Positions 1 to 64,000 of a DNA stretch of 64,000 nt are shown here, piece by piece. This DNA is from a virus: IMG/VR virus record IMGVR_UViG_3300002131_000176, positions 1 to 64,000 of that record, one strand, 5' to 3'. Positions within the stretch are counted from its first letter, which is position 1, and every line of letters begins with the position of its first letter. The position numbers were made by a program, and so were the translations under genes. The notes beneath the pieces are model-generated. The model did not search any database. It was not told where the DNA came from and saw only the letters and a program-made list of their open reading frames with translations.

Positions 1-39
1 ATGCATCAGATGTACATTGAACAGGCAGCACAAGAATGA
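1..39 (+). CDS. 3' end of an upstream gene (partial)
   Basis: Twelve sense codons followed by TGA are open from the first base of the window. The stop overlaps the ATG of the next gene in an ATGA arrangement, as at most junctions in this region. Too little is visible to identify it; it could also be a 12-codon fragment without meaning. Confidence 0.3.
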   Translation: MHQMYIEQAAQE

Positions 40-206
40 ATGAACGTAAAGTGGTCTACATTGATGTGAGCAAGATGAGTGAGCAAGAATTGTGTCAGAT
101 TCTAGATATTGAATATTTGCCATGGTATCGATCCAGTATGTTTTGGGCATTAGCATTGGGTTTCAGTTTACCAAGCATTATGATGATTATGGAGATTGTG
201 AAATGA
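36..206 (+). CDS. small membrane protein, 56 aa
   Basis: A 56-residue ORF starts MNERKVVYIDVSKM and ends with a hydrophobic stretch at about residues 33-55 (SMFWALALGFSLPSIMMIM), so a single C-terminal membrane segment is likely. It begins at an ATGA overlap with the preceding stop and its own TGA overlaps the ATG at 203, which supports translational coupling. The first residues MNER match the starts of neighbouring small genes at 203 and 898, but the rest differs. Function unknown. Confidence 0.55.
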   Translation: MNERKVVYIDVSKMSEQELCQILDIEYLPWYRSSMFWALALGFSLPSIMMIMEIVK

Positions 207-409
207 ACGAACGAATTAAACAACTTGCTGAACTATCCAAAACGCCTAAGACTATGATGGTGGATGGTGTGTTACAGTCGGTGGTTACAATTGATGCAGA
301 AAGATTTGCCGAGTTGATTATTGCTGAATGTATTGCGGCTCATGAAGATGACTATGGTGCTGATATCATAGGCGATGTATTAAAGAAACATTTCGGAATT
401 GAAGAATGA
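203..409 (+). CDS. small conserved phage protein, MNERI...HFGIEE family, 68 aa
   Basis: The protein runs MNERIKQLAEL ... FAELIIAEC ... KKHFGIEE. It shares its N-terminal MNERI helix, central FAELI(I/V)xEC helix and C-terminal HFG(I/V)xE ending with the gene at 898, so the two are paralogues. The ATG at 203 is chosen because GGAG lies about 9 bases upstream and the paralogue starts at the same residue. It overlaps both neighbours by four bases. Families of this kind recur in marine T4-like phages without known function; that comparison is from memory. Confidence 0.6.
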   Translation: MNERIKQLAELSKTPKTMMVDGVLQSVVTIDAERFAELIIAECIAAHEDDYGADIIGDVLKKHFGIEE

Positions 410-591
410 TCCAATACCCGGCTGATAGCAAACCACACATTCAATGGAATCACATTGATGGACCATTGTTGTTTTGCCGTGACGGAACACCACATTGGCT
501 TACTATGACAGAACGACTTTGGTTGAGAATGGGATTTACCAACATCAATCAACTAGATGAAAAGCATTGTCACGAACCACAAAGAGGTTGA
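406..591 (+). CDS. small hypothetical protein, 61 aa
   Basis: A 61-codon ORF starts at an ATGA overlap with the previous stop. It is rich in Trp, His and Pro (for example IQWNHIDGPLLFCRDGTPHW) and has no membrane segment or motif I recognise. Its place in an unbroken chain of overlapping small genes is the main support. Confidence 0.5.
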   Translation: MIQYPADSKPHIQWNHIDGPLLFCRDGTPHWLTMTERLWLRMGFTNINQLDEKHCHEPQRG

Positions 592-594
592 GGA

Positions 595-699
595 ATGAAC
601 GAACTAATTGAACAACTTTCTTATTGGTTATTTGCTGACGCTTGGCGTCAATGCCAAGAACAATATGAGTATGGTGTAAAATATTTCGGAGTTGAATAA
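595..699 (+). CDS. short MNE...FGVE protein, 34 aa, probably a shrunken paralogue
   Basis: This ORF encodes 34 residues, starting MNELIEQLSYW and ending VKYFGVE. The two ends match the start and end of the MNERI...HFGVKE family at 203 and 898, while the middle FAELI..EC segment is missing. It looks like an internally deleted family member that still has an open frame. An AGAGG-like ribosome site (about 583-593) lies just before the ATG. Its TAA overlaps the next ATG. Confidence 0.45.
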   Translation: MNELIEQLSYWLFADAWRQCQEQYEYGVKYFGVE

Positions 700-824
700 T
701 GGGTGAAGAATATAGTTTGTGGAAATTTGTAAATGTAGATTGCATCAACTACATTTGTATCAATAATTATTCTAGGCATCATGCTAAACGTATTATGCTT
801 GGTTTTAAAACATACAAGGATTAA
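699..824 (+). CDS. small basic hypothetical protein, 41 aa
   Basis: This 41-residue ORF (MGEEYSLWKFVNVDC...) starts within the preceding TAATG junction. The C-terminal half is basic and aromatic. There is no recognised domain. It is supported only by its position between overlapping small genes and the absence of any competing reading frame. Confidence 0.4.
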   Translation: MGEEYSLWKFVNVDCINYICINNYSRHHAKRIMLGFKTYKD

Positions 825-827
825 AGA

Positions 828-896
828 ATGATTGAGATTGTAGCACTGATTTGCGTAGTTGGACCAACGATTGTTGTACACTACTTGGGGAAATAA
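828..896 (+). CDS. putative 22-residue membrane micropeptide
   Basis: ATG at 828 opens a 22-codon frame, MIEIVALICVVGPTIVVHYL plus GK, which is hydrophobic nearly throughout and could span a membrane once. AAAGA lies just upstream, and the stop is one base before the next ATG. A similar hydrophobic micro-ORF sits at 2892. Very short, so this is tentative. Confidence 0.35.
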   Translation: MIEIVALICVVGPTIVVHYLGK

Positions 897-897
897 T

Positions 898-1143
898 ATG
901 AACGAACGAATTCGAGAACTTGCTAAACAAACAGGATTAAATTCATCCGCATACATTTGGCATGCTAGTGGTGACCCACAGGTTTATGAATTTACTCCAG
1001 AAAAGTTGCAAAAGTTCGCCGAGTTGATTGTTCGGGAATGTATGGGATTGTGTTACAGGATTGATACTGAATACGAAGGTAAAAAAGTTAAACCAACGGT
1101 AATTGCCAGCAAAGTTGCTGAACATTTCGGAGTTAAAGAATGA
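898..1143 (+). CDS. small conserved phage protein, MNERI...HFGVKE family, 81 aa
   Basis: This is the clearest paralogue of the gene at 203: MNERIRELAKQTG at the start, KFAELIVRECMGLC in the middle and VAEHFGVKE at the end. About 12 extra residues separate the first two blocks. The ATG at 898 is preferred over upstream starts because it gives the family's N terminus. Its stop overlaps the next start (ATGA at 1140). Function unknown. Confidence 0.6.
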   Translation: MNERIRELAKQTGLNSSAYIWHASGDPQVYEFTPEKLQKFAELIVRECMGLCYRIDTEYEGKKVKPTVIASKVAEHFGVKE

Positions 1144-1610
1144 GAAGCACTGATGTACTACGCACCATTAATGTTATTACAGAGAACCTAATGATTAAAC
1201 AAATGATTAAACACTATCCAATTTTAGACATAGAAAAAGCAATTAAACACTATGAAGAAAAATACAACGTTCCTATCACGTATATCTGTACCACTGACCT
1301 TCGCGTTAGCGATCACCCTGTTGATGTTTTCTTTAGGGAATCCCCTCATCCTGAGTTTGGCAATCGTTATTTTGGGCTGTACGCTTATAATGGAGATCTA
1401 ATGATCTGCAACGCAGACAACGTCGAAGAACTAGAGTTTGGTGTTGTGGAAAACGATGCGGGTCAATTAGAGTATAGCCAGAGTCATCATGATTACAAAA
1501 GTTTTGACAACGGTAATATGATTGATGGCGGCCGGGCGTACATTCGTTCCAATGGGTGTAATGAAGTTTATGTAGTACGTGACGGTAGTATGCAAGTAAT
1601 AAATGCGTAA
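1140..1610 (+). CDS. hypothetical protein, 156 aa
   Basis: A 156-residue soluble acidic protein starts at an ATGA overlap with the preceding gene. The central part mixes acidic and aromatic residues (YFGLYAYNGDLMICNADNVE) and suggests a small alpha/beta fold, but I recognise no family. A start at Met18 is possible, since the first 17 residues look less conserved in style. The last eight bases are shared with the next small ORF in another frame. Confidence 0.5.
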   Translation: MRSTDVLRTINVITENLMIKQMIKHYPILDIEKAIKHYEEKYNVPITYICTTDLRVSDHPVDVFFRESPHPEFGNRYFGLYAYNGDLMICNADNVEELEFGVVENDAGQLEYSQSHHDYKSFDNGNMIDGGRAYIRSNGCNEVYVVRDGSMQVINA

Positions 1611-1752
1611 TTTAGTAATCGAGGCAATAATAAAGTTGATGCCATACAGTCAGATTAACTATGATATTAAACCATGGAATCAGTGGAGTAATAAGGAGTT
1701 GTTATTCTTTTATAGCAAACTTTTAATAGACATAGAGACTGAAGAATATTAA
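1603..1752 (+). CDS. small hypothetical protein, 49 aa
   Basis: ATG at 1603 overlaps the end of the preceding gene and opens 49 codons (MRNLVIEAIIKLMPYSQ ... IDIETEEY). The composition is amphipathic with no recognised domain. The stop lies immediately before the sigma70-like promoter at 1757, so this gene appears to end the first small-gene string. Confidence 0.45.
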   Translation: MRNLVIEAIIKLMPYSQINYDIKPWNQWSNKELLFFYSKLLIDIETEEY

Positions 1753-1756
1753 AGTG

Positions 1757-1785
1757 TTTACTTTTGCTCAATTTTGTGTTATAAT
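1757..1785 (+). promoter_or_regulatory. sigma70-type promoter
   Basis: TTTACT (1757-1762) and a perfect TATAAT (1780-1785) are separated by 17 bases. Transcription would be expected to start about 7 bases past the -10 element, close to 1792, which is the first base of the next gene's ATG. The message may therefore be leaderless or have a very short leader. Confidence 0.55.
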
Positions 1786-1791
1786 ACTATT

Positions 1792-2412
1792 ATGAAAATC
1801 GAATTAGGTCCCTATAAAAATTGGTTTGGTCCATATCAGTTGGCTGAGAAGATCCTTTTCTGGAAAGACAAGGATGATGATATCATTATGACCGTGGGTG
1901 ATTTCATTGCTCATGGCAAATGGGTACCATATACATCGGACTATGATATCTTTAAAAAAGATGAACGTCCGGAAACTTGGTTATACAGACTGATGCAATG
2001 GTGGCAAAAGACCAACACTCGCAAAGAAGTAATCCGCATCGATCCGTATGATACGTGGTCTATGGATACTACACTAGCCAAGATAGTGCATCCAATGTTA
2101 TTACAGTTGAAAGCTACGAAGCATGGATATCCTACTGGAATTGATCTTGAAGATGTTCCGGAAAACCTACGAGCAGTTCACACTGCTGAGGAATACTTTT
2201 TTGGTGGTCAGATGCAACTATTTGAATATGAGGTGTGTAACCCAGAACACATTACAATTGAAGAAGCTAGTTGGGACTGGGTACTGGATGAAATGATCTA
2301 TGCCTTTAGTATTCTTAACGATGACGATAAGGTATGGATTGCTGATGATAATAAACGCGTCGATAATGGTTGCCGACTCTTTGGGAAGTATTACCGAGCA
2401 TTGTGGGATTAA
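1792..2412 (+). CDS. conserved T4-like marine phage protein of unknown function, 206 aa
   Basis: The protein starts MKIELGPYKNWFGPYQLAEK and is rich in Trp and acidic residues. It contains a WSMDTTLAKIVHPMLLQLK block and a C-terminal WDWVLDEMIYAF block. I recall proteins with these blocks in marine T4-like phages without an assigned role. The ATG at 1792 gives the sensible N terminus; an upstream TTG at 1774 overlaps the -10 element and is unlikely. No ribosome site is seen before the ATG, consistent with a leaderless message. Confidence 0.65.
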   Translation: MKIELGPYKNWFGPYQLAEKILFWKDKDDDIIMTVGDFIAHGKWVPYTSDYDIFKKDERPETWLYRLMQWWQKTNTRKEVIRIDPYDTWSMDTTLAKIVHPMLLQLKATKHGYPTGIDLEDVPENLRAVHTAEEYFFGGQMQLFEYEVCNPEHITIEEASWDWVLDEMIYAFSILNDDDKVWIADDNKRVDNGCRLFGKYYRALWD

Positions 2413-2414
2413 TT

Positions 2415-2594
2415 ATGGCAACGTGGATTTTAATTTATATGATTGAATCAACCGGTGCGCCGTTGAACAAACCCATTGTAATGGATACCTTCATTACACG
2501 GGAACACTGTGAAATGGCACTGGAGTATATTGATACACAGTATAAGGAATTAAACATTAAAGGAACCGGCTACTGCTGGGGTGAAAGGAAGTAA
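2415..2594 (+). CDS. small hypothetical protein, 59 aa
   Basis: A 59-residue ORF starts two bases after the previous stop (TAATTATG). The N-terminal ATWILIYMIES is hydrophobic and may act as a signal anchor. The rest (EHCEMALEYIDTQYKELNIKG) looks like an amphipathic helix ending in TGYCWGERK. Function unknown; probably co-transcribed with the upstream gene. Confidence 0.5.
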   Translation: MATWILIYMIESTGAPLNKPIVMDTFITREHCEMALEYIDTQYKELNIKGTGYCWGERK

Positions 2595-2595
2595 A

Positions 2596-2895
2596 ATGGA
2601 AAAACAAATGAGTCAAGTAGATACACCAGAAGGTCGTCAATGGCTAAAAGATCTTTTAAAAGAGCAAGAGGTTACCATCAGCTTTACTAAAGTAAGTGGT
2701 GAAGAACGCGTCATGACCTGTACACTCAACCCATCGGTAGTACCACCAGCGCCAGCACCAAAAGTGCTCGCTGAAGGGGCAGTTGCTAAAACCAAGAAGG
2801 AAAATCCTGATATCTGTTCAGTCTGGGATATTACAGCACAGGGTTGGAGAAGCTTTCGTTGGGCGAGTGTAACCAATGTGGAGTATATGGTATGA
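2596..2895 (+). CDS. SH3-like beta-barrel small protein (DUF2693/WYL_2-like), 99 aa
   Basis: The blocks GRQWLKDLLKEQEVTISFTK, VSGEERVMTCTLNP and VWDITAQGWRSFRWASVTNV match the small SH3/Sm-like barrel proteins common in T4-like phages, which I recall as DUF2693/WYL_2. A Pro/Ala-rich linker (VVPPAPAPK) sits in the middle. ATG at 2596 is preferred to GTG at 2581 because AAGGAAG lies directly in front of it. The family's role is uncertain, possibly nucleic-acid or protein binding. Its stop overlaps a 21-codon membrane ORF. Confidence 0.6.
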   Translation: MEKQMSQVDTPEGRQWLKDLLKEQEVTISFTKVSGEERVMTCTLNPSVVPPAPAPKVLAEGAVAKTKKENPDICSVWDITAQGWRSFRWASVTNVEYMV

Positions 2896-2957
2896 TATTG
2901 GAAATAATAGTTATCGCATGGCTAGCCGGTATTGCCATAGCCATAGTAAATGAATAA
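2892..2957 (+). CDS. putative 21-residue membrane micropeptide
   Basis: An ATGA overlap with the preceding stop opens 21 codons, MILEIIVIAWLAGIAIAIVN plus E, almost entirely a single transmembrane helix. It is followed nine bases later by gp33. Short length keeps this tentative, but the start overlap and strong hydrophobicity favour a real peptide. Confidence 0.4.
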   Translation: MILEIIVIAWLAGIAIAIVNE

Positions 2958-2966
2958 AGGTAAGTT

Positions 2967-3206
2967 ATGACCCTTGAAAGTCAGTTTTTAAACAAACAGA
3001 AATTTTCGAAACTTATTGAGGAAACTGTCATTAATGACAGGTTATCATATATGGATGCTATCATTGGTATTTGTGAGAAGAACTTTATTGACATCGAGGA
3101 AATAAAGAAATATATCTCTACAGCTATCCGTGATAAGTTGGAAGTAGAGGCGAGGGAATTAAATTATTTGCCCAAGCAAAATACACTTCCGTTTGATGAT
3201 ATATAA
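2967..3206 (+). CDS. gp33: gp33-like late-transcription coactivator, 79 aa
   Basis: In T4, gp33 bridges RNA polymerase (bound through the beta flap) and the sliding clamp so that late promoters are activated together with the sigma-like gp55. This 79-residue protein has the layout I know from marine gp33 proteins: LSYMDAIIGICEKNFIDIEE, then a KLEVEARELNYLPK helix and a short LPFDDI tail. It is shorter than T4 gp33 (112 aa). Its position just before gp32 matches the T4 order 33-59-32. A ribosome site (AAAGGTAAG) precedes the ATG. The exact TATAAATA late elements in this window fit its presence. Confidence 0.65.
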   Translation: MTLESQFLNKQKFSKLIEETVINDRLSYMDAIIGICEKNFIDIEEIKKYISTAIRDKLEVEARELNYLPKQNTLPFDDI

Positions 3207-3209
3207 TAG

Positions 3210-3238
3210 TGTACAACATCCGAAAAATGTGGTATAAT
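3210..3238 (+). promoter_or_regulatory. sigma70-type promoter for gp32 and the tmRNA
   Basis: TGTACA (3210-3215) and a perfect TATAAT (3233-3238) are separated by 17 bases. The expected start near 3245 leaves a leader of about 37 bases carrying AAAGGAAAA before the gp32 ATG. The next terminator is at 4478, so gp32 and the tmRNA gene are probably one transcript. Confidence 0.6.
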
Positions 3239-3281
3239 TATATTTCAATTTACACTTCAGTTTATACAAAGGAAAAATACA

Positions 3282-4181
3282 ATGTCATTTGAAAATCTAA
3301 AACGCAATCGCGACAACATCTCTAAACTCATCAATGCTGCCGAGCAAGTCGGTGGTGGTTCAGGTGGTGAGAAAAAATCCTATGGTGACGAACGAATCTG
3401 GAAACCAACTGTTGACAAGGCAGGTAATGGCTATGCAGTACTTCGCTTCTTGCCGCCTGCAACAGGCGAGGATTTGCCTTGGGTTCGTTACTGGGATCAT
3501 GGTTTCAAAGGCCCTACAGGTCAGTGGTACATTGAGAACAGTCTCACGTCGATCGGCCAAGCTGATCCAGTAGGTGAGCTAAACTCCAAGCTATGGAATT
3601 CTGGTGTTGAATCAGATAAAGAACTTGCGCGTTTGCAGAAGCGTCGCCTGCACTATGTTGTTAATGCATATGTCGTAAGTGACCCTAGTAATCCAGATAA
3701 CGAGGGCAAAATAATGCTCTTTAAGTTTGGTAAAAAGATCTTTGATAAGATCATGGATGTAATGCAACCTGCATTCCAAGATGAAAAGGCCGTAAATCCT
3801 TTTGACTTCTGGGAAGGTGCTGACTTCAAATTGAAGATCCGTCAAGTTGAAGGTTACCGTAACTACGATAAGTCTGAGTTCTCATCTCCTGCTGCTTTGT
3901 CAGATGATGATGCTAAGCTTGAAGCCATCTATGGCCAAATGCATCCATTGCAAGAGTTCTTGGACCCAGCTAACTATAAGTCATACTCTGAGCTGCAATC
4001 TAAATTGCAACGAGTATTAGGTATGGTTGCTGAAACAGGTTCGCCTTCAATGCAGCAGGAACGTGTCATGAATGAACCAGCTCCTGCACCCACGTTTAAG
4101 CAACCAGTTGCTGCAGCTGATGTGAGTGATGACGAAGAAGATACTATGAGTTATTTTGCCAAATTGGCACAAGACGATTGA
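3282..4181 (+). CDS. gp32: gp32 single-stranded DNA-binding protein, 299 aa
   Basis: gp32 coats single-stranded DNA during replication, recombination and repair. The N-terminal LAST-type basic motif (KRNRDNISKL), the core GNGYAVLRFLPP, GQWYIENS, VNAYVVSDPSNPDNEGKI, FKFGKKIFDKI and VEGYRNYDKSEF all follow T4 gp32, and the protein ends in an acidic tail (DVSDDEEDTMSYFAKLAQDD) like the T4 protein-interaction domain. Length is close to T4 (301). Unlike T4, the protein has no cysteine: the zinc-binding Cys77/Cys87/Cys90 region is replaced by ENSLTSIGQADPVGELN. The tmRNA gene follows directly after its stop. Confidence 0.93.
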   Translation: MSFENLKRNRDNISKLINAAEQVGGGSGGEKKSYGDERIWKPTVDKAGNGYAVLRFLPPATGEDLPWVRYWDHGFKGPTGQWYIENSLTSIGQADPVGELNSKLWNSGVESDKELARLQKRRLHYVVNAYVVSDPSNPDNEGKIMLFKFGKKIFDKIMDVMQPAFQDEKAVNPFDFWEGADFKLKIRQVEGYRNYDKSEFSSPAALSDDDAKLEAIYGQMHPLQEFLDPANYKSYSELQSKLQRVLGMVAETGSPSMQQERVMNEPAPAPTFKQPVAAADVSDDEEDTMSYFAKLAQDD

Positions 4182-4184
4182 TAT

Positions 4185-4477
4185 TATTGCTGTAAGAAGC
4201 AAAGAGAAAGGTGTTCTGGACGGGGGTTCGATTCCCCCCACCTCCACCAGAAGCATACTACCTGACTGTATAATTCAGTAAGCATTTAGGGAAGATCCAC
4301 AGTAGTATGTTTCTGATGGGGGTGTACAGGTTTCGACAGGGCAAAGAGTAACGGAGTGGACAGCACAGTAGGCGATGACTGTAAATCAAGCAAAATCCAA
4401 TAACTGCAAACGACGAGTTATTTGCTATTGCCGCTTAAGCATAGCTGAGGTAACTATACCTTATCACCCAAAATAGT
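4185..4477 (+). ncRNA. ssrA: circularly permuted (two-piece) tmRNA, tag ANDELFAIAA
   Basis: The gene reads acceptor piece first, coding piece second. The acceptor piece has a T arm (stem 4222-4226 with 4234-4238, loop TTCGATT) and ends CACCTCC-A-CCA at 4239-4249. The coding piece begins GGGGGTG at 4318-4324. These seven bases pair fully with 4239-4245 and give a G3-U70 wobble, the alanine identity element. The D-like region TTTCGACAGGG follows. The tag frame runs GCA (4406) to TAA (4438) and encodes ANDELFAIAA, with GCAAACGAC at its start as in many tmRNAs. AGAGTA (4345-4350) can pair with TGTTCT (4212-4217) as helix P2. The 5' end of the acceptor piece and 3' end of the coding piece are estimates. 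tmRNA rescues stalled ribosomes and tags the product for proteolysis. Confidence 0.92.
4250..4317 (+). other. intervening segment of the permuted tmRNA precursor
   Basis: These 68 bases lie between the encoded acceptor CCA and the 5' G of the coding piece and would be removed on maturation. AGCATACTAC (4252-4261) pairs with GTAGTATGTT (4302-4311), and an inner ACTG/CAGT hairpin surrounds TATAAT. The fold would hold the two tmRNA ends together for RNase P and 3' processing. Confidence 0.75.
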
Positions 4478-4501
4478 AAAGGGTCCTTCGGGACCCTTTT
4501 T
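4478..4501 (+). terminator. rho-independent terminator
   Basis: AAAGGGTCC (4478-4486), a TTCG loop closed by C-G, and GGACCCTTTTT (4491-4501) form a strong hairpin with a T run. It ends the gp32-tmRNA transcript. The weaker T-rich run on the other side may let it also stop the convergent minus-strand transcript that ends at 4504. Confidence 0.9.
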
Positions 4502-4503
4502 AG

Positions 4504-6111
4504 TTATCTTATAAAACCAGATACATTATACCTGGTGTCTACAGACGATAGCGGTGGTAATGCAAGCGCACTATTATTGCTACTTGATCGTACGCTATTA
4601 TCTTGAATTACAATTGGAGCACCATTGCCCATCCCTCGGCTACGCGACGCTGCAGCATCAGCACCCTGAGCATTTAAACTACCGATAACTGAAGCATTTT
4701 GGGGTACTGGTTTAGTCGGTGATTTATATGTAGTTGATCTTGGATCTGATACAGCATCCATTCTCACATTAGGCGTTGTTGCCAATTCATGTGATTTTGC
4801 CGCTGATTTTAATGTATCGGATTTTCCACCCAATAACCATTCAGCCAGGCTTGTCGCAAGCATATCGCCAGACAAACCACCTATTATTGCTCCAGCAATT
4901 GTTCCAAGTCCAGGTGCGACCAATGAACCAACCAATGCACCAAGGCCTGCGCCACCGATACCACCCAATATGCCAGAGACACCTTTTATCTTATCATCTT
5001 TAGAGCCGTCACCCATTAATACATTGGCAATTAGACCGGCACTGATAAGGCCACCTAGTACTGGTATTTTAGATGCAAACTTACTGAGTGCACCAAACCG
5101 TGGAAATTTCTTGGCAACTGCCGCTGCATCTGCCGCCGTGGTTGCTTGTGCAGTTTTAAGTGCAGCACCCGTAAGTGGTTTACCCGTTTTAAGACTAGTA
5201 TAATTGCCTGCCTTATCAACTTTAAACTTTCTTGGTTTGGCCGTTGTGGTGGCAGCAACAGGAGTTTTGGATGTAGTAGCGGCAGCGGCAGCGGCAGCAG
5301 GAGCTGTGGCAGCAGCGGCAGCGGCACCAGGTTTGAGTGCGGCGGCAGCAGCACTTCCCGCAATTCCAGCACCTCTAGCGGCTGTAGCGCCAGCGGCCGC
5401 AGCAAGGCCTAAAGTTCCTTTTAAAGCTTTAAATGCTAATCCTATAACACCAAGTGGTTTAAATGCAAATGCAAGTAAACCTAATGTGATACCAATATTC
5501 TTTATATCAGTACCAAAAGATTCAAAGTCACCTTCAAGGATATTGTTTAAACCTTTAAGAGCGCCATTAAACTTATTGACAATAAATGTCTGTACTTCCT
5601 TCAGTGACGGTAATTGAATACCATTCTCTGTCATGAATTTATCAGTACTGGTCATCCATCCAGTGATAGTGGTTTTAAGACTCTTAAATGCAGTACCTAT
5701 ATTGGTAAATAAACGACTGAGTTCGTCAGTGTCAACACCACTAGCAATAGTACCTATTAAGAATGCCAGGGGACCAAAGCGTAATAATAATTTACCGAAT
5801 TTAAGAAAGGATATTAAGAATCCACCTAAGATCGGGATACCAGCCAAAGCACCACCAACACCTTTAAACATATTGCCAAGACCACCAAACATTCCACCAC
5901 TGTTGGATTCACCTTTGGCTTTATCGGTCTTGACCTTCACCCCACGCTCTGCTTCTTTATCAGACTCGAGCCTGTCAAGTCTATCTGCATACAGCGTTGA
6001 TACTAGTTTATCAATATTATTTGATGTACTCTTAACACCCTCGTCGGTTGATTGAAGAATACTGTTTTGATTTACTAATGTAGTATTGATGGTTGATAGG
6101 GTTACGGCCAT
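4504..6111 (-). CDS. probable tail tape-measure/hub protein (gp29 position), 535 aa
   Basis: The protein has a helical charged N terminus (about 1-75, SNNIDKLVSTLYADRLDRLE), a long Gly-rich hydrophobic block (about 85-130, GIPILGGFLISFLKFGKLLL), an Ala/Thr/Pro low-complexity linker (about 245-295) and two further Gly-rich hydrophobic segments (about 345-365 and 375-420). Hydrophobic segments in a long helical protein are typical of tape measures. It lies directly downstream of the gp26-like ORF and its probable frameshift partner, where tailed phages usually place the tape measure. T4 gp29 is 590 aa. At the usual 1.5 angstrom per residue it would specify a tail of about 80 nm. An inner-membrane virion protein is the alternative. 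Confidence 0.5.
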   Translation of the reverse strand: MAVTLSTINTTLVNQNSILQSTDEGVKSTSNNIDKLVSTLYADRLDRLESDKEAERGVKVKTDKAKGESNSGGMFGGLGNMFKGVGGALAGIPILGGFLISFLKFGKLLLRFGPLAFLIGTIASGVDTDELSRLFTNIGTAFKSLKTTITGWMTSTDKFMTENGIQLPSLKEVQTFIVNKFNGALKGLNNILEGDFESFGTDIKNIGITLGLLAFAFKPLGVIGLAFKALKGTLGLAAAAGATAARGAGIAGSAAAAALKPGAAAAAATAPAAAAAAATTSKTPVAATTTAKPRKFKVDKAGNYTSLKTGKPLTGAALKTAQATTAADAAAVAKKFPRFGALSKFASKIPVLGGLISAGLIANVLMGDGSKDDKIKGVSGILGGIGGAGLGALVGSLVAPGLGTIAGAIIGGLSGDMLATSLAEWLLGGKSDTLKSAAKSHELATTPNVRMDAVSDPRSTTYKSPTKPVPQNASVIGSLNAQGADAAASRSRGMGNGAPIVIQDNSVRSSSNNSALALPPLSSVDTRYNVSGFIR

Positions 6112-6114
6112 TTT

Positions 6115-6300
6115 TTATCCTTGATTTGCTGCTTTATTGCGGTCATTCTTTTCTTTAATATCTTCCATTAGCATGAACAAATAGATTTCTCTCTCCCAAG
6201 GTAACATTTCTTCTATCTCAGATAATGAGTAGTGAAAGTTTTGTAGTAGTTGGAAATTTACTTTATAGTAATTCTCCAACGTTTCATGAGAGAGGCACAC
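6115..6300 (-). CDS. hub assembly/tape-measure chaperone second ORF (gp51-like), 61 codons, probably made by -1 frameshift
   Basis: The frame encodes a small helical protein (ENYYKVNFQLLQNFHYSLSE ... LPWEREIYLFMLMEDIKE) like the short proteins annotated next to gp26 in marine T4-like phages. Its only candidate start is a GTG at 6300 that overlaps the gp26-like TAG by one base. No ribosome site is present in front, because that space is a run of eight T. Reading through the T run by a -1 shift from the upstream gene joins the two frames without a gap, giving a 301-residue fusion. It is followed by the probable tape measure. Confidence 0.6.
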   Translation of the reverse strand: MCLSHETLENYYKVNFQLLQNFHYSLSEIEEMLPWEREIYLFMLMEDIKEKNDRNKAANQG

Positions 6301-6309
6301 TAAAAAAAA
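6300..6309 (-). promoter_or_regulatory. candidate -1 ribosomal frameshift site U-UUU-UUU followed by UAG
   Basis: On the minus strand the upstream gene ends GAT TTT TTT TAG. The last T of GAT plus the two TTT codons make the heptamer T-TTT-TTT in the zero frame, right next to the stop codon. A one-base backward slip gives TTA GTG TGC and enters the downstream frame. Both the heptamer type and the adjacent stop are known features of programmed -1 frameshifting. Confidence 0.6.
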
Positions 6310-7019
6310 TCTTCAAGACCCTCCAATGTTCTTACGTTTTCGTGCTGGCAATTGACACACTTGAATTTAACTTCTTGTTTAATCTTTGGTAGTGATTCAA
6401 TGAACTTATTAATCTTTTCAAACTGCTCAGATGTAAGTGATTCAATAAATGTAATAACTTCTTCACGAGGTTCATCGGCAATTTTAATTGCTTCATCTTC
6501 AGTTAACACTGTATCAATACACGATACAACAATATCAGTAAGTGATTCCACCCCTGATTTGGACTCATCAAACATTTGGATGTTTTTAATAAAGTAATTG
6601 TAATCGGGGTATTTCATTTTCACAGAGATGGTGTCTGTGATCTTAATAGTCGACTCAACATCTGGTGAGATATCAACACGTGCTTTAGAAATATCAACGG
6701 TGACTTCGTTCTGCGTATCACATTCACTGCAGTTAAAAAGTAGTTGTGTGTTTTCACCAACGGATTTTGCACGGATCTGAGCAAATAGATAATCAATATC
6801 AAATGTTGATAATTTATAGACATCAACCTCATCAACGACACAGGATTTAATTGTATCAATCATCGCCCTAATCATTGCCGTCTTATCTTTTGATTCATAT
6901 GCAATCAAAAGTGTCTTCTGTTCCTTTACGAGAAAAGGTCTGAACCTAATCTTCTTTTTCGTAGAGGGTATTACCGTATCATACTTGGGTACGGAGTTGG
7001 CCAAAATAGGTAAAGCCAT
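6300..7019 (-). CDS. gp26: gp26-like baseplate hub assembly protein (T4_baseplate family), 239 aa
   Basis: T4 gp26 takes part in baseplate hub assembly. The protein starts MALPILANSVPKYDTVIPST and continues KIRFRPFLVKEQKTLLIA, a block I associate with the T4 baseplate protein family. Two CxxC pairs (Cys97/Cys100 and Cys221/Cys224) could form a zinc ribbon. The N-terminal two thirds are alpha/beta and the C terminus is helical and acidic. The gene ends in eight T before TAG and probably shifts into the 61-codon ORF. Whether it should be named 26 or 51 relative to T4 cannot be settled by eye. Confidence 0.65.
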   Translation of the reverse strand: MALPILANSVPKYDTVIPSTKKKIRFRPFLVKEQKTLLIAYESKDKTAMIRAMIDTIKSCVVDEVDVYKLSTFDIDYLFAQIRAKSVGENTQLLFNCSECDTQNEVTVDISKARVDISPDVESTIKITDTISVKMKYPDYNYFIKNIQMFDESKSGVESLTDIVVSCIDTVLTEDEAIKIADEPREEVITFIESLTSEQFEKINKFIESLPKIKQEVKFKCVNCQHENVRTLEGLEDFF

Positions 7020-7036
7020 AATAATTTCCTTTCATT

Positions 7037-7729
7037 TCATCCAAAAATTTGTCCAGGGCTTAACGAGAAGCTCAAGAACTGTTGCGATGGTTTTACAACA
7101 TCCCATGTGGTGTAGGATAATTGCACTGATACTTCAATCAGTCCATCTTGTTCATTCGAAAAATCAATCTGTGTAATTGTAGTAGGAAATGCATCCACGA
7201 GCTTTACACTATAAACATTGCCACCACCAATGCCTACGTTAATACGTATTGGTCCAAGGCCTCCGCTTAAGCCCACCAGCGGTTTTCTTAACTGATGAAT
7301 GGTAACTGGTTTGGCGTAATTTACTTTATAACCAGGTTCGTGTGTTTTGCTATTATATGCCTGTTCCATCCACGCGTCGAAATAAGCTTTTGCACCATAG
7401 TCGTTTAAGAGATAAAACGTCATTTGAAGATCATCAACGCCGTAACCATAGGCTACCTTCTCGCCGATGTTACCAATCTGCCTGTTTGACGTAAATATTT
7501 GTTTACCTGGTAGCGTAACATTTTTACACAACAGATTTAATTCTTCAGTTGATGCTGGTCCGCCACCGCCAAGGCCTGGAATACTAGGAAGAAATGGTGT
7601 AATACTACCAAGCAATCCAGATAACCCACCACCACTTCTGAGAGGAGGTAACTCTACTAAATAATTATTAGATCTAGCAAAACCAAGTTTTGCCGAGGCC
7701 ATTCCTTTTAATTGATCAATGGTAGCCAT
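7037..7729 (-). CDS. tail-tube-fold protein (gp19/gp54-like), 230 aa
   Basis: The order of blocks is that of the phage tail-tube fold: ARSNNYLVELPP, then LCKNVTLPGKQIFTSNRQIG, a DDLQMTFYLLNDYGAKAYFD block, and a closing DFSNEQDGLIEVSVQLSYTT strand. A Gly/Pro-rich insertion (about residues 33-58) follows the first strand. T4 gp19 (tube) is 163 aa, and gp54 (tube initiator at the baseplate) is 320 aa. Location in the hub cluster, far from gp18, makes a gp54-like initiator role more likely than the major tube. Its start overlaps the end of the next upstream gene by one base. Confidence 0.6.
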   Translation of the reverse strand: MATIDQLKGMASAKLGFARSNNYLVELPPLRSGGGLSGLLGSITPFLPSIPGLGGGGPASTEELNLLCKNVTLPGKQIFTSNRQIGNIGEKVAYGYGVDDLQMTFYLLNDYGAKAYFDAWMEQAYNSKTHEPGYKVNYAKPVTIHQLRKPLVGLSGGLGPIRINVGIGGGNVYSVKLVDAFPTTITQIDFSNEQDGLIEVSVQLSYTTWDVVKPSQQFLSFSLSPGQIFG

Positions 7730-8337
7730 TACTTTAATATCCTCATTCTGGAATCTTTATATATGTTTTGTGCTGTGGATTTTTTCCACTGAGCTGTTGG
7801 TAAGAATGTAGCAATTTCCCATTCAGGGGCTTCAACTCTAGCGAATCTACCCTTCACATGGTCAGTTAAATAATGTTTAAAGCAAGGTTCGTAATATCTT
7901 AATTTCGATATTCTCTTTAAAGTTTGGTAACGCACTTTAAATTTAGTTGTATCGTCATACGCACGATTGTTTGTAATATCCATAAGGCCATCTAGCATTT
8001 TGGCTCTTAGAATGGGAGGCAAGTAATGCAGGTTCAAGCCATAAAAACCCCCTGCTGCTGGACCCACCATAACAATTAATGGAAACTTATCATAGAATGG
8101 CAGTGTGTCTTTTGTCTTTGGATCATAAAAGAACATAAACATTCTACCAATTAAGTCACGTGTATATCTCGGCGTTTGTAATGCCAACTCTTTCTCGCGC
8201 ATTAATTGAGTGCGATTAATACTTCCACTACGCATCGTGGTAATCTTACTTCTAAACCAATCTCTTGATTCACGAGTACGAGGTGTAATACCTGCACGGA
8301 ATGCTTCTAGTTCTAATCTTTGAAATATTTGACTCAT
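7729..8337 (-). CDS. conserved T4-like virion assembly protein (gp2/gp3 position), 202 aa
   Basis: The protein starts MSQIFQRLELEAFRAGITPR and has a notable block MFFYDPKTKDTLPFYDKFPL followed by GPAAGGFYGLNLHYLPPILR. It recurs in my memory beside gp4 in marine T4-like phages, where annotations vary. In T4 the order 3-2-4 suggests a DNA-end protector (gp2) or tail completion (gp3) role, but I do not see enough to choose. It ends in a basic tail. Confident as a gene, unsure of its function. Confidence 0.6.
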   Translation of the reverse strand: MSQIFQRLELEAFRAGITPRTRESRDWFRSKITTMRSGSINRTQLMREKELALQTPRYTRDLIGRMFMFFYDPKTKDTLPFYDKFPLIVMVGPAAGGFYGLNLHYLPPILRAKMLDGLMDITNNRAYDDTTKFKVRYQTLKRISKLRYYEPCFKHYLTDHVKGRFARVEAPEWEIATFLPTAQWKKSTAQNIYKDSRMRILK

Positions 8338-8345
8338 ACGGATAT

Positions 8346-8846
8346 TTATATGGATTTGCGACGTTTATACGGAGCTAGGGGCTTTAAAGGTTTTAATTTG
8401 CCTGGTTGAGCTTTTGGCATAATACCCATATTGCGAAGTGTATTTTCAGTCCATATCTGAAATTCCCAATTACGATCCTTGGCGTATGATTTTGCTGCTT
8501 CCCATTTGTTTACATTCTTTACGTATGTTAAGCCTTCACCAATATATTGTTTTGTTTTGCGTTTGCCTTCAGGCGGCCGAGTTTCTTTATCTGGTTTTAT
8601 TTCGATTAAGTAAACTTTTCCATTTGACATTTTTATTTTTAAATCTGGAAAATACCTATGGTATTTTTTATCGATATCATAGTAATAAGGCACGATGATT
8701 TCTTCGGAGCTCCATTCTAACACTTCAGCCGATATGTCACACCATTTAAAACAATGTTTTTCCCACATTGAACGATACACTACTTTAGATGGATCTCCTC
8801 TATACTTTTCTTTATTTGTTACTTTGTATCTACCTGAATATGCCAC
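8346..8846 (-). CDS. gp4: gp4 head completion protein, 166 aa
   Basis: T4 gp4 (also called gp50) completes DNA-filled heads so tails can attach. This protein begins MAYSGRYKVTNKEKYRGDPS and keeps VVYRSMWEKHCFKWCD, VLEWSSEEIIVPY and YHRYFPDLKIKM, followed by VYLIEIKPDKETRPP, closely tracking T4 gp4. The PD...EIK pattern resembles a PD-(D/E)XK nuclease core, so trimming or DNA-end handling is possible (inference). The C terminus is Pro/Lys rich. It reads away from gp48. Confidence 0.9.
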   Translation of the reverse strand: MAYSGRYKVTNKEKYRGDPSKVVYRSMWEKHCFKWCDISAEVLEWSSEEIIVPYYYDIDKKYHRYFPDLKIKMSNGKVYLIEIKPDKETRPPEGKRKTKQYIGEGLTYVKNVNKWEAAKSYAKDRNWEFQIWTENTLRNMGIMPKAQPGKLKPLKPLAPYKRRKSI

Positions 8847-8862
8847 AATTATTTTAAAACCC

Positions 8863-8870
8863 TATAAATA
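8863..8870 (+). promoter_or_regulatory. T4-type late promoter element TATAAATA
   Basis: An exact TATAAATA lies 39 bases before the gp48 start, which has AGGAAG as ribosome site. It would drive the long baseplate operon gp48-gp53-gp27-gp5 and onward. Confidence 0.7.
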
Positions 8871-8890
8871 TTTAAAAGTAAATTCTGAAT

Positions 8891-8899
8891 TATTTATTA
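8891..8899 (-). promoter_or_regulatory. possible late promoter for the gp4 operon
   Basis: The minus strand reads TAATAAATA, close to the late consensus, 44 bases before the gp4 ATG. Together with the plus-strand element at 8863 it would give divergent late transcription with a short overlap. This is a degenerate match. Confidence 0.35.
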
Positions 8900-8909
8900 G
8901 GAAGATAAA

Positions 8910-10124
8910 ATGGACTTTCCGCCTCAAAACACAAGAAGATTTCAACCAGGTAGAGGCCCCGTGCCACCTGGAGATAAAACATCAACTACGCTACAGAAAG
9001 AAGAAGCTGTAAGCGTAACACCATCTCCAGCAGCAAAAACAAAATCTTCTGGGCCTTATGTGTATCCTATCCACAATGCTGATAGGTTTCAGGGTAAAAT
9101 TACATTTTTACCAATTGAAGTGAATGTGCCAAAATTTGCAATTACAGGTGAGAGTTGGTCTGACTTTAGACTTTTTGGCGGAAATGACGATGATCTTAAA
9201 CAATCTGAAAATACCCCAGACATAACTGCTTCTGGTGACGTTGGTATTGGAGGACCTAATGCTGCAGGTCAACAAAGAAGATTTCAACCTGGCCGCGGCC
9301 CTGCCCAACAACCAGCGGCACAAGAATCAAGTAATAGTACAAAGAGTATAGTCACATACACCCCGATGCCAGAGGAAAAAATTATATTGAATATGCCAAT
9401 ATCATATGTGGTAAACGATATGATTGGTTATGATAATGCTGAGCTTGGTCTTGGCGGTGCTGCTGCTTTAAACGGCCTAGAACGAACTGGTGAAATGGGT
9501 GCTGCGTTAGGTGCAGCATTAAGCGCAGCTACGACATCTGTAACTGATTTGTTTAAACAAGGAATGGGCGCAAATGCTGCAAGAGTTGCATTTGCACGAG
9601 GTGTTGCTGTCGCGCCTGTATCAGCAGGCCTAAAAGCAGCAGGTAGCATTGCTGCCCGTGTTGTAGTAAACCCTAATGTGAGAGCAACATTTCGCGGGGT
9701 AGCATTAAGAGAATTTTCTTTTCAATTTAAATTTATTCCATATTCAGCTGAAGAATCTAGAATGATTGCTGACATTATTAGGACCTTTAGAATACACGCA
9801 TACCCTGAAGCAATTTATGCAGGGCCTGTCGCCATTGGTTATAAATATCCCGATCTCTTTAAAATTAGAGTTCAATATAAAGGCAAAGACGTAGGTACAA
9901 AAATTAAGATGTGTTACCTTAGGAATGTACAAACGTCGTATAATCCAACGGCAGCAAGTTTTCATGCTGATGGCAGTCCCACCGAAATTGATTTATCATT
10001 AGCATTTACAGAACATACAACGATCAGCAGAGCAGATATTAGTTCAGATGCTAAGAGCGAATTTGGTGGTCCTCCGGGTGGCGAAACCAGTGTTGTTAGT
10101 TTTGATCAAGGAGATGGATATTAA
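8910..10124 (+). CDS. gp48: gp48 baseplate tail-tube cap, 404 aa
   Basis: gp48 sits on the baseplate hub and starts the tail tube. The C-terminal half carries the blocks I associate with gp48 of marine phages: NPNVRATFRGVALREFSFQF, IADIIRTFRIHAYPEA, YKYPDLFKIRVQY and a final SPTEIDLSLAFTEHTTISRA. The N terminus (about 1-140) is a Pro/Gln-rich extension holding the sequence RRFQPGRGP twice (about residues 9-17 and 124-132). A central Ala/Gly-rich stretch (about 185-250) may be membrane-like or flexible. Its stop overlaps the gp53 start (TAATG). It is the first gene of the plus-strand baseplate operon. Confidence 0.75.
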   Translation: MDFPPQNTRRFQPGRGPVPPGDKTSTTLQKEEAVSVTPSPAAKTKSSGPYVYPIHNADRFQGKITFLPIEVNVPKFAITGESWSDFRLFGGNDDDLKQSENTPDITASGDVGIGGPNAAGQQRRFQPGRGPAQQPAAQESSNSTKSIVTYTPMPEEKIILNMPISYVVNDMIGYDNAELGLGGAAALNGLERTGEMGAALGAALSAATTSVTDLFKQGMGANAARVAFARGVAVAPVSAGLKAAGSIAARVVVNPNVRATFRGVALREFSFQFKFIPYSAEESRMIADIIRTFRIHAYPEAIYAGPVAIGYKYPDLFKIRVQYKGKDVGTKIKMCYLRNVQTSYNPTAASFHADGSPTEIDLSLAFTEHTTISRADISSDAKSEFGGPPGGETSVVSFDQGDGY

Positions 10125-10879
10125 TGTCTACGTATTTTAATAATTTTCCAAGAACATTATATCGGTTCGGCGATGAAGATACGACAAATACGGTTCAAGA
10201 TATTTCAACATATGTTGAGATTTTTGATGCCATAAAGGACAATGCTTCTGCTTACACATATTATCATATACAAGATAGAGAGCGACCTGATCAAACCTCG
10301 TTTAAGCTATATGGCACCGTTGATTATTATTGGACATTTTTTGCCTTGAATGATAATATACGTGAGCAAGGTTGGCCATTGTCTAATAGAGAGTTGTATA
10401 ACAAAACGTTAAAAGATTTTCCAAATACAACTATTACCACTAGAAATCTATTGGCATCAGTATTTAAAGTTGGAGAGACTATACAAGGACTAAGTTCTGG
10501 TGCTACAGCAACTGTTCATCACAGGCATATTGACCTAGGGCAATTGGTGATTAATAATGTTTCTGGCACTTTTCAAACAGGAGAGACATTAGTTACTACT
10601 AGTGAAACGCCATTCATTGACGGTGTGCCTTTTATTAGTAAAAATATTGTGTTAAATTCTATCGGTGACGAGTACTTATCAGCTCATCATTATGAAAATG
10701 TTGATGGAATACACGTCGATTTTGATCCTACAGTAGGTCCTGGTGCCCTTATGACAGAAATAACTCATTCGGATAGATACATTAGAGTTAATGACAAGTT
10801 AAAAGAAATAAGAGTACTAAAGGCCAATGTTATCACACAAGTATACGACGCATTTAACGATGCGTTGAGAAATTCATAA
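10124..10879 (+). CDS. gp53: gp53 baseplate wedge protein, 251 aa
   Basis: gp53 joins baseplate wedges around the hub. The N-terminal half (YFNNFPRTLYRFGDEDT, then SFKLYGTVDYYWTFFALND and GWPLSNRELY) follows the gp53 pattern of a LysM-like wedge protein that waits for the reader of a YWV/YWT core. At 251 aa it is longer than T4 gp53 (196). The extra length is a beta-rich insertion at about residues 105-175 (GETIQGLSSGATATVHH). Position between gp48 and gp27 supports the call. Confidence 0.8.
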   Translation: MSTYFNNFPRTLYRFGDEDTTNTVQDISTYVEIFDAIKDNASAYTYYHIQDRERPDQTSFKLYGTVDYYWTFFALNDNIREQGWPLSNRELYNKTLKDFPNTTITTRNLLASVFKVGETIQGLSSGATATVHHRHIDLGQLVINNVSGTFQTGETLVTTSETPFIDGVPFISKNIVLNSIGDEYLSAHHYENVDGIHVDFDPTVGPGALMTEITHSDRYIRVNDKLKEIRVLKANVITQVYDAFNDALRNS

Positions 10880-12211
10880 ATGGCAGCAATTAAAAGCGGT
10901 GATCCTAGTCTAAGCAATAAAAGCTTTTACTTTCCGAGTATTATACTTACTACTGACCGAATCGCCAATAAAGAATTTGATTTGGCGCCGGTGACGGTAG
11001 AATTAGAAATATTTGAAAATATCACCAACCCGTATTTAACCGGCAATCTTGTGTTTATTGATTCAAATAGTATTTTAGGCGGTGTTGATATTATTGGCGG
11101 TGAAAAAATTACTGTTACCATTCAGTCAACTAAACCTGGAACTTTCCCAATAGAAAAAACATTTTATATAAAAGCGGTTAATAACGCAAAAAGAGTTAAT
11201 AACTCAAACGAAGTTATATCACTAAGTCTTATTGAAGATGTTGCTTTTATTTCAGCTTTACACAATGTGAATAAGTCTTACAATGGCACTTGTGGCGAAA
11301 TTATTAGTAGTATTGCAGATTCTTATTTAAGAAAAAATATTTCACAAGTTGGTGAGGATTTTCAACGTAAATTTAAAGTAATCATTCCTAACTTAGCACC
11401 ACTCAGTGCAATACAATGGATTAAACGTAAAGCAACAAATTCATTAGGATTTCCATTTTATTTGTATTCAACCTTAGTGGGTGATGATCTAGTGTTCACT
11501 GATTTAACATCGTTGATGGATCAAAACGCAATGAACACTGCCGCATTCGGCACAGATCAATCTCAAGCAAACACTGGATCCAGTGTTGTAGCTCAAAGAC
11601 GCACCGTGCTAAGTTACGATTATTCTAATAATGACGATTTGCACTCTTTAATCGCTGGTGGCGTGGTTGGTAGCAAACATATATCAATTGACACGATGAC
11701 TGGTAGACCAAAAGAATTTAATTTTGATGTAAATGCTGATGCACTTTTAAAATATAAAGCTGCACTTACAACAAAAGACTTGCGAATGTTGCCCTTTGAT
11801 TCTGAGTTTAAATACAATAATGAGTCATTGAGCACATATAAATCTAGAACAATAGCACAAGTAATGTCTTCTGGTGCATATATGACTGAAAGTTATAATA
11901 AGGATTTATCTTATAATCAAGAAGATACTGCTGAAGGTTATAAAAGAAAAATTGTTGCAGAATCTATGTGGAATTTTTTATTAAAATCAGTATCGAGCTG
12001 GACAATAAACGGATTTGATTTTATTGATGGATACCACAATACATCTATCGGAAGAGTGATTAATTTAAAAGTGTCTTCTAATACTGATGGTACCAACACC
12101 GAAGATGCTAAACAATCAGGTGACCATTTAATCATTGCTAACCGACATAAGTTTACTACCGATGGATATTACATAGCAATGTCTGGTGCAAAATTAGGGA
12201 GTGTTAAATAA
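10880..12211 (+). CDS. gp27: gp27 baseplate hub protein, 443 aa
   Basis: gp27 forms the trimeric hub ring that holds the gp5 spike. The protein starts right after the gp53 stop. Its N-terminal half has the hub tube-like layout (LAPVTVELEIFENITNPYLT, GGEKITVTIQST, FYIKAVNNAKRV), then a helical part (CGEIISSIADSYLRKN, LSAIQWIKRKATNSLGFPFY) typical of gp27/gpD-type hubs. It is somewhat longer than T4 gp27 (391). Four-base overlap with the gp5-like gene downstream agrees with their known interaction. Confidence 0.8.
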   Translation: MAAIKSGDPSLSNKSFYFPSIILTTDRIANKEFDLAPVTVELEIFENITNPYLTGNLVFIDSNSILGGVDIIGGEKITVTIQSTKPGTFPIEKTFYIKAVNNAKRVNNSNEVISLSLIEDVAFISALHNVNKSYNGTCGEIISSIADSYLRKNISQVGEDFQRKFKVIIPNLAPLSAIQWIKRKATNSLGFPFYLYSTLVGDDLVFTDLTSLMDQNAMNTAAFGTDQSQANTGSSVVAQRRTVLSYDYSNNDDLHSLIAGGVVGSKHISIDTMTGRPKEFNFDVNADALLKYKAALTTKDLRMLPFDSEFKYNNESLSTYKSRTIAQVMSSGAYMTESYNKDLSYNQEDTAEGYKRKIVAESMWNFLLKSVSSWTINGFDFIDGYHNTSIGRVINLKVSSNTDGTNTEDAKQSGDHLIIANRHKFTTDGYYIAMSGAKLGSVK

Positions 12212-13209
12212 TGACAATTCCATCTTCATATAGTGAATATTATGGCGACGAAACACGGTGGTTTATCGGAGTTGTTCTTGACGTAAATGATCCTTTGCAA
12301 CTTGGCCGTGTAAAAGTGCGAATACACGGAATTCACACGTCTAATGTAATTGATATTCCACAAGGCGATTTACCGTGGGCACAAACAGTATTACCTGTCA
12401 CAGAAGGCGGCGTGTCTGGCCTTGGTGCCAATGTAGGTATTAAACCACAATCTCAAGTGTTTGGTATTTTCTTGGACGGCAAAAATTCACAATTGCCTTT
12501 AGTGATGGGATCAATCCCAAAAATAGAATCATTAAGCGCCGCGGCCACAGCAGAAAGAAAAGTACTTGATATAACAACTGGAAATGTAAAACCAGAAACC
12601 CAAACGGGCACTTCACTTACGGGAGCAGATCTACCTTCTTTAGACAATAGCTCTTATGTAAAACCTGTGTCAGCAGTTGGCGCACCACCGACAGTACAAT
12701 TAAATTCTAATGGACGCAAGACGTACCTGCAATGCCCTATTGATGAAAAATTACCTGGTCAATCTAATTCTGAAAAGGCATTTACTTTTTTCTTAACACC
12801 AGAAGGTGGTGGGTACACGCCAATGCAATCGGCAGGTATTGTTGGAAACTTATTACAAGAGTCAGGTTTTGGTGGAGATATACAACCGGCGATTGTAAAT
12901 TCGATTGGTGCAACCGGTATTGCTCAATGGTTAAATACCAAATGGGAGAACCGAAGAGATAATATGAAAAACTTTGCGGCTGAAAGAAACATTCCTTGGT
13001 TCAGTGTAATTGCACAATGTTTATTCATTAAATATGAACTTGATACATATGGTTACTTTGGTAAAAAAGGCATATTAAATTCTAGAACCGTAGATGAAGC
13101 TGCAGAAATATTTTGTCTTAAATATGAAAGACCTGGAGCGCATGAAGCCAACATACCAAAACGTCAGAAATATGCAAGAGAACTTCTTGAGAAAATGGAT
13201 TACTCATAA
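12211..13209 (+). CDS. gp5: gp5-like baseplate hub protein with OB fold and lysozyme domain, 332 aa
   Basis: The N-terminal OB-fold (about 15-105: RWFIGVVLDVNDPLQLGRVK, DLPWAQTVLPVT, FLDGKNSQLPLVMGSIP) is that of gp5/VgrG spikes. After a linker, residues about 185-330 form a phage-tail lysozyme domain: AGIVGNLLQESGF with candidate catalytic Glu217, then GATGIAQW, as in the Phage_lysozyme2 family. The domain would cut peptidoglycan during injection. Unlike T4 gp5 (575 aa), the beta-helix is absent here and is found in a separate gene at 15842. It overlaps gp27 and the next gene by one base each. Confidence 0.82.
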   Translation: MTIPSSYSEYYGDETRWFIGVVLDVNDPLQLGRVKVRIHGIHTSNVIDIPQGDLPWAQTVLPVTEGGVSGLGANVGIKPQSQVFGIFLDGKNSQLPLVMGSIPKIESLSAAATAERKVLDITTGNVKPETQTGTSLTGADLPSLDNSSYVKPVSAVGAPPTVQLNSNGRKTYLQCPIDEKLPGQSNSEKAFTFFLTPEGGGYTPMQSAGIVGNLLQESGFGGDIQPAIVNSIGATGIAQWLNTKWENRRDNMKNFAAERNIPWFSVIAQCLFIKYELDTYGYFGKKGILNSRTVDEAAEIFCLKYERPGAHEANIPKRQKYARELLEKMDYS

Positions 13210-15836
13210 TGGCTGAATACGATAGAGAAGAGGATATACGCAAGGTAATTGCTAGTAACCCTGGCATGACACGCGCTGAGGCCGAGGCGCAGATCGATAG
13301 AAATTCGAACTTAAACAATAGCTTAACTGGTGCAGCGTCAGGCCTTTTTAGCAAGGATAAGTTTAATTTAGATTTAGGCGCAATTGTTAAGAAAGTAAAT
13401 GCAAAATCTTTACAAAACACTGGCGATACTGCAATAGCCGATCGAGAGGCAACACAAGGTTCTGTGCTTGGTACAAAGATTGGTGAGACTGCAGGTGGTT
13501 TTAAATCACTTACAACAAGTACAGATGAAGGCGAGACCGTCACGTCACAGCCGTCGCTCGTAATGATGACTGTAGCCGCTGATGGTGATGGTATTACTGT
13601 TACTAGAACGTCAGGTAAAACAACCGAGATTACAACACTAACTGGTAAGACTGCATCAAACGGGTTTTTAACAGCAACCGTAACTCAAGGTTCACCTAAA
13701 GGGATTGAAAAGACTTTAACTGCAACCGTTGGCGCAACACCAGAAGCAATTAAAACAAAGATGAAGGCAACATCGTCTAACGGCGAAGTTGCTGAACAAA
13801 ATTTTAATGTGAATATTTCCGAAAAAGTGGCAACTAATGTCACGGAAGTAACTCAAAAGAATAACGATAATCTTGCTAATCCTTTTGGCGCGCTATCTAG
13901 TGCATTCAGCGGTGCTGCTGGCAATCCATTTGCTAACATATTAGGCAATGTTGGTGGTCTCATTGCAGGGGTATTAAAGAAAGGTCAATTTAACGCGAAC
14001 ACGACAGATGTTGGGTCGGTTGCATCGAAACCTGCTTTAGTTAATGTTGATACATCACAGACGATAGTTGATTCAACACAGGCCCAACGTAATTTTTCAT
14101 TAAATAAATCGCTGACTGCATTTGCCTCAAAAGCGTTAGGCGTTAACTTACCAGTACCTACATTACCTGGAGCGGTGCCATCCATTCCAGGCGGATTTCC
14201 TGGTGCTGGTTCAATACCTAATATAGGTGCAAAAACACAAATAGATCCTAACAACTTTAAGTTAACAACTGAGCTACCTAAGTTAGAACCTGTGGAGATT
14301 GTTAAGCAAGATGGAAGTACTAATTTATCAAAAGCAATTGATAAAAGCGCACTTACATCACCAAGTGTTAAATCAACAATACCTTCTACAAAACTTGATA
14401 ACAGCGAAGCATTAAAATCGTTTAACGGTGTTGATGAACTGCCTAGAGATTATTTTACTTATGTAAATTCAAAGGAAGAGCTTGAAGCAGAAATACGGAC
14501 CATTTCGGCCAAAAGACCTATTACAGCTTTTATAGTAGGTGCTACCAACACACCACTAAATGTAAGTAATTATGCAGATGTTATGCATAATGCACAGGTT
14601 AGAATTTATAATACATCTGCATATCTTAAAAAACTTGGTGATCGTTTAGGTAATAGTGATACAACATTTCTAAAGGATTTCGTTGCAAAACACGGTGGTA
14701 CTCAGGTTCATTATTATATTAGAAGAGATGGTAGTCTACAAAGAGGACGTCCATTAATCACTCCAGTCTGGGATGGCGGTAATAAAATTAGAAAGGGTTT
14801 TACCACCAGGCTTATCACAATTGATTTCGTGGGTGGCTTAGACTTAGATCAGCCAATTGATAAAAGTGTAAATAGAGATCTGTATCGTTCATCCCAAAAA
14901 TATACACCTAAGCAATGGGAAACATTTGAGATGTTTTGCAAAGCATTTGAGGCCGCAATACCAGGTGGCGAAGGTATTGGATATATCGATACATACACCG
15001 ATGGTGTCCCAGATAAACCGGTATTTGGACAACCGTTCTTTGATGTAAGGGAATGGACGAATACACGTTTTGGTTGGGAAACATCATATACTGGTAATTA
15101 TGAGCTGAACAAACGTATTGAAGATGAACTAGGTGTGTTGCTACCTACTGAATTAAATAATGCGATACCTGCTAAGATTATAAAACCCACAATTACTCCG
15201 GTTGTAACAAAGCCTGTAGCGCCTCCTAAAAAACCGGCAGACCCTGAGACTGGTGAAAAACCAAAGCCAACTTTTGTTGAATCAAAAAATTGTGAAGATA
15301 ACATGGAAATGTGGTCTAAGCAAATAGAAAGCAAAATAGATGAAAAAGGTGCAATAAGTACTAGAATTAGTAGAAGAGCAAGCGGTTTAGATGTAAATGG
15401 AAAGTATATCGGTAAAGGTGATCCAGCAGAAATAGCTGCAGCACGGGCAATAGACGATGCAAAATACAAACAACTCGGTGATGAAATTGCAGAATTAGAA
15501 AAGAAGTTTGCCGAATGTGATGCAACACTTACAGAAGAAACACCTAACAAAGAACCTATTAAGAAATTCGAATCTGCAAGTGAAGAACGCACCAATCGAA
15601 ATAAAGTCAGGAAAGAATTCTTGTATTTAACCGCTAAGAAAAATAGATTAGAAGGTGATAGGTTTTTTGCACAACAACCTGGCGCTTCTAAAGTTGGAGT
15701 ATTATCTGATAGCGAATACGCTAATCAATTGGCATCATTGGAATCACAAATTTTGGCAAAAAGAGATGAATTAAAACAAGCTAACACCAAACTTGATGCG
15801 GCTGAAAAGAATCAACAAGATCAAAATAATAGGTAA
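13209..15836 (+). CDS. large baseplate protein with a degenerate amidase-like domain, 875 aa
   Basis: The protein is modular. An N-terminal helix and Thr/Ser-rich beta repeats occupy about 1-270, and Gly/Pro-rich linkers follow. At about 425-630 lies a fold that tracks N-acetylmuramoyl-L-alanine amidase: RPITAFIVGATNTPLN, VHYYIRRDGSLQRGRPL, LITIDFVGGLD. Compared with T7 lysozyme, the zinc ligands are lost (His17 becomes Gly, and the His122 and Cys130 positions read Tyr/Asp and Val/Phe), so catalysis is unlikely. A C-terminal part (about 690-875) is strongly helical (IAELEKKFAECD, KRDELKQANTKLDAAEK) and probably coiled-coil. It lies between the lysozyme hub gene and the beta-helix spike. Confidence 0.6.
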   Translation: MAEYDREEDIRKVIASNPGMTRAEAEAQIDRNSNLNNSLTGAASGLFSKDKFNLDLGAIVKKVNAKSLQNTGDTAIADREATQGSVLGTKIGETAGGFKSLTTSTDEGETVTSQPSLVMMTVAADGDGITVTRTSGKTTEITTLTGKTASNGFLTATVTQGSPKGIEKTLTATVGATPEAIKTKMKATSSNGEVAEQNFNVNISEKVATNVTEVTQKNNDNLANPFGALSSAFSGAAGNPFANILGNVGGLIAGVLKKGQFNANTTDVGSVASKPALVNVDTSQTIVDSTQAQRNFSLNKSLTAFASKALGVNLPVPTLPGAVPSIPGGFPGAGSIPNIGAKTQIDPNNFKLTTELPKLEPVEIVKQDGSTNLSKAIDKSALTSPSVKSTIPSTKLDNSEALKSFNGVDELPRDYFTYVNSKEELEAEIRTISAKRPITAFIVGATNTPLNVSNYADVMHNAQVRIYNTSAYLKKLGDRLGNSDTTFLKDFVAKHGGTQVHYYIRRDGSLQRGRPLITPVWDGGNKIRKGFTTRLITIDFVGGLDLDQPIDKSVNRDLYRSSQKYTPKQWETFEMFCKAFEAAIPGGEGIGYIDTYTDGVPDKPVFGQPFFDVREWTNTRFGWETSYTGNYELNKRIEDELGVLLPTELNNAIPAKIIKPTITPVVTKPVAPPKKPADPETGEKPKPTFVESKNCEDNMEMWSKQIESKIDEKGAISTRISRRASGLDVNGKYIGKGDPAEIAAARAIDDAKYKQLGDEIAELEKKFAECDATLTEETPNKEPIKKFESASEERTNRNKVRKEFLYLTAKKNRLEGDRFFAQQPGASKVGVLSDSEYANQLASLESQILAKRDELKQANTKLDAAEKNQQDQNNR

Positions 15837-15841
15837 ACATT

Positions 15842-17170
15842 ATGGCTGATATAGAAGTAACAACACCTGAAAACGTAGAAAACCCTAATGATGGTTTTAC
15901 CGATACTAATGCCGAATATCCTTATAGATCATACATAAATGTTGCATCAACAAACGAGGCAGCACGCGGTTATAAAATCAATAGAGTATACACAGGCGGT
16001 GGTTACAAAAACATATCGCTAGATTTAAAACCACTGGCACCATCAGGTTATCCTAATAACCAGGTAACACAAACTGCCAGTGGTCATATCACAGAGTATG
16101 ACGATACACCAGGTTCTGAAAGAATTTTAATTCGACATCGCACGGGTTCTGGCGTAGAGATGAGATCAGATGGTACAATGATCTTTAGTTCAGTAGGCAA
16201 TACTGTGCGAGTTACTTGCCATGATGAAAAGGTAATCGTCGATGGTGATGGTGAATTGGTTTACAATGGTAACTTATCACTACAAGTTGCTGGTAACTTT
16301 GACCTCGTCGTCGGTGGTGACTTTAACGTCACAACGGGTGGTAATAATAATGAAGAGATTCGTGGGTCACATAAGAAAATAGTCCGTAAAACACAAAAAA
16401 CAGTTATTACAGAACACCAATCTACGTTTATTGGCGGTGAGCAAACTGAAACTATTTTAGGTAGTGCGAATAAAATCATCAAGGGTGATACCAAACAAAT
16501 CGTTGAGGGTGGATTTGAGTTGTACAGTGGCGATGAGTTTATGATTACTGCTGAAAACGTTGCAAGCATATCTTCGCCTAACATCAATATTGGCGCTGAA
16601 AGTTTGACGGTTATTGGAGACACTGGCACTATTGGTGGTGACAACGTTATCCACTATGGTAAATCATATTGGGGTGAAACATTCCATGGCACATTAAACG
16701 GCAAAGCAGATCAAGCTGCTTTGGCTGATTTAGCAACTGGCGCAAACATCGCTGGCGGCCTCGGTGCTCCAGGTTCTGCAAATTATCCCACACATGATAC
16801 AACAGCTACAGTCGAACCCACCGCAGATATTATGGATGATTATTTGCATAAATCATCATTTGGCGTAAAGGAAGTTTCGATTGATCCAGGTGATGTACTA
16901 AAAGATACTATAGATAAAACTAATGAATACGGTGGCGTCGCAAATAGAGAACTTACAGTATCTGAAGTTAGATCTAAACTAAGAGATAAAAATACATTGG
17001 CTAATTCTAAATTTATTGGTGCTATGATTGCTGAGGGTAAATTAAACCCTGCATATATTCAAGCAGCACCGAGTAAAATTGGCCGCACCGTAAGCCTTGA
17101 TGCATCGCCGCAAAGAGGTTCTATCGCCATCGGTAACAGAGGTGATTTGACAAAGAGGTATAGCAAATGA
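15842..17170 (+). CDS. beta-helix spike protein (separate C-terminal part of gp5), 442 aa
   Basis: Residues about 85-260 are an unbroken series of short beta strands (GSGVEMRSDGTMIFSSVGNT, VAGNFDLVVGGDFNVTTGG, IKGDTKQIVEGGFELYSGDE, SPNINIGAESLTVIGDTG) of the type that builds the triple beta-helix of gp5/VgrG needles. In T4 this part is joined to the OB-lysozyme chain. Here it follows as its own gene after an 875-residue protein. The C terminus (about 330-442) is helical and charged and may contact neighbours. The next gene starts at an ATGA overlap. Confidence 0.7.
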   Translation: MADIEVTTPENVENPNDGFTDTNAEYPYRSYINVASTNEAARGYKINRVYTGGGYKNISLDLKPLAPSGYPNNQVTQTASGHITEYDDTPGSERILIRHRTGSGVEMRSDGTMIFSSVGNTVRVTCHDEKVIVDGDGELVYNGNLSLQVAGNFDLVVGGDFNVTTGGNNNEEIRGSHKKIVRKTQKTVITEHQSTFIGGEQTETILGSANKIIKGDTKQIVEGGFELYSGDEFMITAENVASISSPNINIGAESLTVIGDTGTIGGDNVIHYGKSYWGETFHGTLNGKADQAALADLATGANIAGGLGAPGSANYPTHDTTATVEPTADIMDDYLHKSSFGVKEVSIDPGDVLKDTIDKTNEYGGVANRELTVSEVRSKLRDKNTLANSKFIGAMIAEGKLNPAYIQAAPSKIGRTVSLDASPQRGSIAIGNRGDLTKRYSK

Positions 17171-17766
17171 TCATTAACCCAGATGCTGCGTACAACCCAG
17201 TCAACCAATCGGTTATTACGGCACGTACACGACTAGCACCCGGCATTAGCATGGGTAGGTTTTTAGGTGGTTATGGCGATAAACAAACCATGAACCATAT
17301 TATTGATACATCACAAAGGCTAAAGTTAGCAAAGCAATATTATTTACAAGCGCAGGTAGTAAAAATTATTGCTGAAAATGTTGGAGGTAAGTTTGCTGAT
17401 TATAGATTAACTGTTGCTGAGGGTTTATATCGGCCTGCGCCAGGAGAAGTGCTTAATATTGGAAGTACCAATAGCCTCATGGCAAATGGGCAATGTGTAG
17501 TATACGAACTTATTGATGAGGACGGTAACAATGCTCCAGAAAAAACATTTGATCTAGCAGTATTTTTAAAAGACCATATTGAGTTTGAAAAACTTATTTT
17601 AGATTATGATTCCTATGATCCAAATGGTGAATTAAATGCTCAGATAGCTATTGTTATGCCAGAAATTATTGCTCCTTGGATTGTGAAATATGAAAATAAA
17701 ATCGAAACAACCTTTAATAATTACGTACAAAGCACAAATGAGCTAGTAGAAATACTAGAAATCTAA
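17167..17766 (+). CDS. baseplate-associated protein of unknown function, 199 aa
   Basis: A 199-residue protein lies between the spike and gp25. It starts MIINPDAAYNPVNQSVITAR and has a helix ending SQRLKLAKQYYLQAQVVKII, a short beta region (RLTVAEGLYRPAPGEVLNIG) and a helical C terminus. I do not recognise the family. Its tight overlap with the spike gene suggests a hub or spike-tip related role (inference from position only). Confidence 0.5.
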   Translation: MIINPDAAYNPVNQSVITARTRLAPGISMGRFLGGYGDKQTMNHIIDTSQRLKLAKQYYLQAQVVKIIAENVGGKFADYRLTVAEGLYRPAPGEVLNIGSTNSLMANGQCVVYELIDEDGNNAPEKTFDLAVFLKDHIEFEKLILDYDSYDPNGELNAQIAIVMPEIIAPWIVKYENKIETTFNNYVQSTNELVEILEI

Positions 17767-17778
17767 TAAATACTATCT

Positions 17779-18222
17779 ATGGTTACAAAAGCTTTTTCAA
17801 TCGAAGACGGAAATACTTCTACGCGGTCTATATTAGTAGCGCGTAAAAGAGAATATAAGGATATTGATTTATCCTTTACACCTAAAACAACCGGCGAGAT
17901 TTATAAAAAAACAAATGCTGCGGCTGTAAAGCAAGCGGTTAAAAATCTATTGCTTACAAATAGAACTGAAAAGCCGTTTGAACCTTATTACGGTGGCGAA
18001 TTAAATAAATTTTTATTCGAATTGTCATCAGAGTTTGATGAGCAAGATATTAAAGATCACATCGTTCTTGCAATTGAAAACTATGAACCAAGAGCGCGAG
18101 TATTAGATATACAGGTTTATATTTTTCCAGATTCATACGAAGTAAAAGTGACGGTAGTATTTGAAATTGTAGCAACATCAGAAATAACTTCCGTTGAAGT
18201 TTCATTAGCAAGGACACGGTAA
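17779..18222 (+). CDS. gp25: gp25 baseplate wedge protein, 147 aa
   Basis: gp25 is the small wedge protein that primes sheath assembly and belongs to the GPW/gp25 family shared with contractile injection systems. The sequence has KEYKDIDLSFTP-type N-terminal residues (EYKDIDLSFTPKTTGEIYKK), the AVKQAVKNLLLTNRTEKPF helix, PYYGGELNKFLFE and the closing beta strands VKVTVVFEIVATSE. Length is near T4 (132). It is followed immediately by gp6, as in T4. Confidence 0.92.
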   Translation: MVTKAFSIEDGNTSTRSILVARKREYKDIDLSFTPKTTGEIYKKTNAAAVKQAVKNLLLTNRTEKPFEPYYGGELNKFLFELSSEFDEQDIKDHIVLAIENYEPRARVLDIQVYIFPDSYEVKVTVVFEIVATSEITSVEVSLARTR

Positions 18223-20061
18223 ATGGCATCGGAATCCACCATTAAATCATCAGATTTAGACTTTAACACAATTAAAGCAAACCTGACTTCTTATTTTAAA
18301 CAGCAAGGTGAATTTGCTGATTATGATTTTGAAGCCTCTGGCTTATCTAACATATTAGATGTTTTAGCATATAATACACATTTAAATGGCCTAATCGCAA
18401 ACTTTGCATTAAATGAGACATTTCTAAACTCATCTCAGTTGAGATCATCAGTGGTATCACATGCAGAAATGCTTGGCTACTCACCAAGATCAAAAACTTC
18501 ATCAAAGGCTAGTGTTAATTTAAATGTGCTTATTACAGCTGGCACACGGCCTAATACAATTTCGCTTCCAGCCTTTAGCAAATTTAATACATCCATTGAA
18601 GGTAGTTCATACGTTTTCCAAACACTAGAAAATTATATTGCCACGGATGATGGCTCTGGTGAGTATGTATTTGTGGATGAGAATAATAATCCAAATTTGA
18701 CAATTGCTGAAGGTGTGTTGCGCACAAAAACGTTTATTGTCGGAGATGTCACAGATCAACAAGTGTATGTGATACCTGATAAAGATATTGATACAGAGAC
18801 CGTTACGGTAAACGTGTATGACGCAACAACAAGCACACGATTTACTACGTATACTAATTTAAATAAAGCAATTAGAATTGATGCGGCAAGTTATTTTTAC
18901 CAAGTGAAAGAAGTACCGAATGGCTATTTCGAACTAAATTTTGGCGATGGCAGCGTTTTAGGCAATACACCATCGGTTGGAAACATGATTGTTGTATCGT
19001 ATCTAGCATCATCTGGGAATGAAGCCAATGGCGCAGATGTTTTTAATTCGCAGGCAGATATAAGCGTTGGAGGTATAGAATATCCGATCTCTGTAACAAC
19101 ACTCGCAGCATCAACTGGTGGTAGTATTGGTGAAAATATTACATCAATCAAACAAAATGCATCACTTGCCTTTGCTTCACAGCAGCGTATGGTTACAGCC
19201 GAAGATTATAGAGCCCAGATATTAACTAATTATTCATCATCTATTTCCGATGTAACTGCTTGGGGTGGACAGGATAATACACCACCTATTTACGGTAGAA
19301 CATATGTAGGCCTAAAGTTTAATGACGGCGTCACTAATGCTCAGAAACAAGTAATTAAAGATTCGATTGTTACTAATCTAACTAATAACTTGGCGATTAT
19401 GTCTATTGATACTGTTTTCGCTGATCCTGTAGTTGTATATCTAGAACTTACTACTCGATTTAATTTTGACCCAGATCTAACTAATCTTACTGTCAGAACA
19501 ACAGAGTCTAGCGTGACAGCTATAATTCAGAAGTACTTTAACGAAGAGCTAAAGAAATTTGGTGCAGTATTTAGAAGATCATCAGTGCTAACATGGATTG
19601 ACACTGTAAGTAAAGCCGTTCTTAACTCTAGGATGGCCGTTAAAATGCAATTAAGAATTGCTCCAACATTTGGCGCGTTGAATAACTTTGTCTTATCATA
19701 TCCTGTGGCAATAGCAGAACCAAACGTAGTTACCGCGTCAGTAACATCATCAAGGTTTACTTTTTTAGGACAAACTGCTATAATCAGCAACAGGCTTGGT
19801 ACAAATATTTTACAGATACAAACAATCGCCGGCAATGTGCTTTTAGACAACGTCGGCGATTATACTGCAAGTACAGGTACTATCGCACTAGTTGGTTTTA
19901 ACCCGGAAGCTGCAGTAAATGATATCATTAAAGTTTCAGCAGTACCAGGTAATGAGTCTACAATTAGACCGTTGAGAAATTATATTATAGACATTGATAA
20001 TGGTCTTTCATTTGCTAAGGCTCAAATTGATTATCAAAATACTAATGTCGCTCTCTCATGA
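18223..20061 (+). CDS. gp6: gp6 baseplate wedge protein, 612 aa
   Basis: gp6 forms the ring dimers that knit the wedges together (baseplate-J-like core). The protein begins SDLDFNTIKANLTSYFKQQG and has NILDVLAYNTHLNGLIANF and NETFLNSSQLRSSVVSHAEM, then LGYSPRSKTSSKASV, all typical of gp6. The MVTAEDYRAQILTNY block at about 320 is the known baseplate-J signature. Length is close to T4 (660). It directly abuts gp25 and overlaps the next gene by four bases. Confidence 0.92.
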   Translation: MASESTIKSSDLDFNTIKANLTSYFKQQGEFADYDFEASGLSNILDVLAYNTHLNGLIANFALNETFLNSSQLRSSVVSHAEMLGYSPRSKTSSKASVNLNVLITAGTRPNTISLPAFSKFNTSIEGSSYVFQTLENYIATDDGSGEYVFVDENNNPNLTIAEGVLRTKTFIVGDVTDQQVYVIPDKDIDTETVTVNVYDATTSTRFTTYTNLNKAIRIDAASYFYQVKEVPNGYFELNFGDGSVLGNTPSVGNMIVVSYLASSGNEANGADVFNSQADISVGGIEYPISVTTLAASTGGSIGENITSIKQNASLAFASQQRMVTAEDYRAQILTNYSSSISDVTAWGGQDNTPPIYGRTYVGLKFNDGVTNAQKQVIKDSIVTNLTNNLAIMSIDTVFADPVVVYLELTTRFNFDPDLTNLTVRTTESSVTAIIQKYFNEELKKFGAVFRRSSVLTWIDTVSKAVLNSRMAVKMQLRIAPTFGALNNFVLSYPVAIAEPNVVTASVTSSRFTFLGQTAIISNRLGTNILQIQTIAGNVLLDNVGDYTASTGTIALVGFNPEAAVNDIIKVSAVPGNESTIRPLRNYIIDIDNGLSFAKAQIDYQNTNVALS

Positions 20062-21011
20062 TAAATGCAGCAGAAGATTTAGATAGAAGAAATTTAAGTT
20101 TCTCTCAAAGTAAAATACGAGAGGTACTACCAGAGTACTATGAAGAATCGTATCCTAATTTACTGTTGTTTCTAGAAAAATACTATGAGTATTTAGAAGG
20201 CGAGAATAAAGATTCTTTTAAGACGCAGATTAACAACTTGTTCCTGTCAAGAGATCCAGCGCAGGCGGATAAGGAAAGCCTAGATTTTCTAATTCAGGAA
20301 TTTGGTAATGGTCTGAAATCGTCTAGCTTCTTTGACAATCCAAGGTTGATGTCTACTCTATTAGCTAAGTTTTATAGAGTAAAAGGTTCTCTTGCTGCTC
20401 TTGAAGGTTTTTTTAGAGGTTTTTTTGGCGAAAACGCCAGTGTCGAATACCCAAAAAGAGACCTATTTACAGTAGGCGATTCAAAAATAGGCTATGAATC
20501 ATTAAAGTTTATTCAGAATGATGCCTTGTATCAAACCTTTTCTATACTAATTAAGACAGCATTTGCAACAGGGGATTGGCGCGATTTATATTTAAAATTT
20601 GTACATCCGGCAGGATTTTATTTTGAAGGCCAAGTTGTAATTCAATCTGAAACAAATTTTAATGTAGCTAGTTTTAGCGAAAATCCATTAGCAGTACCTG
20701 TAGCATCTTTGGTTTTGGCATCAGAAGGTTTCATTACATTAAATACGACATTCACTCAAACCACTGCGTTGTGGGATTCAAATGGTGATACATTAGCTGA
20801 TTATAGATTTGATATGTCCAAGGTCGTTAGTACATTTGCTGGCCTAACATCACTAGAACTAGACGGATTTTATCCTAATCTTTCTGGTATGCTCAATCCA
20901 AACTCATTTACGTTTGATGATTCAGCTACAGTTCGACCTGATTTCTCATTAACTTTAGAAACAATGGACAAGGATATGTTTACTCGTTACACCAGCGATT
21001 CAACTTATTAG
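20058..21011 (+). CDS. baseplate wedge protein, tail-protein-I/gp7-like, 317 aa
   Basis: The N-terminal part (FSQSKIREVLPEYYEESYPN, LLLFLEKYYEYLEGE, PRLMSTLLAKFYRVKGSLAA, LEGFFRGFFGENASVEYP) follows the helical fold of tail protein I, which corresponds to the core of T4 gp7 in the wedge. T4 gp7 is much larger (1032 aa), so this would be a minimal form. The C terminus is beta-rich and may anchor fibres. Gene order gp25-gp6-this gene supports a wedge role. Confidence 0.55.
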   Translation: MINAAEDLDRRNLSFSQSKIREVLPEYYEESYPNLLLFLEKYYEYLEGENKDSFKTQINNLFLSRDPAQADKESLDFLIQEFGNGLKSSSFFDNPRLMSTLLAKFYRVKGSLAALEGFFRGFFGENASVEYPKRDLFTVGDSKIGYESLKFIQNDALYQTFSILIKTAFATGDWRDLYLKFVHPAGFYFEGQVVIQSETNFNVASFSENPLAVPVASLVLASEGFITLNTTFTQTTALWDSNGDTLADYRFDMSKVVSTFAGLTSLELDGFYPNLSGMLNPNSFTFDDSATVRPDFSLTLETMDKDMFTRYTSDSTY

Positions 21012-21019
21012 TATAAATA
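21012..21019 (+). promoter_or_regulatory. T4-type late promoter element TATAAATA
   Basis: An exact TATAAATA lies just after the preceding stop and 29 bases before the ATG at 21049. It would restart late transcription for the gp8 and distal baseplate genes. Confidence 0.65.
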
Positions 21020-21048
21020 TAAATTGATTTATCTAAACGGAATAAGAT

Positions 21049-21864
21049 ATGACTAGAAAAAATATTAATGTAGGCACCACAGCCAACGATGGCACAGGTG
21101 ATACATTGCGCACTGTTGGCCAGAAAATTAATGATAACTTTATAGAAATTTTCAACTGGATCGGTGATAGTAATTCGCTTAATTCACAAATTTCCTTAGA
21201 GGATAGTGCGATTGCGTTTGAAGGTTCTAGTACAGATGATTTTGAAACACGGTTAGCCGTGGTTAACCCTACTGCCGATAGAGTTATTCTATTGCCAGAT
21301 GCTGGTGGTACAATTGTAGTCACCTCGGCAACACAGACACTAACAAATAAAACACTAACCAGCCCCAATATTAGTGCGCCCACAATTACTGCGCCAACTA
21401 TTAACGATGCAAACAGCAATGAGTTAATTAAGTTTACAAGCATTGCATCGGCAGTAAATGAAATTACAGTTTCAAATAATTCGACCGGCAATCCGGTTAT
21501 AGTTAGTGCCACAGGTGGTGATACTAATATTAACATGAGACTTGATGCAAAAGGCACTGGAGCTATTCGTGTGAGTAAGGTGGCATTCTCATCTACTGAA
21601 ATTACAGCCAATGGTGCGGCATCGGCGACCACATCATATATCATTTGTAATAAAGCTACTGCGCTGGCAGTTACTTTAGCAAATGGTACAACAATCGGTG
21701 AATCTAAAATCTTTACTAACAAGGGTGTTGGTATCGCAACAATTACTCCAGCAAGTTTTGCTCAAGGCACTACATTCGCCTTGGATCAATATGATGCAGC
21801 AACACTTGTATGGGATGGCACTAATTGGTATGTGTCTGGGCATTACGGCGCAACAATAGCATAA
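21049..21864 (+). CDS. fibre-like virion protein, 271 aa
   Basis: The N terminus NINVGTTANDGTGDTLRTVG followed by QKINDNFIEIF is the anchoring motif I know from many phage fibre and baseplate-attached proteins. The rest is Thr/Ser/Asn-rich beta sequence (QTLTNKTLTSPNISAPTITA) ending in a compact domain (QYDAATLVWDGTNWYVSGHY). It has its own late promoter. It probably attaches near the wedge, but the partner is unknown. Confidence 0.6.
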   Translation: MTRKNINVGTTANDGTGDTLRTVGQKINDNFIEIFNWIGDSNSLNSQISLEDSAIAFEGSSTDDFETRLAVVNPTADRVILLPDAGGTIVVTSATQTLTNKTLTSPNISAPTITAPTINDANSNELIKFTSIASAVNEITVSNNSTGNPVIVSATGGDTNINMRLDAKGTGAIRVSKVAFSSTEITANGAASATTSYIICNKATALAVTLANGTTIGESKIFTNKGVGIATITPASFAQGTTFALDQYDAATLVWDGTNWYVSGHYGATIA

Positions 21865-21876
21865 TAGGAAACAAAA

Positions 21877-23253
21877 ATGGCAGCAATTATTACTGATACG
21901 CTGAGAAGACAAACGGCTAATGATCTTTTAGCAGATATTCTAGATACAGCAGGATCTAATAAGTATTTTATTGGAATCGGTAAATCAGACCAATATGACT
22001 CAAGCGATACCGCAACAGTTCCGACCAAGTCGGTAAGAGATGAAAGAATTGCAAGAGCAAACCTTCAATCGGTAAAGCAAATAGCCACAGGTGGTGCATC
22101 ATTTGTATCACCTAGGTATAATTGGTCTTCAGGTAGTCTGTATTCTGCTTGGAGCGATACGTACGATGATATTCCGGCTAATCCGCATTATGTGCTTACA
22201 GAAGACAACGAGGTATATATTTGCCTACAACAGGGCCTTAACTCACTAGGTGTTCCTGTTAACTCTATTGTTAAGCCGAATTTCACTAATGCCGGGGTCA
22301 CTCAAGCACAAGCGTTTGAAACGGCAGATGGTTATAGGTGGAAATTCTTATATGCGTTGAGCCCAACAAAAGCAAATAACTTTTTATCATCAAATTACTT
22401 GCCAACTTCAGCTATTTCTGATTCTTCTGGAACACCCGGTTTAAACATCTTTGATGTCCAACAAGCACAAATAAGAGAGGCAGCAGTAGGCGGCCAGATT
22501 ATTGGCGTTTCAATTACAAATGCCGGCAGTGGATATAATAGCGCACCTACCGTAATATTTAGAGGTAACGGCAGTGGTGCCCAAGCCACAGCAACAATAG
22601 ATACTAATGGAGTAGTTGTAAAAATTGAGATGAACGACGAAAGTGCGTCATTAGGCAGTGGCTATCTTTATAGTAGTGTTGAATTTAGTGGTGGTAGTCC
22701 ATCAGTCGCTGCTATAGGTCAATCTATTATTTCATCAATTGAAGGTATTGGTTATGATCCAGTAAAAGATTTACTGTCAACTTCTGTGATGGTTGTGTCA
22801 AAACCAACCGGGACAGAATCAGGAAACTTTTTAGTTAATCAAGATTTTAGACAAATTTTATTACTTAAAAACCTTGAACATAAAGATAGTGATGAATTGT
22901 ATGATGAAGTATCAGGCAAGATACTAAAGGCGTTTAGCGTTGATAATGCAGTATCACTAGCTGTTGATAACTTGGTATCTGGCGATTCAGCCGTTGCCTA
23001 TATTGATCAAATTATCGGTAATACGGTATTCTATCATCAAAACGAAACTACTGGTTTTGGTACGTTTGCTAACGGCGAAGCAATTACAGACAACGGTGGC
23101 GGTAGTGCAAATATTATCTACGGGCAAGACAGCGCCGGATTTGGTGGTCAGGTAGACGGCTTCTCTGGAGATCTATTATACATAGAGAATAGAGCTCGTA
23201 TTTTAAGAGATGCTGCTCAAACTGAAGACATCAAAGTTATTCTTACATTCTAA
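21877..23253 (+). CDS. gp8: gp8 baseplate wedge protein, 458 aa
   Basis: gp8 is a peripheral wedge protein in T4. The sequence begins MAAIITDTLRRQTANDLLAD and contains YFIGIGKSDQYDSSD, YNWSSGSLYSAWSDTYDD, NPHYVLTEDNEVYICLQQG and ADGYRWKFLYALSPTKANNF, which match the gp8 pattern in marine T4-like phages. It is longer than T4 gp8 (334 aa); the extra part is a beta-rich insertion with Gly repeats at about 200-270. It is followed 11 bases later by the giant structural gene. Confidence 0.85.
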   Translation: MAAIITDTLRRQTANDLLADILDTAGSNKYFIGIGKSDQYDSSDTATVPTKSVRDERIARANLQSVKQIATGGASFVSPRYNWSSGSLYSAWSDTYDDIPANPHYVLTEDNEVYICLQQGLNSLGVPVNSIVKPNFTNAGVTQAQAFETADGYRWKFLYALSPTKANNFLSSNYLPTSAISDSSGTPGLNIFDVQQAQIREAAVGGQIIGVSITNAGSGYNSAPTVIFRGNGSGAQATATIDTNGVVVKIEMNDESASLGSGYLYSSVEFSGGSPSVAAIGQSIISSIEGIGYDPVKDLLSTSVMVVSKPTGTESGNFLVNQDFRQILLLKNLEHKDSDELYDEVSGKILKAFSVDNAVSLAVDNLVSGDSAVAYIDQIIGNTVFYHQNETTGFGTFANGEAITDNGGGSANIIYGQDSAGFGGQVDGFSGDLLYIENRARILRDAAQTEDIKVILTF

Positions 23254-23264
23254 GGCAATCATAC

Positions 23265-26200
23265 ATGGCAACGACATTTACAACCAATACATTTGCTAAT
23301 ACCTATAAGGATGATTATCGCGACAGTGATAATTATTACAGGATTCTATTTAATAGTGGTAAGACACTTCAGGCTAGAGAGTTAACTCAACTTCAAACTA
23401 TTATTCAATCAGAGATTGGAAGATTTGCTCGTAACATATTTAATGAAGGCGCCATGGTTAATCCAGGCGGGATTACAGTAAATAACGGGTATGAGTTTTT
23501 AAAGCTAGATACTTCATTAAATCAATTACCCGATGTTGATTTGGTAGGCGAAGATTTTGTTACAGAGGATGGTAATATTACTGTTAAGGTGCTGCAAGTT
23601 GTAGCAGCAAATGCAGTGTCTGGTGATCCAGCAACCCTATATGTAAAATACATTGATACTGCTAATGCACCAAGCAGCGATGTTGCAATTAGAGTTCCAA
23701 ACGGCACTGATATTAGTAATGGAACTTATACATTAACATTAGAGGCATCAGGTGCTGCTGGTGTTGGTACTATTGGTGCTGTAGCAGCTGGTGAATATTT
23801 TACAAAAGATCATTTTGTATATGCTGAAAAACAAACGTTTTTTATTAGCAAATACACATCCAACCCGACTGGTGACTTAGGTTTTCGCATTACAGAGGAT
23901 ATTGTAACAGCGGCTGATAATTCTGCGCTTTATGATAACCAAGGCGCAATTGCTAATACTGCTGCACCAGGCGCTGATAGATACAGAATTAGACTCACTC
24001 TTACTACTAGAGACCAAGTAGACTCTGCTGATAATTTTTTATATGTTGCTAGGGTTGTGAATGGAAAAGTTTCTGGTGAATCCACTGGAAGTAACGAATA
24101 TAACAAAATTGCTGAATTAATGGCGCAGCGGACTGACGAAGAGTCTGGTGATTATATAGTTAATCCAATTACTGCTAAGTTTGAGGCTTTAAATGATTCT
24201 AATTTAACGTTGAATATCTCTGATGGTATTAGCTATGTTGAAGGTTATCGCCTTGAGGTGCCAATAACGACGCTAACGATTCCTAAGGCGCAGACCTTTA
24301 CATCTGTCGTAGGGCAAAATGTTGTTGCTCAGTATGGCAATTTTGTAAATCAAGACTCTGATGGTGGTTGTGCTGGTTTGCCTAATATTGATAGTTTTGC
24401 ACAACTTGATTTACGGGACGGAAAAGGTTACGGTGGTGCCACTATTGGTACAGCCAGAGTAAGAGCAGTTGAACGTAATCAAAGCACAATTAGATATTAC
24501 CTATTTGATATTAAAGTTAATGCTGGCCAGAGCTTTTCTTCTACTAAAAGTATAGGTACCGGTACTTCTTCATATTTTGATGTTGAATTAACCGATGGTA
24601 TTGTTTTACTTAAAGAAACTGCTAATAATTCGCTTTTGTTTAAACTGCCAAACACAAGACCAACGAGCGGTAGTGTAGTCGTAAATACTCTTCAAGTTCA
24701 ACGGCGATATTCTTTTCAATCAAGTGGCAGTGGTACATACACGCTGCCTGCTGGCAGTTTTGGTGGTTCAGGCTTAACGTTTACTGACACTGGCGATTGG
24801 ATTATCACAAAATTAGATGGTAGTGTTTCAGATACATCTGCGACATTTGCACTTGCTGGTTCGCCAACTGGCACTACTGTTAACATTACTGGTCTTGAAA
24901 ATTCTACTGACTATGAGCTTATTGCTATGGTTGATATTGCAACTCCAGTAACTAGAGCAAAAAGCATTGAAACTAGGACTCTTACAAAAGCATGGCCAGG
25001 TGATGCCGACTCTGATGGCAATGGTTTGCAATGGCTAAACTTAGACCGTGCTGATGCAATTGATGTTTTAAATGTCAAATTAAATACGGTATCAGGCAGG
25101 GATTTAAGCGAAAGCTTTACATTTGATAACGGCCAACGAGATAATTTCTATGCACGTGGCCGTTTAATCCAAAAAACTGGATCTACGATTCCGACAGCTA
25201 ATGTGTATATTCAATATAGACATTTTGCTCATGATCCAGGCCATTTCTTTAATGTAAGTTCTTACGCAGGTATTAACTATGCGGATATTCCAAGTCATCG
25301 TAAGAATAATGGTGAAGTTGTTCCATTAACTGATGTCTTGGATTTTAGACCGAGCGTAGATTCTACTGGAACTTTTCTTGCTGACCAAGATTTTATTTCT
25401 TTATTACCACAAAATACAAACGCAATTGATTTAGATGCAGATTATTATTTGCCTAGGAACGACATACTTGTCATTAAACGCGTTGAAAATGACGTTAAAA
25501 CGAATAGAGCCGAAGCAAAATATATTCGAGGTGTTCCAGACTTTATACCTGCATACCCTGAAGTACCTTCAGGGTCTATGGAGCTTTATAGATTTGAATT
25601 AAACCCGTACACTGTATCTGATTCTGATTTAGCGACGACTTTTGTAGATCATAAGCGTTATACAATGAAAGATATCGGCGAACTTGAAAAGCGAATTGTC
25701 AATCTTGAGGAATATACTACGCTATCAATATTAGAAAATAGTACAGCAATTCAATTAGTGTTAGACGAAAACGGTAATCCTAGAACTAAATCTGGGTTCT
25801 TTGCTGATAACTTTTCTGGTATGGCATTCGCTGAGACTGGTAGCAGATACAGAGCTTCGATGAGCCCGCAGGACAATACTCTGAACCCGCCGTTTGTATC
25901 AAATAACATTAGGTTAATTTATGACTCTAGTGATGTTGCTAATACTGTAACCCGGTCTGGTGATTTGCTTACTCTACCATATACGACTAGTACATTTGTA
26001 AATCAGAATCTGGCAACAGAAACAATGAATATTAACCCATTTGCGGTTATTACGCAAACTGGTTATACTGAATTATCACCATCATCAGATGAATGGGTTG
26101 AAACAAGATTTGCAACTGATGTGACTGTCAATGGTGGCACTTCTATCACGATAAGACAAGGCACGTGGTTTGCCGCTGCGTCGACAAGAGTCTTATCAGA

Positions 26201-28274
26201 TGTTACAACTAGAAGGCTTACGTCAACAGCTGTTATTGATGTTGCAGTAGCACCTTTCATGCGATCCAAGAAAATCCACTTTAAAACTGTTGGATTACGC
26301 CCTAACACACAATTCTTCCCATATTTTAATAACGTAGATGTAGGTGCGTGGTGTAGAGAAGAAAGCACCTTTACGCTTTTCGGTTCTACTACTACTGATT
26401 TTGGCAACCAATTCTCTCAAAGAACTTCACACCCAGACGGTAATACTAATTTGGTGAGTGACGCTACAGGTGAAATTATTGGTTCATTCTTTTTGCCATC
26501 TACAGAAGCTATTAGATTTAGGACTGGAACTTCTGAATTTAAACTTTTAGATGTAACTGGAAACAATGAAGCTGCTGCCATATCGTTTAGCAAATCAAGA
26601 TATACGGCAACAGGTACAATTGAAACAAGACAAAGAACTTTTGTGTCAACAAGATCTGTAAATATTCTACAGTTAACTCAAACGTTTCCACAAGGCGCAG
26701 CAGGTGATCCATTAGCACAGTCATTTTATATTGATAGGGTGGAATATCCAAACGGGATGTTTTTGGCATCTACCAATATTTATTTTGCAACCAAAGACAA
26801 TACAGTACCAGTACGTTGCGAAATTGTTACTATGGAAAATGGTCACCCCACTACAACGGTTCTTGCTAACTCAGTATTATTACCAGCAGATGTTAATTTG
26901 CCAGTAGATGGTAACGATATGGCATCTGTGAGGGCAGCGGCCACACAGTTCACCTTTGCTGAGCCTGTTTTCTTATCTCCAGGCCGTGAATATGCGGTTG
27001 TACTAAAAGCAGAATCTACAAATTACAATGTCCATGTAGCTAAAACATATGATTTTATTCTAGGTACTACATCTGCACGTGTCACTAAACAACCAACATT
27101 AGGTACGTTGTTCCAATCACAAAATGCTTTTACTTGGACACCAGATCAAACCCGTGATTTAATGTTTACATTAAACAAGGCTGTGTTTTCAACTAGCGGT
27201 GTTGCATTGCTTGAAAATGGTGCGCCACCAAATGAATTGTTAAACACTAATCCAATTCTAACTACTACTGGTGATTCTGATGTTCATATCTTATTGACCG
27301 GTCATGGATTTATTACTGGAGACGTTGTTACAGTATCCGGTTTTGCCGAAGATAGCATTGGTGGTGTTGCAGCTTCAAGTATTAACGGAACACGGGTTGT
27401 TACTGGAGTTGATTGGACTGGATTTACCATTGGTGCAGATTCACAGGCAAGTACTACCTTACGTGGTGGTGGTGATGGTGTGATTGTTACACAACAGTCA
27501 CACTTTGATGAATATACACCAGTGATTCAATCAATAACACCAGATTTAACGACTATTTCTGCAAGTGCCAAGTTTACCTCAGGTGGTTCATATGCCGGTT
27601 CTAAAAATAGAACAACTGGAACTAACACAAGAGCTAAAGCATCAAGTTATTCACCAATTTCACCAAATAGAACCAATTTTACAACTGAGCCTAAGGTGAT
27701 ATTGACCAATGCGAGTCAGACGAAATTCTTGGCTGGCGCTAAGTCTGCGACAATTAAACTTGATTTTTCAACAGCAGATGTAAACGTATCACCTGTGGTT
27801 GATTTACAGAGAGTATCAATGACGGTAACCGAAAACGTAATTGATAAACAAGATGCTTCACTTACAAATGGTTATAATGTACCATTAGTGTATGTGGCTG
27901 AAACAGATCCTACAGAAGGAACCGCTGCGGCTAAACACGTTAGTAAGCAAATTACATTGCAAGAACCAGGTATTGGTCTTAAAATCTTGTTAACTGCAAA
28001 TAGGCCTACTGAAGCTGATTTTGATGTTTACTACAAAGTTGGCACAGGCGATGATGTTTTGGATGATAAGGTTTGGGTTTTGGTTGATAAAGAAACCGAA
28101 ATGCCGGCAGATAACGATAGAGTAACTTTTAGAGAATACGAATATTTGGCTGGTGGTATTACTGGTACATTGTCACCGTTTACCACATACCAAGTTAAAA
28201 TTGTAATGACTTCTACTAGTAGCTCTAGAGTTCCACTTATTAGAGATCTAAGAGTTATTGCATTAGCCACATAA
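23265..28274 (+). CDS. large baseplate/virion structural protein, DUF4815-like, 1669 aa
   Basis: The N terminus (NTYKDDYRDSDNYYRILFNS, ARELTQLQTIIQSEIGRFAR, EGAMVNPGGITVNNGYEF) is that of the large marine-phage structural proteins I recall as DUF4815. Beta-rich domains follow, with a fibronectin-like stretch at about 490-580 (GLENSTDYELIAMVDIATP) and a long central region containing an RYTMKDIGELEKRIVNLEEY helix. It occupies the place of T4 gp9-gp12 (short tail fibre and pins), so it may replace several of them. No catalytic motif is visible. Its stop overlaps the next start. Confidence 0.75.
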   Translation: MATTFTTNTFANTYKDDYRDSDNYYRILFNSGKTLQARELTQLQTIIQSEIGRFARNIFNEGAMVNPGGITVNNGYEFLKLDTSLNQLPDVDLVGEDFVTEDGNITVKVLQVVAANAVSGDPATLYVKYIDTANAPSSDVAIRVPNGTDISNGTYTLTLEASGAAGVGTIGAVAAGEYFTKDHFVYAEKQTFFISKYTSNPTGDLGFRITEDIVTAADNSALYDNQGAIANTAAPGADRYRIRLTLTTRDQVDSADNFLYVARVVNGKVSGESTGSNEYNKIAELMAQRTDEESGDYIVNPITAKFEALNDSNLTLNISDGISYVEGYRLEVPITTLTIPKAQTFTSVVGQNVVAQYGNFVNQDSDGGCAGLPNIDSFAQLDLRDGKGYGGATIGTARVRAVERNQSTIRYYLFDIKVNAGQSFSSTKSIGTGTSSYFDVELTDGIVLLKETANNSLLFKLPNTRPTSGSVVVNTLQVQRRYSFQSSGSGTYTLPAGSFGGSGLTFTDTGDWIITKLDGSVSDTSATFALAGSPTGTTVNITGLENSTDYELIAMVDIATPVTRAKSIETRTLTKAWPGDADSDGNGLQWLNLDRADAIDVLNVKLNTVSGRDLSESFTFDNGQRDNFYARGRLIQKTGSTIPTANVYIQYRHFAHDPGHFFNVSSYAGINYADIPSHRKNNGEVVPLTDVLDFRPSVDSTGTFLADQDFISLLPQNTNAIDLDADYYLPRNDILVIKRVENDVKTNRAEAKYIRGVPDFIPAYPEVPSGSMELYRFELNPYTVSDSDLATTFVDHKRYTMKDIGELEKRIVNLEEYTTLSILENSTAIQLVLDENGNPRTKSGFFADNFSGMAFAETGSRYRASMSPQDNTLNPPFVSNNIRLIYDSSDVANTVTRSGDLLTLPYTTSTFVNQNLATETMNINPFAVITQTGYTELSPSSDEWVETRFATDVTVNGGTSITIRQGTWFAAASTRVLSDVTTRRLTSTAVIDVAVAPFMRSKKIHFKTVGLRPNTQFFPYFNNVDVGAWCREESTFTLFGSTTTDFGNQFSQRTSHPDGNTNLVSDATGEIIGSFFLPSTEAIRFRTGTSEFKLLDVTGNNEAAAISFSKSRYTATGTIETRQRTFVSTRSVNILQLTQTFPQGAAGDPLAQSFYIDRVEYPNGMFLASTNIYFATKDNTVPVRCEIVTMENGHPTTTVLANSVLLPADVNLPVDGNDMASVRAAATQFTFAEPVFLSPGREYAVVLKAESTNYNVHVAKTYDFILGTTSARVTKQPTLGTLFQSQNAFTWTPDQTRDLMFTLNKAVFSTSGVALLENGAPPNELLNTNPILTTTGDSDVHILLTGHGFITGDVVTVSGFAEDSIGGVAASSINGTRVVTGVDWTGFTIGADSQASTTLRGGGDGVIVTQQSHFDEYTPVIQSITPDLTTISASAKFTSGGSYAGSKNRTTGTNTRAKASSYSPISPNRTNFTTEPKVILTNASQTKFLAGAKSATIKLDFSTADVNVSPVVDLQRVSMTVTENVIDKQDASLTNGYNVPLVYVAETDPTEGTAAAKHVSKQITLQEPGIGLKILLTANRPTEADFDVYYKVGTGDDVLDDKVWVLVDKETEMPADNDRVTFREYEYLAGGITGTLSPFTTYQVKIVMTSTSSSRVPLIRDLRVIALAT

Positions 28275-28498
28275 TGAAACAATTAATAAAAGTTGACGGG
28301 CATCCGGGTCTTACAAGAGATCCGGTATCCGGTGCTATTTTGAATATAAATAAGAATGAAATAGCTACTGCAAGGAAGGCCAAAGCAGTCGTAAGAAAAA
28401 ATCAGTCTAAGATTGAACAATTAGAAAACGATATCTCAGACATCAAAAATATTCTATTGAGAATGCTAGAGGAAAAAAATGGCAGTAACAGTAATTAA
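28274..28498 (+). CDS. small coiled-coil protein, 74 aa
   Basis: The protein starts KQLIKVDGHPGLTRDPVSGA followed by ILNINKNE, a small motif common in marine T4-like phages. A heptad-like helix follows (QSKIEQLENDISDIKNILLR) that probably oligomerises. It overlaps the giant structural gene by one base and the following fibre gene by about 20 bases in another frame. A virion accessory or chaperone role is likely but unproven. Confidence 0.6.
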   Translation: MKQLIKVDGHPGLTRDPVSGAILNINKNEIATARKAKAVVRKNQSKIEQLENDISDIKNILLRMLEEKNGSNSN

Positions 28499-28949
28499 TT
28501 TATCTGACCCAGTATCGACGCTGGTCACTAAAACCAATACCATCTCGGGCGACGTTGGTGACGTTGCGCAATTAGTCACCGGCGATGATAACGTAGTTGA
28601 TGCCATTAATGCATTAAGAGCTATAGTCGTGCCGTTTGATGACTCGTCGGAAGTTATTGCTATTGCCAGAAGTGGTCTATCGGTGAATAACGATTCAGCT
28701 AGCGGCTTATCCTTAAGCTATAGCAGTAGTACTGGTATTATTAAATTGGTTGGCGCTGCTGACAGAAGCACAGTAGTTGGGTATTTTACTAGTGATAGCG
28801 CAAATAGTATTGCTTTTAACTCTGGGGCCGGGACTTTTGGAATCGTACCAAATAGTATCACGTCATCGAGGTTTAATTCTGCAGTGTCGCTTATTATCTA
28901 CGATGATGCTGGTTCGGTAGTAAAGACGATTTACAGCCCAGGAAGTTAA
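28479..28949 (+). CDS. small fibre/structural protein, 156 aa
   Basis: A 156-residue Ser/Val/Asp-rich beta protein starts MAVTVINLSDPVSTLVTKTN, with AGAGG as ribosome site. The N-terminal third (GDVGDVAQLVTGDDNVVDAI) suggests an attachment helix, and the remainder is fibre-like. It lies inside the distal baseplate operon. No family is recognised. Confidence 0.55.
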   Translation: MAVTVINLSDPVSTLVTKTNTISGDVGDVAQLVTGDDNVVDAINALRAIVVPFDDSSEVIAIARSGLSVNNDSASGLSLSYSSSTGIIKLVGAADRSTVVGYFTSDSANSIAFNSGAGTFGIVPNSITSSRFNSAVSLIIYDDAGSVVKTIYSPGS

Positions 28950-28952
28950 ATT

Positions 28953-29888
28953 ATGGCAGCAAGACAACCACTATATTGGGATGCTGGGTCAAGCTCAATA
29001 AAGACAATGACTGTCAGTGAGGTTAATAGCGTTATTAGCCAGGTATCTTACCTGTATTCGTTATCACCATCTGTGACTTTAAGCGTTGTTTCTTCAGGCG
29101 GCAATATTGGTACCTTAAGTGATACACGTAAATCTGCTGGTGCTTCTTTAACACGTGTTGAGAGATTTTCAACTGAAGCAGAAACGGACGAACCAGGCAC
29201 TGTTACCGTTAACTTTGCAAAGGTAAATCAGACAGTAGCTTCTGTGTCAGAACCAACATCTGGTGTCCAAGGCTCTTATCCATGTTATTATTATAATAGC
29301 GGCATTAGACCAATGACGGATACCGATGTTTATGACACATTTATAAGTCCGGCAATTACCAATTTAACATCAGGTAGTACAGGCACTGCGCAAGGCGGTA
29401 CTTATAGAATTCACACTAGTGATGGTGGTCTAAGCGGTCATACTTTAGTAAGTGCAACAGCTGTGTTTACAGATACCAGAGCCGATACCTCGCTATATAC
29501 TGCGGCCGGAATTGGTGAAGCATTGGATCAACCAACCACTATTACTAATTTTTATCTTTATACGGTTAATGGTGCTGCAGCTAGTTATATTAAACCATTG
29601 AGAGTGACGGCAACAAATAATAATTTGCAAGTTTTTAGCGCTACATTATTTGACACACTGTTGCAAAATCATGTTAGATATGCGGCAGCAAGTATCTCCG
29701 GTCAACAAGTTAGATATAGTTACAGCACGGGTAATAACAGAGGTTCTGGTATGACTGATACTATTTTAAACGGGTCTGGTAACTATCAAACTCTATATGT
29801 AAATACTAATGATTATCGTGCTCAAGAATTCCCGGATGGATCAGCGGTAACAGCAAATACATATTTTTTGAAAATTAATAAATCTTAA
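28953..29888 (+). CDS. virion structural protein, probable fibre, 311 aa
   Basis: The protein starts MAARQPLYWDAGSSSIKTMT and continues VSEVNSVISQVSYLYS, an N terminus I recall from structural proteins of marine T4-like phages. The body is beta-rich with many Thr, Ser and Tyr (SYPCYYYNSGIRPMTDTDVY). The C terminus FPDGSAVTANTYFLKINKS is compact. It lies four bases after the previous gene. Probably part of the tail fibre set. Confidence 0.6.
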   Translation: MAARQPLYWDAGSSSIKTMTVSEVNSVISQVSYLYSLSPSVTLSVVSSGGNIGTLSDTRKSAGASLTRVERFSTEAETDEPGTVTVNFAKVNQTVASVSEPTSGVQGSYPCYYYNSGIRPMTDTDVYDTFISPAITNLTSGSTGTAQGGTYRIHTSDGGLSGHTLVSATAVFTDTRADTSLYTAAGIGEALDQPTTITNFYLYTVNGAAASYIKPLRVTATNNNLQVFSATLFDTLLQNHVRYAAASISGQQVRYSYSTGNNRGSGMTDTILNGSGNYQTLYVNTNDYRAQEFPDGSAVTANTYFLKINKS

Positions 29889-29900
29889 GGTAAAATAACA

Positions 29901-30398
29901 ATGCAAGGGTATAATTTACTTACTGCCAACTTCAGTAATAACGAACGCACTATAGTTGAAGTGTACTGGTGTGATGATAAGGGCGGAGATATTCAAGTCG
30001 AATATATTGAAGCCAAAGAAGGCGATGCTGCTTGGGAAGATTTGCTTACACAAATCAGCATTGATCAATTGCATGAAAACACTTATCAGCACATGCGTAA
30101 ACAGCAAGAAATGCTTGATGATGCAGCAATTGAAATTGGTAAAAAGCGTGGGCTATTGTACGACATTAATACCGACAAGACGGCGGTGGTGAAAGCAACG
30201 GCTGAAACTCTGTTTAAGCAATACACTGAAGAAGAACTAAAAGAATACTTATTTGTGTATAAGTTAAACTTGTTTGAAAATGAGATAATTAAAAAGTCTA
30301 AGAACAGAACAGGTAAAGCAGCAATTCGTAAAGCAACTACTATCGTTGAAGCTACGCTGTCTGCGTGTGAGTTATATCAAAAAGAATTAAACAAGTAA
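29901..30398 (+). CDS. conserved helical phage protein, 165 aa
   Basis: The first 50 residues are beta-rich (NERTIVEVYWCDDKGGDIQV) and the rest is strongly helical (HMRKQQEMLDDAAIEIGKKR, TEEELKEYLFVYKLNLFENE, ATTIVEATLSACELYQKELN). I recall such proteins after structural genes in marine T4-like phages, with no known role. The 3' end overlaps the convergent minus-strand gene by 12 bases. It ends the plus-strand baseplate operon. Confidence 0.55.
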   Translation: MQGYNLLTANFSNNERTIVEVYWCDDKGGDIQVEYIEAKEGDAAWEDLLTQISIDQLHENTYQHMRKQQEMLDDAAIEIGKKRGLLYDINTDKTAVVKATAETLFKQYTEEELKEYLFVYKLNLFENEIIKKSKNRTGKAAIRKATTIVEATLSACELYQKELNK

Positions 30399-30950
30399 AT
30401 ATTTACACCACCAATCAACTTCAGTTTGCATATGCTCGTGTCTCTGGTTAAATAGATAAACATCAAACTCATCTGATTCCTCAGTTACGGTTTGAAAAGA
30501 ACAAAACCCCTCTACGAAAGTATTGGGGTTTTTTATTTCATAAAGGTATTGATCCATGCCTTTAGAATATTTAAACATATAATACTCTGGGTCTGCAGCA
30601 AACTCATTAAATACGTCTGATCTATCACCCGTCCAAGATATGATTGATGAGTTTAACGGCGTGTGCCAGGCATCCCTCCACCACGCGCTACACACGGTTA
30701 ATTCATCCCGTAAAAATTGATTGCAGTCGCCTTTAATTAAGACATCAAGATCAAAGTAAATATTCGTACCATCACGGTATCTGTCAAACATTTGCAGTTT
30801 GTTAAACACCTGCAACTCATATTCATTGTCACGAATTACTTCAAAAGAGTCGTAGTCCAAACCGGAGTATGTGTCAATCATGTGCTTTAGGTTATCCTCA
30901 AACCATTGGGGATACTTATCCCCGGTGCGTACACATATTATTCTAATCAC
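30387..30950 (-). CDS. glycosyltransferase-like protein (GT-A, DxD), 187 aa
   Basis: A GT-A type reading is suggested by MIRIICVRTGDKYPQWFEDN and the metal-binding IYFDLDVLIKGD with Asp67 and Asp69, followed by a Trp-rich acceptor region (CSAWWRDAWHTPLNSSIISW). It would transfer a sugar from a nucleotide-sugar donor. The start is GTG at 30950, overlapping the stop of a 36-codon ORF (GTGA). It is the last gene of a minus-strand sugar-modification cluster. Confidence 0.6.
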   Translation of the reverse strand: MIRIICVRTGDKYPQWFEDNLKHMIDTYSGLDYDSFEVIRDNEYELQVFNKLQMFDRYRDGTNIYFDLDVLIKGDCNQFLRDELTVCSAWWRDAWHTPLNSSIISWTGDRSDVFNEFAADPEYYMFKYSKGMDQYLYEIKNPNTFVEGFCSFQTVTEESDEFDVYLFNQRHEHMQTEVDWWCKYLLV

Positions 30951-31057
30951 TTATCTTCGTCTTCGTAAATAAAATTGTCTTGGTTTTTTGGTGGCTTATA
31001 AAAAATAAGCTTGATTCGCCACCAGGTAAATTTAATATATTGTTTTAAATCGTTCAT
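30947..31057 (-). CDS. small basic protein, 36 aa
   Basis: An ATG at 31057 opens 36 codons (MNDLKQYIKFTWWRIKLIFY, then KPPKNQDNFIYEDEDK). The first half is aromatic and basic and could lie on a membrane; the tail is acidic. It overlaps the SGNH-like gene by 26 bases and its TGA overlaps the GTG of the glycosyltransferase-like gene, which supports coupled translation. Confidence 0.4.
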   Translation of the reverse strand: MNDLKQYIKFTWWRIKLIFYKPPKNQDNFIYEDEDK

Positions 31058-31745
31058 AAAATATGTCTCCTATTACTTTTTGGCCGGCAGCGGTATAATG
31101 GCGGTCTTTATCGGATATGAATGTGTTTTCCTCGCCAATTTTTTTTATAATTTCAGAACGCATGTGTGTTCCGTCAAATCTCGTAAGAAACGGAAACCCA
31201 ATTAATGAATCATTTAATAGCGGTTTATATTTTTGTATAGAGAATAATATTTTACGAATCAGTTTTTTATCATAAGTATGATTGGCCATACCGTGCACAA
31301 GTTTTATTGATCGGCTATTGCAATATTCTTGCAATATAACTAGGTTTTTAAAAAAACATTCTACACTGGAGTCTAATTCATAAAACCCTAGGTTTAAACC
31401 TTCTTGAATCCATTTTATTTTTTCGTGCAACCTATTAAAATTATTACCTTCAATCCGAGATAAAGACGGATGAAATGTTACGCTATCATAAACATCAATG
31501 CGAGTAATTTCGGTCCAAAGCACTAAAACAATATCATAATCGGTTACAGAACACTCATATAAAACATTTTTTAAGATGCGATTATTGCCTATACCAGATT
31601 GCCCTATATTATTACAGATAGCGTCGTCGAAATTATTAGTAAATATTTCTGGCCACTTTGGCCATGACGTATCCATTTCAGGATGGAATAGCGTTTTAAA
31701 ATAATAATCAGTATGGCTACAACCAGCTGCTAATATTTTATGCAT
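31032..31745 (-). CDS. SGNH/GDSL-type hydrolase, 237 aa
   Basis: Family blocks are visible: block I ILAAGCSHTD with candidate nucleophile Ser10, a GQSGIGNN block (49-56) supplying Gly and Asn, and a C-terminal DRHYTAAGQ with Asp214 and His216 completing the triad. Enzymes of this fold often remove or transfer acetyl groups on polysaccharides. Here it lies between a carbamoyltransferase and glycosyltransferases, so a glycan O-acyl substrate is plausible (inference). No signal peptide is seen, so it acts in the cytoplasm or in the virion. It overlaps the upstream gene by eight bases. Confidence 0.65.
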   Translation of the reverse strand: MHKILAAGCSHTDYYFKTLFHPEMDTSWPKWPEIFTNNFDDAICNNIGQSGIGNNRILKNVLYECSVTDYDIVLVLWTEITRIDVYDSVTFHPSLSRIEGNNFNRLHEKIKWIQEGLNLGFYELDSSVECFFKNLVILQEYCNSRSIKLVHGMANHTYDKKLIRKILFSIQKYKPLLNDSLIGFPFLTRFDGTHMRSEIIKKIGEENTFISDKDRHYTAAGQKVIGDIFYERFKTIY

Positions 31746-32601
31746 TTAAATAACTCCACACACATGATTTCGCTGATCCACCATCGCCAGGGTTATTAGG
31801 CACCCAGATATTAATTTTGTTTCTTATACTTTTATTAAAAGCACAGCCACCAGTAAAAATTACTCCATCATGGTCAACCTTAGGGGTCCAATGATTATAT
31901 ATGTTTATAATTAGATCTTCGAATATACTTTGTACAGCTGGGGCGATAAGCTCTGCGCTTATTCTTATATCAGTGCCTTTGTGTAAATTGACTTTAAATA
32001 ATGGAGCCCAGCTGTGTTCAACAATGAATAAGTCTTTTATATGTTTTTTTAAATCAAGATCAATTTCATTTTCAGATGCAATTTTTTCAAATAATCCTTC
32101 ATCTTTATTAGGATGTAGTCCGGCAACTTGTGTCATTGAACTGTAAAAAAGGCCTATGCTGTGCGGATAATTAATTGATGCTATTTTTTTATTATCATTC
32201 CAAACCGAGGTGCAATCAATCTCACCTATTGAGTCTGCAACAATAATTAACGGGTTAACATACGGACTATCATATTGATGGCCACAATGACTTTTATGGT
32301 GGTCAACGTAGGTGTACGCGCAATTTATATTTTTTGATTTAAGATATTTTGAAATGTTATTTGAGGCATACACATTCTTATGTCCATCCCACCACTGCCT
32401 TAACATTTTTTTCCATGGATTTTCATACCATACAACCAAGTTAGGCTCACCGTAATCATGTTTTAATTTTTCAATAACATCTATATTGTGTTCAGTATCT
32501 CGAGTATAACTTTCAAAAACAACTGCACCAGCATAAAATACAACTATTGATGCATCATGGCCCTTTCCAGACATTCCCCAAATAATATCATAATTTTTCA
32601 T
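31738..32601 (-). CDS. NodU/TobZ-type carbamoyltransferase, first domain only, 287 aa
   Basis: The Kae1-like domain of the family is complete: GMSGKGHDASIVVF at 9-22, the metal-binding DHHKSH at 100-105, VADSIGEIDCTSVW at 121-134, FTGGCAFNKSIRNKI at 249-263, and WVPNNPGDGGSAKS at 266-279. Family members of about 550-600 aa carry a further YrdC-like domain that makes carbamoyl-adenylate; the frame stops before it. The phage protein would need another source of the activated carbamoyl group or does a different reaction. Neighbours suggest it decorates a sugar. It is transcribed with the SGNH gene. Confidence 0.7.
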   Translation of the reverse strand: MKNYDIIWGMSGKGHDASIVVFYAGAVVFESYTRDTEHNIDVIEKLKHDYGEPNLVVWYENPWKKMLRQWWDGHKNVYASNNISKYLKSKNINCAYTYVDHHKSHCGHQYDSPYVNPLIIVADSIGEIDCTSVWNDNKKIASINYPHSIGLFYSSMTQVAGLHPNKDEGLFEKIASENEIDLDLKKHIKDLFIVEHSWAPLFKVNLHKGTDIRISAELIAPAVQSIFEDLIINIYNHWTPKVDHDGVIFTGGCAFNKSIRNKINIWVPNNPGDGGSAKSCVWSYLNA

Positions 32602-32646
32602 TTGTAATTTTCATGTAATATTAACAGTTTATAATACACTTTAGTG

Positions 32647-33420
32647 TTATCCAAAAGATATATGGAAGTCTTTGTTAACATGGTGCACGAAGTGGGACCC
32701 AGCCGAGATATCCGGGCAGTTATGGTCTAATAAAAAATTCCACTGCAATCCAATATTTTTAAATGGAACATTATATTTCTCAATCAGGTAGGTAACGAAT
32801 ATTTCATTGTTATTTTTCCAGTGCTTACAAATTTCATCCGGATAGATGTTATTTGTTTTTGCTTCATGAAGAACAGCTTTCATTTCATCAAGCCTCTTTA
32901 AAAAGTTTAATTTACTTAACGATTTTTTATTACCTGCAATCACGCCTGTGTTAATAATGCCGCTTGAACCAGTGGCATCATCTAAGCTTAACATAGCCGT
33001 TTTAGCACAAAATTTATTGTACATATTCATAGCATCAAACATATTATGAGTAATGGCTTCGAGCAAAGCTTCTCTATCCATTTTTTGTTCTATGTTATAC
33101 GCACATATAGAATTTAAATCCCAGGCCTCAAAAAAATTGACCTTTGTATTTGGCACTACATCAAAGTCTAAATACAAAACCTCGTTGTTATTATCGGCAA
33201 ATTCTTCTAATAGAATTAATTTATCAAATTGTATTTCATCGTAGTCTGTTGATCTAGCATCAACTAGTATATATGATGCACCACAATACATAGCATATTC
33301 TTTTTGTGCTTTATAAAGCTGCTTTTTATATTTTTTAAACTGACTAAGTTTGTAGTCTGATGATGACGAGTGGCCTGGATTTAAGTCATCAGTGAATATA
33401 CTAAATACAATTCTTTTCAT
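32647..33420 (-). CDS. glycosyltransferase-like protein, 257 aa
   Basis: The protein opens MKRIVFSIFTDDLNPGHSSS and carries EVLYLDFDVVP with the DxD pair Asp85 and Asp87, followed by NFFEAWDL. This block recurs almost unchanged in the gene at 33401, so the two are paralogues. The rest contains SGIINTGVIAG, typical of GT-A nucleotide-sugar enzymes that check an acceptor. Its first 20 bases overlap the end of the upstream gene. Donor and acceptor are unknown. Confidence 0.6.
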   Translation of the reverse strand: MKRIVFSIFTDDLNPGHSSSSDYKLSQFKKYKKQLYKAQKEYAMYCGASYILVDARSTDYDEIQFDKLILLEEFADNNNEVLYLDFDVVPNTKVNFFEAWDLNSICAYNIEQKMDREALLEAITHNMFDAMNMYNKFCAKTAMLSLDDATGSSGIINTGVIAGNKKSLSKLNFLKRLDEMKAVLHEAKTNNIYPDEICKHWKNNNEIFVTYLIEKYNVPFKNIGLQWNFLLDHNCPDISAGSHFVHHVNKDFHISFG

Positions 33421-34285
33421 ACCAACTCTTTACAAATTCAAATTTCTTATTGATGACATGGCATAGTGTGCAGCCAGGTTTAATATAATCCCATTTATCA
33501 AAGAAATGATGCCATTTCGAGTCTAGCCACTGAATTTTAATATTATTTGTTTTGACTTTATAACTCCAAATAGTTTCATTGTCATAGCCAAACATATTCC
33601 TAATTTGATCTGGCCAAATACCGTCAGATGTTCTAAGTTCGCTCATGAGTGCAATGGTTTGATCAAACGTACCCCAATAATCTAATTGCTTTATGTCTGC
33701 CGCTGATGCACCAATAATACCGGTGTTAAATACATCGTTTTCCCCAGACATATCATTTTCGATCAACATCGCTCGACAATTCCAGTACTTAGCCGTAGGC
33801 GAACGAATAGAAGATACTCTATTTGGGTCTGTCAGCTCAACGTACTTGTGCAGAACATCATCGTTGTTATTTAGTATCGCAATACCGTTGTTTTGCAAAT
33901 CCCATGCTTCAAAGAAATTATCGTTATTCAGCGGTACTACGTCAAAGTCTAGGTACAAAACCTCATCGTACTCTTTACTTAACTCATCAAGCAAATGTAT
34001 CTTGTAAAAGTTAACTACGTTGTATGCAGTGACTTCAGGGTATTTCTCATTGAAATATTTCTTAAACTTAAACCACGCATGATCGTTTTCAAATAAAACG
34101 TATTTGACACCAATGGCCTCACAGTAGTTTTCATGGCGTTCTTTAAGCCAATCATAATACTCTTTTAGCAACAGCTTGGTTTTTTCTGTTTTAGGTAATT
34201 GGTCCTTGTCCCACTTATACGGGTCTTGGTAATCTAGCTCTGATTTATCAATGTCAATGTATAAGCTATAAACAATTCTTTTCAT
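33401..34285 (-). CDS. glycosyltransferase-like protein, 294 aa
   Basis: It is a paralogue of the next gene: MKRIVYSLYIDIDKSELDYQ at the start, EVLYLDFDVVP with Asp113 and Asp115, NFFEAWDL, and FNTGIIGASA. The C terminus (IQWLDSKWHHFFDKWDYI) is aromatic. It is the first gene of the minus-strand cluster. The putative methyltransferase gene starts 14 bases away in the opposite direction. Confidence 0.6.
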   Translation of the reverse strand: MKRIVYSLYIDIDKSELDYQDPYKWDKDQLPKTEKTKLLLKEYYDWLKERHENYCEAIGVKYVLFENDHAWFKFKKYFNEKYPEVTAYNVVNFYKIHLLDELSKEYDEVLYLDFDVVPLNNDNFFEAWDLQNNGIAILNNNDDVLHKYVELTDPNRVSSIRSPTAKYWNCRAMLIENDMSGENDVFNTGIIGASAADIKQLDYWGTFDQTIALMSELRTSDGIWPDQIRNMFGYDNETIWSYKVKTNNIKIQWLDSKWHHFFDKWDYIKPGCTLCHVINKKFEFVKSWYEKNCI

Positions 34286-34298
34286 AATAAATATCTAT

Positions 34299-34862
34299 AT
34301 GAACTATAAAAACATTTTAGACGTAATTGGTAAGTGCGATGATATCGGACAAGTAAAAGACATTATTAACTCTATTAATCAGAATCAAGTTTATAGCAAA
34401 GAATGGTTGGTTGAAAGCTGTTTTAAACATATCGAAGCAAAATCAACAGGGATAATTGCAGGTTGGTATGGATTTTTAGGCGACATGCTTACAAGAAGTG
34501 GTATGTGTGATGATATCACTGTCTATGATATGGATCCTAAGTGCACAGAAATTGGATTACAATTGTATCCTCATTTAAAACATACTACCCAACGCATGGC
34601 TGATATAAACCCAAATGCGCACGATCAAATCATTTGTACCTCGTGCGAACATATTAGTGACGAAGAATTAAATGATTTTCTAAATAAAAGGACCCGCGGG
34701 CAACTGGTTGTACTGCACAGCAACGATTATTATGGGATCCCAGGACACATCAATTGTAAAGGGTCTCTCGATGAATTTAAGATGTCATTAAATTTAGAAG
34801 TAGTTGAAGCTCTTGAACTCGAAACACACAAATACAAAAGATTTATGGTCATAGGCTATTGA
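34299..34862 (+). CDS. putative SAM-dependent methyltransferase-like protein, 187 aa
   Basis: A Rossmann-type order is suggested: IIAGWYGFLGDML in place of the SAM-binding loop, DDITVYDMDPKCTEIG with the acidic end of the second strand, then DQIICTSCEHISDEEL and a strand GQLVVLHSNDYYG. The N-terminal 40 residues are helical. Classical glycine motifs are weak, so the call is tentative. It lies beside the sugar cluster but on the other strand. Confidence 0.45.
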   Translation: MNYKNILDVIGKCDDIGQVKDIINSINQNQVYSKEWLVESCFKHIEAKSTGIIAGWYGFLGDMLTRSGMCDDITVYDMDPKCTEIGLQLYPHLKHTTQRMADINPNAHDQIICTSCEHISDEELNDFLNKRTRGQLVVLHSNDYYGIPGHINCKGSLDEFKMSLNLEVVEALELETHKYKRFMVIGY

Positions 34863-34874
34863 ACTTGGTTTATG

Positions 34875-34882
34875 TATAAATA
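34875..34882 (+). promoter_or_regulatory. T4-type late promoter element TATAAATA
   Basis: An exact TATAAATA lies 59 bases before the GTG of the first gene in the tail-fibre region (34942), which has AAAGGA as ribosome site. It would drive the fibre operon. Confidence 0.65.
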
Positions 34883-34941
34883 ATGAATAAGGCAGGGGCG
34901 TTATTCATACGTCCGACAAAGAAATTAACAAAGGATAATTC

Positions 34942-35295
34942 GTGGCCACCTATGAAGAATTTAGCATCGATCAAGGTGCAGACATCACCATTGAGCTACA
35001 ATGTGTTGATATCACCGGCGCAAAAAAAGATTTGTCAGATCATTTGGTTTTTGCCAAAATGAAAAAGAATTACAACAGTGATTCTGCCGATACACTTACC
35101 TTCACTACAGGCATTAGTGCTGATCCTACGGATGGCATTTTAACACTAAGCCTCACAAATACCCAGACGGATACTTTAAAACCCGGTAGATATGTTTACG
35201 ATGTGGAATTGTCCTTTGTAGACAGTTCGGGTGATACCATAATTGAAAGAATCCTTGAAGGCAGAGTTCAGGTAACACCATCAGTCACAAAGTAG
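34942..35295 (+). CDS. small beta-sandwich virion protein, 117 aa
   Basis: The start is GTG (ribosome site AAAGGA). The sequence runs MATYEEFSIDQGADITIELQ, DLSDHLVFAKMKKNYNSDSA, GILTLSLTNTQTDTLKPGRY, VYDVELSFVDSSGD. This layout is that of small BppU-like proteins which sit at the base of receptor-binding fibres; I recall near relatives in marine phages. It immediately precedes the 1961-residue fibre and likely helps attach it. Confidence 0.6.
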   Translation: MATYEEFSIDQGADITIELQCVDITGAKKDLSDHLVFAKMKKNYNSDSADTLTFTTGISADPTDGILTLSLTNTQTDTLKPGRYVYDVELSFVDSSGDTIIERILEGRVQVTPSVTK

Positions 35296-35301
35296 AATAA
35301 T

Positions 35302-38300
35302 ATGGCAACAAAAGTTTTAACGCCAGGTACAACAATAGTCAGAAAGATAACATCAGGAAGAACAATAGTCAAAAAGATTGTTGTTGGCATACCATTAACA
35401 AAGAATGTATCTAGTGGCGCAAATGTTGATAACTTAGTTGGCATCAATACCGATGGTAAGCAGACCGGTGATGTGCTGTTATACGATTCAGATGCTGGTG
35501 GTGATTATGTAACCACATCCTTAGTAGACTTAGTAAGAAGCTATATTAGTGCTGGTGGTGATTTATCATATGATTCTGCCACAGGCGAATTTAGTATTGA
35601 CGTTGAGCAGATTTATACTGCCGAAAACTTTGATTCCGATTTTATTATTGCCATTCAAACTATTGACGGCAGTTTAGTACCAAATTTAGATAGCTCATAT
35701 AATCTAGGTAGTCCAACGAAGAAATGGAAAGATCTATACCTAAGTGGTAATACCATTTACTTGGGTGGCATCAGTCTTGTCGATCAAGCTGGATCCTTTG
35801 CTGTAAAAGATTCAAACGGTGCTGCTGCTCCATTCTCGCTTGAAGCTAACAACACAAATGACCTGGCAGAAGGCGGTAATAATCTTTATTATACTCGCAC
35901 CAGGTTTGATTCTGCTTTAGCTGATGGTTTATCTACTCAGCAAATTCGTGCATATTTTGATGGTGGCACTGGTGTAACGTACGACTCATCTACGGGTGTG
36001 TTTTCAATCGGACAGCCGGTTGCAACTACTGATGACGTAACATTTAATAATGTAGACGTATCTGGTGAATTAGTCGTTCAAGGGAACCTTACAGTTCAAG
36101 GTACTACGACAACAATTAATTCAACAACCGTTAGTATAAACGATAAAAATATTGTACTTGCAGATTCTGCTGTAGATGCTGCTGCCGCTAACGGTGCTGG
36201 TATTACAATTAATGGTGCAGATGCTTCATTAACATATTCTGCAGCTGAAGATAAGTTTGTATTTGATAAAGGTGTTATAGCACCCAACTATCAGGGTGTT
36301 TATCTCGGCTTTGATTCCGATTTAGCTAGAAACTCAACTGTACAATCAATTCGTGGATATTTTAACGCGGCCGGCGACTTATCATACAATTCAGCCACGG
36401 GTGAGTTCTCATTCGATGTTGAGGAAGTATATACAAAAGCTAACTTTGATTCTGATTTCAATGATGCTTTAGACGAGGCATCAATCAACGGCCTTGGTCT
36501 TTCATACAATAGTGCAACAAATACTATTAGTATTACTAATACTGGCGTTACGGCAAATACCTATGGCTCTGCTACTCGGATTCCGGTGTTCTCCGTTAAT
36601 GCTCAAGGTCAACTTACACTGGCCACGGAAACAAATATAGCCTCTGTTGAATCAATAGACTTTGATTCTGCTTCAGGTAATTTTAATGTGATGACCACTG
36701 ACGGTCAGTCATTTAATACAGTAATTACGCTTGATCCATATACGACTAGCAACTTAACTGAAGGCGATGACCTTTATTATACTAGAGCCAGGTTTGATTC
36801 TGCATTAGGCGATACTACATCTATACAATCCATCCGCAGCTATTTAAACGCTGGTGGTGACATGTCATATGATGCAAATACTGGTACATTCAGTATTAAT
36901 GTAGAAGAGATCTACACTAAAGCTAATTTTGACAGTGACTTTAATGTCTCAGTCGATGAAGCAGCATTGAATGGTGATGGCCTATCTTACAATAGCGGAA
37001 CAAATACTTTAAGCATTACTGCTACTGGCGTTGATTCTGGCACTTATGGATCTACAACACAGATTCCGGTGTTTACAGTTAACGACAGAGGACAAATCGA
37101 TTCTATCGGCACCGTATTAGTTGCTGGTGTATCATCAACTAGTTATGATTCATCAAACGGCCAGTTGACAATCAACACAGCCGACGGTAACTCATTTGTT
37201 ACTACATTGCACGATTCTGCTGATCATGTGTCAAGAGCAAGATATGCAATAACCTCTGTCGATAACGGTGGTGATGGTTCATTCACATACAATGCATCCA
37301 CGGGTGTGCTCACGTACACGGGCCCATCGGCAGCAGAGGTGCGTTCACACTTTAGTGCTAGCGGTGACCTAAGCTATGATAGCGCAACAGGTCAATTCAC
37401 CTTTGATGTTGAAGCTGTTTATACTAAGGCTAATTTTGACAGTGACTTTAATGTATCACTTGACGAAGCCGCATTAGGTGGTACTGGTTTAACTTATAAT
37501 TCAGGTACTAATACACTTGACATTACAAACACCGGGGTTGTTGCTGGCGAATACGGTTCTGCAACACAGATACCAATTATTACTGTTAATGCTCAAGGAC
37601 AAGTTGATAGCATTAGTGAAATCCTTGTTGCCGGTGTTACTGATTTTGGCTTTGATTCATCAAACGGACAGTTTACAATCAGTACTGCTGACGGTGGTTC
37701 ATTTACAACAGTTGCAACGTTAGATCCATATACAACAACTACATTGGCCGAAGGCGGTAATCTTTACTATACAACGGCACGTGCTGATAGTGATGCAAAG
37801 AATTCGGTAAGTGCTACCGACGCTGGTGGTGATGGTTCACTTGTTTACAATAATGGCACTGGTGTGTTTACCTATACTGGCCCTAGCGCTACTGAAACAA
37901 GAGCTCACTTTACCGGCGGTACGGGTGTAACGATTACAGATGGTACTGTTGAAATCGGACAGACTGTTGACAGCACAAGTGATGTTATTTTCGGCAAAGT
38001 AACGGTTGATTCTGCCAACGTTGGTGGTATTAATTTTAACGCAACACCTGGAACATATTCATCCGTACCTGGTGCGTTGTATTGGGACTCAGATCCACAG
38101 AAAGGCTTGAGTTTCACACCCACGACCAATGAAGGTAATAGTGATGTCACAATTAATATTGGCCAAGAATCCTTAATTTACGTACACAACCAAACTGGCG
38201 AAACGGTTAGCAATGGTGATATTGTTTATATCTCCGGCACCGCACATGGGCAACATCCATCAATTACAAAGGCCAAAGCTGATGTTGCAGTATCTGGTAC

Positions 38301-41187
38301 TGTTGCAATGGCAACCATGGATATGGTTGATAATGCTCACGGTTATGTCACTCGTTTTGGTCTTGTAAGAGATCTAAACACTGGTGGTTTAACTGCTGGT
38401 GCTGATGTTTATCTTTCTGTAGACTCTGCTGGTAAGTGGACAACCAATAGTGTTACGGTTGATGATGGTTATCCTATTCATATCGGTAAAATTATTAGGG
38501 TTGATTCATCAACTGGTTCAATACTTATTGACCCGTTCACCGAACATTTTGAGTATTTAAGAATTCAAGATCGGATGATTGTTACCGGATCAGTTGAAGC
38601 ATCAACAATGCTCATTGATTCCTCTCTTAAATTTGCTGATATTGATTATGCACTACGCCCAGCATGGGATGAAGGCAGAATGTGGTATGATCAAGACGGT
38701 AAAACACTTGCCTATCATACCGCCGATTCTGATTATGTCCAATATATTGGTGAGAGAGAATGGGTACGAGGTAGAAATAGTTCTGGCCTATTTATTGCAA
38801 AAGGTACTCCAGTTTATACGGATGGCGTGCACATTGCCGGTCATCCCATTCACGGACATCATCCATTAATCTACTCAGCCGATGCTGCTGTAGATGGTAA
38901 GTATGAAGTTATTGGTGTTACTGCTCATGATGTTCCTAATGGTGCCCATGGTTATGTTATAACACGTGGTTGGATTCAGGACATTGATACAACAGGCCTC
39001 GTGTCAGGTCAAAGATTCCATTTGGCCCCAGGTGGTGGTTATCAAGTTGCTGCAGCTAATTATCCTAACTATCCGATTGATCTTGGTATTGCTCTTACTA
39101 TTGATTCTGCCGGTGCTGGTGGTTCAGTTTATATTGATGTTAATAGTCACACACAAGAACAATTACGTATCACTGGCGATGGAAGAGTTGATGGTAACTT
39201 TACCGTTGGTGGTAACCTTAACGTTGTTGGTGTTACCACCTCGGCGATAACACAAGATATAACAGTATCATCTAACCTTGTAAAACTTTTGGACGGCAAT
39301 ACACTTGGTACTGCTTATCAAAGTGTGGGTGGCTTGGATGATGCAACATTTATTGGTTCATATCGTGGTGATTCAGACCTGTTCTATTTTGTAAGAATTG
39401 CTTCCACTGATTCCAGTGGTGATGTTATTGAATGGGGTATTTCAGATTCCGATCTGATGTCATACGGTTCATTTAATGGCACCTATGGTTATGGTGCTGG
39501 ATTTGATTCAGCCAATGGTCCTACTACATGGAATCTAATTACTAATGGTTTGACTGCGCCATTAAGAAATAATATCTCTATTCGGTTTATTAACGAGACT
39601 GGCCACCAGGATTCAGATGTTTGGTGTGCGCACCCAACTGAATTGAATCTTGACCTTGGTATGGTTGGTAACTACAACCCCGCGGGCCCTGGTGGTATTA
39701 AATATGCAGGTCTGTATAGAAGCGCCACTGATGCACGGTGGAGATTCTTTGATGGCCTGACACAAAACCTTGATAGTTCTGTTGTTTCAATTTCAGACTC
39801 TGATGGGTTTACACTATCAGATGTCCAAGCAAATACTTTTTACGGTTCGCTAAGTGGTAATGCAACAAGTGCAACTTCTGCTACACAACTTGCCACAGGT
39901 AGAGCATTTAGTCTGACAGGTGATATTACAGCAACTGGTGTATCATTTGATGGTACTGGCTCAGTACAATTAACAACTGTTTACAATCCAGGCTCAATTG
40001 TTAATGCTGATATTAATGCAACTGCCGGTATTGTAGATACAAAACTTGCTACAATCAGTACTGCGGGTAAAGTTTCCAACTCTGCTACTACGGCAACTGC
40101 TCTTAACACCGGTTCTGCAATCGTTGCTCGTGACGTAAGTGGTAACTTTACTGCTGGTACAATTACCGCTGCATTAACGGGTAATGTCACAGGCCAGGTT
40201 TCTGATATCAGTAATCACAGCACTACGGACTTGTCTGAAGGTGATAACTTATATTATACCAAAGTTCGCGTTGACTCAGATGTTAATCAAGGCTTTACTG
40301 ACCGCAATACAACAAACCTCGTTGAAGGTGATAACCTTTACTATACAAAAGCTCGGGTTGATAGTGATGTCAATCAAGGTTTTACTGATAGAACAACTAC
40401 TGATGTAGCAGAAGGTACCAACCTTTACTACACAACGGTTCGTGCAGATAGTGATTTTGATGTTCGATTGACCACAAAATCAACAACCGATGTTGCTGAG
40501 GGTACTAATCTTTACTATACAACTGCTCGTGCTGATAGTGATTTTGATGCAAGGCTTACAACTAAGTCTACCGATGATGTAACCGAAGGTACAAATCTTT
40601 ACTATACAACGGCTCGTGCTGATAGTGATGCAAAGAATGCAATATCAGTTACAGATACCGGTGGTGATGGTTCACTTTCATATAATCCAATTACTGGCAT
40701 TATTACATACACAGGTCCTTCACCCAGTGAAATAAGATCACATTTCTCTGCTGGTGGTGATTTAAGTTATGATTCTGCCACTGGTAGATTTAGTATTGAT
40801 GTTGAAACAATTTACACCAAGATCAATTTTGATTCTGACTTGGGTGATGCTTCAACCGATGACTTGCCTGAAGGTATTATAAACCTTTACTATACAACGG
40901 CTAGAGCAGATAGTGATTTTGATTCAAGACTTACAACAAAGACAACTACTAATGTAGCAGAAGGTACTAATTTATATTATACCACAGCTAGAGCAGATAG
41001 TGATTTTGATGCAAGATTAAATATCAAATCAACCACAGATGTTGCCGAAGGTAGTAACCTTTACTATACAACTGCTCGTGCAGATTCCGATGTTACAGCA
41101 TTGGTTGATAGTGATTATATTGCAGCAAGAATTATTGAAGCAGATCCGGCCGGCACTGCCGTAGCAATGGCCATTGCACTTGGATAA
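35302..41187 (+). CDS. giant repeat-containing tail fibre, 1961 aa
   Basis: This long beta-rich fibre is rich in Asp, Ser, Gly and Thr. The N terminus (TKVLTPGTTIVRKITSGRTI) repeats a TxxGxTIVxKI motif and is likely the attachment end. Blocks of the type AGGDLSYDSATGEFSIDVE and EEIYTKANFDSDFNVS recur several times across residues 80-800. A carbohydrate-like middle part (about 960-1260) has two related segments around HGYVxTRG/HGYVTRFG. The C terminus (about 1645-1930) contains eight LYYTxxRxDSD units, mostly 29 residues apart; three more occur upstream. There is no S74 chaperone domain. It is the longest fibre and probably reaches the host first. Confidence 0.8.
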   Translation: MATKVLTPGTTIVRKITSGRTIVKKIVVGIPLTKNVSSGANVDNLVGINTDGKQTGDVLLYDSDAGGDYVTTSLVDLVRSYISAGGDLSYDSATGEFSIDVEQIYTAENFDSDFIIAIQTIDGSLVPNLDSSYNLGSPTKKWKDLYLSGNTIYLGGISLVDQAGSFAVKDSNGAAAPFSLEANNTNDLAEGGNNLYYTRTRFDSALADGLSTQQIRAYFDGGTGVTYDSSTGVFSIGQPVATTDDVTFNNVDVSGELVVQGNLTVQGTTTTINSTTVSINDKNIVLADSAVDAAAANGAGITINGADASLTYSAAEDKFVFDKGVIAPNYQGVYLGFDSDLARNSTVQSIRGYFNAAGDLSYNSATGEFSFDVEEVYTKANFDSDFNDALDEASINGLGLSYNSATNTISITNTGVTANTYGSATRIPVFSVNAQGQLTLATETNIASVESIDFDSASGNFNVMTTDGQSFNTVITLDPYTTSNLTEGDDLYYTRARFDSALGDTTSIQSIRSYLNAGGDMSYDANTGTFSINVEEIYTKANFDSDFNVSVDEAALNGDGLSYNSGTNTLSITATGVDSGTYGSTTQIPVFTVNDRGQIDSIGTVLVAGVSSTSYDSSNGQLTINTADGNSFVTTLHDSADHVSRARYAITSVDNGGDGSFTYNASTGVLTYTGPSAAEVRSHFSASGDLSYDSATGQFTFDVEAVYTKANFDSDFNVSLDEAALGGTGLTYNSGTNTLDITNTGVVAGEYGSATQIPIITVNAQGQVDSISEILVAGVTDFGFDSSNGQFTISTADGGSFTTVATLDPYTTTTLAEGGNLYYTTARADSDAKNSVSATDAGGDGSLVYNNGTGVFTYTGPSATETRAHFTGGTGVTITDGTVEIGQTVDSTSDVIFGKVTVDSANVGGINFNATPGTYSSVPGALYWDSDPQKGLSFTPTTNEGNSDVTINIGQESLIYVHNQTGETVSNGDIVYISGTAHGQHPSITKAKADVAVSGTVAMATMDMVDNAHGYVTRFGLVRDLNTGGLTAGADVYLSVDSAGKWTTNSVTVDDGYPIHIGKIIRVDSSTGSILIDPFTEHFEYLRIQDRMIVTGSVEASTMLIDSSLKFADIDYALRPAWDEGRMWYDQDGKTLAYHTADSDYVQYIGEREWVRGRNSSGLFIAKGTPVYTDGVHIAGHPIHGHHPLIYSADAAVDGKYEVIGVTAHDVPNGAHGYVITRGWIQDIDTTGLVSGQRFHLAPGGGYQVAAANYPNYPIDLGIALTIDSAGAGGSVYIDVNSHTQEQLRITGDGRVDGNFTVGGNLNVVGVTTSAITQDITVSSNLVKLLDGNTLGTAYQSVGGLDDATFIGSYRGDSDLFYFVRIASTDSSGDVIEWGISDSDLMSYGSFNGTYGYGAGFDSANGPTTWNLITNGLTAPLRNNISIRFINETGHQDSDVWCAHPTELNLDLGMVGNYNPAGPGGIKYAGLYRSATDARWRFFDGLTQNLDSSVVSISDSDGFTLSDVQANTFYGSLSGNATSATSATQLATGRAFSLTGDITATGVSFDGTGSVQLTTVYNPGSIVNADINATAGIVDTKLATISTAGKVSNSATTATALNTGSAIVARDVSGNFTAGTITAALTGNVTGQVSDISNHSTTDLSEGDNLYYTKVRVDSDVNQGFTDRNTTNLVEGDNLYYTKARVDSDVNQGFTDRTTTDVAEGTNLYYTTVRADSDFDVRLTTKSTTDVAEGTNLYYTTARADSDFDARLTTKSTDDVTEGTNLYYTTARADSDAKNAISVTDTGGDGSLSYNPITGIITYTGPSPSEIRSHFSAGGDLSYDSATGRFSIDVETIYTKINFDSDLGDASTDDLPEGIINLYYTTARADSDFDSRLTTKTTTNVAEGTNLYYTTARADSDFDARLNIKSTTDVAEGSNLYYTTARADSDVTALVDSDYIAARIIEADPAGTAVAMAIALG
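40220..41090 (+). repeat. 29-residue (87-base) tandem repeats in the giant fibre
   Basis: Eight copies of a unit centred on LYYTTARADSDFDARLTT are encoded here, most exactly 29 codons apart, with one longer interruption around 40640-40880. The first two copies read KVRVDSDVNQGFTDR and the later ones TARADSDFDARLTTK, so the array has drifted or been converted in blocks. Copy number could change by recombination. Confidence 0.8.
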
Positions 41188-41205
41188 ATAATAAAAGGAA
41201 ATAAT

Positions 41206-41526
41206 ATGGCAAATACATTTAAAAATTATGCAAGTGCTGGCGTTGGGACATCCCCGGCTACCATACTTACAGCAACGGCCAACACAACGGTGATTGGTTA
41301 TTCAATCGCCAATGTGACGGCAGATACCATTACTGCATCGGTTATAGTTACTATCAGTAGCAGTGATTATTATCTTATTAAAGATGCGGTTGTTCCAACT
41401 GGTGGTGCATTGATACCCATTGGTGGTGATCAGAAGTTGGTGTTGGAAACAGGCGATGCAATTAAAGTATCTAGCAATACTGCAGCATCTGCTGATGTTA
41501 TTATGAGTGTATTGGAGATTACTTAA
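41206..41526 (+). CDS. small virion-associated protein, 106 aa
   Basis: A beta-rich 106-residue protein starts ANTFKNYASAGVGTSPATIL and contains GYSIANVTADTITASVIVTI and GGALIPIGGDQKLVLETGDA. I recall short proteins of this kind (tail-attached, capsid decoration-like) near fibres in marine phages. AAAGGAAA is the ribosome site. Its stop overlaps the next start (TAATGG). Confidence 0.6.
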   Translation: MANTFKNYASAGVGTSPATILTATANTTVIGYSIANVTADTITASVIVTISSSDYYLIKDAVVPTGGALIPIGGDQKLVLETGDAIKVSSNTAASADVIMSVLEIT

Positions 41527-42263
41527 TGGCTTATATTGGATCTTCCGCTGCACTAATACCGGTTGCGTTCTCTGCGGTTAATTCTCAAGCATTTAATGGG
41601 GATGATTCATCAGTTAGTTTTACATTGAATCGTGCTGTATTAACAAAGCAACTTGAGGTGATAGTTAATAATGTCCAACAATCACCCTATGATGGTTCAT
41701 ACGCTGTATCTAGTACAACACTAACGTTTTCAGAAGCACCATCCACAGGTACTGCAAATATCTATGTTAATTATAGAGACCAATCCGTAGGTACTATTAT
41801 TGACGAAACTGCTTATAGAAAAGGTGAAGTCGATTCACTACTAGGCACTATTGATTTGTCAAGCCGTGTAGCAAAAACTGGCGACACTATGTCAGGCACA
41901 CTAATCATTAATGGTGAACTCTTTGTAAACAGCAATGAGATTAACCTTGATGATTTGCAAAGCCTGAGTTGGGGTGATGGATCTGTACAGGTAAGGGGTA
42001 ATGGTACAGCAGAAACTCTGGAGTTAAGAACCAGTGCAGCAACACGACTTTATATCACACCCACTGGTGATATTGGTATGGGTACACCAACACCAGAACG
42101 AACATTGGATGTTGTGGGCCACATCTCTAACCGTGGACTTTATTTTAATCCTAATACAATTGATAGTGATGTGCTTATTGACTCGGATCGCAACGCAATG
42201 ATGGTTGGTCCAGTCACTATAAATAGCACTATAACCATCAATGGTACATTTACGGTAGTATAA
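41526..42263 (+). CDS. tail fibre protein, 245 aa
   Basis: The N terminus (AYIGSSAALIPVAFSAVNSQ, AFNGDDSSVSFTLNRAV) is a fibre attachment domain common in marine phages; a YRKGEVDSLLGTIDLSSRVA helix follows. The middle LNDLQ-type block (NLDDLQSLSWGDGSVQVRGN) is fibre-like. The C terminus NAMMVGPVTINSTITINGTF resembles the endings of the genes at 45960 and 46452. It belongs to the fibre cluster. Confidence 0.65.
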   Translation: MAYIGSSAALIPVAFSAVNSQAFNGDDSSVSFTLNRAVLTKQLEVIVNNVQQSPYDGSYAVSSTTLTFSEAPSTGTANIYVNYRDQSVGTIIDETAYRKGEVDSLLGTIDLSSRVAKTGDTMSGTLIINGELFVNSNEINLDDLQSLSWGDGSVQVRGNGTAETLELRTSAATRLYITPTGDIGMGTPTPERTLDVVGHISNRGLYFNPNTIDSDVLIDSDRNAMMVGPVTINSTITINGTFTVV

Positions 42264-42269
42264 GAATAT

Positions 42270-42863
42270 ATGGCAAGTGAAATAACAGTACAAACAATCA
42301 GGGGACCGGCCTCTGGTACAAATGCAAATAAAATTTTAATTCCTGCCGGCCAGACACTTGATGCAAGTAGTGGGTTTATTCCTCCAGCTGGTGGTGTGTT
42401 GCAGGTAGTGCAAACGGTAAAGTCCGACACATTTTCTACCACTAATAGTTCGTTCGTTGAAATTTCTGGGTACAGTGTTACGCTTACACCTTCTTCGGTG
42501 GCAAGCAAAGTTATGGTGGAAGTGTGCCTTCATATTGGCGAAAACACAGACGCGTTTCCAGTTTTTAGAATGTACCGCAACGGCACAGAACTTCAAATTG
42601 CTTCGCCTATTAGCCCTGGTACTTCTGGAATGTTCGGTAAAACAACAACAGGCAACGACGCCCGCGACCAGTATTTACTAGAGCCAGTAAACTTCAAGTT
42701 TTTAGACTCACCAAACACAACAGACGCTGTTACATACACTATTCGCGTTAGGGCTATGGGCTCTACATCTAGAACAATTTTTGTGAACAGGTCACAGACT
42801 ATTGGCGACGCAAACCAATACACTGTAATTTCAACATTTACTGCCACGGAGATTGCAGGATGA
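42270..42863 (+). CDS. receptor-binding/fibre-tip protein, GVLQVVQ family, 197 aa
   Basis: The N terminus ASEITVQTIRGPASGTNANK is an attachment peptide. The C-terminal domain begins GGVLQVVQTVKSDTF and has SSVASKVMVEVCLHIGE, DAVTYTIRVRAMGS, TIFVNRSQTIGDANQY and ends TFTATEIAG. The same domain plan is found in the genes at 42860 and 48394, so the three are paralogues. Domains of this type are common tips of phage fibres. Its stop overlaps the next start. Confidence 0.65.
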   Translation: MASEITVQTIRGPASGTNANKILIPAGQTLDASSGFIPPAGGVLQVVQTVKSDTFSTTNSSFVEISGYSVTLTPSSVASKVMVEVCLHIGENTDAFPVFRMYRNGTELQIASPISPGTSGMFGKTTTGNDARDQYLLEPVNFKFLDSPNTTDAVTYTIRVRAMGSTSRTIFVNRSQTIGDANQYTVISTFTATEIAG

Positions 42864-43432
42864 GTATCGCATATGTAAATCAAATTCTCCCAAAGGATGG
42901 TTCACAGGTTTCCATACCCAACTTCGCTCCTATTGCTGGTAGTGTGATTCAGGTAGTGCAAGCAGTTAAAACAGATTCTATGGCTGCGTCTCCTGGAGCT
43001 CTTTGGGCTGATGTACCCGGTCAGGGTGGTGTAGGGGCGTTTAGTGCGACTATTACGCCATCATCTACATCAAGCAGAATACTAATTATTGTTGATATGA
43101 AAGGCGCTGGAACAACGGATTCTAGCGTTATACGTTCAAGACTTTTAAGAAACTCAACTCCAATTTATATTGGTGATGCCGCAAGTAATCGTCCTCAAGC
43201 TATGGGTCAGTTTTATATGGCATCGCCCGCAGGATCTTTTTATATTGCACAACTTGGGGGTACTTTTTTGGATTCTCCAGCAACTACTTCTGCTGTTACA
43301 TATAAAGTTCAATTTGGTGCTGATGGAAATACTCAAACAGTTTATGTAAACAGAACTCAAGGTGATAGAGATGCTAACGTTTACGACTCAAGAGTAGCAG
43401 CAACTATTACAGTTATGGAGATCGCAGGATGA
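42860..43432 (+). CDS. receptor-binding/fibre-tip protein, SVIQVVQ family, 190 aa
   Basis: It has a short attachment region (SIAYVNQILPKDGSQVSIPN) and the same tip domain as its neighbour at 42270: SVIQVVQAVKTDSM, SSTSSRILIIVDMKGAG, SAVTYKVQFGADGNTQTVYV and a final ATITVMEIAG. The two tips are only moderately similar outside these blocks, which suggests diversification for binding. The ATGA junction with the next gene continues the string. Confidence 0.65.
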   Translation: MSIAYVNQILPKDGSQVSIPNFAPIAGSVIQVVQAVKTDSMAASPGALWADVPGQGGVGAFSATITPSSTSSRILIIVDMKGAGTTDSSVIRSRLLRNSTPIYIGDAASNRPQAMGQFYMASPAGSFYIAQLGGTFLDSPATTSAVTYKVQFGADGNTQTVYVNRTQGDRDANVYDSRVAATITVMEIAG

Positions 43433-43947
43433 CCAGTATAATTAAAGTTGATGCCATCCAAATGAGTAATGGCGATACTCCATCTATATCTGATATGGGG
43501 TTCTCTCCTCTTGAACGAGCAGATATACCAGTGTCAGCAACTTATCAAACACAATGTGCAGCACGTACCTCTACACAGTCATTGTCAGGTGATTCTGGGT
43601 GGGTAGATCATTTATCTTCAACATTTACAGTAACCAAAGATAATACTGCAGTACTTTTTTTATATAGTTCTGCTTCCAGTTATGAATCTGGAACTGTTCA
43701 GGGATTTGCCAGACTATTATTAGATGATGTTATGATAGGATATAACTCATGTGTAGCTAAACAAAGTACAGCAAATTCAGCTGGTGCTGGAACAGTGCAG
43801 TGGGATTCTCAAACCGTATCTGCGGGTACACATACGGTTAAAGTTCAGCTACGAAATACTCAAGCCGGTACACAGTGGCAAACACCTTACTTTACGGCCG
43901 ATTCCCAAACTGCAAATACTTTGTCAATCTTATTTTACGGAAAATAA
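43429..43947 (+). CDS. fibre-tip protein, 172 aa
   Basis: The attachment peptide TSIIKVDAIQMSNGDTPSIS resembles the N terminus of other short fibre proteins (ixVdtIq...G). The remainder is a jelly-roll-like beta domain (TFTVTKDNTAVLFLYSSASS, SAGTHTVKVQLRNTQAGTQW). It starts at an ATGA overlap with the previous gene. It is probably an alternative receptor-binding tip. Confidence 0.6.
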   Translation: MTSIIKVDAIQMSNGDTPSISDMGFSPLERADIPVSATYQTQCAARTSTQSLSGDSGWVDHLSSTFTVTKDNTAVLFLYSSASSYESGTVQGFARLLLDDVMIGYNSCVAKQSTANSAGAGTVQWDSQTVSAGTHTVKVQLRNTQAGTQWQTPYFTADSQTANTLSILFYGK

Positions 43948-43960
43948 AAGGAAATAAAAA

Positions 43961-44341
43961 ATGCTACTTTCAGAAGCACTATCTAAATTAGGCATCACAG
44001 AATGGGTACTGAATGGTGACCCAAAAACGGAAGCAGAATTTACCACTATGTTTGGTAAAGTCACTGGCACTGATGCCAATGGTTCTGCAATCATATCAAA
44101 TAACTCAGCTGATTGGGGATTTACCTGGGCTGAATTAAAAGCCAAGTCTGATGAATTAGAAGCAGCGGCACCACTTCAAGCATTACGTGCTGAACGTGAC
44201 CGATTGATTGCCGCAACCGATTGGTGGGCGTCATCTGACTTAACGATGACTGTGGAACAATCGGCATATCGTCAGGCGTTGCGCGATATTACAGATACAT
44301 ATCAATCACTCGATACAGTCGTTTGGCCTACAAAGCCTTAA
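43961..44341 (+). CDS. tail-fibre-associated chaperone-like protein, 126 aa
   Basis: The C-terminal part (LRAERDRLIAATDWWASSDL, then YRQALRDITDTYQSLDTVVW and PTKP) is the phage tail assembly chaperone pattern (Phage_TAC/APC type). Its N terminus (LLSEALSKLGITEWVLNGDP) is a separate small domain. Such proteins normally help fold or mount the fibre encoded next to them. AAAGGAAA is the ribosome site. Confidence 0.7.
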   Translation: MLLSEALSKLGITEWVLNGDPKTEAEFTTMFGKVTGTDANGSAIISNNSADWGFTWAELKAKSDELEAAAPLQALRAERDRLIAATDWWASSDLTMTVEQSAYRQALRDITDTYQSLDTVVWPTKP

Positions 44342-44352
44342 GGTGTAATTAA

Positions 44353-45534
44353 ATGAGTAATGCAAGAAATCTGTCAAGAATTATTACTGGTAACTTTGAT
44401 GTTCCCTTGGGCGCTTTAGATAACGTACCACCGTCTAATGATGCTAGTGCGTTAACTACGGGGACTTTGCCGATTGCTCGTATTGCTGGTGGTGCAATTA
44501 CTGCTGATAAAATTGGCGCTGGTGTTATTACTTCTGCGGCTGTAAGCGACCAAGCAAATACAAGTACGGGGTCTTTATCATTACCTGCGGGAACAACTGC
44601 ACAACGCCCCGGCTCACCGGCGGAGGGGATGATCCGCCAAAACACCTCAAACGGCAACCCAGAGTGGTACAACGGTACTTCATGGGTATCTATAGTACCA
44701 TTTAGTTATGCAGTTGAGTATCTCGTTATTGCTGGTGGCGGTGCAGGTGGTAATAACCATGCGGGTGGTGGCGGTGCAGGGGGTTATCGTTCCTCTGTTT
44801 TCGGCGAGTCATCTGGTGGTGGCGTATCTGTTGAAGCGTCTTTAACTCTTGTAACTAACACAGCGTATACAGTTACTGTTGGTGCGGGGGGTGCTGCCGC
44901 TGGTGGGGGCACAAGCAATAATACCAATGGTGGTAATAGTGTATTCGGGTCAATAACGTCAGTAGGTGGCGGAGCAGGCGGTAATCGAAACGATTCTGCT
45001 GGCACTAGCCCCGGGCAAAACGGTGGCTCAGGCGGCGGTGGCGGCGGTGCGGTGACGTCGTTTTCGCAAAACCATGTTGCGGGTTTGGGAACAGTCGGGC
45101 AAGGATATGCAGGTGGTACTGCTACTGACCCAAATGGCGGAGGCGGAGGCGGCGCAGGTGCTGTTGGACAACCCGGTGCTGGTGGTGGTTCTCGTGTTGG
45201 TGGTAATGGTGTAACTTCTTCTATTACTGGGTCAGCAGTAACAAGAGCAGGCGGCGGCGGTGGAAGTAGCGGTGGCGATCCTGCTGCGGCTGGCGGTTCA
45301 GGTGGTGGCGGTACGTCGGGAACTAGTAGTGGTTCTAATGGTACTGCTGGAGCAGCAAACACCGGCTCTGGAGGCGGCGGTGGCGGTGCGGGTAATACTA
45401 CTGGTTCTAACGGGGGCTCAGGTGTAGCTATCATCCGTTATGCTGGCTCACAGCGTGGTACTGGCGGCACAGTCACTTCGTCTGGCGGTTACACGATCCA
45501 CACCTTCACAAGCTCAGGCACATTTACAGCATAA
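44353..45534 (+). CDS. glycine-rich tail fibre adhesin, 393 aa
   Basis: The N-terminal attachment part is ALDNVPPSNDASALTTGTLP followed by IARIAGGAITADKIGAGVIT. After AEGMIRQNTSNGNPEWYNGT the protein becomes glycine-rich from about residue 125 (VIAGGGAGGNNHAGGGGAGG) to residue 365, with GGGGG-type runs, and ends in a short strand pair (GGYTIHTFTSSGTFTA). Glycine-rich adhesins of this type can fold as stacked polyglycine II helices (S16 gp38 precedent) and bind surface receptors. Base composition here is more GC-rich than in the baseplate genes. Confidence 0.7.
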   Translation: MSNARNLSRIITGNFDVPLGALDNVPPSNDASALTTGTLPIARIAGGAITADKIGAGVITSAAVSDQANTSTGSLSLPAGTTAQRPGSPAEGMIRQNTSNGNPEWYNGTSWVSIVPFSYAVEYLVIAGGGAGGNNHAGGGGAGGYRSSVFGESSGGGVSVEASLTLVTNTAYTVTVGAGGAAAGGGTSNNTNGGNSVFGSITSVGGGAGGNRNDSAGTSPGQNGGSGGGGGGAVTSFSQNHVAGLGTVGQGYAGGTATDPNGGGGGGAGAVGQPGAGGGSRVGGNGVTSSITGSAVTRAGGGGGSSGGDPAAAGGSGGGGTSGTSSGSNGTAGAANTGSGGGGGGAGNTTGSNGGSGVAIIRYAGSQRGTGGTVTSSGGYTIHTFTSSGTFTA

Positions 45535-45549
45535 AGGAAAAAATTAAAC

Positions 45550-45903
45550 ATGGCACATTTTGCAAAAGTAAATAACGGTATGGTGATACAAGTCATCGTT
45601 GCTGAACCTGAATTCTTTGATACATTCGTGGACTCAAGCCCCGGTCAATGGATTCAGACTAGCTACAACACACACGGTGGTGTTCATACTAATGGTGGCA
45701 CACCACTGCGTAAGAACTATGCTGGTGTTGGATATACTTACGATTCAGTCCGTGATGCTTTCATCCCACCAAAACCATATGTAAGTTGGACTCTAAACGA
45801 AGACACTTGCTTATGGGATTGTCCTGCAGCATACCCCGATGATGGTAAGGTTTATGCCTGGGATGAGGATGCACAACAATGGAATGAGGTTGTGGGTGAG
45901 TAA
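45550..45903 (+). CDS. fibre-associated small protein, 117 aa
   Basis: The sequence AHFAKVNNGMVIQVIVAEPE, FVDSSPGQWIQTSYNTHGGV, LRKNYAGVGYTYDSVRDAFI, PPKPYVSWTLNEDTCLW is a small protein I recall near fibres in many marine phages. The C terminus is acidic with several Trp. A ribosome site (AAAGGAAAA) lies before the ATG. No enzyme motif; likely a fibre accessory. Confidence 0.65.
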   Translation: MAHFAKVNNGMVIQVIVAEPEFFDTFVDSSPGQWIQTSYNTHGGVHTNGGTPLRKNYAGVGYTYDSVRDAFIPPKPYVSWTLNEDTCLWDCPAAYPDDGKVYAWDEDAQQWNEVVGE

Positions 45904-45959
45904 AGTAGCAAAGCATATTTATCATAAGCACATCTTGTTAACATAAATAAAAGAATAAT

Positions 45960-46442
45960 ATGGCACTCAGTAAAATTATAACTGGATCACTGGCAGACTC
46001 GGCAATCACTACAAATAAAATTGCAAATCTTGGGATACATTCTGTTGATATATCAGCTGATGCTATCACTGCTGATAAAATTGGCGCTGGTGCAGTTACT
46101 TCTGCAAAGCTGAATGATAATATTGCATTACCAGGCACTGATGCAGTAACAGTACCTAAAGGCACTGAGGCACAACGTGGTGCTGGTGTTGCTGGTAAGT
46201 TTCGTTTTAATACTGAAACAAATGGATTTGAAGGTTATAATGGTACTGCTTGGGGTGAAGTTGGAGGTGGTGGTGGAGCGACTGGTGGTGGTGATGATGC
46301 CATATTCTACGAGAATGGCAAGACTATAACAACAAGTTATTCAATCACAGCTAATAGTAATGCAATGTCTGCTGGACCAATTACGATTAATAGTGGTGCT
46401 TCAGTTACAATCCCAGATGGTTCACGCTGGGTTGTTATTTAA
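45960..46442 (+). CDS. tail fibre protein, 160 aa
   Basis: The N terminus ALSKIITGSLADSAITTNKI, then ISADAITADKIGAGAVTSAK, is a fibre attachment repeat shared with the gene at 44353. A linker AQRGAGVAGKFRFNTETNGF follows, then EGYNGTAWGEV and a Gly run. The C-terminal 45 residues (ITTSYSITANSNAMSAGPIT ... IPDGSRWVVI) form a cap that is repeated in the gene at 46452. The A-T-rich leader (45940-45955, ACATAAATAAAAG) resembles a degenerate late promoter. Confidence 0.65.
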   Translation: MALSKIITGSLADSAITTNKIANLGIHSVDISADAITADKIGAGAVTSAKLNDNIALPGTDAVTVPKGTEAQRGAGVAGKFRFNTETNGFEGYNGTAWGEVGGGGGATGGGDDAIFYENGKTITTSYSITANSNAMSAGPITINSGASVTIPDGSRWVVI

Positions 46443-46451
46443 AGGATAGAT

Positions 46452-46670
46452 ATGAGTATTGTATTAAATGGAAATGGTTACATCACAGGCGCTGCTGGCT
46501 TAGGTAAAGGAGGCAGTGAAACAAACATTGCTTTTTACGAAACTGATAACACAATCACAAGCGATTACACCATTGGCACAAACAAGAACGCTATGAGCGT
46601 GGGTGACATAACGGTTGCTACCGGTGTTACGGTTACTGTTCCAACTGGTTCTTTTTGGGTGGTTGTATGA
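46452..46670 (+). CDS. stand-alone fibre cap domain, 72 aa
   Basis: This short protein has an attachment peptide (MSIVLNGNGYITGAAGLGKG) joined directly to the cap domain ITSDYTIGTNKNAMSVGDIT followed by VPTGSFWVVV. The cap is the same as the C terminus of the preceding 160-residue fibre, without the long middle part. It may be a minimal exchangeable fibre. Its stop overlaps the next start (ATGA at 46667). Confidence 0.6.
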   Translation: MSIVLNGNGYITGAAGLGKGGSETNIAFYETDNTITSDYTIGTNKNAMSVGDITVATGVTVTVPTGSFWVVV

Positions 46671-47029
46671 GCGGAAATATTAACTTTAACGGCTGGCTTA
46701 ACGATGACGGCTCAGAGAACTACAAGTGTAGGGCTTGGGTGAACTTCAACGGCACTGGCGTTGTGGCTATAAGAGCAAGTGGGAATGTGAGTTCTATTAC
46801 GGATGGAGGTGCTGCTAGGTATCGCATAAACCTATCTAGTGCAATGCCGGATGAAAACTATGTAGTTGCTGGGTCTGTTAACCCTAATGGTTCGTCGGGG
46901 TCGTATATGGGGTCTGGTGTAACTACAGTTTTAGGTGCTAATACAGCAAGCCAAGTGCAAATTGAGTTGCGAGACTACACCAACAACTATACAGACACTG
47001 ACACAGTGATGGTAGCCATCTTCCGCTAG
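46667..47029 (+). CDS. KAWVNFNGTG-family fibre protein, copy 1, 120 aa
   Basis: After a short start (SGNINFNGWLNDDGSENYKC) comes RAWVNFNGTGVVAIRASGNV and SSITDGGAARYRINLSSAMP, ending DTVMVAIFR. It is the first of three adjacent paralogues (also 47038 and 47416). Start at 46667 is chosen because of the ATGA overlap. This domain is widespread in phage fibres and likely sits at the tip. Confidence 0.65.
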   Translation: MSGNINFNGWLNDDGSENYKCRAWVNFNGTGVVAIRASGNVSSITDGGAARYRINLSSAMPDENYVVAGSVNPNGSSGSYMGSGVTTVLGANTASQVQIELRDYTNNYTDTDTVMVAIFR

Positions 47030-47037
47030 GAGCTAAT

Positions 47038-47406
47038 ATGTCAACAATTAAAACAGAAACACTAAGCACCCCTAGCAACTCAACCGTTCCAGTAGACACA
47101 GTGGTGAACGGGACAGCAAAGGCTTGGGTGAACTTTAACGGAACAGGTGCAGTGGCTATCCGTAGGGCATTTAATGTAGCGAGTATTACGGATAATGGGA
47201 CTGGTAATTACACAGTGAACTTTACGACTGCTATGGCAGATGCAGATTACTCAGCAATTTGTAATTCTTCAAGCGGGGGAGTGACAAATACTGACACAAT
47301 GGTTAATCCTTACGTCTGGAATGTGAATAGTGTGTCTTTGGGAACCAACAATAATGCTGGCACAATTGCTGACAGAATTTATATCAACGTAACCATCTTC
47401 AGCTAA
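47038..47406 (+). CDS. KAWVNFNGTG-family fibre protein, copy 2, 122 aa
   Basis: It starts MSTIKTETLSTPSNSTVPVD and has KAWVNFNGTGAVAIRRAFNV, ASITDNGTGNYTVNFTTAMA, and ends RIYINVTIFS. The central block is nearly the same as in the copies on either side; the attachment peptides differ. GGAGC-type ribosome site before the ATG. Confidence 0.65.
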   Translation: MSTIKTETLSTPSNSTVPVDTVVNGTAKAWVNFNGTGAVAIRRAFNVASITDNGTGNYTVNFTTAMADADYSAICNSSSGGVTNTDTMVNPYVWNVNSVSLGTNNNAGTIADRIYINVTIFS

Positions 47407-47415
47407 AGGGTTTTT

Positions 47416-47778
47416 ATGGGTACAACAATAAGCGGAACAAATGGTGTTACCTTCCCAGATAGCACCTCAATGCAAACAGGTCAACAGGCTTGTAAGGCGT
47501 GGGTTAACTTTAATGGCACAGGGACTGTGGCGATTAGGGCAGCCTACAATGTGAGTAGTATTACTGATAACGGAACTGGTGACTATACGGTTAACTTTAC
47601 TACGGCTATGGTGGATACAGGTTATTGTGTAACTGATGGTGATGTACTAAACCGAAATGTATCAAACGCAAAATTTGATGGAACAGGTATAAGGTCAACA
47701 ACCCAACTACAGGTGTATGCATATGACGGTGCAGCGTATTCTGATTTTGCAATAATGCAGTTTTCTGTCTTCCGCTAA
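47416..47778 (+). CDS. KAWVNFNGTG-family fibre protein, copy 3, 120 aa
   Basis: It starts MGTTISGTNGVTFPDSTSMQ (a typical short-fibre attachment peptide) and continues KAWVNFNGTGTVAIRAAYNV, SSITDNGTGDYTVNFTTAMV, ending FAIMQFSVFR. The third member of the tandem set. Different attachment peptides with shared tips suggest mosaic exchange. Confidence 0.65.
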   Translation: MGTTISGTNGVTFPDSTSMQTGQQACKAWVNFNGTGTVAIRAAYNVSSITDNGTGDYTVNFTTAMVDTGYCVTDGDVLNRNVSNAKFDGTGIRSTTQLQVYAYDGAAYSDFAIMQFSVFR

Positions 47779-47804
47779 CCAACTAATTTTTTAAGGAGTC
47801 TAAC

Positions 47805-47990
47805 ATGGACAACAAACGAGTAATTTACCCAACAGACGAAGGCGGTGTTGCTGTCATCGTTCCCGCACCCGGCGCTACACAAGAGCAGGTGCTACAGGCT
47901 GTACCAGCAGGTAAGGCTTACAAGATAGTCGATGTGGCTGATGTGCCTAGCGACCGTACATTCCGCAACGCATGGGAATACACAGCTTAA
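47805..47990 (+). CDS. fibre-associated small protein, 61 aa
   Basis: The sequence MDNKRVIYPTDEGGVAVIVP, APGATQEQVLQAVPAGKAYK, IVDVADVPSDRTFRNAWEYT is a small protein often found between phage fibre genes. AAGGAG gives a strong ribosome site. It precedes two more short proteins of the same kind, probably forming a fibre-folding cassette. Confidence 0.65.
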   Translation: MDNKRVIYPTDEGGVAVIVPAPGATQEQVLQAVPAGKAYKIVDVADVPSDRTFRNAWEYTA

Positions 47991-47999
47991 GAGATAAAT

Positions 48000-48170
48000 A
48001 TGGACTACAAAGAACTGCTTATTAAATACATAAACCATGTTGCAGATAATGAGGGTGTTACTTTCATTAAGGACACATGGAAGGGTGATGGCTTCACTGA
48101 AGAACAGTGGGCTGAACTTATCGCGCTTGATGAACAGGCGTGGAAACAAATTAACGGAGAGACAGGATGA
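48000..48170 (+). CDS. fibre-associated small protein, 56 aa
   Basis: ATG at 48000 opens 56 codons: MDYKELLIKYINHVADNEGV, TFIKDTWKGDGFTEEQWAEL, IALDEQAWKQINGETG. It is acidic and Trp-rich and matches short proteins of fibre cassettes in other phages by style. It is coupled with the next gene through an ATGA overlap. Confidence 0.6.
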   Translation: MDYKELLIKYINHVADNEGVTFIKDTWKGDGFTEEQWAELIALDEQAWKQINGETG

Positions 48171-48394
48171 TTACAGTTAACGTAGACAAAGCAAAGGGCA
48201 TTGCCCATGAAGTTCGCCGTGCCAAGCGCACTGAAGAGTTTGCACCACTGGATGTAAAGGCTACTATCCCATCTGAGGCTGTAGCGGCTGAAGAGGCACG
48301 TGCTGCCATTCGTACCAAGTATGAAGGTGTACAAACGTCTATTGATGCTGCCGCTGATGTGGACGCATTGAAAGCTATCGTCGAGGGGTTGTAA
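48167..48394 (+). CDS. fibre-associated small protein, 75 aa
   Basis: The sequence MITVNVDKAKGIAHEVRRAK, RTEEFAPLDVKATIPSEAVA, AEEARAAIRTKYEGVQTSID is a helical protein type I know from tail-fibre cassettes of many phages, always as a small ORF. It overlaps both neighbours, which supports joint synthesis. Probable role in fibre assembly. Confidence 0.65.
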   Translation: MITVNVDKAKGIAHEVRRAKRTEEFAPLDVKATIPSEAVAAEEARAAIRTKYEGVQTSIDAAADVDALKAIVEGL

Positions 48395-49023
48395 TGTCTA
48401 AGGTTGTTATTGCTGGGGATGCCAGCGGGACGGGAACGTTCACAATTAGTGCACCTAACGGCAATACCGACCGGACGCTGACGCTTCCTGATGAAGCTGG
48501 GACGGTGTTGACGAGTGCGGGTGTACCTGCTAGTGCTATGCCAGCGGGGAGTGTGTTGCAGGTGGTTCAGGGTTATCTGGGAACAACTGCTTCAGCCTCT
48601 ACTAGCAACGATACAACAGTAGACACTGGACTACAAGCAAGTATTACGCCATCTAGCGCAAGCTCAAAAATATTAGTTCAATACAATGTATTTTTAGGTC
48701 AACAAGACTCATACAATATGTTTGTTCGTATTTTAAGAGATTCAACATATATAGGAAATGGAACATCAGAAGGTGGAAGACCAGTTGGGAACGCGGTTGC
48801 AAACAACTACCATTCAACTAATGATGGATATTCAGTATCTCCAACTTCAAACGTTTATTTAGACAGCCCAAACACTACATCTAGTATAACTTATAAGATA
48901 CAAATGGGCTGTTATGGTGGGAATCTTGTTTATATCAATAGATCGCATATTTTTCAAGCCTCGGCAGGAGCATACGACACAATTCCCTTATCCACAATAA
49001 CACTTATGGAGATTGCGGCATGA
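48394..49023 (+). CDS. receptor-binding/fibre-tip protein, SVLQVVQ family, 209 aa
   Basis: The N terminus SKVVIAGDASGTGTFTISAP and NGNTDRTLTLPDEAGTVLTS is a common fibre attachment segment. The tip begins GSVLQVVQGYLGTTASAS and shares SSASSKILVQYNVFLGQ, TSSITYKIQMGC, LVYINRSH and the closing ITLMEIAA with the genes at 42270 and 42860. It starts within the previous stop (TAATG). Confidence 0.65.
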   Translation: MSKVVIAGDASGTGTFTISAPNGNTDRTLTLPDEAGTVLTSAGVPASAMPAGSVLQVVQGYLGTTASASTSNDTTVDTGLQASITPSSASSKILVQYNVFLGQQDSYNMFVRILRDSTYIGNGTSEGGRPVGNAVANNYHSTNDGYSVSPTSNVYLDSPNTTSSITYKIQMGCYGGNLVYINRSHIFQASAGAYDTIPLSTITLMEIAA

Positions 49024-49307
49024 TTGACAAACCAAAAGCACTTCAATCTCTACGACCCAACGCTCAGTGGGTTCTGCGTGGCGATGTTCTTGAATGGCTG
49101 GACACTGAGCAAACGCAACCAACAGAAGCCGAAATCACAGCCGAAGTTGCTCGCCTACAAGCTGAGTACGACAACAAAGAATACCAGCGCCAACGTGCCC
49201 AAGCCTACCCATCAATTGCTGACCAGCTAGATTTAATCTACCACGAAGGCGTTGACGCTTGGAAGGCTCAGATTGCCGCAGTGAAACAGGAGTATCCAAA
49301 GCCATGA
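49020..49307 (+). CDS. fibre-associated chaperone-like protein, 95 aa
   Basis: A first part (IDKPKALQSLRPNAQWVLRG, DVLEWLDTEQTQPTEAEI) and a C-terminal YQRQRAQAYPSIADQLDLIY ... AVKQEYPKP block are typical of the small proteins that follow phage fibre genes (Rxx.YP.xxDQLDxLy pattern). The gene at 53789 shows the same C-terminal pattern. It lies in the small-ORF cassette with overlapping starts and stops. Confidence 0.65.
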   Translation: MIDKPKALQSLRPNAQWVLRGDVLEWLDTEQTQPTEAEITAEVARLQAEYDNKEYQRQRAQAYPSIADQLDLIYHEGVDAWKAQIAAVKQEYPKP

Positions 49308-49507
49308 CATTTGAACAATGGTTTGCCTCACTAGGCGGTGGCTATTATAGCTACGAAGATTTATTCCGTGAGTGCTGGGCTAACGCTACTGAAAGCGCCG
49401 CCAAGGTTGTGGATGAAATGGCAGAGGATCAAGAAAGAGAGTACGAGCCTACGCCAGCAATTCAATGGACTTTAAACAAAGCCGCAGAGATAAGGGCAAA
49501 CAAATGA
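49304..49507 (+). CDS. small acidic fibre-region protein, 67 aa
   Basis: ATG at 49304 overlaps the previous stop (ATGA) and opens 67 codons (TFEQWFASLGGGYYSYEDLF, RECWANATESAAKVVDEMAE). It is acidic and helical. No family recognised. Its stop overlaps the next fibre gene, so it is part of the coupled cassette. Confidence 0.55.
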   Translation: MTFEQWFASLGGGYYSYEDLFRECWANATESAAKVVDEMAEDQEREYEPTPAIQWTLNKAAEIRANK

Positions 49508-50622
49508 GCACATTAGCAACAAACGCCATCACTGACGCTAGCGGTGGCAACACAGCAACCATAAACGGGCAAACGCCTACCGTGTCAAACATGGCTGGGC
49601 GCAACCGCCTGATAAATTCAGATATGCGGATTGACCAGAGGAACGCTGGGGCGAGTGTTACAAACGATAGTGCTGATCTTAAGTTTGCTGTCGACAGGAC
49701 AAACATATATGGTGCGGTTTCATCTAAGTTCACAGCCCAACAAAATGCTGGTTCTGTAACACCACCAGCTGGATTTTCAAACTATCTTGGTTGTACTTCA
49801 TCCTCCGCTTACACTGTCGGTGCTAACGAAAACTTTTGGGTTCAGCAAAGAATTGAGGGCTACAATGTTGCCGACTTGGATTGGGGAACTGCAAACGCCA
49901 AGACTGTAACGCTTTCGTTTTGGGTGCGGTCTAGTCTTACAGGAACATTTGGCGGGTCTTTTCAAAACTCAGCATCAAACAGAAGTTATCCTTTCACATA
50001 TACCATCAACACGGCAAACACTTGGGAGCAAAAGACAGTTACTGTGGTTGGAGATACCAGCGGCACATGGCTAACAACTAATGGTGTTGGTATAAAAGTA
50101 ACTTGGGGGCTTGGTATTGGTTCAACATACAGCGGTACTGCTGGCGCATGGGCTGGGGCCAACTACAACGCTCCAACAGGCGCAGTCAGCGTAGTCGGCA
50201 CAAGCGGAGCAACCTTTTACATCACAGGCGTACAACTCGAAGCGGGAAGCGTAGCGACTCCTTTTGAGCGTAGGCAGTATGGGCAGGAGTTGGCGTTGTG
50301 TCAGCGGTATTATGAGTGGGGAGCCGCTTCTGGTTCTGGTTACGCAGCGATTACAGCTATCTTTGACGCTGGCTCTACTTCTAATATTGACTTTAAAGTA
50401 TCAAAAAGAGTAGTTCCAACGATGACAAATATGACTTTGTCTGGCAACCAATATCCAAATAATCAAAGCAATAGTGTGCCCCGATACGAAGGCGGATATT
50501 CGCGTGGTTTTAGATATACGACAGAACATAATACCACGTTTTGGAACGTCACTACTGGCGCTGGCGGGTCTGGAGGCCCAGCAGGACATCAAATAATTTG
50601 GAACGCTAACGCGGAGTTATAA
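49504..50622 (+). CDS. tail fibre with C-terminal carbohydrate-binding-type domain, 372 aa
   Basis: The start at 49504 ([20 protein letters not shown]) gives a typical fibre attachment segment, followed by [20 protein letters not shown]. The body (about 95-250) is a jelly-roll domain: [35 protein letters not shown]-type ending, then [19 protein letters not shown]. This combination is widespread in tail fibres of many bacteria and phages. Base composition is GC-richer than the core genes. It is likely a receptor-binding module acquired from another phage. Confidence 0.7.
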
Positions 50623-50624
50623 AA

Positions 50625-50777
50625 ATGATTTACAAATTAACTAGTGAAAAATATGGCGCTCAGGTTCAACGGCTGTCCGACAACGCCTTTATCCCCTTCG
50701 ACCCTGCCAACACAGATTACCAAGAATACCTGAAGTGGCTGGACGAGGGTAATACACCAGAACCCGCAGATGAATGA
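50625..50777 (+). CDS. small fibre-associated protein, 50 aa
   Basis: ATG at 50625 opens 50 codons ending [20 protein letters not shown] plus [11 protein letters not shown]. This small protein follows phage fibres in many genomes (the FDPANxDY..YLxWL.xGNTPEPAD pattern). It closes the fibre cassette before the next late promoter. It is probably a folding or assembly helper. Confidence 0.65.
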
Positions 50778-50781
50778 CTTA

Positions 50782-50789
50782 TATAAATA
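50782..50789 (+). promoter_or_regulatory. T4-type late promoter element TATAAATA
   Basis: An exact TATAAATA lies 26 bases before the ATG at 50815, within the AT-rich gap after the fibre cassette. It marks a new late transcript for the glycine-rich adhesin block. Confidence 0.65.
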
Positions 50790-50814
50790 CTATTAAAATT
50801 AATCGGAATCAATT

Positions 50815-51789
50815 ATGAGTTATTTGGGCATACCTCCTTTCGGTAAAACAATTAGAACTATAACTGAAATTATAGCTGATTCAGCACAGTCAAGCTTTTC
50901 TATCACCGGTGGTTATGTTACTGGCTATGTTGATGTTTATCTTAATGGTGTTGCACTATCCTCATCCGATTTTACTGCAACTGATAACACAAATGTGGTG
51001 CTTCAAGTACCAGCTGCGGCATCTGATGAATTTAAATCTATAGCATATTTTCCAGTATCACTCGTTGATATATACAGAAAAAGTGAAGTACTTGGCCTGG
51101 CTGGAACTTCATTTCTTGCCTATGATTCAAATCTACAATCATTTGTAAACACATTTACGTTACCTGTTGCCGACGGCACCACAGGGCAAGTTCTTCAGAC
51201 TAATAGCTCAGGCATATTATCCTTTGTAGATGTAGCCGCAGATGGCGTAGACTCTGCCGCTATTACTAATCTGATTGATTCTGATTATGTGTTTAATAAA
51301 TCATCGCTTCGATACGATGTATATGATAGCGTTGGTGCGTATTCATATACGCAGGCTGTTAGTATGCAGTTTTACCCAGTAGCAACAGAAAATGGTGGTA
51401 CGGTTAAAATCAATCCTAAGTTTAAATACTTAGATTCTGTTGGTACAGAGTTTGAAGCTGATGTTCACTTTACGTCTGATTTCATTGATTCGTACTATAT
51501 TCAGGCAATGATTGCTGCATCAGCACCAGCACCTGTTACTGCTTTTGGTAGCGTTGATGTTTCTGGTGATATTATACCTACATTAAATGCAACGTATGAT
51601 TTAGGAAGTACTTCATTACGTTGGAATAACATATACACTAGTGACTTAAATTTAAAGAACGCATTCGGTGATTGGACCATTGTTGAGGGTGATGAAGATT
51701 TATTCTTATATAATAACAAAAAAAGTAAAACATATAAATTCGCATTAATAGAAGTTGACCCATCAACAGTACCGCCTAAAAGGGGTTAA
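50815..51789 (+). CDS. tail fibre protein, 324 aa
   Basis: The N terminus SYLGIPPFGKTIRTITEIIA, then YVTGYVDVYLNGVALSSSDF, and the C terminus TYDLGSTSLRWNNIYTSDLN followed by GDWTIVEGDEDLFLYNNKKS and KTYKFALIEVDPSTVPPKRG, are conserved ends of marine-phage fibre proteins. The middle includes LLDSDYV-type helix and beta strands. Its own late promoter and the position before three adhesin genes suggest it is the arm that carries them. Confidence 0.7.
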   Translation: MSYLGIPPFGKTIRTITEIIADSAQSSFSITGGYVTGYVDVYLNGVALSSSDFTATDNTNVVLQVPAAASDEFKSIAYFPVSLVDIYRKSEVLGLAGTSFLAYDSNLQSFVNTFTLPVADGTTGQVLQTNSSGILSFVDVAADGVDSAAITNLIDSDYVFNKSSLRYDVYDSVGAYSYTQAVSMQFYPVATENGGTVKINPKFKYLDSVGTEFEADVHFTSDFIDSYYIQAMIAASAPAPVTAFGSVDVSGDIIPTLNATYDLGSTSLRWNNIYTSDLNLKNAFGDWTIVEGDEDLFLYNNKKSKTYKFALIEVDPSTVPPKRG

Positions 51790-51792
51790 GCA

Positions 51793-52452
51793 ATGCCAAT
51801 AATTGGAACTGTTCAATTCAATGATGGTACTACCCAAAGTACGAAATTTGATAGTACTATGGATACCGGGATACCTATTAGTATAAATTATTATAATACC
51901 GCAGGTGCACATACATGGACTAAACCTACTGGATGTACTAATGTATTGGTAAAAATTATCGGTGGTGGTGGTGGTGCCGCAGGTTATTGTGAAAGTGGTG
52001 GCGGCGGTGGATATGCAGAGGAAAACATCGACGTATCAGCCGTAAGCACCGTTGCTGTAACCGTAGGCGGTGGTGGTGGTGCTGTGGGATATTATGCCGC
52101 AGCTGGTGATGGTGGTACCAGTAGTTTTGGATCTTATTGTAGCGCCACTGGCGGGTATGGTTCAAATAGAAACTATAGTCATACTGGCGGTCATGGTGGC
52201 GTTGGTAGTAATGGCGGTATTAACCTATACGGTGGCGATGGTACTGGCCACGCAAACAGCGCAGGACATTACCCCGGCGGTACTGGTGGTGGCACTTATT
52301 TAGGTGGCGGTAGTACTGTGAATAGATCTACTACAACTACACAGATGGATATAGGATCACCTGGATGTGGTGGGCCTGGTGGCAGAACGAATGACGGCGG
52401 TGCCGGTAATGCAGGTCAACCAGGCGCAGTGATTGTTTATTCTTTTAAGTGA
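51793..52452 (+). CDS. glycine-rich adhesin, copy 1, 219 aa
   Basis: The protein begins PIIGTVQFNDGTTQSTKFDS, then AHTWTKPTGCTNVLVKIIGG, a GGGG-rich body with YAEENIDVSAVSTVAVTVGG and GAVGYYAAAGDGGTSSFGSY, and ends GQPGAVIVYSFK. Copies 2 and 3 keep the first half nearly unchanged while the last 80-90 residues differ. Such glycine-rich tips resemble gp38-type adhesins that bind surface receptors. It starts three bases after the preceding stop. Confidence 0.75.
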   Translation: MPIIGTVQFNDGTTQSTKFDSTMDTGIPISINYYNTAGAHTWTKPTGCTNVLVKIIGGGGGAAGYCESGGGGGYAEENIDVSAVSTVAVTVGGGGGAVGYYAAAGDGGTSSFGSYCSATGGYGSNRNYSHTGGHGGVGSNGGINLYGGDGTGHANSAGHYPGGTGGGTYLGGGSTVNRSTTTTQMDIGSPGCGGPGGRTNDGGAGNAGQPGAVIVYSFK

Positions 52453-52459
52453 GAAAATT

Positions 52460-53116
52460 ATGGCAATAAATGGAACAGTTCAATTCACTGATGGTACAAC
52501 CCAAGCTACAAAATTTGATTCAACCGATGATCAGGGAAAAATAATACAAATTAACTCTTATACCACAGCAGGTACTCATACATGGACTAAGCCTAGTGGT
52601 TGCACAAAAGCTTTGGTGCAGGTTGTAGGAGCTGGGGGCGGTGGGGCCAGCTATAACGAATCCGGTGGTGCTGGTGGTTATTCAGAAAAACTAGTTGATG
52701 TATCAGCAGTAAGTACAGTAACAGTGACAATAGGTGGAGGTGGTGGTGCTGTAGGTTATTATGCCGCAGCTGGTGATGGTGGTACCAGTAGTTTTGGATC
52801 TTATTGTAGCGCAACCGGTGGCTATGGTGCAAATAGAAATTCCAATCATACTGGTGGAGTTGGCGGCGCAGGCACGGGTGGCGATATTAATGTACGCGGA
52901 GGCTCAGGCACTGGACATGGAAATACAGGTGGCCGAGAAGCGGTTGGCCGTGGTGGTAAAAGTTTTTTTGGTGGAGGCTCCGGCGCATCTCATTCAACTA
53001 ATACGGGTAATCTTAATCCCGGCAGTCCGGGTGCTGGTGGTGTAGGTGGTGCAATGCAAAATTGGGCTGGTACCAATGGATCCATTGGCGCAGTCATAGT
53101 TTATTCATATAAATAA
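52460..53116 (+). CDS. glycine-rich adhesin, copy 2, 218 aa
   Basis: The ATG at 52460 is chosen because GTVQFTDGTTQATKFDS then lines up with copies 1 and 3. The body shares KLVDVSAVSTVTVTIGGGGG and GAVGYYAAAGDGGTSSFGSY with copy 1; 55 bases (52758-52812) are identical to copy 1 (52091-52145). The variable C-terminal part (VRGGSGTGHGNTGGREAVGR) is unique. It ends GSIGAVIVYSYK. Confidence 0.75.
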   Translation: MAINGTVQFTDGTTQATKFDSTDDQGKIIQINSYTTAGTHTWTKPSGCTKALVQVVGAGGGGASYNESGGAGGYSEKLVDVSAVSTVTVTIGGGGGAVGYYAAAGDGGTSSFGSYCSATGGYGANRNSNHTGGVGGAGTGGDINVRGGSGTGHGNTGGREAVGRGGKSFFGGGSGASHSTNTGNLNPGSPGAGGVGGAMQNWAGTNGSIGAVIVYSYK

Positions 53117-53123
53117 ATACAAG

Positions 53124-53786
53124 ATGTCATTAATTACTGGATCAATTACTTTTACTGATGGTACTACTCAAACTACGAAGTTTGACAGTACAAACGATAC
53201 TGGTAAAGTTAAGTCAATATCATCATATATCACAGCAGGTACTCATACATGGACTAAGCCTAGCGGATGCACCAGTGTATTAGTTAAAGTGGTTGGTGGC
53301 GGTGGCGGCGCAGCTGGTTATTGCGAAAGTGGTGGCGGTGGTGGTTACTCGGAAAAAATCATAGATGTATCAGCAGTAAGTACAGTAACAGTGACAGTAG
53401 GTGGTGGCGGCGGCGCAGTAGGTTATTATGCCGCAGCTGGTGATGGTAGTACCAGTAGTTTTGGTAGTTATTTATCAGCTAGTGGTGGTTATGGCGCAAA
53501 TAGAAATTATAGTCATACTGGTGGAGTTCCAGGTCTCGGATCATCAGGTAATGTAAATCTTTACGGGGCTATGGGCACTGGTCATGGAAACAGTATGGGG
53601 CATGGTGGATTAGGCCGTGGTGGTGATACATATTTGGGTGGTGGAAGAGGCCCTAATAGAGCCAACAACGGTGGTGTTGTCGGGCCAGGCGCGCCGGGAT
53701 CAGGAGGTTCTGGTTGGCGCACAAATGAAAGTGGCACAGGTACTCCTGGAAATGCAGGAGCAGTTATTATTTTGGAGTTTTCTTAA
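53124..53786 (+). CDS. glycine-rich adhesin, copy 3, 220 aa
   Basis: It starts SLITGSITFTDGTTQTTKFD and shares TAGTHTWTKPSGCTSVLVKV, IDVSAVSTVTVTVGGGGGAV and YYAAAGDGSTSSFGSY with its neighbours; the variable end (LYGAMGTGHGNSMGHGGLGR) and final GNAGAVIILEFS differ. A DNA stretch of over 30 bases around the DVSAVSTVTVT codons is identical to copy 2. It is the last adhesin of the block. Confidence 0.75.
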   Translation: MSLITGSITFTDGTTQTTKFDSTNDTGKVKSISSYITAGTHTWTKPSGCTSVLVKVVGGGGGAAGYCESGGGGGYSEKIIDVSAVSTVTVTVGGGGGAVGYYAAAGDGSTSSFGSYLSASGGYGANRNYSHTGGVPGLGSSGNVNLYGAMGTGHGNSMGHGGLGRGGDTYLGGGRGPNRANNGGVVGPGAPGSGGSGWRTNESGTGTPGNAGAVIILEFS

Positions 53787-53788
53787 AC

Positions 53789-54184
53789 ATGAAAAAAGCA
53801 TTATTGAATAGTTTAGAACCAGGCCGAGTGTGTGATGTTGTTGATCTGGGCAATGAGTTTGAAGCAGCAGCTTCGTTCCGATGGGTTGATTGCCCAGACG
53901 ACACATTGACATCACATACATATAATGAATCCAGTGGAGAATTTATTGCATTTGATCCACTTACACAACCTGGATTTGCTGACAATGCATACAAGCTTGC
54001 CAGAGCCGTAGCCTATACTGGTATTGGTGACCAATTGGACATGTTGTACAAGGAAATTTTAGCAAATGGGACCATATCTGCAACAGGTCCCTGGGCAAGT
54101 CATATTACAGCAGTAAAAGCACAGATACCAAAAGATGATCCAGCAGCAGTACTAACTTATATAAGAAATAATCCTCCAGCGTAA
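53789..54184 (+). CDS. fibre-associated chaperone-like protein, 131 aa
   Basis: The N terminus (KKALLNSLEPGRVCDVVDLG) and the C-terminal half (YKLARAVAYTGIGDQLDMLY, HITAVKAQIPKDDP) match small proteins that follow fibre genes; the latter has the same DQLDMLY pattern as the gene at 49020. It begins two bases after the adhesin stop, so it probably assists the glycine-rich adhesins. Confidence 0.65.
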   Translation: MKKALLNSLEPGRVCDVVDLGNEFEAAASFRWVDCPDDTLTSHTYNESSGEFIAFDPLTQPGFADNAYKLARAVAYTGIGDQLDMLYKEILANGTISATGPWASHITAVKAQIPKDDPAAVLTYIRNNPPA

Positions 54185-54205
54185 ATTTACAGTGATAATT
54201 ATTTT

Positions 54206-55435
54206 ATGAATACATTTCGAAGATTTTCAATAGCACATTATGACAAATTTCATGGTAATTACACACATACCTATTATACAATTTTAAAAAACGCAGATCA
54301 GGCATTTAGAGATAATATCCATGATGTCTATTTTGGAAAATATTTTTATTATACTTACAACGGTGAGGATAAACGTTGCGGCAATCCAATGGGTGTTGAA
54401 GCCAGTGATGAACAAATAGAATATCTTTTTAAAATACAAAACGAATTAGGCATTGAAATTTCACTTACTGTGAATACAATGGAATTTCCACACGAAGTTG
54501 TATTTAATGATGAAATTAGGCAACAATTTGTGGAATGGATTGGTGGATTTTATGATCGTGGCTTGAGAAGCTGTACCATATCATCAACACATATTATGCG
54601 TACAGGTGAACTGCAAAATAGATGTCCTGATATGAGATGGAAAAGCACTGTAAATCAAATCTGTGCAGATGCTCAGCAGTTTATTGATTTTGCATATTTG
54701 GGATATAATACAATATTATTGGATAGAAGTTTAAATAGAAATATTAAAGAACTTAGACGAATTAAACGAGCACAGGATTATTTAAATGAGAAAAATCCCA
54801 GAAAAAAGGTTTTAACCTCATTGCTTGTGGCCGAATCATGTGTCTATAGTTGTCCATTTAAACGCGAGCATGATTCAGTGGGTGAAGTTATTAGCACTGA
54901 TTATTTTAAAGGCCCGGCCAATCTAACCTGCAACGGTTGGCGAGGTTCAGAGCAATTTATAAAATTGCCTAGGTCTGGAATAAACTTGGTTGCAAGTTCC
55001 AGTGATTCATATAACCAATGGCTTGATCTGGTCGATGTATTAAAAGTTTCTGGCCGATTGTCTACTCCAATGTTTGATCACTCGTCAATTGAACACATGA
55101 AGGCTGTATGGTTTTATAGTGGAAACCCAAAAACAAAACAGACAATAACTTTTAAGGGTGAAACAATTTATGCTGATAACTTTCAAGATATATTAGATAA
55201 TAATTTAGAACCAATACATGATTGGATTCCTGGTTGGATTGATACCAGACATACCAAAGATGACTTTAGGTCAACTTATAAAAAGTATTCAGGTATTTGG
55301 TCTACCGATGGTGGTAAAAGATTAGAGAAATTGTTAACCAGCTGTAAAAATCAATGTTGGGATTGCCACGAATGTGAACGTACATTTGGTATGGAAGATA
55401 TAGATTCTGCTTTGCAGCTACGCGTAAAAACATGA
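54206..55435 (+). CDS. cysteine-containing protein of unknown function in the halogenase cassette, 409 aa
   Basis: The protein has a helix/strand alternation in the N-terminal 250 residues (SDEQIEYLFKIQNELGIEIS, RSCTISSTHIMRT, FAYLGYNTILLDRSLNR) that would fit a barrel, followed by AESCVYSCPFKREHD. The C terminus carries SCKNQCWDCHECERTF with four closely spaced Cys. These could hold a metal or iron-sulphur cluster. A remote relation to U32-type peptidases/UbiU proteins is possible but weak. It overlaps the oxygenase start by four bases, so the two are co-translated. Confidence 0.5.
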   Translation: MNTFRRFSIAHYDKFHGNYTHTYYTILKNADQAFRDNIHDVYFGKYFYYTYNGEDKRCGNPMGVEASDEQIEYLFKIQNELGIEISLTVNTMEFPHEVVFNDEIRQQFVEWIGGFYDRGLRSCTISSTHIMRTGELQNRCPDMRWKSTVNQICADAQQFIDFAYLGYNTILLDRSLNRNIKELRRIKRAQDYLNEKNPRKKVLTSLLVAESCVYSCPFKREHDSVGEVISTDYFKGPANLTCNGWRGSEQFIKLPRSGINLVASSSDSYNQWLDLVDVLKVSGRLSTPMFDHSSIEHMKAVWFYSGNPKTKQTITFKGETIYADNFQDILDNNLEPIHDWIPGWIDTRHTKDDFRSTYKKYSGIWSTDGGKRLEKLLTSCKNQCWDCHECERTFGMEDIDSALQLRVKT

Positions 55436-56013
55436 CACCTATAATCGTTGACAATTTATTGCCAGTTGGTTATGCAGATGATATAGAACGAGACCTAAAA
55501 CAAACTGGGTTCAATTGGTATTATATCGAGGATGTAACTAACCCAAAGTATGGAAACAATTCTGGGTTTGTGCATCCTGCATATGATTATGGTAAAAGCC
55601 CTAGTGAGTGGTTTCCTTATATTAAACCACTAGTGTATTCTATAGAACAATCTCTTGGTAGAAAAATAGAAGAATTATATAGAATACGCGTTGGGTTGTT
55701 GTTGCCATCACTAGATGATAAACAGTACAATACCCCACATGTGGATTTTTTGTGGCCACACTGCACCGCTTGCTACTACGTTTCAAACAGCGACGGTGAC
55801 ACAGTAGTATTTAATCAGCATCTATCAGATGCAGGTACTGACATAAATAACGAGTCGCTAAGGCTTTATGCAGAAGATACAAATTTTACAGTAAAAACTA
55901 GTGTAGCACCTGTGAAAAATAGGCTGGTGATATTTGATGGTTTTAATTTTCATGCTAGTACAAAACCAAAACAACATGACACAAGACTGGTAATAACAGT
56001 AAACTTTAAATGA
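55432..56013 (+). CDS. Fe(II)/2-oxoglutarate-dependent oxygenase (prolyl-4-hydroxylase-like), 193 aa
   Basis: The facial triad is visible as His103-Phe-Asp105 (TPHVDFLWPH, with HVD) and His174 (DGFNFHAST), and Arg185 (HDTRLVITV) would bind 2-oxoglutarate. The jelly-roll strands CTACYYVSNSDGDTVVF and NRLVIFDGFNFHAS fit the prolyl-hydroxylase-like group. It would hydroxylate an unknown substrate in the infected cell. It overlaps both the upstream Cys protein and the halogenase by four bases, so the three probably work on one product. Confidence 0.75.
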   Translation: MTPIIVDNLLPVGYADDIERDLKQTGFNWYYIEDVTNPKYGNNSGFVHPAYDYGKSPSEWFPYIKPLVYSIEQSLGRKIEELYRIRVGLLLPSLDDKQYNTPHVDFLWPHCTACYYVSNSDGDTVVFNQHLSDAGTDINNESLRLYAEDTNFTVKTSVAPVKNRLVIFDGFNFHASTKPKQHDTRLVITVNFK

Positions 56014-57620
56014 GCAAACACATTAAAAAAATCCTAATCGTTGGTGGCGGAAGCTCAGGTTGGATGACTGCAGCAGCGCTAATCAAACAGGTGCCTGACA
56101 TTGAAGTTAGTTTGATTGAATCACCGTCGACTCCTACAATCGGTGTAGGAGAAAGCACTATTGGGCAAATTAACACCTTTTTTACCTACCTAGGTCTTAA
56201 AGATGAAGACTGGATGAGTTACTGCAACGCAACTTATAAGACTTCTATTAAGTTTATAAATTTTAGGGAAAACCCAACAGACACACCGCACGTGTTCCAC
56301 TATCCGTTTGGTCGGTACAATACAGCGAATAAACCAAGGATGATAATGGAATGGTTTATCGCGAAAGCGAAAGACCCATCATTAGACCCATACACTTTTG
56401 CTGAATTTTACCACGATTCAATCGCAATGATTGATAGCAACAAGTTAACAAAAAATGAAGATGGCAGCGTTAAGGGGTTTGATTTCTCTAATGATACTGC
56501 ATACCATATGGATGCAACTCTCTTTGGCCAATACCTAAGAGACCGCATATGTAAACCAAATGGATTAACACATATATTAGACGATGTTGTTGATATTAGA
56601 AAAAACGACATGGGAGAAATAGATCACCTAACAACTAAAAACGGTGATACTCTTACTGCCGATCTCTTTATAGATTGCACGGGGTTCAAGTCTTTGTTGT
56701 TAGAAGAAACAATGCAAGTGCCATTCGTGTCTTTTTCTGACACGTTGCTCAACGACCGAGCTATCGCAACAGTAATTCCTTATGCAGATAAGGAACACGA
56801 AATGGAATCAGTTACTAGTTGTACTGCAATTGAGTCAGGTTGGGTTTGGAATATTCCATTGTGGAATAGAATAGGCACTGGATATGTTTACTCATCGCAA
56901 TTTGCAACAGAGGAAGAAGCAGAAGAACAGTTTCGAAATCATTTAAAATCAGCTAACATGCGTTTACCGCATCAAATTAAAAGAGCCGAAGAAGCTGAAG
57001 TTAGACATATAAAAATTAAACATGGTGTACACAAGCGCAGCTGGGAAAAGAACGTAGTTGGCATAGGATTATCAATGGGGTTCATAGAGCCGCTTGAATC
57101 TACTGGCCTGATGTTGACACATGAAGGCATCATCAAACTAATACACACCTTAGGAGCTCGTAATGGCACTGTGACGCAGTTTGATATTGATTGCTATAAC
57201 TTTGCATTCTACGAGCAAATTGTGAATTTTAAAGATTTTATTTCACTGCACTATGCATTGAGCATGCGTGATGACACTCCTTATTGGAAAAAAGTGACGT
57301 CAATGACTTACTCAGTTGGTATGAATGAACGCATTGCAAATGCAGTTGGAAACACGTATGCATCTGTAGCTTCAAATATACACAAAGAAAAGTCATTTGC
57401 ATCAGAAGGTGGAGGCATTCTATACATTACTGCAGGTATGGGGCATAATTGCATTAACCAACCTCATGAAGAGTATTTAAGACTACTGTACCAAGAGCCT
57501 GAAGAACTTACATCTAAGGTTTTTAAAGAGTGGCAAGAACACAGAAAGGTGCTTAAAAAACATGTGGATACATTACCTAGCCATTATGAGTTCTTGCGTG
57601 ACACCATATACAATAAATAA
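56010..57620 (+). CDS. flavin-dependent halogenase (tryptophan-halogenase family), 536 aa
   Basis: The FAD-binding GGGSSG (12-17) follows a strand KILIVGGG. The family signature GWVWNIP (277-283, WxWxIP) keeps a monooxygenase reaction out. FIEPLESTG (358-366) lines the halide/active site, and Lys77 in YKTSIKF corresponds to the catalytic lysine that carries hypohalite. Length matches PrnA/RebH (about 530-540). Marine cyanophages are known to carry a viral halogenase (VirX1) of this family. No flavin reductase is visible in the window, so host FADH2 would be needed. Substrate unknown. Confidence 0.88.
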   Translation: MSKHIKKILIVGGGSSGWMTAAALIKQVPDIEVSLIESPSTPTIGVGESTIGQINTFFTYLGLKDEDWMSYCNATYKTSIKFINFRENPTDTPHVFHYPFGRYNTANKPRMIMEWFIAKAKDPSLDPYTFAEFYHDSIAMIDSNKLTKNEDGSVKGFDFSNDTAYHMDATLFGQYLRDRICKPNGLTHILDDVVDIRKNDMGEIDHLTTKNGDTLTADLFIDCTGFKSLLLEETMQVPFVSFSDTLLNDRAIATVIPYADKEHEMESVTSCTAIESGWVWNIPLWNRIGTGYVYSSQFATEEEAEEQFRNHLKSANMRLPHQIKRAEEAEVRHIKIKHGVHKRSWEKNVVGIGLSMGFIEPLESTGLMLTHEGIIKLIHTLGARNGTVTQFDIDCYNFAFYEQIVNFKDFISLHYALSMRDDTPYWKKVTSMTYSVGMNERIANAVGNTYASVASNIHKEKSFASEGGGILYITAGMGHNCINQPHEEYLRLLYQEPEELTSKVFKEWQEHRKVLKKHVDTLPSHYEFLRDTIYNK

Positions 57621-57626
57621 AAATCG

Positions 57627-57634
57627 TATAAATA
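57627..57634 (+). promoter_or_regulatory. T4-type late promoter element TATAAATA
   Basis: An exact TATAAATA lies 26 bases before the ATG of the 58-residue fibre-like gene at 57661. Confidence 0.6.
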
Positions 57635-57660
57635 GATAATAACCCTTTTGAGAAAAACCA

Positions 57661-57837
57661 ATGCCAGATAGAATTCCACTCGTAATAGCAAACGACAAAT
57701 TTCAAGAAATGACGGCTAGCGATACGCTTAGGCTTACTAGTGTCAGGGTGACTAATGATCCTGACAATCAGCTTATCATATATGATTCTGACGGAACCAG
57801 CCTAAGAGTGATTCAAGGTGTAAAAACAATTCCATAG
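57661..57837 (+). CDS. small virion-associated protein, 58 aa
   Basis: ATG at 57661 opens 58 codons: MPDRIPLVIANDKFQEMTAS, DTLRLTSVRVTNDPDNQLII, YDSDGTSLRVIQGVKTIP. The N-terminal RIPLVIxNxxFxEMxxxDxL is a motif I know from the start of marine-phage fibre proteins, here on its own. It is flanked by two late promoter elements and precedes the neck genes. Confidence 0.6.
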   Translation: MPDRIPLVIANDKFQEMTASDTLRLTSVRVTNDPDNQLIIYDSDGTSLRVIQGVKTIP

Positions 57838-57853
57838 TTTGTTTTCTATTTAT

Positions 57854-57861
57854 TATAAATA
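57854..57861 (+). promoter_or_regulatory. T4-type late promoter element TATAAATA
   Basis: An exact TATAAATA lies 60 bases upstream of the gp13 ATG and would drive the neck-terminase operon (gp13 to gp17). Confidence 0.7.
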
Positions 57862-57921
57862 GCATTAAGATTCATATTTTAGCACTATTTAAATTAAAAT
57901 AGGCAACAGGGACAAATTAGA

Positions 57922-58677
57922 ATGGCATCACCAAACAGTAGAGCTACACTCATTGATTATTGCAAACGCAAGCTTGGTGAGCCAGTGATTGAAGTTAACG
58001 TTGATGAAGATCAGGTAGATGATCGCATTGATGAGGCATTAGATTATTATAAAGAATATCACTCAGACGCAACGGTCAAGACTTACTTAAAGCATCTTGT
58101 GACAGCTGACGACGTGACAAATAAGTATATTACTTTATCGACTGATATTATTTACATCACGAAGTTGTTTCCAATTACTTCAACGTTTGCGAATAGCCGT
58201 AACTTTTTTGATATCAAATATCAAATCATGTTAAATGATGTACACAATCTTGCAGGCTTTGTTGGCGACTTGGCATACTACGAGCAAATGCAACAGTATA
58301 TGTCATTGTTAGAGACTAAGCTGAATGGTACACCGCAAGTTCAATTCTCAAGAAGACAGAATCGACTTTATATCTTTGGTGATTTTTCTGACGAAGATAT
58401 TAAAGAAGGCGATTACATTGTTGCTGAGGTTTATGAAACAATAAACCCAGAATCACACACTGCCATTTATAACGATAAGTGGTTAAAGGCGTATTCAACA
58501 GCACTTATTAAACAACAATGGGGCCAAAACCTTATTAAGTTTGATGGTATGCAATTGCCAGGCGGTGTAACGTTAAACGGTAGACAAATCTATGACGATG
58601 CGTCTGCTGAGTTAGAAAAACTAAAAGAAGATATCCGGCTTGAGAACGAAATGCCGCCTGACTTCTTTGTAGGATAA
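57922..58677 (+). CDS. gp13: gp13 neck protein, 251 aa
   Basis: gp13 forms the head-side neck ring. The protein begins SPNSRATLIDYCKRKLGEPV and has DEDQVDDRIDEALDYYKEYH, LTADDVTNKYI-like block VTADDVTNKYITLSTDIIYI, MLNDVHNLAGFVGDLAYYEQ and a C-terminal QWGQNLIKFDGMQLPGGVTL, all familiar from gp13 of marine T4-like phages. T4 gp13 is 309 aa. Two bases before gp14; the T4 order 13-14-15 is kept. Confidence 0.9.
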   Translation: MASPNSRATLIDYCKRKLGEPVIEVNVDEDQVDDRIDEALDYYKEYHSDATVKTYLKHLVTADDVTNKYITLSTDIIYITKLFPITSTFANSRNFFDIKYQIMLNDVHNLAGFVGDLAYYEQMQQYMSLLETKLNGTPQVQFSRRQNRLYIFGDFSDEDIKEGDYIVAEVYETINPESHTAIYNDKWLKAYSTALIKQQWGQNLIKFDGMQLPGGVTLNGRQIYDDASAELEKLKEDIRLENEMPPDFFVG

Positions 58678-58679
58678 TA

Positions 58680-59579
58680 ATGCGTAATCTATACTTTTCA
58701 GATCAAGTAAGATCGGAGCAGAATCTCTATGAAGGTATTATCATAGAGTCGCTTAAGATCTACGGACAAGATGTTTACTATCTGCCACGCACTTTGGTGA
58801 ATGAGGACAGAATCTTTGGCGACGATGTCCCTTCACAATTCAATTCATCTTATAAGATTGAGATGTACATTGAAAACATCGAAGGCTTTGACGGTGAAGG
58901 TGATTTGTTTAGTCGCTTTGGAGTCGAAATCCGGGATGAAGCAACCTTTGTTGTAGCGCGCAAGCGTTGGGCAGCAACTGTTGGCAAATACCAAAATGAG
59001 ATATCAACTGAACGACCAAACGAAGGCGATTTAATTTATTTGCCTTTGACTAAAAAGTTGTTTCAAATTAACCACGTTGAGCATGAGCAACCATTTTATC
59101 AGTTAGGTAATTTGCCTCTCTATAAAATGCGCTGTCAACTCTTTGAATACAACGATGAGAACCTTGACACTGGTGTTAATGATATTGATGCAATTGAACA
59201 GGCTAATGCTTACGAATATATACTTAAGTTAAATAGAGCAAGTAATGCACCAATTGCTATAGGCGATACTGCATTACAGACTTTAGATTCAGCTGCCGGC
59301 ATATTGATGGTTGGTGAAGTATCTCGTTGGTCAGACTCTGATCGTAATTTAGAACTTATACACGTCGGTGCTACTGATGGTAAATACCACGAGTTCGTTA
59401 CGTCAAGGCCGATTAAGATACGAGGCGACTATAGAATAGATTCTGATTATAGCATTCTAAGTATTAGTGAAAATAACCAAATTTCTAATAATGAACAGAA
59501 TGATGACTTTAGTGATTTATCGGATTCTTTCTTAGATTTTACAGAAGATAATCCTTTTGGTGACGCGGAGAATAATTAA
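58680..59579 (+). CDS. gp14: gp14 neck protein, 299 aa
   Basis: gp14 is the second neck-ring protein that joins head and tail. The sequence starts MRNLYFSDQVRSEQNLYEGI and has IESLKIYGQDVYYLPRTLVN, EMYIENIEGFDGEGDLFSRF and PNEGDLIYLPLTKKLFQINH, which match gp14 of T4-like phages. The C terminus is Asp-rich (EDNPFGDAENN). It is slightly longer than T4 gp14 (256). One base overlaps gp15. Confidence 0.9.
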   Translation: MRNLYFSDQVRSEQNLYEGIIIESLKIYGQDVYYLPRTLVNEDRIFGDDVPSQFNSSYKIEMYIENIEGFDGEGDLFSRFGVEIRDEATFVVARKRWAATVGKYQNEISTERPNEGDLIYLPLTKKLFQINHVEHEQPFYQLGNLPLYKMRCQLFEYNDENLDTGVNDIDAIEQANAYEYILKLNRASNAPIAIGDTALQTLDSAAGILMVGEVSRWSDSDRNLELIHVGATDGKYHEFVTSRPIKIRGDYRIDSDYSILSISENNQISNNEQNDDFSDLSDSFLDFTEDNPFGDAENN

Positions 59580-60373
59580 TGTTTGGAACGTATTTTTATC
59601 ACGAAAAGGTTAGAAAAGCAGTAGCCATTTTTGGGCGTCTGTTCAATAACATATACGTCCTTCGGAAGAACTCTTCTGGTAGCGTCATTAGCCAAGTGAA
59701 AGCGCCATTGTCGTATGCGCCAAAATCCAAATACCTGGAGCGCATTAGAGAAAATCCAAGCCTTACGAATAACAGTCAAGTAGCAGTTAAATTGCCACGG
59801 ATGTCATTTGAGATTACATCTTTTGCATATGATACAACACGACAATTAGCAAAGACCAGTTCATTTAATACACTTGGTTCTGCAGCTACAACAAGACAAT
59901 CATTCTTTGCACCTGTACCATACACGATTACGTTTCAATTAAATGTGTATGCAAAGTCTCATGATGATGCATTGCAAATTGTTGAACAGATTCTACCGTT
60001 TTTTAATCCTCAGTACACATTGACGATTAAACCATTTCCCGATGCTTACCCAGAGTTTAAAGAGGATGTGCCTATTGCGATGCAGTCGGTCTCATTTACA
60101 GATGACTATGATGGTGCATTAGAGCAACGAAGAACCATTATATATACTTTAGACTTTGAAATGAAAATTAATTTTCATGGACCCGTTGCAAATTCTTCTG
60201 TTATTACCAGCGCCGTTACTAATTTGTTTCAATCTGGTGTTGGCTTGGCAGATTCTGATATTAAATTAGAAACACTTACTACAGTTACAAATCCGCTGGG
60301 TGTGTATGGTTCTGCAGATAGTGATTTTGGATTTAATACAACCATTGATTTGTCTTTTGACGACAGCGCCTAA
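59579..60373 (+). CDS. gp15: gp15 tail terminator/sheath stabiliser, 264 aa
   Basis: gp15 caps the tail end and stabilises the sheath. The sequence FGTYFYHEKVRKAVAIFGRL, FNNIYVLRKNSSGSVISQVK, APLSYAPKSKYLERIRENPS and VKLPRMSFEITSFAYDTTRQ is that of T4-like gp15, with FQLNVYAKSHDDALQIVEQI in the middle. Length is near T4 (272). The last 50 residues are a variable Asp/Ser-rich tail. Confidence 0.92.
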   Translation: MFGTYFYHEKVRKAVAIFGRLFNNIYVLRKNSSGSVISQVKAPLSYAPKSKYLERIRENPSLTNNSQVAVKLPRMSFEITSFAYDTTRQLAKTSSFNTLGSAATTRQSFFAPVPYTITFQLNVYAKSHDDALQIVEQILPFFNPQYTLTIKPFPDAYPEFKEDVPIAMQSVSFTDDYDGALEQRRTIIYTLDFEMKINFHGPVANSSVITSAVTNLFQSGVGLADSDIKLETLTTVTNPLGVYGSADSDFGFNTTIDLSFDDSA

Positions 60374-60378
60374 AAAAT

Positions 60379-60732
60379 ATGAACGATTCTGATTATATCA
60401 AAACGGATTACGAATATTCGCGTGAGACATATTATGACTTAATTGAAAAAGGTAAAAGTTCATTAGAGACGATGATGGAGGTTGCACGTGAATCAGAGCA
60501 TCCTAGAGCATTCGAAGTACTTGCAACGATGATTAAAAACGTCAGCGATGTGAACGATAGATTAATGGACCTAAATAAAAAGAATAGGGATATTAATCTA
60601 AAAGATCAACCCCAAAAACAACAAGCACAAATAGAGAATCAACAGAATAATATATTCTTGGGCTCTACTGCTGAATTACAAAAATTATTACAACAGACTA
60701 ATAATGCCATAGACGTTACACCAAAAACTTAG
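60379..60732 (+). CDS. gp16: gp16 small terminase subunit, 117 aa
   Basis: gp16 regulates DNA packaging by gp17. The protein shows the coiled-coil core YYDLIEKGKSSLETMMEVAR, SEHPRAFEVLATMIKNVSDV, and the C-terminal NIFLGSTAELQKLLQ motif that binds gp17. It is shorter than T4 gp16 (164), lacking most of the N-terminal extension. Gln-rich linker between the core and the tail motif. Confidence 0.88.
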   Translation: MNDSDYIKTDYEYSRETYYDLIEKGKSSLETMMEVARESEHPRAFEVLATMIKNVSDVNDRLMDLNKKNRDINLKDQPQKQQAQIENQQNNIFLGSTAELQKLLQQTNNAIDVTPKT

Positions 60733-60741
60733 GAGATTCTC

Positions 60742-61002
60742 ATGCAGGAAGTTCAAACAGTACTTAACAGAGTAATGCAATTAGAACATTTTTATGTCGA
60801 ATTTGAGATATCCGAGGACTTTTGTTTTCACGGTAGGTTTCCTTTTAGTCTCATGATTAATGAGCAAGGGTTTGCTACGGCAAGAGTTGCAGCTTTAACA
60901 CAAGACGAAGCAGAGGTTTTAGTGTTAAATTATTTTATGCAGTCAGGTGAATATTATTTAATGGATGATGACGATGAAGATGATGATGAGGACGAATGGT
61001 AA
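60742..61002 (+). CDS. unidentified acidic protein between gp16 and gp17, 86 aa
   Basis: A compact beta/alpha protein (VQTVLNRVMQLEHFYVEFEI, FPFSLMINEQGFATARVAAL, TQDEAEVLVLNYFM) ends in a strongly acidic tail of about 14 Asp/Glu residues. AGGAG before the ATG gives a good ribosome site. T4 has no gene here. It overlaps gp17 by seven bases, which suggests a role linked to packaging, such as a gp17 cofactor or a DNA mimic (inference). Confidence 0.6.
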   Translation: MQEVQTVLNRVMQLEHFYVEFEISEDFCFHGRFPFSLMINEQGFATARVAALTQDEAEVLVLNYFMQSGEYYLMDDDDEDDDEDEW

Positions 61003-62591
61003 CAAGTGAAAATTATCTTGGCAATCCGAATGTCAAGCGTGATGGCATAAATCAGCAATGGACAACTGAGTTAATTCAAGAGTATGCCAAGTGCATGCAC
61101 GACCCAGCGTACTTTACCGAAAAATACATTAAAGTAATTTCACTCGATAAAGGATTAGTGCCATTTAATCTGTATCAATATCAACGTGATATGTTTGTGG
61201 AGTTTAATACAAATAGATTTAATATTGTTTTGGCCTGCCGACAGAGTGGTAAATCCATATCTGCTTGTGCCTATTTGCTCTGGTACGCACTGTTTCACTC
61301 AGAGAAAACGATTGTAATTCTTGCCAACAAGGGTGATACTGCACGTGAAATGTTGAGTCGTATTACACTCATGTTGGAGAATATTCCATTCTTTCTCCAA
61401 CCTGGTTGTAAGGCACTTAACAAGGGTTCGATCGAGTTCTCAAATAATTCAAGGATCTTGGCTCGTGCAACATCCGGTTCTTCAGTCCGAGGCTTATCAG
61501 TTAACTTATTGTATTTGGACGAGTTTGCTTTTGTTGAACGCGCAACAGAATTCTACACATCTACCTATCCTGTAATTGCTGCTGGTACACAAACCAAAGT
61601 TATTATCACTTCTACAGCTAATGGTATTGGTAACACATTCCAAAAGATCTGGGAAGGTGCTATTCAAGGTGTAAGTGAATTTAAACCATTCCGTGTTGAT
61701 TGGTGGGACGTTCCAGGTAGAGACGAGCGATGGAAGAAACAAACCGTTGCCAATACAAGTCAATTGCAATTTGACCAGGAATTTGGAAATACTTTTTTCG
61801 GGACAGGTGATACTCTAATTAACGCAGAGACATTGATGGAGTTTAGATCTACTGAACCAATTCGACGATTGGAGAATTATTGCCTCAACATTTATAAAGA
61901 GACTGTGAAGGGCCATGACTATATCATGACTGTGGATGTAAGTAAGGGAAGAGGACAGGATTATTCTACGTTTAACGTGATCGATATTAGTGTGAGTCCA
62001 TTTGAACAAGTTGCTGTATATCGCAATAATGTTATGTCTCCCATTCTCTTCCCTAATATTATATATAAGTATGCGAAAATCTACAATGAAGCATACGTGG
62101 TAATTGAAGCCAATGATCAAGGCGGTGTTGTCTGCAATGGATTATATCATGATTTAGAATATGAAAATATGCACGTTGAGTCTGCAATCAAGGCAAATGC
62201 GCTTGGTGTTGAAATGACACGTAAAGTAAAACGTCTTGGGTGTTCTGCAATTAAGGATGTATTAGAAAATAATAAACTTAAAATTGTAGATGAAAATACA
62301 ATTTTAGAAATTTCAACGTTCGAAGCTCGTGGTCAGTCATACGAAGCCAGTAATGGTAACCATGACGACTTGATGATGAACTTAGTTATGTTTGGATTCT
62401 TTGTTTCAACACAGTATTTTAACGATATGACAAATATTGATCTTAAGAAAATGCTCTTTGACCAGCGAATGCAAGAGATTGATAATGATTTAGTACCCTT
62501 TGGGTTTATTGATGACGGCAGCGATCACATTGCGCAAATAGAAACACCACGAGGCGTCGAATGGGCTATTGACTATGACCCAAATCTATAA
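60996..62591 (+). CDS. gp17: gp17 terminase large subunit, 531 aa
   Basis: gp17 is the ATP-driven packaging motor and headful nuclease. The ATPase has Walker A CRQSGKS (in LACRQSGKSIS, about residues 81-91), Walker B LLYLDEFAF (about 171-179) and the coupling motif STANG. The nuclease domain carries VDVSKGRGQDYS (first Asp), EANDQGG and the C-terminal GNHDDLMMNLVM with the last Asp. Length is shorter than T4 (610), lacking part of the N and C termini. It lies after gp16 in T4 order and is followed by gp18. Confidence 0.95.
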   Translation: MVTSENYLGNPNVKRDGINQQWTTELIQEYAKCMHDPAYFTEKYIKVISLDKGLVPFNLYQYQRDMFVEFNTNRFNIVLACRQSGKSISACAYLLWYALFHSEKTIVILANKGDTAREMLSRITLMLENIPFFLQPGCKALNKGSIEFSNNSRILARATSGSSVRGLSVNLLYLDEFAFVERATEFYTSTYPVIAAGTQTKVIITSTANGIGNTFQKIWEGAIQGVSEFKPFRVDWWDVPGRDERWKKQTVANTSQLQFDQEFGNTFFGTGDTLINAETLMEFRSTEPIRRLENYCLNIYKETVKGHDYIMTVDVSKGRGQDYSTFNVIDISVSPFEQVAVYRNNVMSPILFPNIIYKYAKIYNEAYVVIEANDQGGVVCNGLYHDLEYENMHVESAIKANALGVEMTRKVKRLGCSAIKDVLENNKLKIVDENTILEISTFEARGQSYEASNGNHDDLMMNLVMFGFFVSTQYFNDMTNIDLKKMLFDQRMQEIDNDLVPFGFIDDGSDHIAQIETPRGVEWAIDYDPNL

Positions 62592-62594
62592 ATT

Positions 62595-62602
62595 TATAAA
62601 TA
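62595..62602 (+). promoter_or_regulatory. T4-type late promoter element TATAAATA
   Basis: An exact TATAAATA lies four bases past the gp17 stop and 62 bases before the gp18 ATG, giving the sheath gene its own strong late promoter. AAAGGAAAA is the ribosome site. Confidence 0.75.
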
Positions 62603-62664
62603 ATGGTATATTGAGAAAACAACCGTATTATGAGATCATATCATTAACCTAAAAGGAAAAAAAG

Positions 62665-64000
62665 ATGGCACTTTCAGCACCTACCGAATCTCCTGCGGTT
62701 GTAGTTAGAGAAATTGATTTAACAGGCGGCGTACCGAATGTTCAGTCTACTACAGGCGCAATTGTTGGAGTATACAAATGGGGACCAATCGGTCAGCGAC
62801 AAATTATAGCAAATGAAGCAGAATTAGTAAATACTTTTGCTGCACCAGACGCGACTACTAACGTTTCGTTTTTATCAGCTACTCAATTTTTAAAATATTC
62901 AAGCACACTTTATGTTGTCCGTGAATCACTTGGACAAGATAGTGGTGATACAAACTCACTAGCATGGTCAAGCGGATCACCTAACGCGTCTTATAGACGT
63001 CAAGTTAGGAACGAAGAATCATTCAGAACTGTTGAAGCTTCGCTAGCAGCGATTGATAGTGATGGCTTTGGGAATGCTGGCAAAATTGAGTTTATTGGTA
63101 AATACGCTGGAGCATTAGGCAACAGTTTACAAATTTCAATTCTACCTGCAGACACCACAAATACTAAATTTGACGCGTGGGCATATTCTAGTAGCTTTGA
63201 TGCAAAACCTGGGACTTCTATCTATGCTCAAAGCAAAGGTTCTTCAGGCGATGAAGTCCACGTTGCTATTATTGACCAGGATGGGGCATTTACCGGCACG
63301 AGAGGCACTATTTTAGAGACATTCCCTAATTTGTCTATTTTAAGAGATGCTAAAGACGATGTAGGTTCTACTGTTTATCTCAAAGAAGTAATCAACGCTA
63401 GATCTGAATATGTTAAATTCCTAAATTTTTCTGCAGCACTTGATTCTGCTGGTGCAGGCGATTTAACCGCGTTAAACACCTCTTATTTTGTTGATTCTGC
63501 CGATAGAGCTCCATCAACAATTTCCATGGTTAATGGTAACGATACACCATTTATTGGTACTGCAGAACTTATTGCAGGTTATGACTTGTTTGCTGATAAA
63601 GATCAAGTAGAAGTTGATTTTATCATTGCACCTAGTCGTACGGCACAAGCAGATCACGTTACGATGGTAAATGATTTGGTTGCTAAAGCGGTTGGCCGTA
63701 AAGATTGCATAGTTGTTGCATCTCCAGATAGAGCCTCGATTTTAAATACATCGAACGATGCTACAAGAGTTACAAATACTGTTGCTACCACTTCGCAGTT
63801 TACTAGATCATCATACTTGGTTGTTGATAACAACATGCTAAAAGTGTATGATAAGTACAATGATGCATATCAATTCATTCCTGCTGCATCAACAGTTGCT
63901 GGTATCATGGCTGCTACGGACTTTAACCGGGCCCCTTGGTTCTCACCTGCTGGTTCAAGACGTGGTCAATTGTTAGGCGTTACTGCTTTGGCATATAGCC
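62665..64000 (+). CDS. gp18: gp18 tail sheath protein, N-terminal part (runs off the window)
   Basis: gp18 forms the contractile sheath. The N terminus ALSAPTESPAVVVREIDLTG, VPNVQSTTGAIVGVYKWGPI and GQRQIIANEAELVNTFAAPD is the classical T4-like sheath start, followed by the tail-sheath block NASYRRQVRNEESF and the later KYAGALGNSLQISILPAD. About 445 residues are visible; T4 gp18 is 659. The frame is still open at the window end in the conserved FNRAPWFSPAGSRRGQL region. Confidence 0.95.
   Translation, partial: MALSAPTESPAVVVREIDLTGGVPNVQSTTGAIVGVYKWGPIGQRQIIANEAELVNTFAAPDATTNVSFLSATQFLKYSSTLYVVRESLGQDSGDTNSLAWSSGSPNASYRRQVRNEESFRTVEASLAAIDSDGFGNAGKIEFIGKYAGALGNSLQISILPADTTNTKFDAWAYSSSFDAKPGTSIYAQSKGSSGDEVHVAIIDQDGAFTGTRGTILETFPNLSILRDAKDDVGSTVYLKEVINARSEYVKFLNFSAALDSAGAGDLTALNTSYFVDSADRAPSTISMVNGNDTPFIGTAELIAGYDLFADKDQVEVDFIIAPSRTAQADHVTMVNDLVAKAVGRKDCIVVASPDRASILNTSNDATRVTNTVATTSQFTRSSYLVVDNNMLKVYDKYNDAYQFIPAASTVAGIMAATDFNRAPWFSPAGSRRGQLLGVTALAYS

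Follow-up and report, generated by a model that had tools for sequence, protein, structure and literature searches.

What kind of RNA gene lies directly behind gp32 in this viral DNA, and what has become of the segment between its two halves? The stretch analysed (the window) covers bases 1 to 64,000 of a virus record of 102,284 bases; the virus is a T4-like myovirus, as its gp32, tail tube, baseplate wedge, neck protein and large terminase genes are all of T4 type. A preliminary description of the sequence had proposed a phage-encoded, circularly permuted two-piece tmRNA at this locus. Our analysis agrees with that proposal and leads us, with a probability of roughly 80%, to a functional permuted beta-type tmRNA of the phage in which the discarded spacer has turned into an exchangeable slot.

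A permuted beta-type tmRNA gene behind gp32

In a cmscan of the window, RF01850 (beta_tmRNA) matched positions 4141-4502 with 166.3 bits (E 1.4e-51; model positions 1-331 of 331) and RF04321 (tmRNA_permuted) matched 4188-4438 with 146.8 bits (1-213 of 213), so that the covariance-model check suggested in the preliminary description returned high-scoring matches over the full length of both models, and a chance match is excluded. ARAGORN made a single permuted tmRNA call in the window, with the tag ANDELFAIAA, and positions from about 4188 to 4477 are confirmed as a complete, circularly permuted beta-type tmRNA encoded by the phage (Table 1). Our reading of the sequence bore out the proposed anatomy as well: the acceptor half precedes the coding half, the CCA is encoded, and the acceptor stem closes across the two pieces with seven pairs, among them G4320:U4243, the G3:U70 pair, which is kept in 134 of 135 distinct permuted tmRNA genes. 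Further pairing joins the two pieces through GTTCTG/CAGGGC and TGCTGT/ACAGCA, and the tag frame had been read correctly.

Table 1. Coordinates of features in the gp32-tmRNA region of the window
Feature	Position	Strand	Details
Sigma-70-like promoter TGTACA-17-TATAAT upstream of gp32	3210..3238	+	10/12 matches, extended TG
gp32-type single-strand DNA binding protein	3282..4181	+	299 aa; phrog_224, E 1.5e-110
Acceptor piece (pairing segment, T arm, acceptor 3' strand, A73, CCA)	4185..4249	+	sequence reading, cmscan, ARAGORN
T arm	4222-4238	+	T stem 4222-4226/4234-4238
Acceptor 3' strand CACCTCC	4239-4245	+	sequence reading
A73	4246	+	sequence reading
CCA	4247-4249	+	sequence reading
Internal transcribed spacer (ITS), predicted to be removed from the precursor	4250..4317	+	68 nt
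Terminal helix of the spacer	4250-4261 with 4302-4313	+	12 bp
Conserved core GACTGTATAATTCAGTAAGCATTTAGGGAAGATCCAC, two small hairpins inside a covarying stem	4264..4300	+	37 nt; recurs in tmRNA spacers and phage tRNA arrays
TGAT at the spacer end	4314-4317	+	
RNase P cut, predicted	between 4317 and 4318	+	
Coding piece (acceptor 5' strand, D-loop segment GGTTTCGAC, tag frame, 3' domain)	4318..4477	+	exact 3' end inferred
Acceptor 5' strand GGGGGTG	4318-4324	+	sequence reading
Tag frame ANDELFAIAA with TAA stop	4406..4438	+	resume codon GCA at 4406; ARAGORN, sequence reading
Intrinsic terminator hairpin	4478..4499	+	present also in L004 and L005, there without tmRNA

The gene had been placed in the 3' region of gp32, but it begins 3-7 nt beyond the gp32 stop codon (4181), and one permuted tmRNA gene occupies the interval between that stop and the terminator hairpin. 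The gp32 protein itself is at 55-56% to those of the cultured phage Melnitz and of phage C48C1 (tblastn). Judged from its sequence, the site upstream of gp32 is likely the promoter of a gp32-tmRNA transcript, chance matches to such sites being common; because the short gap separating the gp32 stop from the acceptor piece cannot accommodate a promoter and a good site lies upstream of gp32, the two genes are probably co-transcribed, ending at the hairpin. In two contigs (L004 and L005) whose gp32 is 92-93% identical to the window's, the same terminator follows about 20 bases after gp32 with no tmRNA between, so that the tmRNA gene represents either a clean insertion or a clean loss, from stop codon to terminator. 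Contigs L101 and L119 have the tmRNA at the same place as the window, and many other T4-like contigs carry a permuted tmRNA roughly 2-8 kb upstream of gp32 on the same strand, as in Melnitz, from which the location in the window's lineage differs.

The close relatives with an empty site are what one would expect if the tmRNA were a passive passenger or functionless remnant in the phage. We consider this improbable, as both models match over their full length, the tag frame and the G3:U70 pair are intact, and the mature pieces of the window, L101 and L119 are 99.4% identical (all 65 nt of the acceptor piece being the same) amid flanking DNA of about 87-93% identity, although near identity of the backbone could also stem from recent transfer or recombination instead of selection. 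For a functional tmRNA, the suggestion that it may keep ribosomes free or tag proteins during infection is plausible, and SmpB would have to come from the host, since no SmpB gene was found in the 102-kb record.

Several other observations concern the wider record. By ARAGORN, the 102-kb record (positions 64001-102284 of G000, that is L171 and L172, plus the window) contains no tRNA genes, the tmRNA being its sole tRNA-like gene. The window also encodes a tryptophan halogenase amid phage structural genes (56010-57620; phrog_2928, E 4e-157), an ORF of 1,961 aa with no Pfam family above the cut-off (35302-41187), and, on the minus strand, a glycosyltransferase family 8 domain (32647-33420).

Relation to known two-piece tmRNAs and to the host

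Phage tmRNA was catalogued in 2014 (PMC4131195), and the 2025 tmRNA database from which RF04321 derives includes 79 phage sequences (PMC11915505). Melnitz, described in 2022, is a T4-like phage of OM43 with a two-piece tmRNA, and its authors found tmRNA in 402 phages with 133 unique structures, of which 53 are two-piece and 50 of these marine or aquatic (PMC9004378). Public records further hold permuted tmRNA in Stenotrophomonas, Xanthomonas, Alcaligenes and Synechococcus phages, and dozens of the contigs that we scanned carry a permuted tmRNA together with a gp32 homologue. The two-piece form had been thought unusual in a T4-like genome, but the window's tmRNA is of an already published kind.

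Like the window, Melnitz (Kyanoviridae) has a complete permuted tmRNA in the gp33-gp32 region and a spacer with a terminal helix and TGAT. Its tmRNA, however, is alpha-type (RF01849) with the tag ANDNYVPVDYALAA, whereas the window's is beta-type with the tag ANDELFAIAA, and it lies about 2 kb upstream of gp32 beside a glutamine riboswitch, whereas the window's lies directly downstream of gp32 and has a different spacer. The spacer is not discussed in the available part of the Melnitz paper (PMC9004378). The betaproteobacterial permuted tmRNA of Cupriavidus sp. KK10 (RF01850) shares the window's fold, its order and a spacer hairpin ending in TGAT, but has the tag ANDEKFALAA and a spacer of 32 nt without cargo, in contrast to the 68 nt with a conserved core in the window. 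Stenotrophomonas phages IME-SM1, Moby and Marzo (Menderavirus) and Synechococcus phage S-CAM1 have phage-borne permuted tmRNAs like the window, partly annotated in public records, but their tags and spacers are unlike the window's, and the Menderavirus copies lie in tRNA clusters. A group I intron tmRNA (tmRNA_intron; PMC11915505) resembles the permuted spacer in that a removable segment within the tmRNA gene can host a protein gene; the intron self-splices within the T loop, whereas the permuted spacer is excised by enzymes of tRNA processing, and the flanking pieces are left unjoined.

The tag had been offered as a pointer to the host group. We dropped this use of it, as an exact search for ANDELFAIAA with a TAA stop, in all codings, gave no match in the genomes of 84,980 GTDB species; the same tag and stop were found in seven other viral contigs. 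A search of the same genomes with a beta-core pattern that was probably too strict likewise gave no match. The type of the RNA, whose best model is betaproteobacterial, is a better hint of the host than the tag, but still a weak one.

Turnover of the spacer between conserved ends

Scans of viral contigs and public records yielded 194 permuted calls, and in 164 of the genes we could separate the acceptor piece, the spacer and the coding piece; all of these genes come from phage records or viral contigs except that of Cupriavidus (L094). Because exact motif scans supplied the phage sample, contig counts in it are not frequencies. The 123 distinct spacers have a median length of 79 nt, the shortest being 5 nt and the longest 237 nt (that of Cupriavidus has 32 nt), and most are without recognisable content. 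Like the anatomy of the gene, the conservation of the helix, the turnover and sharing of spacers, the ORFs and the core common to tRNA arrays described below are features seen in the sequences themselves.

The spacer of the window folds with -18.6 kcal/mol (z -2.87; none of 200 shuffles as good). Over 117 spacers, the two ends formed a mean of 10.2 contiguous pairs, against 4.7 in cross-paired controls that joined 5' and 3' arms of different spacers (highest mean in 1,000 shuffles, 5.3), and at least eight contiguous end pairs were present in 100 of the 117, against 16 in the controls. TGAT stands at the 3' end of 105 of the 123 spacers, ahead of the predicted RNase P cut. Leaders that end in A(-2)U(-1) are among those best suited to RNase P, whereas a leader paired with the RCCA end is cleaved more slowly (PMC9433436); UGAU facing ACCA combines the two properties, as its end is optimal but it can pair in part with ACCA. 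The interface of helix and TGAT probably predates the phage cargo, because the Cupriavidus spacer, too, has this hairpin and TGAT. Even phage spacers as short as 25-28 nt (L152, L256/L281 and L209/L259) retain the TGAT end and an apparent terminal hairpin.

In the window, L101 and L119, the near-identical mature pieces enclose spacers of 68, 134 and 237 nt, respectively; the window's is without similarity to the other two, and that of L119 consists of the L101 spacer preceded by another hairpin unit and a 15-nt GGTGGTGCTCCACCA link. Across the sample, 62 gene pairs combine backbones at least 95% identical with spacers less than 60% identical; the converse, spacers of at least 90% identity on backbones of less than 80% identity with different tags, holds for six pairs. 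Identical spacers, as in L141/L280, L175/L216 and L230/L232, exemplify sharing between differing backbones, and the same spacer was found again in several contigs. A blastn search with the window's spacer gave no match in public phage records.

Nearly all of these sequences are single IMG/VR contigs, and the ends of the tmRNA are conserved enough to be mis-joined, so that shared spacers might be chimeras of metagenome assembly with no biological exchange behind them. We think this very unlikely, as the same architecture is present in the isolates Melnitz (spacer of 142 nt, 9-bp terminal helix, TGAT and an ORF with an SD), Stenotrophomonas phage QDWS359 (110 nt) and Xanthomonas phage Rb1 (107 nt), individual spacers recur in several contigs, and the differences between homologous spacers are point and compensatory changes. 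The excised spacer seems instead to be a swap site, which related phages occupy with various structured RNAs, with a tRNA or with genes for small proteins. In open-access papers we found neither spacer exchange nor spacer ORFs described, and their novelty is likely but not proven.

Contents of the spacer and the proposed mechanism

Protein cargo was sought in the 57 spacers of at least 80 nt that end in TGAT or TAAT, as an ATG at bases 8-16 followed by a frame open to a stop within the TGAT or TAAT. Full-length small ORFs of this kind were present in 14 of the 57, some of them close relatives and only one (L342) from an ORF-aimed scan, against a mean of 0.65 and a maximum of 3 in dinucleotide shuffles of the interior. 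In diverged homologous pairs, silent change per site exceeds replacement change (pS 0.71 and pN 0.27 for L139/L111; pS 0.56 and pN 0.24 for L157/L244). Many of the spacer ORFs look like one membrane-spanning segment, with -FF or -FL as their last residues because the final codons make the 3' arm of the helix. The ORF of L146 matches the C-terminus of phrog_4098 (E 6.7e-11), the only convincing PHROG match among spacer ORFs; in tblastn searches for known phage genes, a 62-aa spacer protein had no match and a 41-aa one a best match of only E 0.6. In the cultured phage Melnitz (L002, Melnitz-3; tmRNA at 5232-5684), the spacer contains an unannotated ORF with an SD, MFKWLSKTRLVVITRDYF... = MFKWLSKTRLVVITRDYFRERNRKADAKIPKYLSGTRSVYDG..., which runs on into the coding piece.

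RNA cargo was also found. The spacer of L240 holds a tRNA (Rfam, 44.8 bits against a cut-off of 29) and is alone in being a tRNA by score; a tRNA-like reading of the L119 and L130 spacers was unsupported. For the core of the window's spacer, a query of 25 bases found eleven other contigs, where it lies in tmRNA spacers on other backbones with other tags (L248, L410, L411, L413 and L414), as a free hairpin in or beside tRNA arrays (L408, L412, L415, L416 and L417), or between genes (L409). The 25 query bases are identical by construction, whereas the identity of the adjoining GACTGTA and CCAC does not follow from the query. Covariation is seen in the closing stem, where eight pairs have changed on both sides (score 0.352 vs 0.142; none of 500 shuffles reached it), and shifting the register gives nothing close to this result. 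We rejected a dispersed repeat family, as one copy per record argues against it; the core may assist processing, act as a decoy for enzymes that target tRNA or be a selfish passenger.

HDV-like theta ribozymes are known next to phage tRNAs (PMC10879173), and the sites of the core beside tRNA ends and in phage tRNA arrays recall them. That the core is a self-cleaving ribozyme of this or another kind is nevertheless hardly credible, as the window's spacer (4245-4325) had no match to any Rfam family at E of 10 or less, and the outer helix, starting from the first spacer bases, would leave no space for an HDV P1 strand. A broader objection is that the spacer is simply unconstrained, fast-drifting sequence, its cassettes random indels and its ORFs and core coincidence, as the wide range of lengths and the many spacers without recognisable content might suggest. 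Drift, however, is a poor explanation for near-identical or identical spacers on backbones of less than 80% identity, for a 37-nt core that recurs in other settings, and for ORFs about 20-fold above the shuffle null with an excess of silent change in both diverged pairs, and we regard it as unlikely to be correct. A more far-reaching view, which we hold to be quite probable, is that the excised spacer is a general exchangeable cargo site docked by the helix and UGAU, and that the window's cassette belongs to an undescribed RNA family that is also free-standing in phage tRNA arrays.

Two further arrangements were observed in other contigs. In L408 (465) and L412 (6823), both of them tRNA-bearing contigs, a second shared segment, TTAGGGCCTATGTGGTGTAGGTAGC, lies just upstream of the free-standing cassette and is possibly another structured RNA. 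On the minus strand of L273 (about 1200-1960), a tandem arrangement begins with an acceptor piece, a cassette, a 23-nt GGGCCTGCAATGCAGGTCCACCA minihelix with G3:U70 and a second cassette, followed by a truncated coding piece and a complete permuted tmRNA; its processing would release an alanine-type minihelix.

The mechanism that we propose extends the sequence evidence to processing, charging, trans-translation, cargo expression and any benefit, all of which we can only infer. The tmRNA would be transcribed with gp32 and end at gp32's terminator, and in the folded precursor the helix of the spacer ends would continue the acceptor stem. Cleavage by RNase P after UGAU would then give the coding piece its 5' end, the CCA end would be released by other host nucleases, and the pieces would remain paired with each other. 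Charged with alanine by the host AlaRS through G3:U70, and together with host SmpB, the RNA could rescue ribosomes and tag peptides with ANDELFAIAA during infection. Because the spacer is discarded, it could serve in this phage group as an exchangeable slot that, provided that the terminal helix and UGAU are retained, would accept structured RNAs, a tRNA, or small ORFs that stop at the UGA of UGAU. Homologous recombination between the conserved mature parts or the helix arms may be enough to move spacers.

Phages appear to use the dead space between the tmRNA halves to carry and exchange genes and RNAs without harming an RNA of essential type, and the spacer slot is a compact analogue of gene-bearing introns. 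It offers a testable reason why the permuted gene order should be favoured in phages, and it exposes unannotated small proteins, one of them in cultured Melnitz, along with a new structured RNA family tied to phage tRNA arrays. The latter may also be relevant to phage handling of tRNA processing or of host defences that target tRNA.

Follow-up and report, generated by a model that had tools for sequence, protein, structure and literature searches.

The window analysed here, a stretch of 64,000 nucleotides, is part of a 102,284-base virus record. On its minus strand a gp26-like ORF (7019..6300) lies between a gp19-like tail tube gene and a 535-aa ORF (Table 1), and its 3' end reads GAA-GAT-TTT-TTT-TAG, with the heptamer T TTT TTT (6309..6303) in frame immediately 5' of the TAG. 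After a -1 slip the same bases are read as TTT-TTT-TTA-GTG-TGC-CTC-TCT, leading into a 62-codon frame (6303..6118, stop 6117..6115) whose listed form is a 61-codon ORF with a GTG start (6115-6300). The predicted fusion product is 301 aa long with the junction EDFF-LVCLS. An earlier note on this DNA had pointed to the heptamer in frame beside the stop (GAT-TTT-TTT-TAG), to a one-base slip into the downstream frame and to a 301-residue product crossing EDFF-LVCLS, and direct reading of the sequence confirmed all three.

Table 1. Coordinates of the features at the predicted frameshift locus (window numbering).
Feature	Position	Strand	Basis or remark
gp19-like tail tube protein, upstream	7037..7729	minus	PHROG 45, E=9e-32
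gp26-like ORF, short form (TAC-N), 239 aa/codons	6300..7019	minus	PF12322, PHROG 150
SD-like GGAGGG, putative stimulator	6319..6324	minus	9 nt upstream of the heptamer
Slippery heptamer T TTT TTT	6303..6309	minus	172/174 junctions, frozen silent positions
Stop TAG of the short form	6300..6302	minus	Read directly
-1 frame, gp51-like C-terminal domain (TAC-C), 62 codons + stop	6115..6303	minus	PHROG 634, PHROG 150
Stem 5' arm CCUCUCUCA	6287..6295	minus	RNAalifold and covariation; 7 nt after the heptamer
Stem 3' arm UGGGAGAGA	6190..6198	minus	Covariation; silent two-sided changes at two pairs
Probable tape measure protein, presumed client, 535 aa	4504..6111	minus	Weak PHROG matches and gene order

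The gp26-like ORF matches PF12322 (E=1.1e-61) and positions 5-232 of PHROG 150 (E=2.4e-65). The gp51-like frame matches PHROG 634 (E=2.5e-22) as well as the end of PHROG 150 (positions 237-282); both ORFs thus match one profile, and the joined 301-aa protein spans its positions 5-282 with E=3e-78. As for the neighbors of this chaperone locus, the assignment of the tail tube gene upstream is solid (E=9e-32), and the downstream 535-aa ORF was assigned by weak matches to tape measure profiles (PHROG 23574, E=2e-5; PHROG 794, E=0.008) and by synteny with HTVC008M and phiM12. The proposal that the next gene is a tape measure, following the logic of lambda G/GT, is supported as to the mechanism, and by the weak profile matches and the gene order the gene itself is a probable tape measure gene. 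A megablast search of isolate phages gave no match to the window, an NCBIfam search gave none above the cut-off, and a search of solved structures by sequence gave no relevant match.

Comparison with phage T4 bears on how the two frames belong together. T4 gp51 (249 aa) aligns with the 301-aa fusion across the junction and nearly end to end (hhalign E=3.7e-10) and spans positions 13-280 of PHROG 150, while T4 gp26 spans positions 14-235 only and matches the gp26-like ORF within the same family profile (hhalign E 1.3e-20). Because T4 gp51 matches the fusion and gp26 matches the short form alone, we designated the gp26-like ORF TAC-N and the fusion TAC-NC; and since gp51 matches the whole fusion, T4 has a complete gene of its own for the long form. 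Gene 51 is unannotated in the T4 GT7 record, though the 249-aa ORF is present (L088:989-1738, minus strand).

The T run and the frame offset were then compared across 174 complete homologous junctions taken from 80 IMG/VR relatives, 80 P-SSM2-type relatives, two more and annotated isolates. An in-frame T TTT TTT or T TTT TTC is found at the 3' end of the gp26-like ORF or close to it in 172 of them, the same frame offset is kept, and the -1 frame is open for 54-66 codons in nearly all, with amino-acid conservation of this frame beginning at the junction. The two junctions without the heptamer belong to L177 and to a Vibrio phage filed under Ackermannviridae; near position 2250 of L177 the run is one T shorter than in the near-identical L176, which is probably a homopolymer sequencing error. 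After 60% protein dereplication, all 52 sequences have a T just ahead of the Phe pair (log10 P -8.0) and TTT as the first Phe codon (background 0.75, log10 P -6.6), where the backgrounds for T-ending codons are 0.74 (Asp), 0.68 (Asn), 0.46 (Ser) and 0.75 (Phe) and the P values treat the dereplicated sequences as independent. For the second Phe, 40 of the 52 use TTT and 12 use TTC, either of which permits a -1 slip; this TTC is the only synonymous break of the T run seen in the homologues. The slip site at the end of the gp26-like ORF exceeds chance. Among the 99 window ORFs of at least 80 aa, four carry X XXY YYZ in frame, no more than 10 codons from the stop, together with a -1 frame that passes the stop; of the other three candidates, two open just 4 codons and one enters a gene with its own ATG. 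In an ORF at 49259-49507 (plus strand), T TTA AAC stands in frame nine codons ahead of the stop, and a -1 shift there would lead into a 381-codon ORF. It is probably a case of ordinary overlap, because an ATG at 49505 gives the 381-codon ORF a start of its own.

Upstream of the heptamer, pairing with the anti-SD sequence averages -6.7 kcal/mol vs -1.1 elsewhere in the same genes, and in 87% of 77 loci it ranks within the top 10% of its own gene. The pairing is strong, though a conserved glycine imposes part of it, and relative to synonymous shuffles its mean z is -1.1. We regard GGAGGG as a putative and likely stimulator of the frameshift.

Downstream, RNAalifold on 57 sequences yielded one 9-bp helix that pairs alignment columns 39-47 with 136-144, is separated from the heptamer by a 7-nt spacer and encloses about 88 nt of C-domain coding sequence. 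The stem of the window itself has 8 bp, because C and A face each other at its outermost position (6295/6190). Column pair 39/144 is C-G in 26 sequences, U-A in 19, C-A in 12 and U-G in 0 (Fisher 3e-7), and pair 42/141 is C-G in 48, U-A in 6, U-G in 2 and C-A in 1 (Fisher 5e-6). The protein tree places about 8 double changes at the former pair and 5 at the latter, all of them silent because they fall at third codon positions. When the helix is slid by 1-3 columns the paired cells fall from 97% to 45-78%. Codon choice in the stem is also skewed: its Leu codon is CTC in 49 of 57 sequences vs a 6% background elsewhere, and its Glu codon is GAG in 50 of 57 vs 23%. The 119 nt after the heptamer in the window fold at -30.6 kcal/mol (z -3.8). 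A wide covariation scan for a pseudoknot or other helices in the stem loop found no consistent second helix, and Rfam gave no match within positions 6000-7100. The papers searched, among them works citing Vladimirov et al. (2022), yielded no account of such a stem, and its novelty is uncertain.

The helix is present in 74 of 78 window-type loci from the first scan, plus C48C1, Mosig and Melnitz. Among P-SSM2-type loci it is present in 5 of 78 (73 negative), though the heptamer is kept there, and a consensus fold of mainly P-SSM2-type sequences contained zero pairs. The downstream stem is well supported and is probably a stimulator of the frameshift. On balance we favor a reading with three parts: the window clade, C48C1, Mosig and Melnitz would share a conserved stimulatory stem without an Rfam match; P-SSM2-type phages would shift without it or also initiate internally; and the stem would, if the reading is true, set the ratio of TAC-N to TAC-NC.

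It could be argued that the two ORFs encode separate proteins and that the gp51-like ORF initiates alone, via the TAGTG stop-start overlap or translational coupling. The earlier note had seen no convincing start for this ORF, a claim that needs qualification: in the window a GTG does overlap the stop of the first ORF (TAGTG, 6300..6298), while most relatives are without it, so that this GTG is no general start. An ATG lies at codon 3 of the -1 frame in P-SSM2-type cyanophages and near the start of that frame in phiM12, PhiW-14, BUCT608 and R11Z (codon 2 or 3 in the more distant phages), and T4 has gp26 and gp51 as separate genes. Against this, 46 of 57 window-clade sequences lack any ATG, GTG or TTG in the -1 frame ahead of the conserved LSH block, and 27 of the 57 have no such codon up to and including codon 12; separate initiation therefore fails as a general explanation. 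The relatives in which an ATG was found retain the heptamer too, and freezing of its silent positions would be needless if the second protein were made alone. Some 18 nt separate the SD-like element from the GTG, a distance too great for initiation, while its distance to the heptamer is 9 nt, and T4 gp51 corresponds to the whole fused form, beyond the small domain. We consider two independently initiated proteins very improbable, with the proviso that in P-SSM2-type cyanophages, given their ATG at codon 3 and the absence of the stem from most of them, a separate start could act beside the frameshift or in its place.

The eight consecutive T's of the window might instead make RNA polymerase stutter, so that some mRNAs join the frames. 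However, T TTT TTC in 12 of the 52 dereplicated lineages leaves six T's before a C, and because about a quarter of the lineages are of this kind, polymerase slippage is disfavored; moreover, the constraint is on an in-frame heptamer, and a stem and an SD-like element at ribosomal spacings fit slippage by the ribosome. Transcriptional slippage is hence very improbable, and like separate initiation we rejected it as a general explanation, on the strength of the TTC lineages in its case and the start-codon counts in the other. Homopolymers are error prone, as the run of L177 with one T fewer than L176 illustrates, and a sequencing or assembly error could in principle split one gene in two. The same offset is nonetheless found in 172 of 174 junctions from many contigs and isolates, including the complete genomes of P-SSM2, S-PM2 and HTVC008M, and this breadth of conservation refutes such an error, which is the least credible of the three.

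We concluded that the gp26-like and gp51-like frames are very probably one chaperone in two lengths, made by a putative -1 frameshift at T TTT TTT. The joining of the two frames by a -1 shift, as first proposed from the window alone, is upheld by the conserved heptamer and offset, the frozen silent sites, the lack of a usable start in most relatives, the putative SD-like element, the stem and the match of T4 gp51 to the whole fusion. The heptamer, the offset, the silent constraint, the stem covariation and the one-piece T4 homologue are supported at the sequence level. The occurrence and rate of the shift, the part played by the stimulators and the activity as a chaperone are inferred. According to this model, the two ORFs would form one tail assembly chaperone, and most ribosomes would end at the TAG and release the 239-aa gp26-like short form (TAC-N). 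A fraction of ribosomes would pause on T TTT TTT, with GGAGGG paired to 16S rRNA behind them and the stem 7 nt further on; the Phe-tRNAs in the P and A sites would then slip one base back into the -1 frame, giving the 301-aa long form (TAC-NC) that carries the gp51-like C-terminal domain.

These results indicate that the "gp26" and "gp51" of many marine T4-like phages are a shorter and a longer form of a single chaperone, and an RNA stem may set their ratio. In public genomes gp51 is given a truncated start or omitted. The gp51-like gene is annotated at about 34-47 aa, with truncated starts, in C48C1, HTVC008M, Mosig and Melnitz, and is left out of the annotation of S-CAM1 (L081, L083, L084, L085 and L087 together).

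The E. coli dnaX cassette consists of an upstream SD-like element, a slippery heptamer and a downstream stem, and the window has a comparable three-part layout, in which the SD-like member is putative; it lies 9 nt from the heptamer, against about 9-14 nt expected for such a cassette. A covarying structure 5-9 nt past the heptamer, as in dnaX-type sites, is found here with a spacer of 7 nt, and is missing in most P-SSM2-type cyanophages. Differences are the heptamer, A AAA AAG in dnaX, the span of about 88 nt closed by the stem of the window, and the gene, a phage tail chaperone in the window. In phage lambda the tape measure protein is bound by gpG and gpGT, and the partner of the T part is the tail tube subunit (PMC5009743). 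There a -1 frameshift close to the 3' end of the chaperone gene, next to the tape measure gene, gives a short major plus a long minor form (PMC5009743), and the window resembles this system in its predicted frameshift, its probable tape measure gene and its two predicted forms; it differs in its heptamer (T TTT TTT/C), its SD-like element and its covarying stem, and no sequence relation is shown. On the model of gpG/gpGT, the two forms would together coat the tape measure protein, with tail tube subunits recruited by the C domain. The TAC locus of phage Adele (Vandenendeviridae/Andersonviridae) is described as having a conserved -1 frameshift at a poly-T GTTTTT, with the second ORF annotated as hypothetical; it belongs to other virus families and uses another motif, and the section on this locus mentions no stem (PMC12846349).

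The closest comparison is with the T4-like phages themselves, for which the earlier note knew of no description of this kind of frameshifting. Frameshifting is reportedly conserved across several T4-like groups, and the abstract of the 2022 study by Vladimirov et al. is said to name genes 26 and 51 for T4. T4-like chaperones were identified by Vladimirov, Gautam & Davidson (2022, Virology 566:9-15) according to papers citing them, including PMC12846349, a 2025 paper that also cites them for poly-T -1 signals in the TAC-N genes of T4-like phages; as cited there, the work contradicts the supposed lack of a description. Judging from the citing papers, those chaperones belong to the same families and have short and long forms and poly-T -1 signals, as here. 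Some T4-like phages have a short gene and a separate fused long gene, as Vladimirov et al. are summarized in PMC10885494, and the gp26/gp51 layout that we found in T4 agrees with that summary. In a 2010 review of T4, gp26 and gp51 figure as chaperones of hub assembly (PMC3004832). T4 thus has two separate genes, one short and one for the fused long form, whereas the window has one locus with the long form made via a predicted frameshift. The frameshift mechanism in T4-like chaperones is already known; what is added here is this lineage and the covarying stem, and the published model gains independent sequence support.
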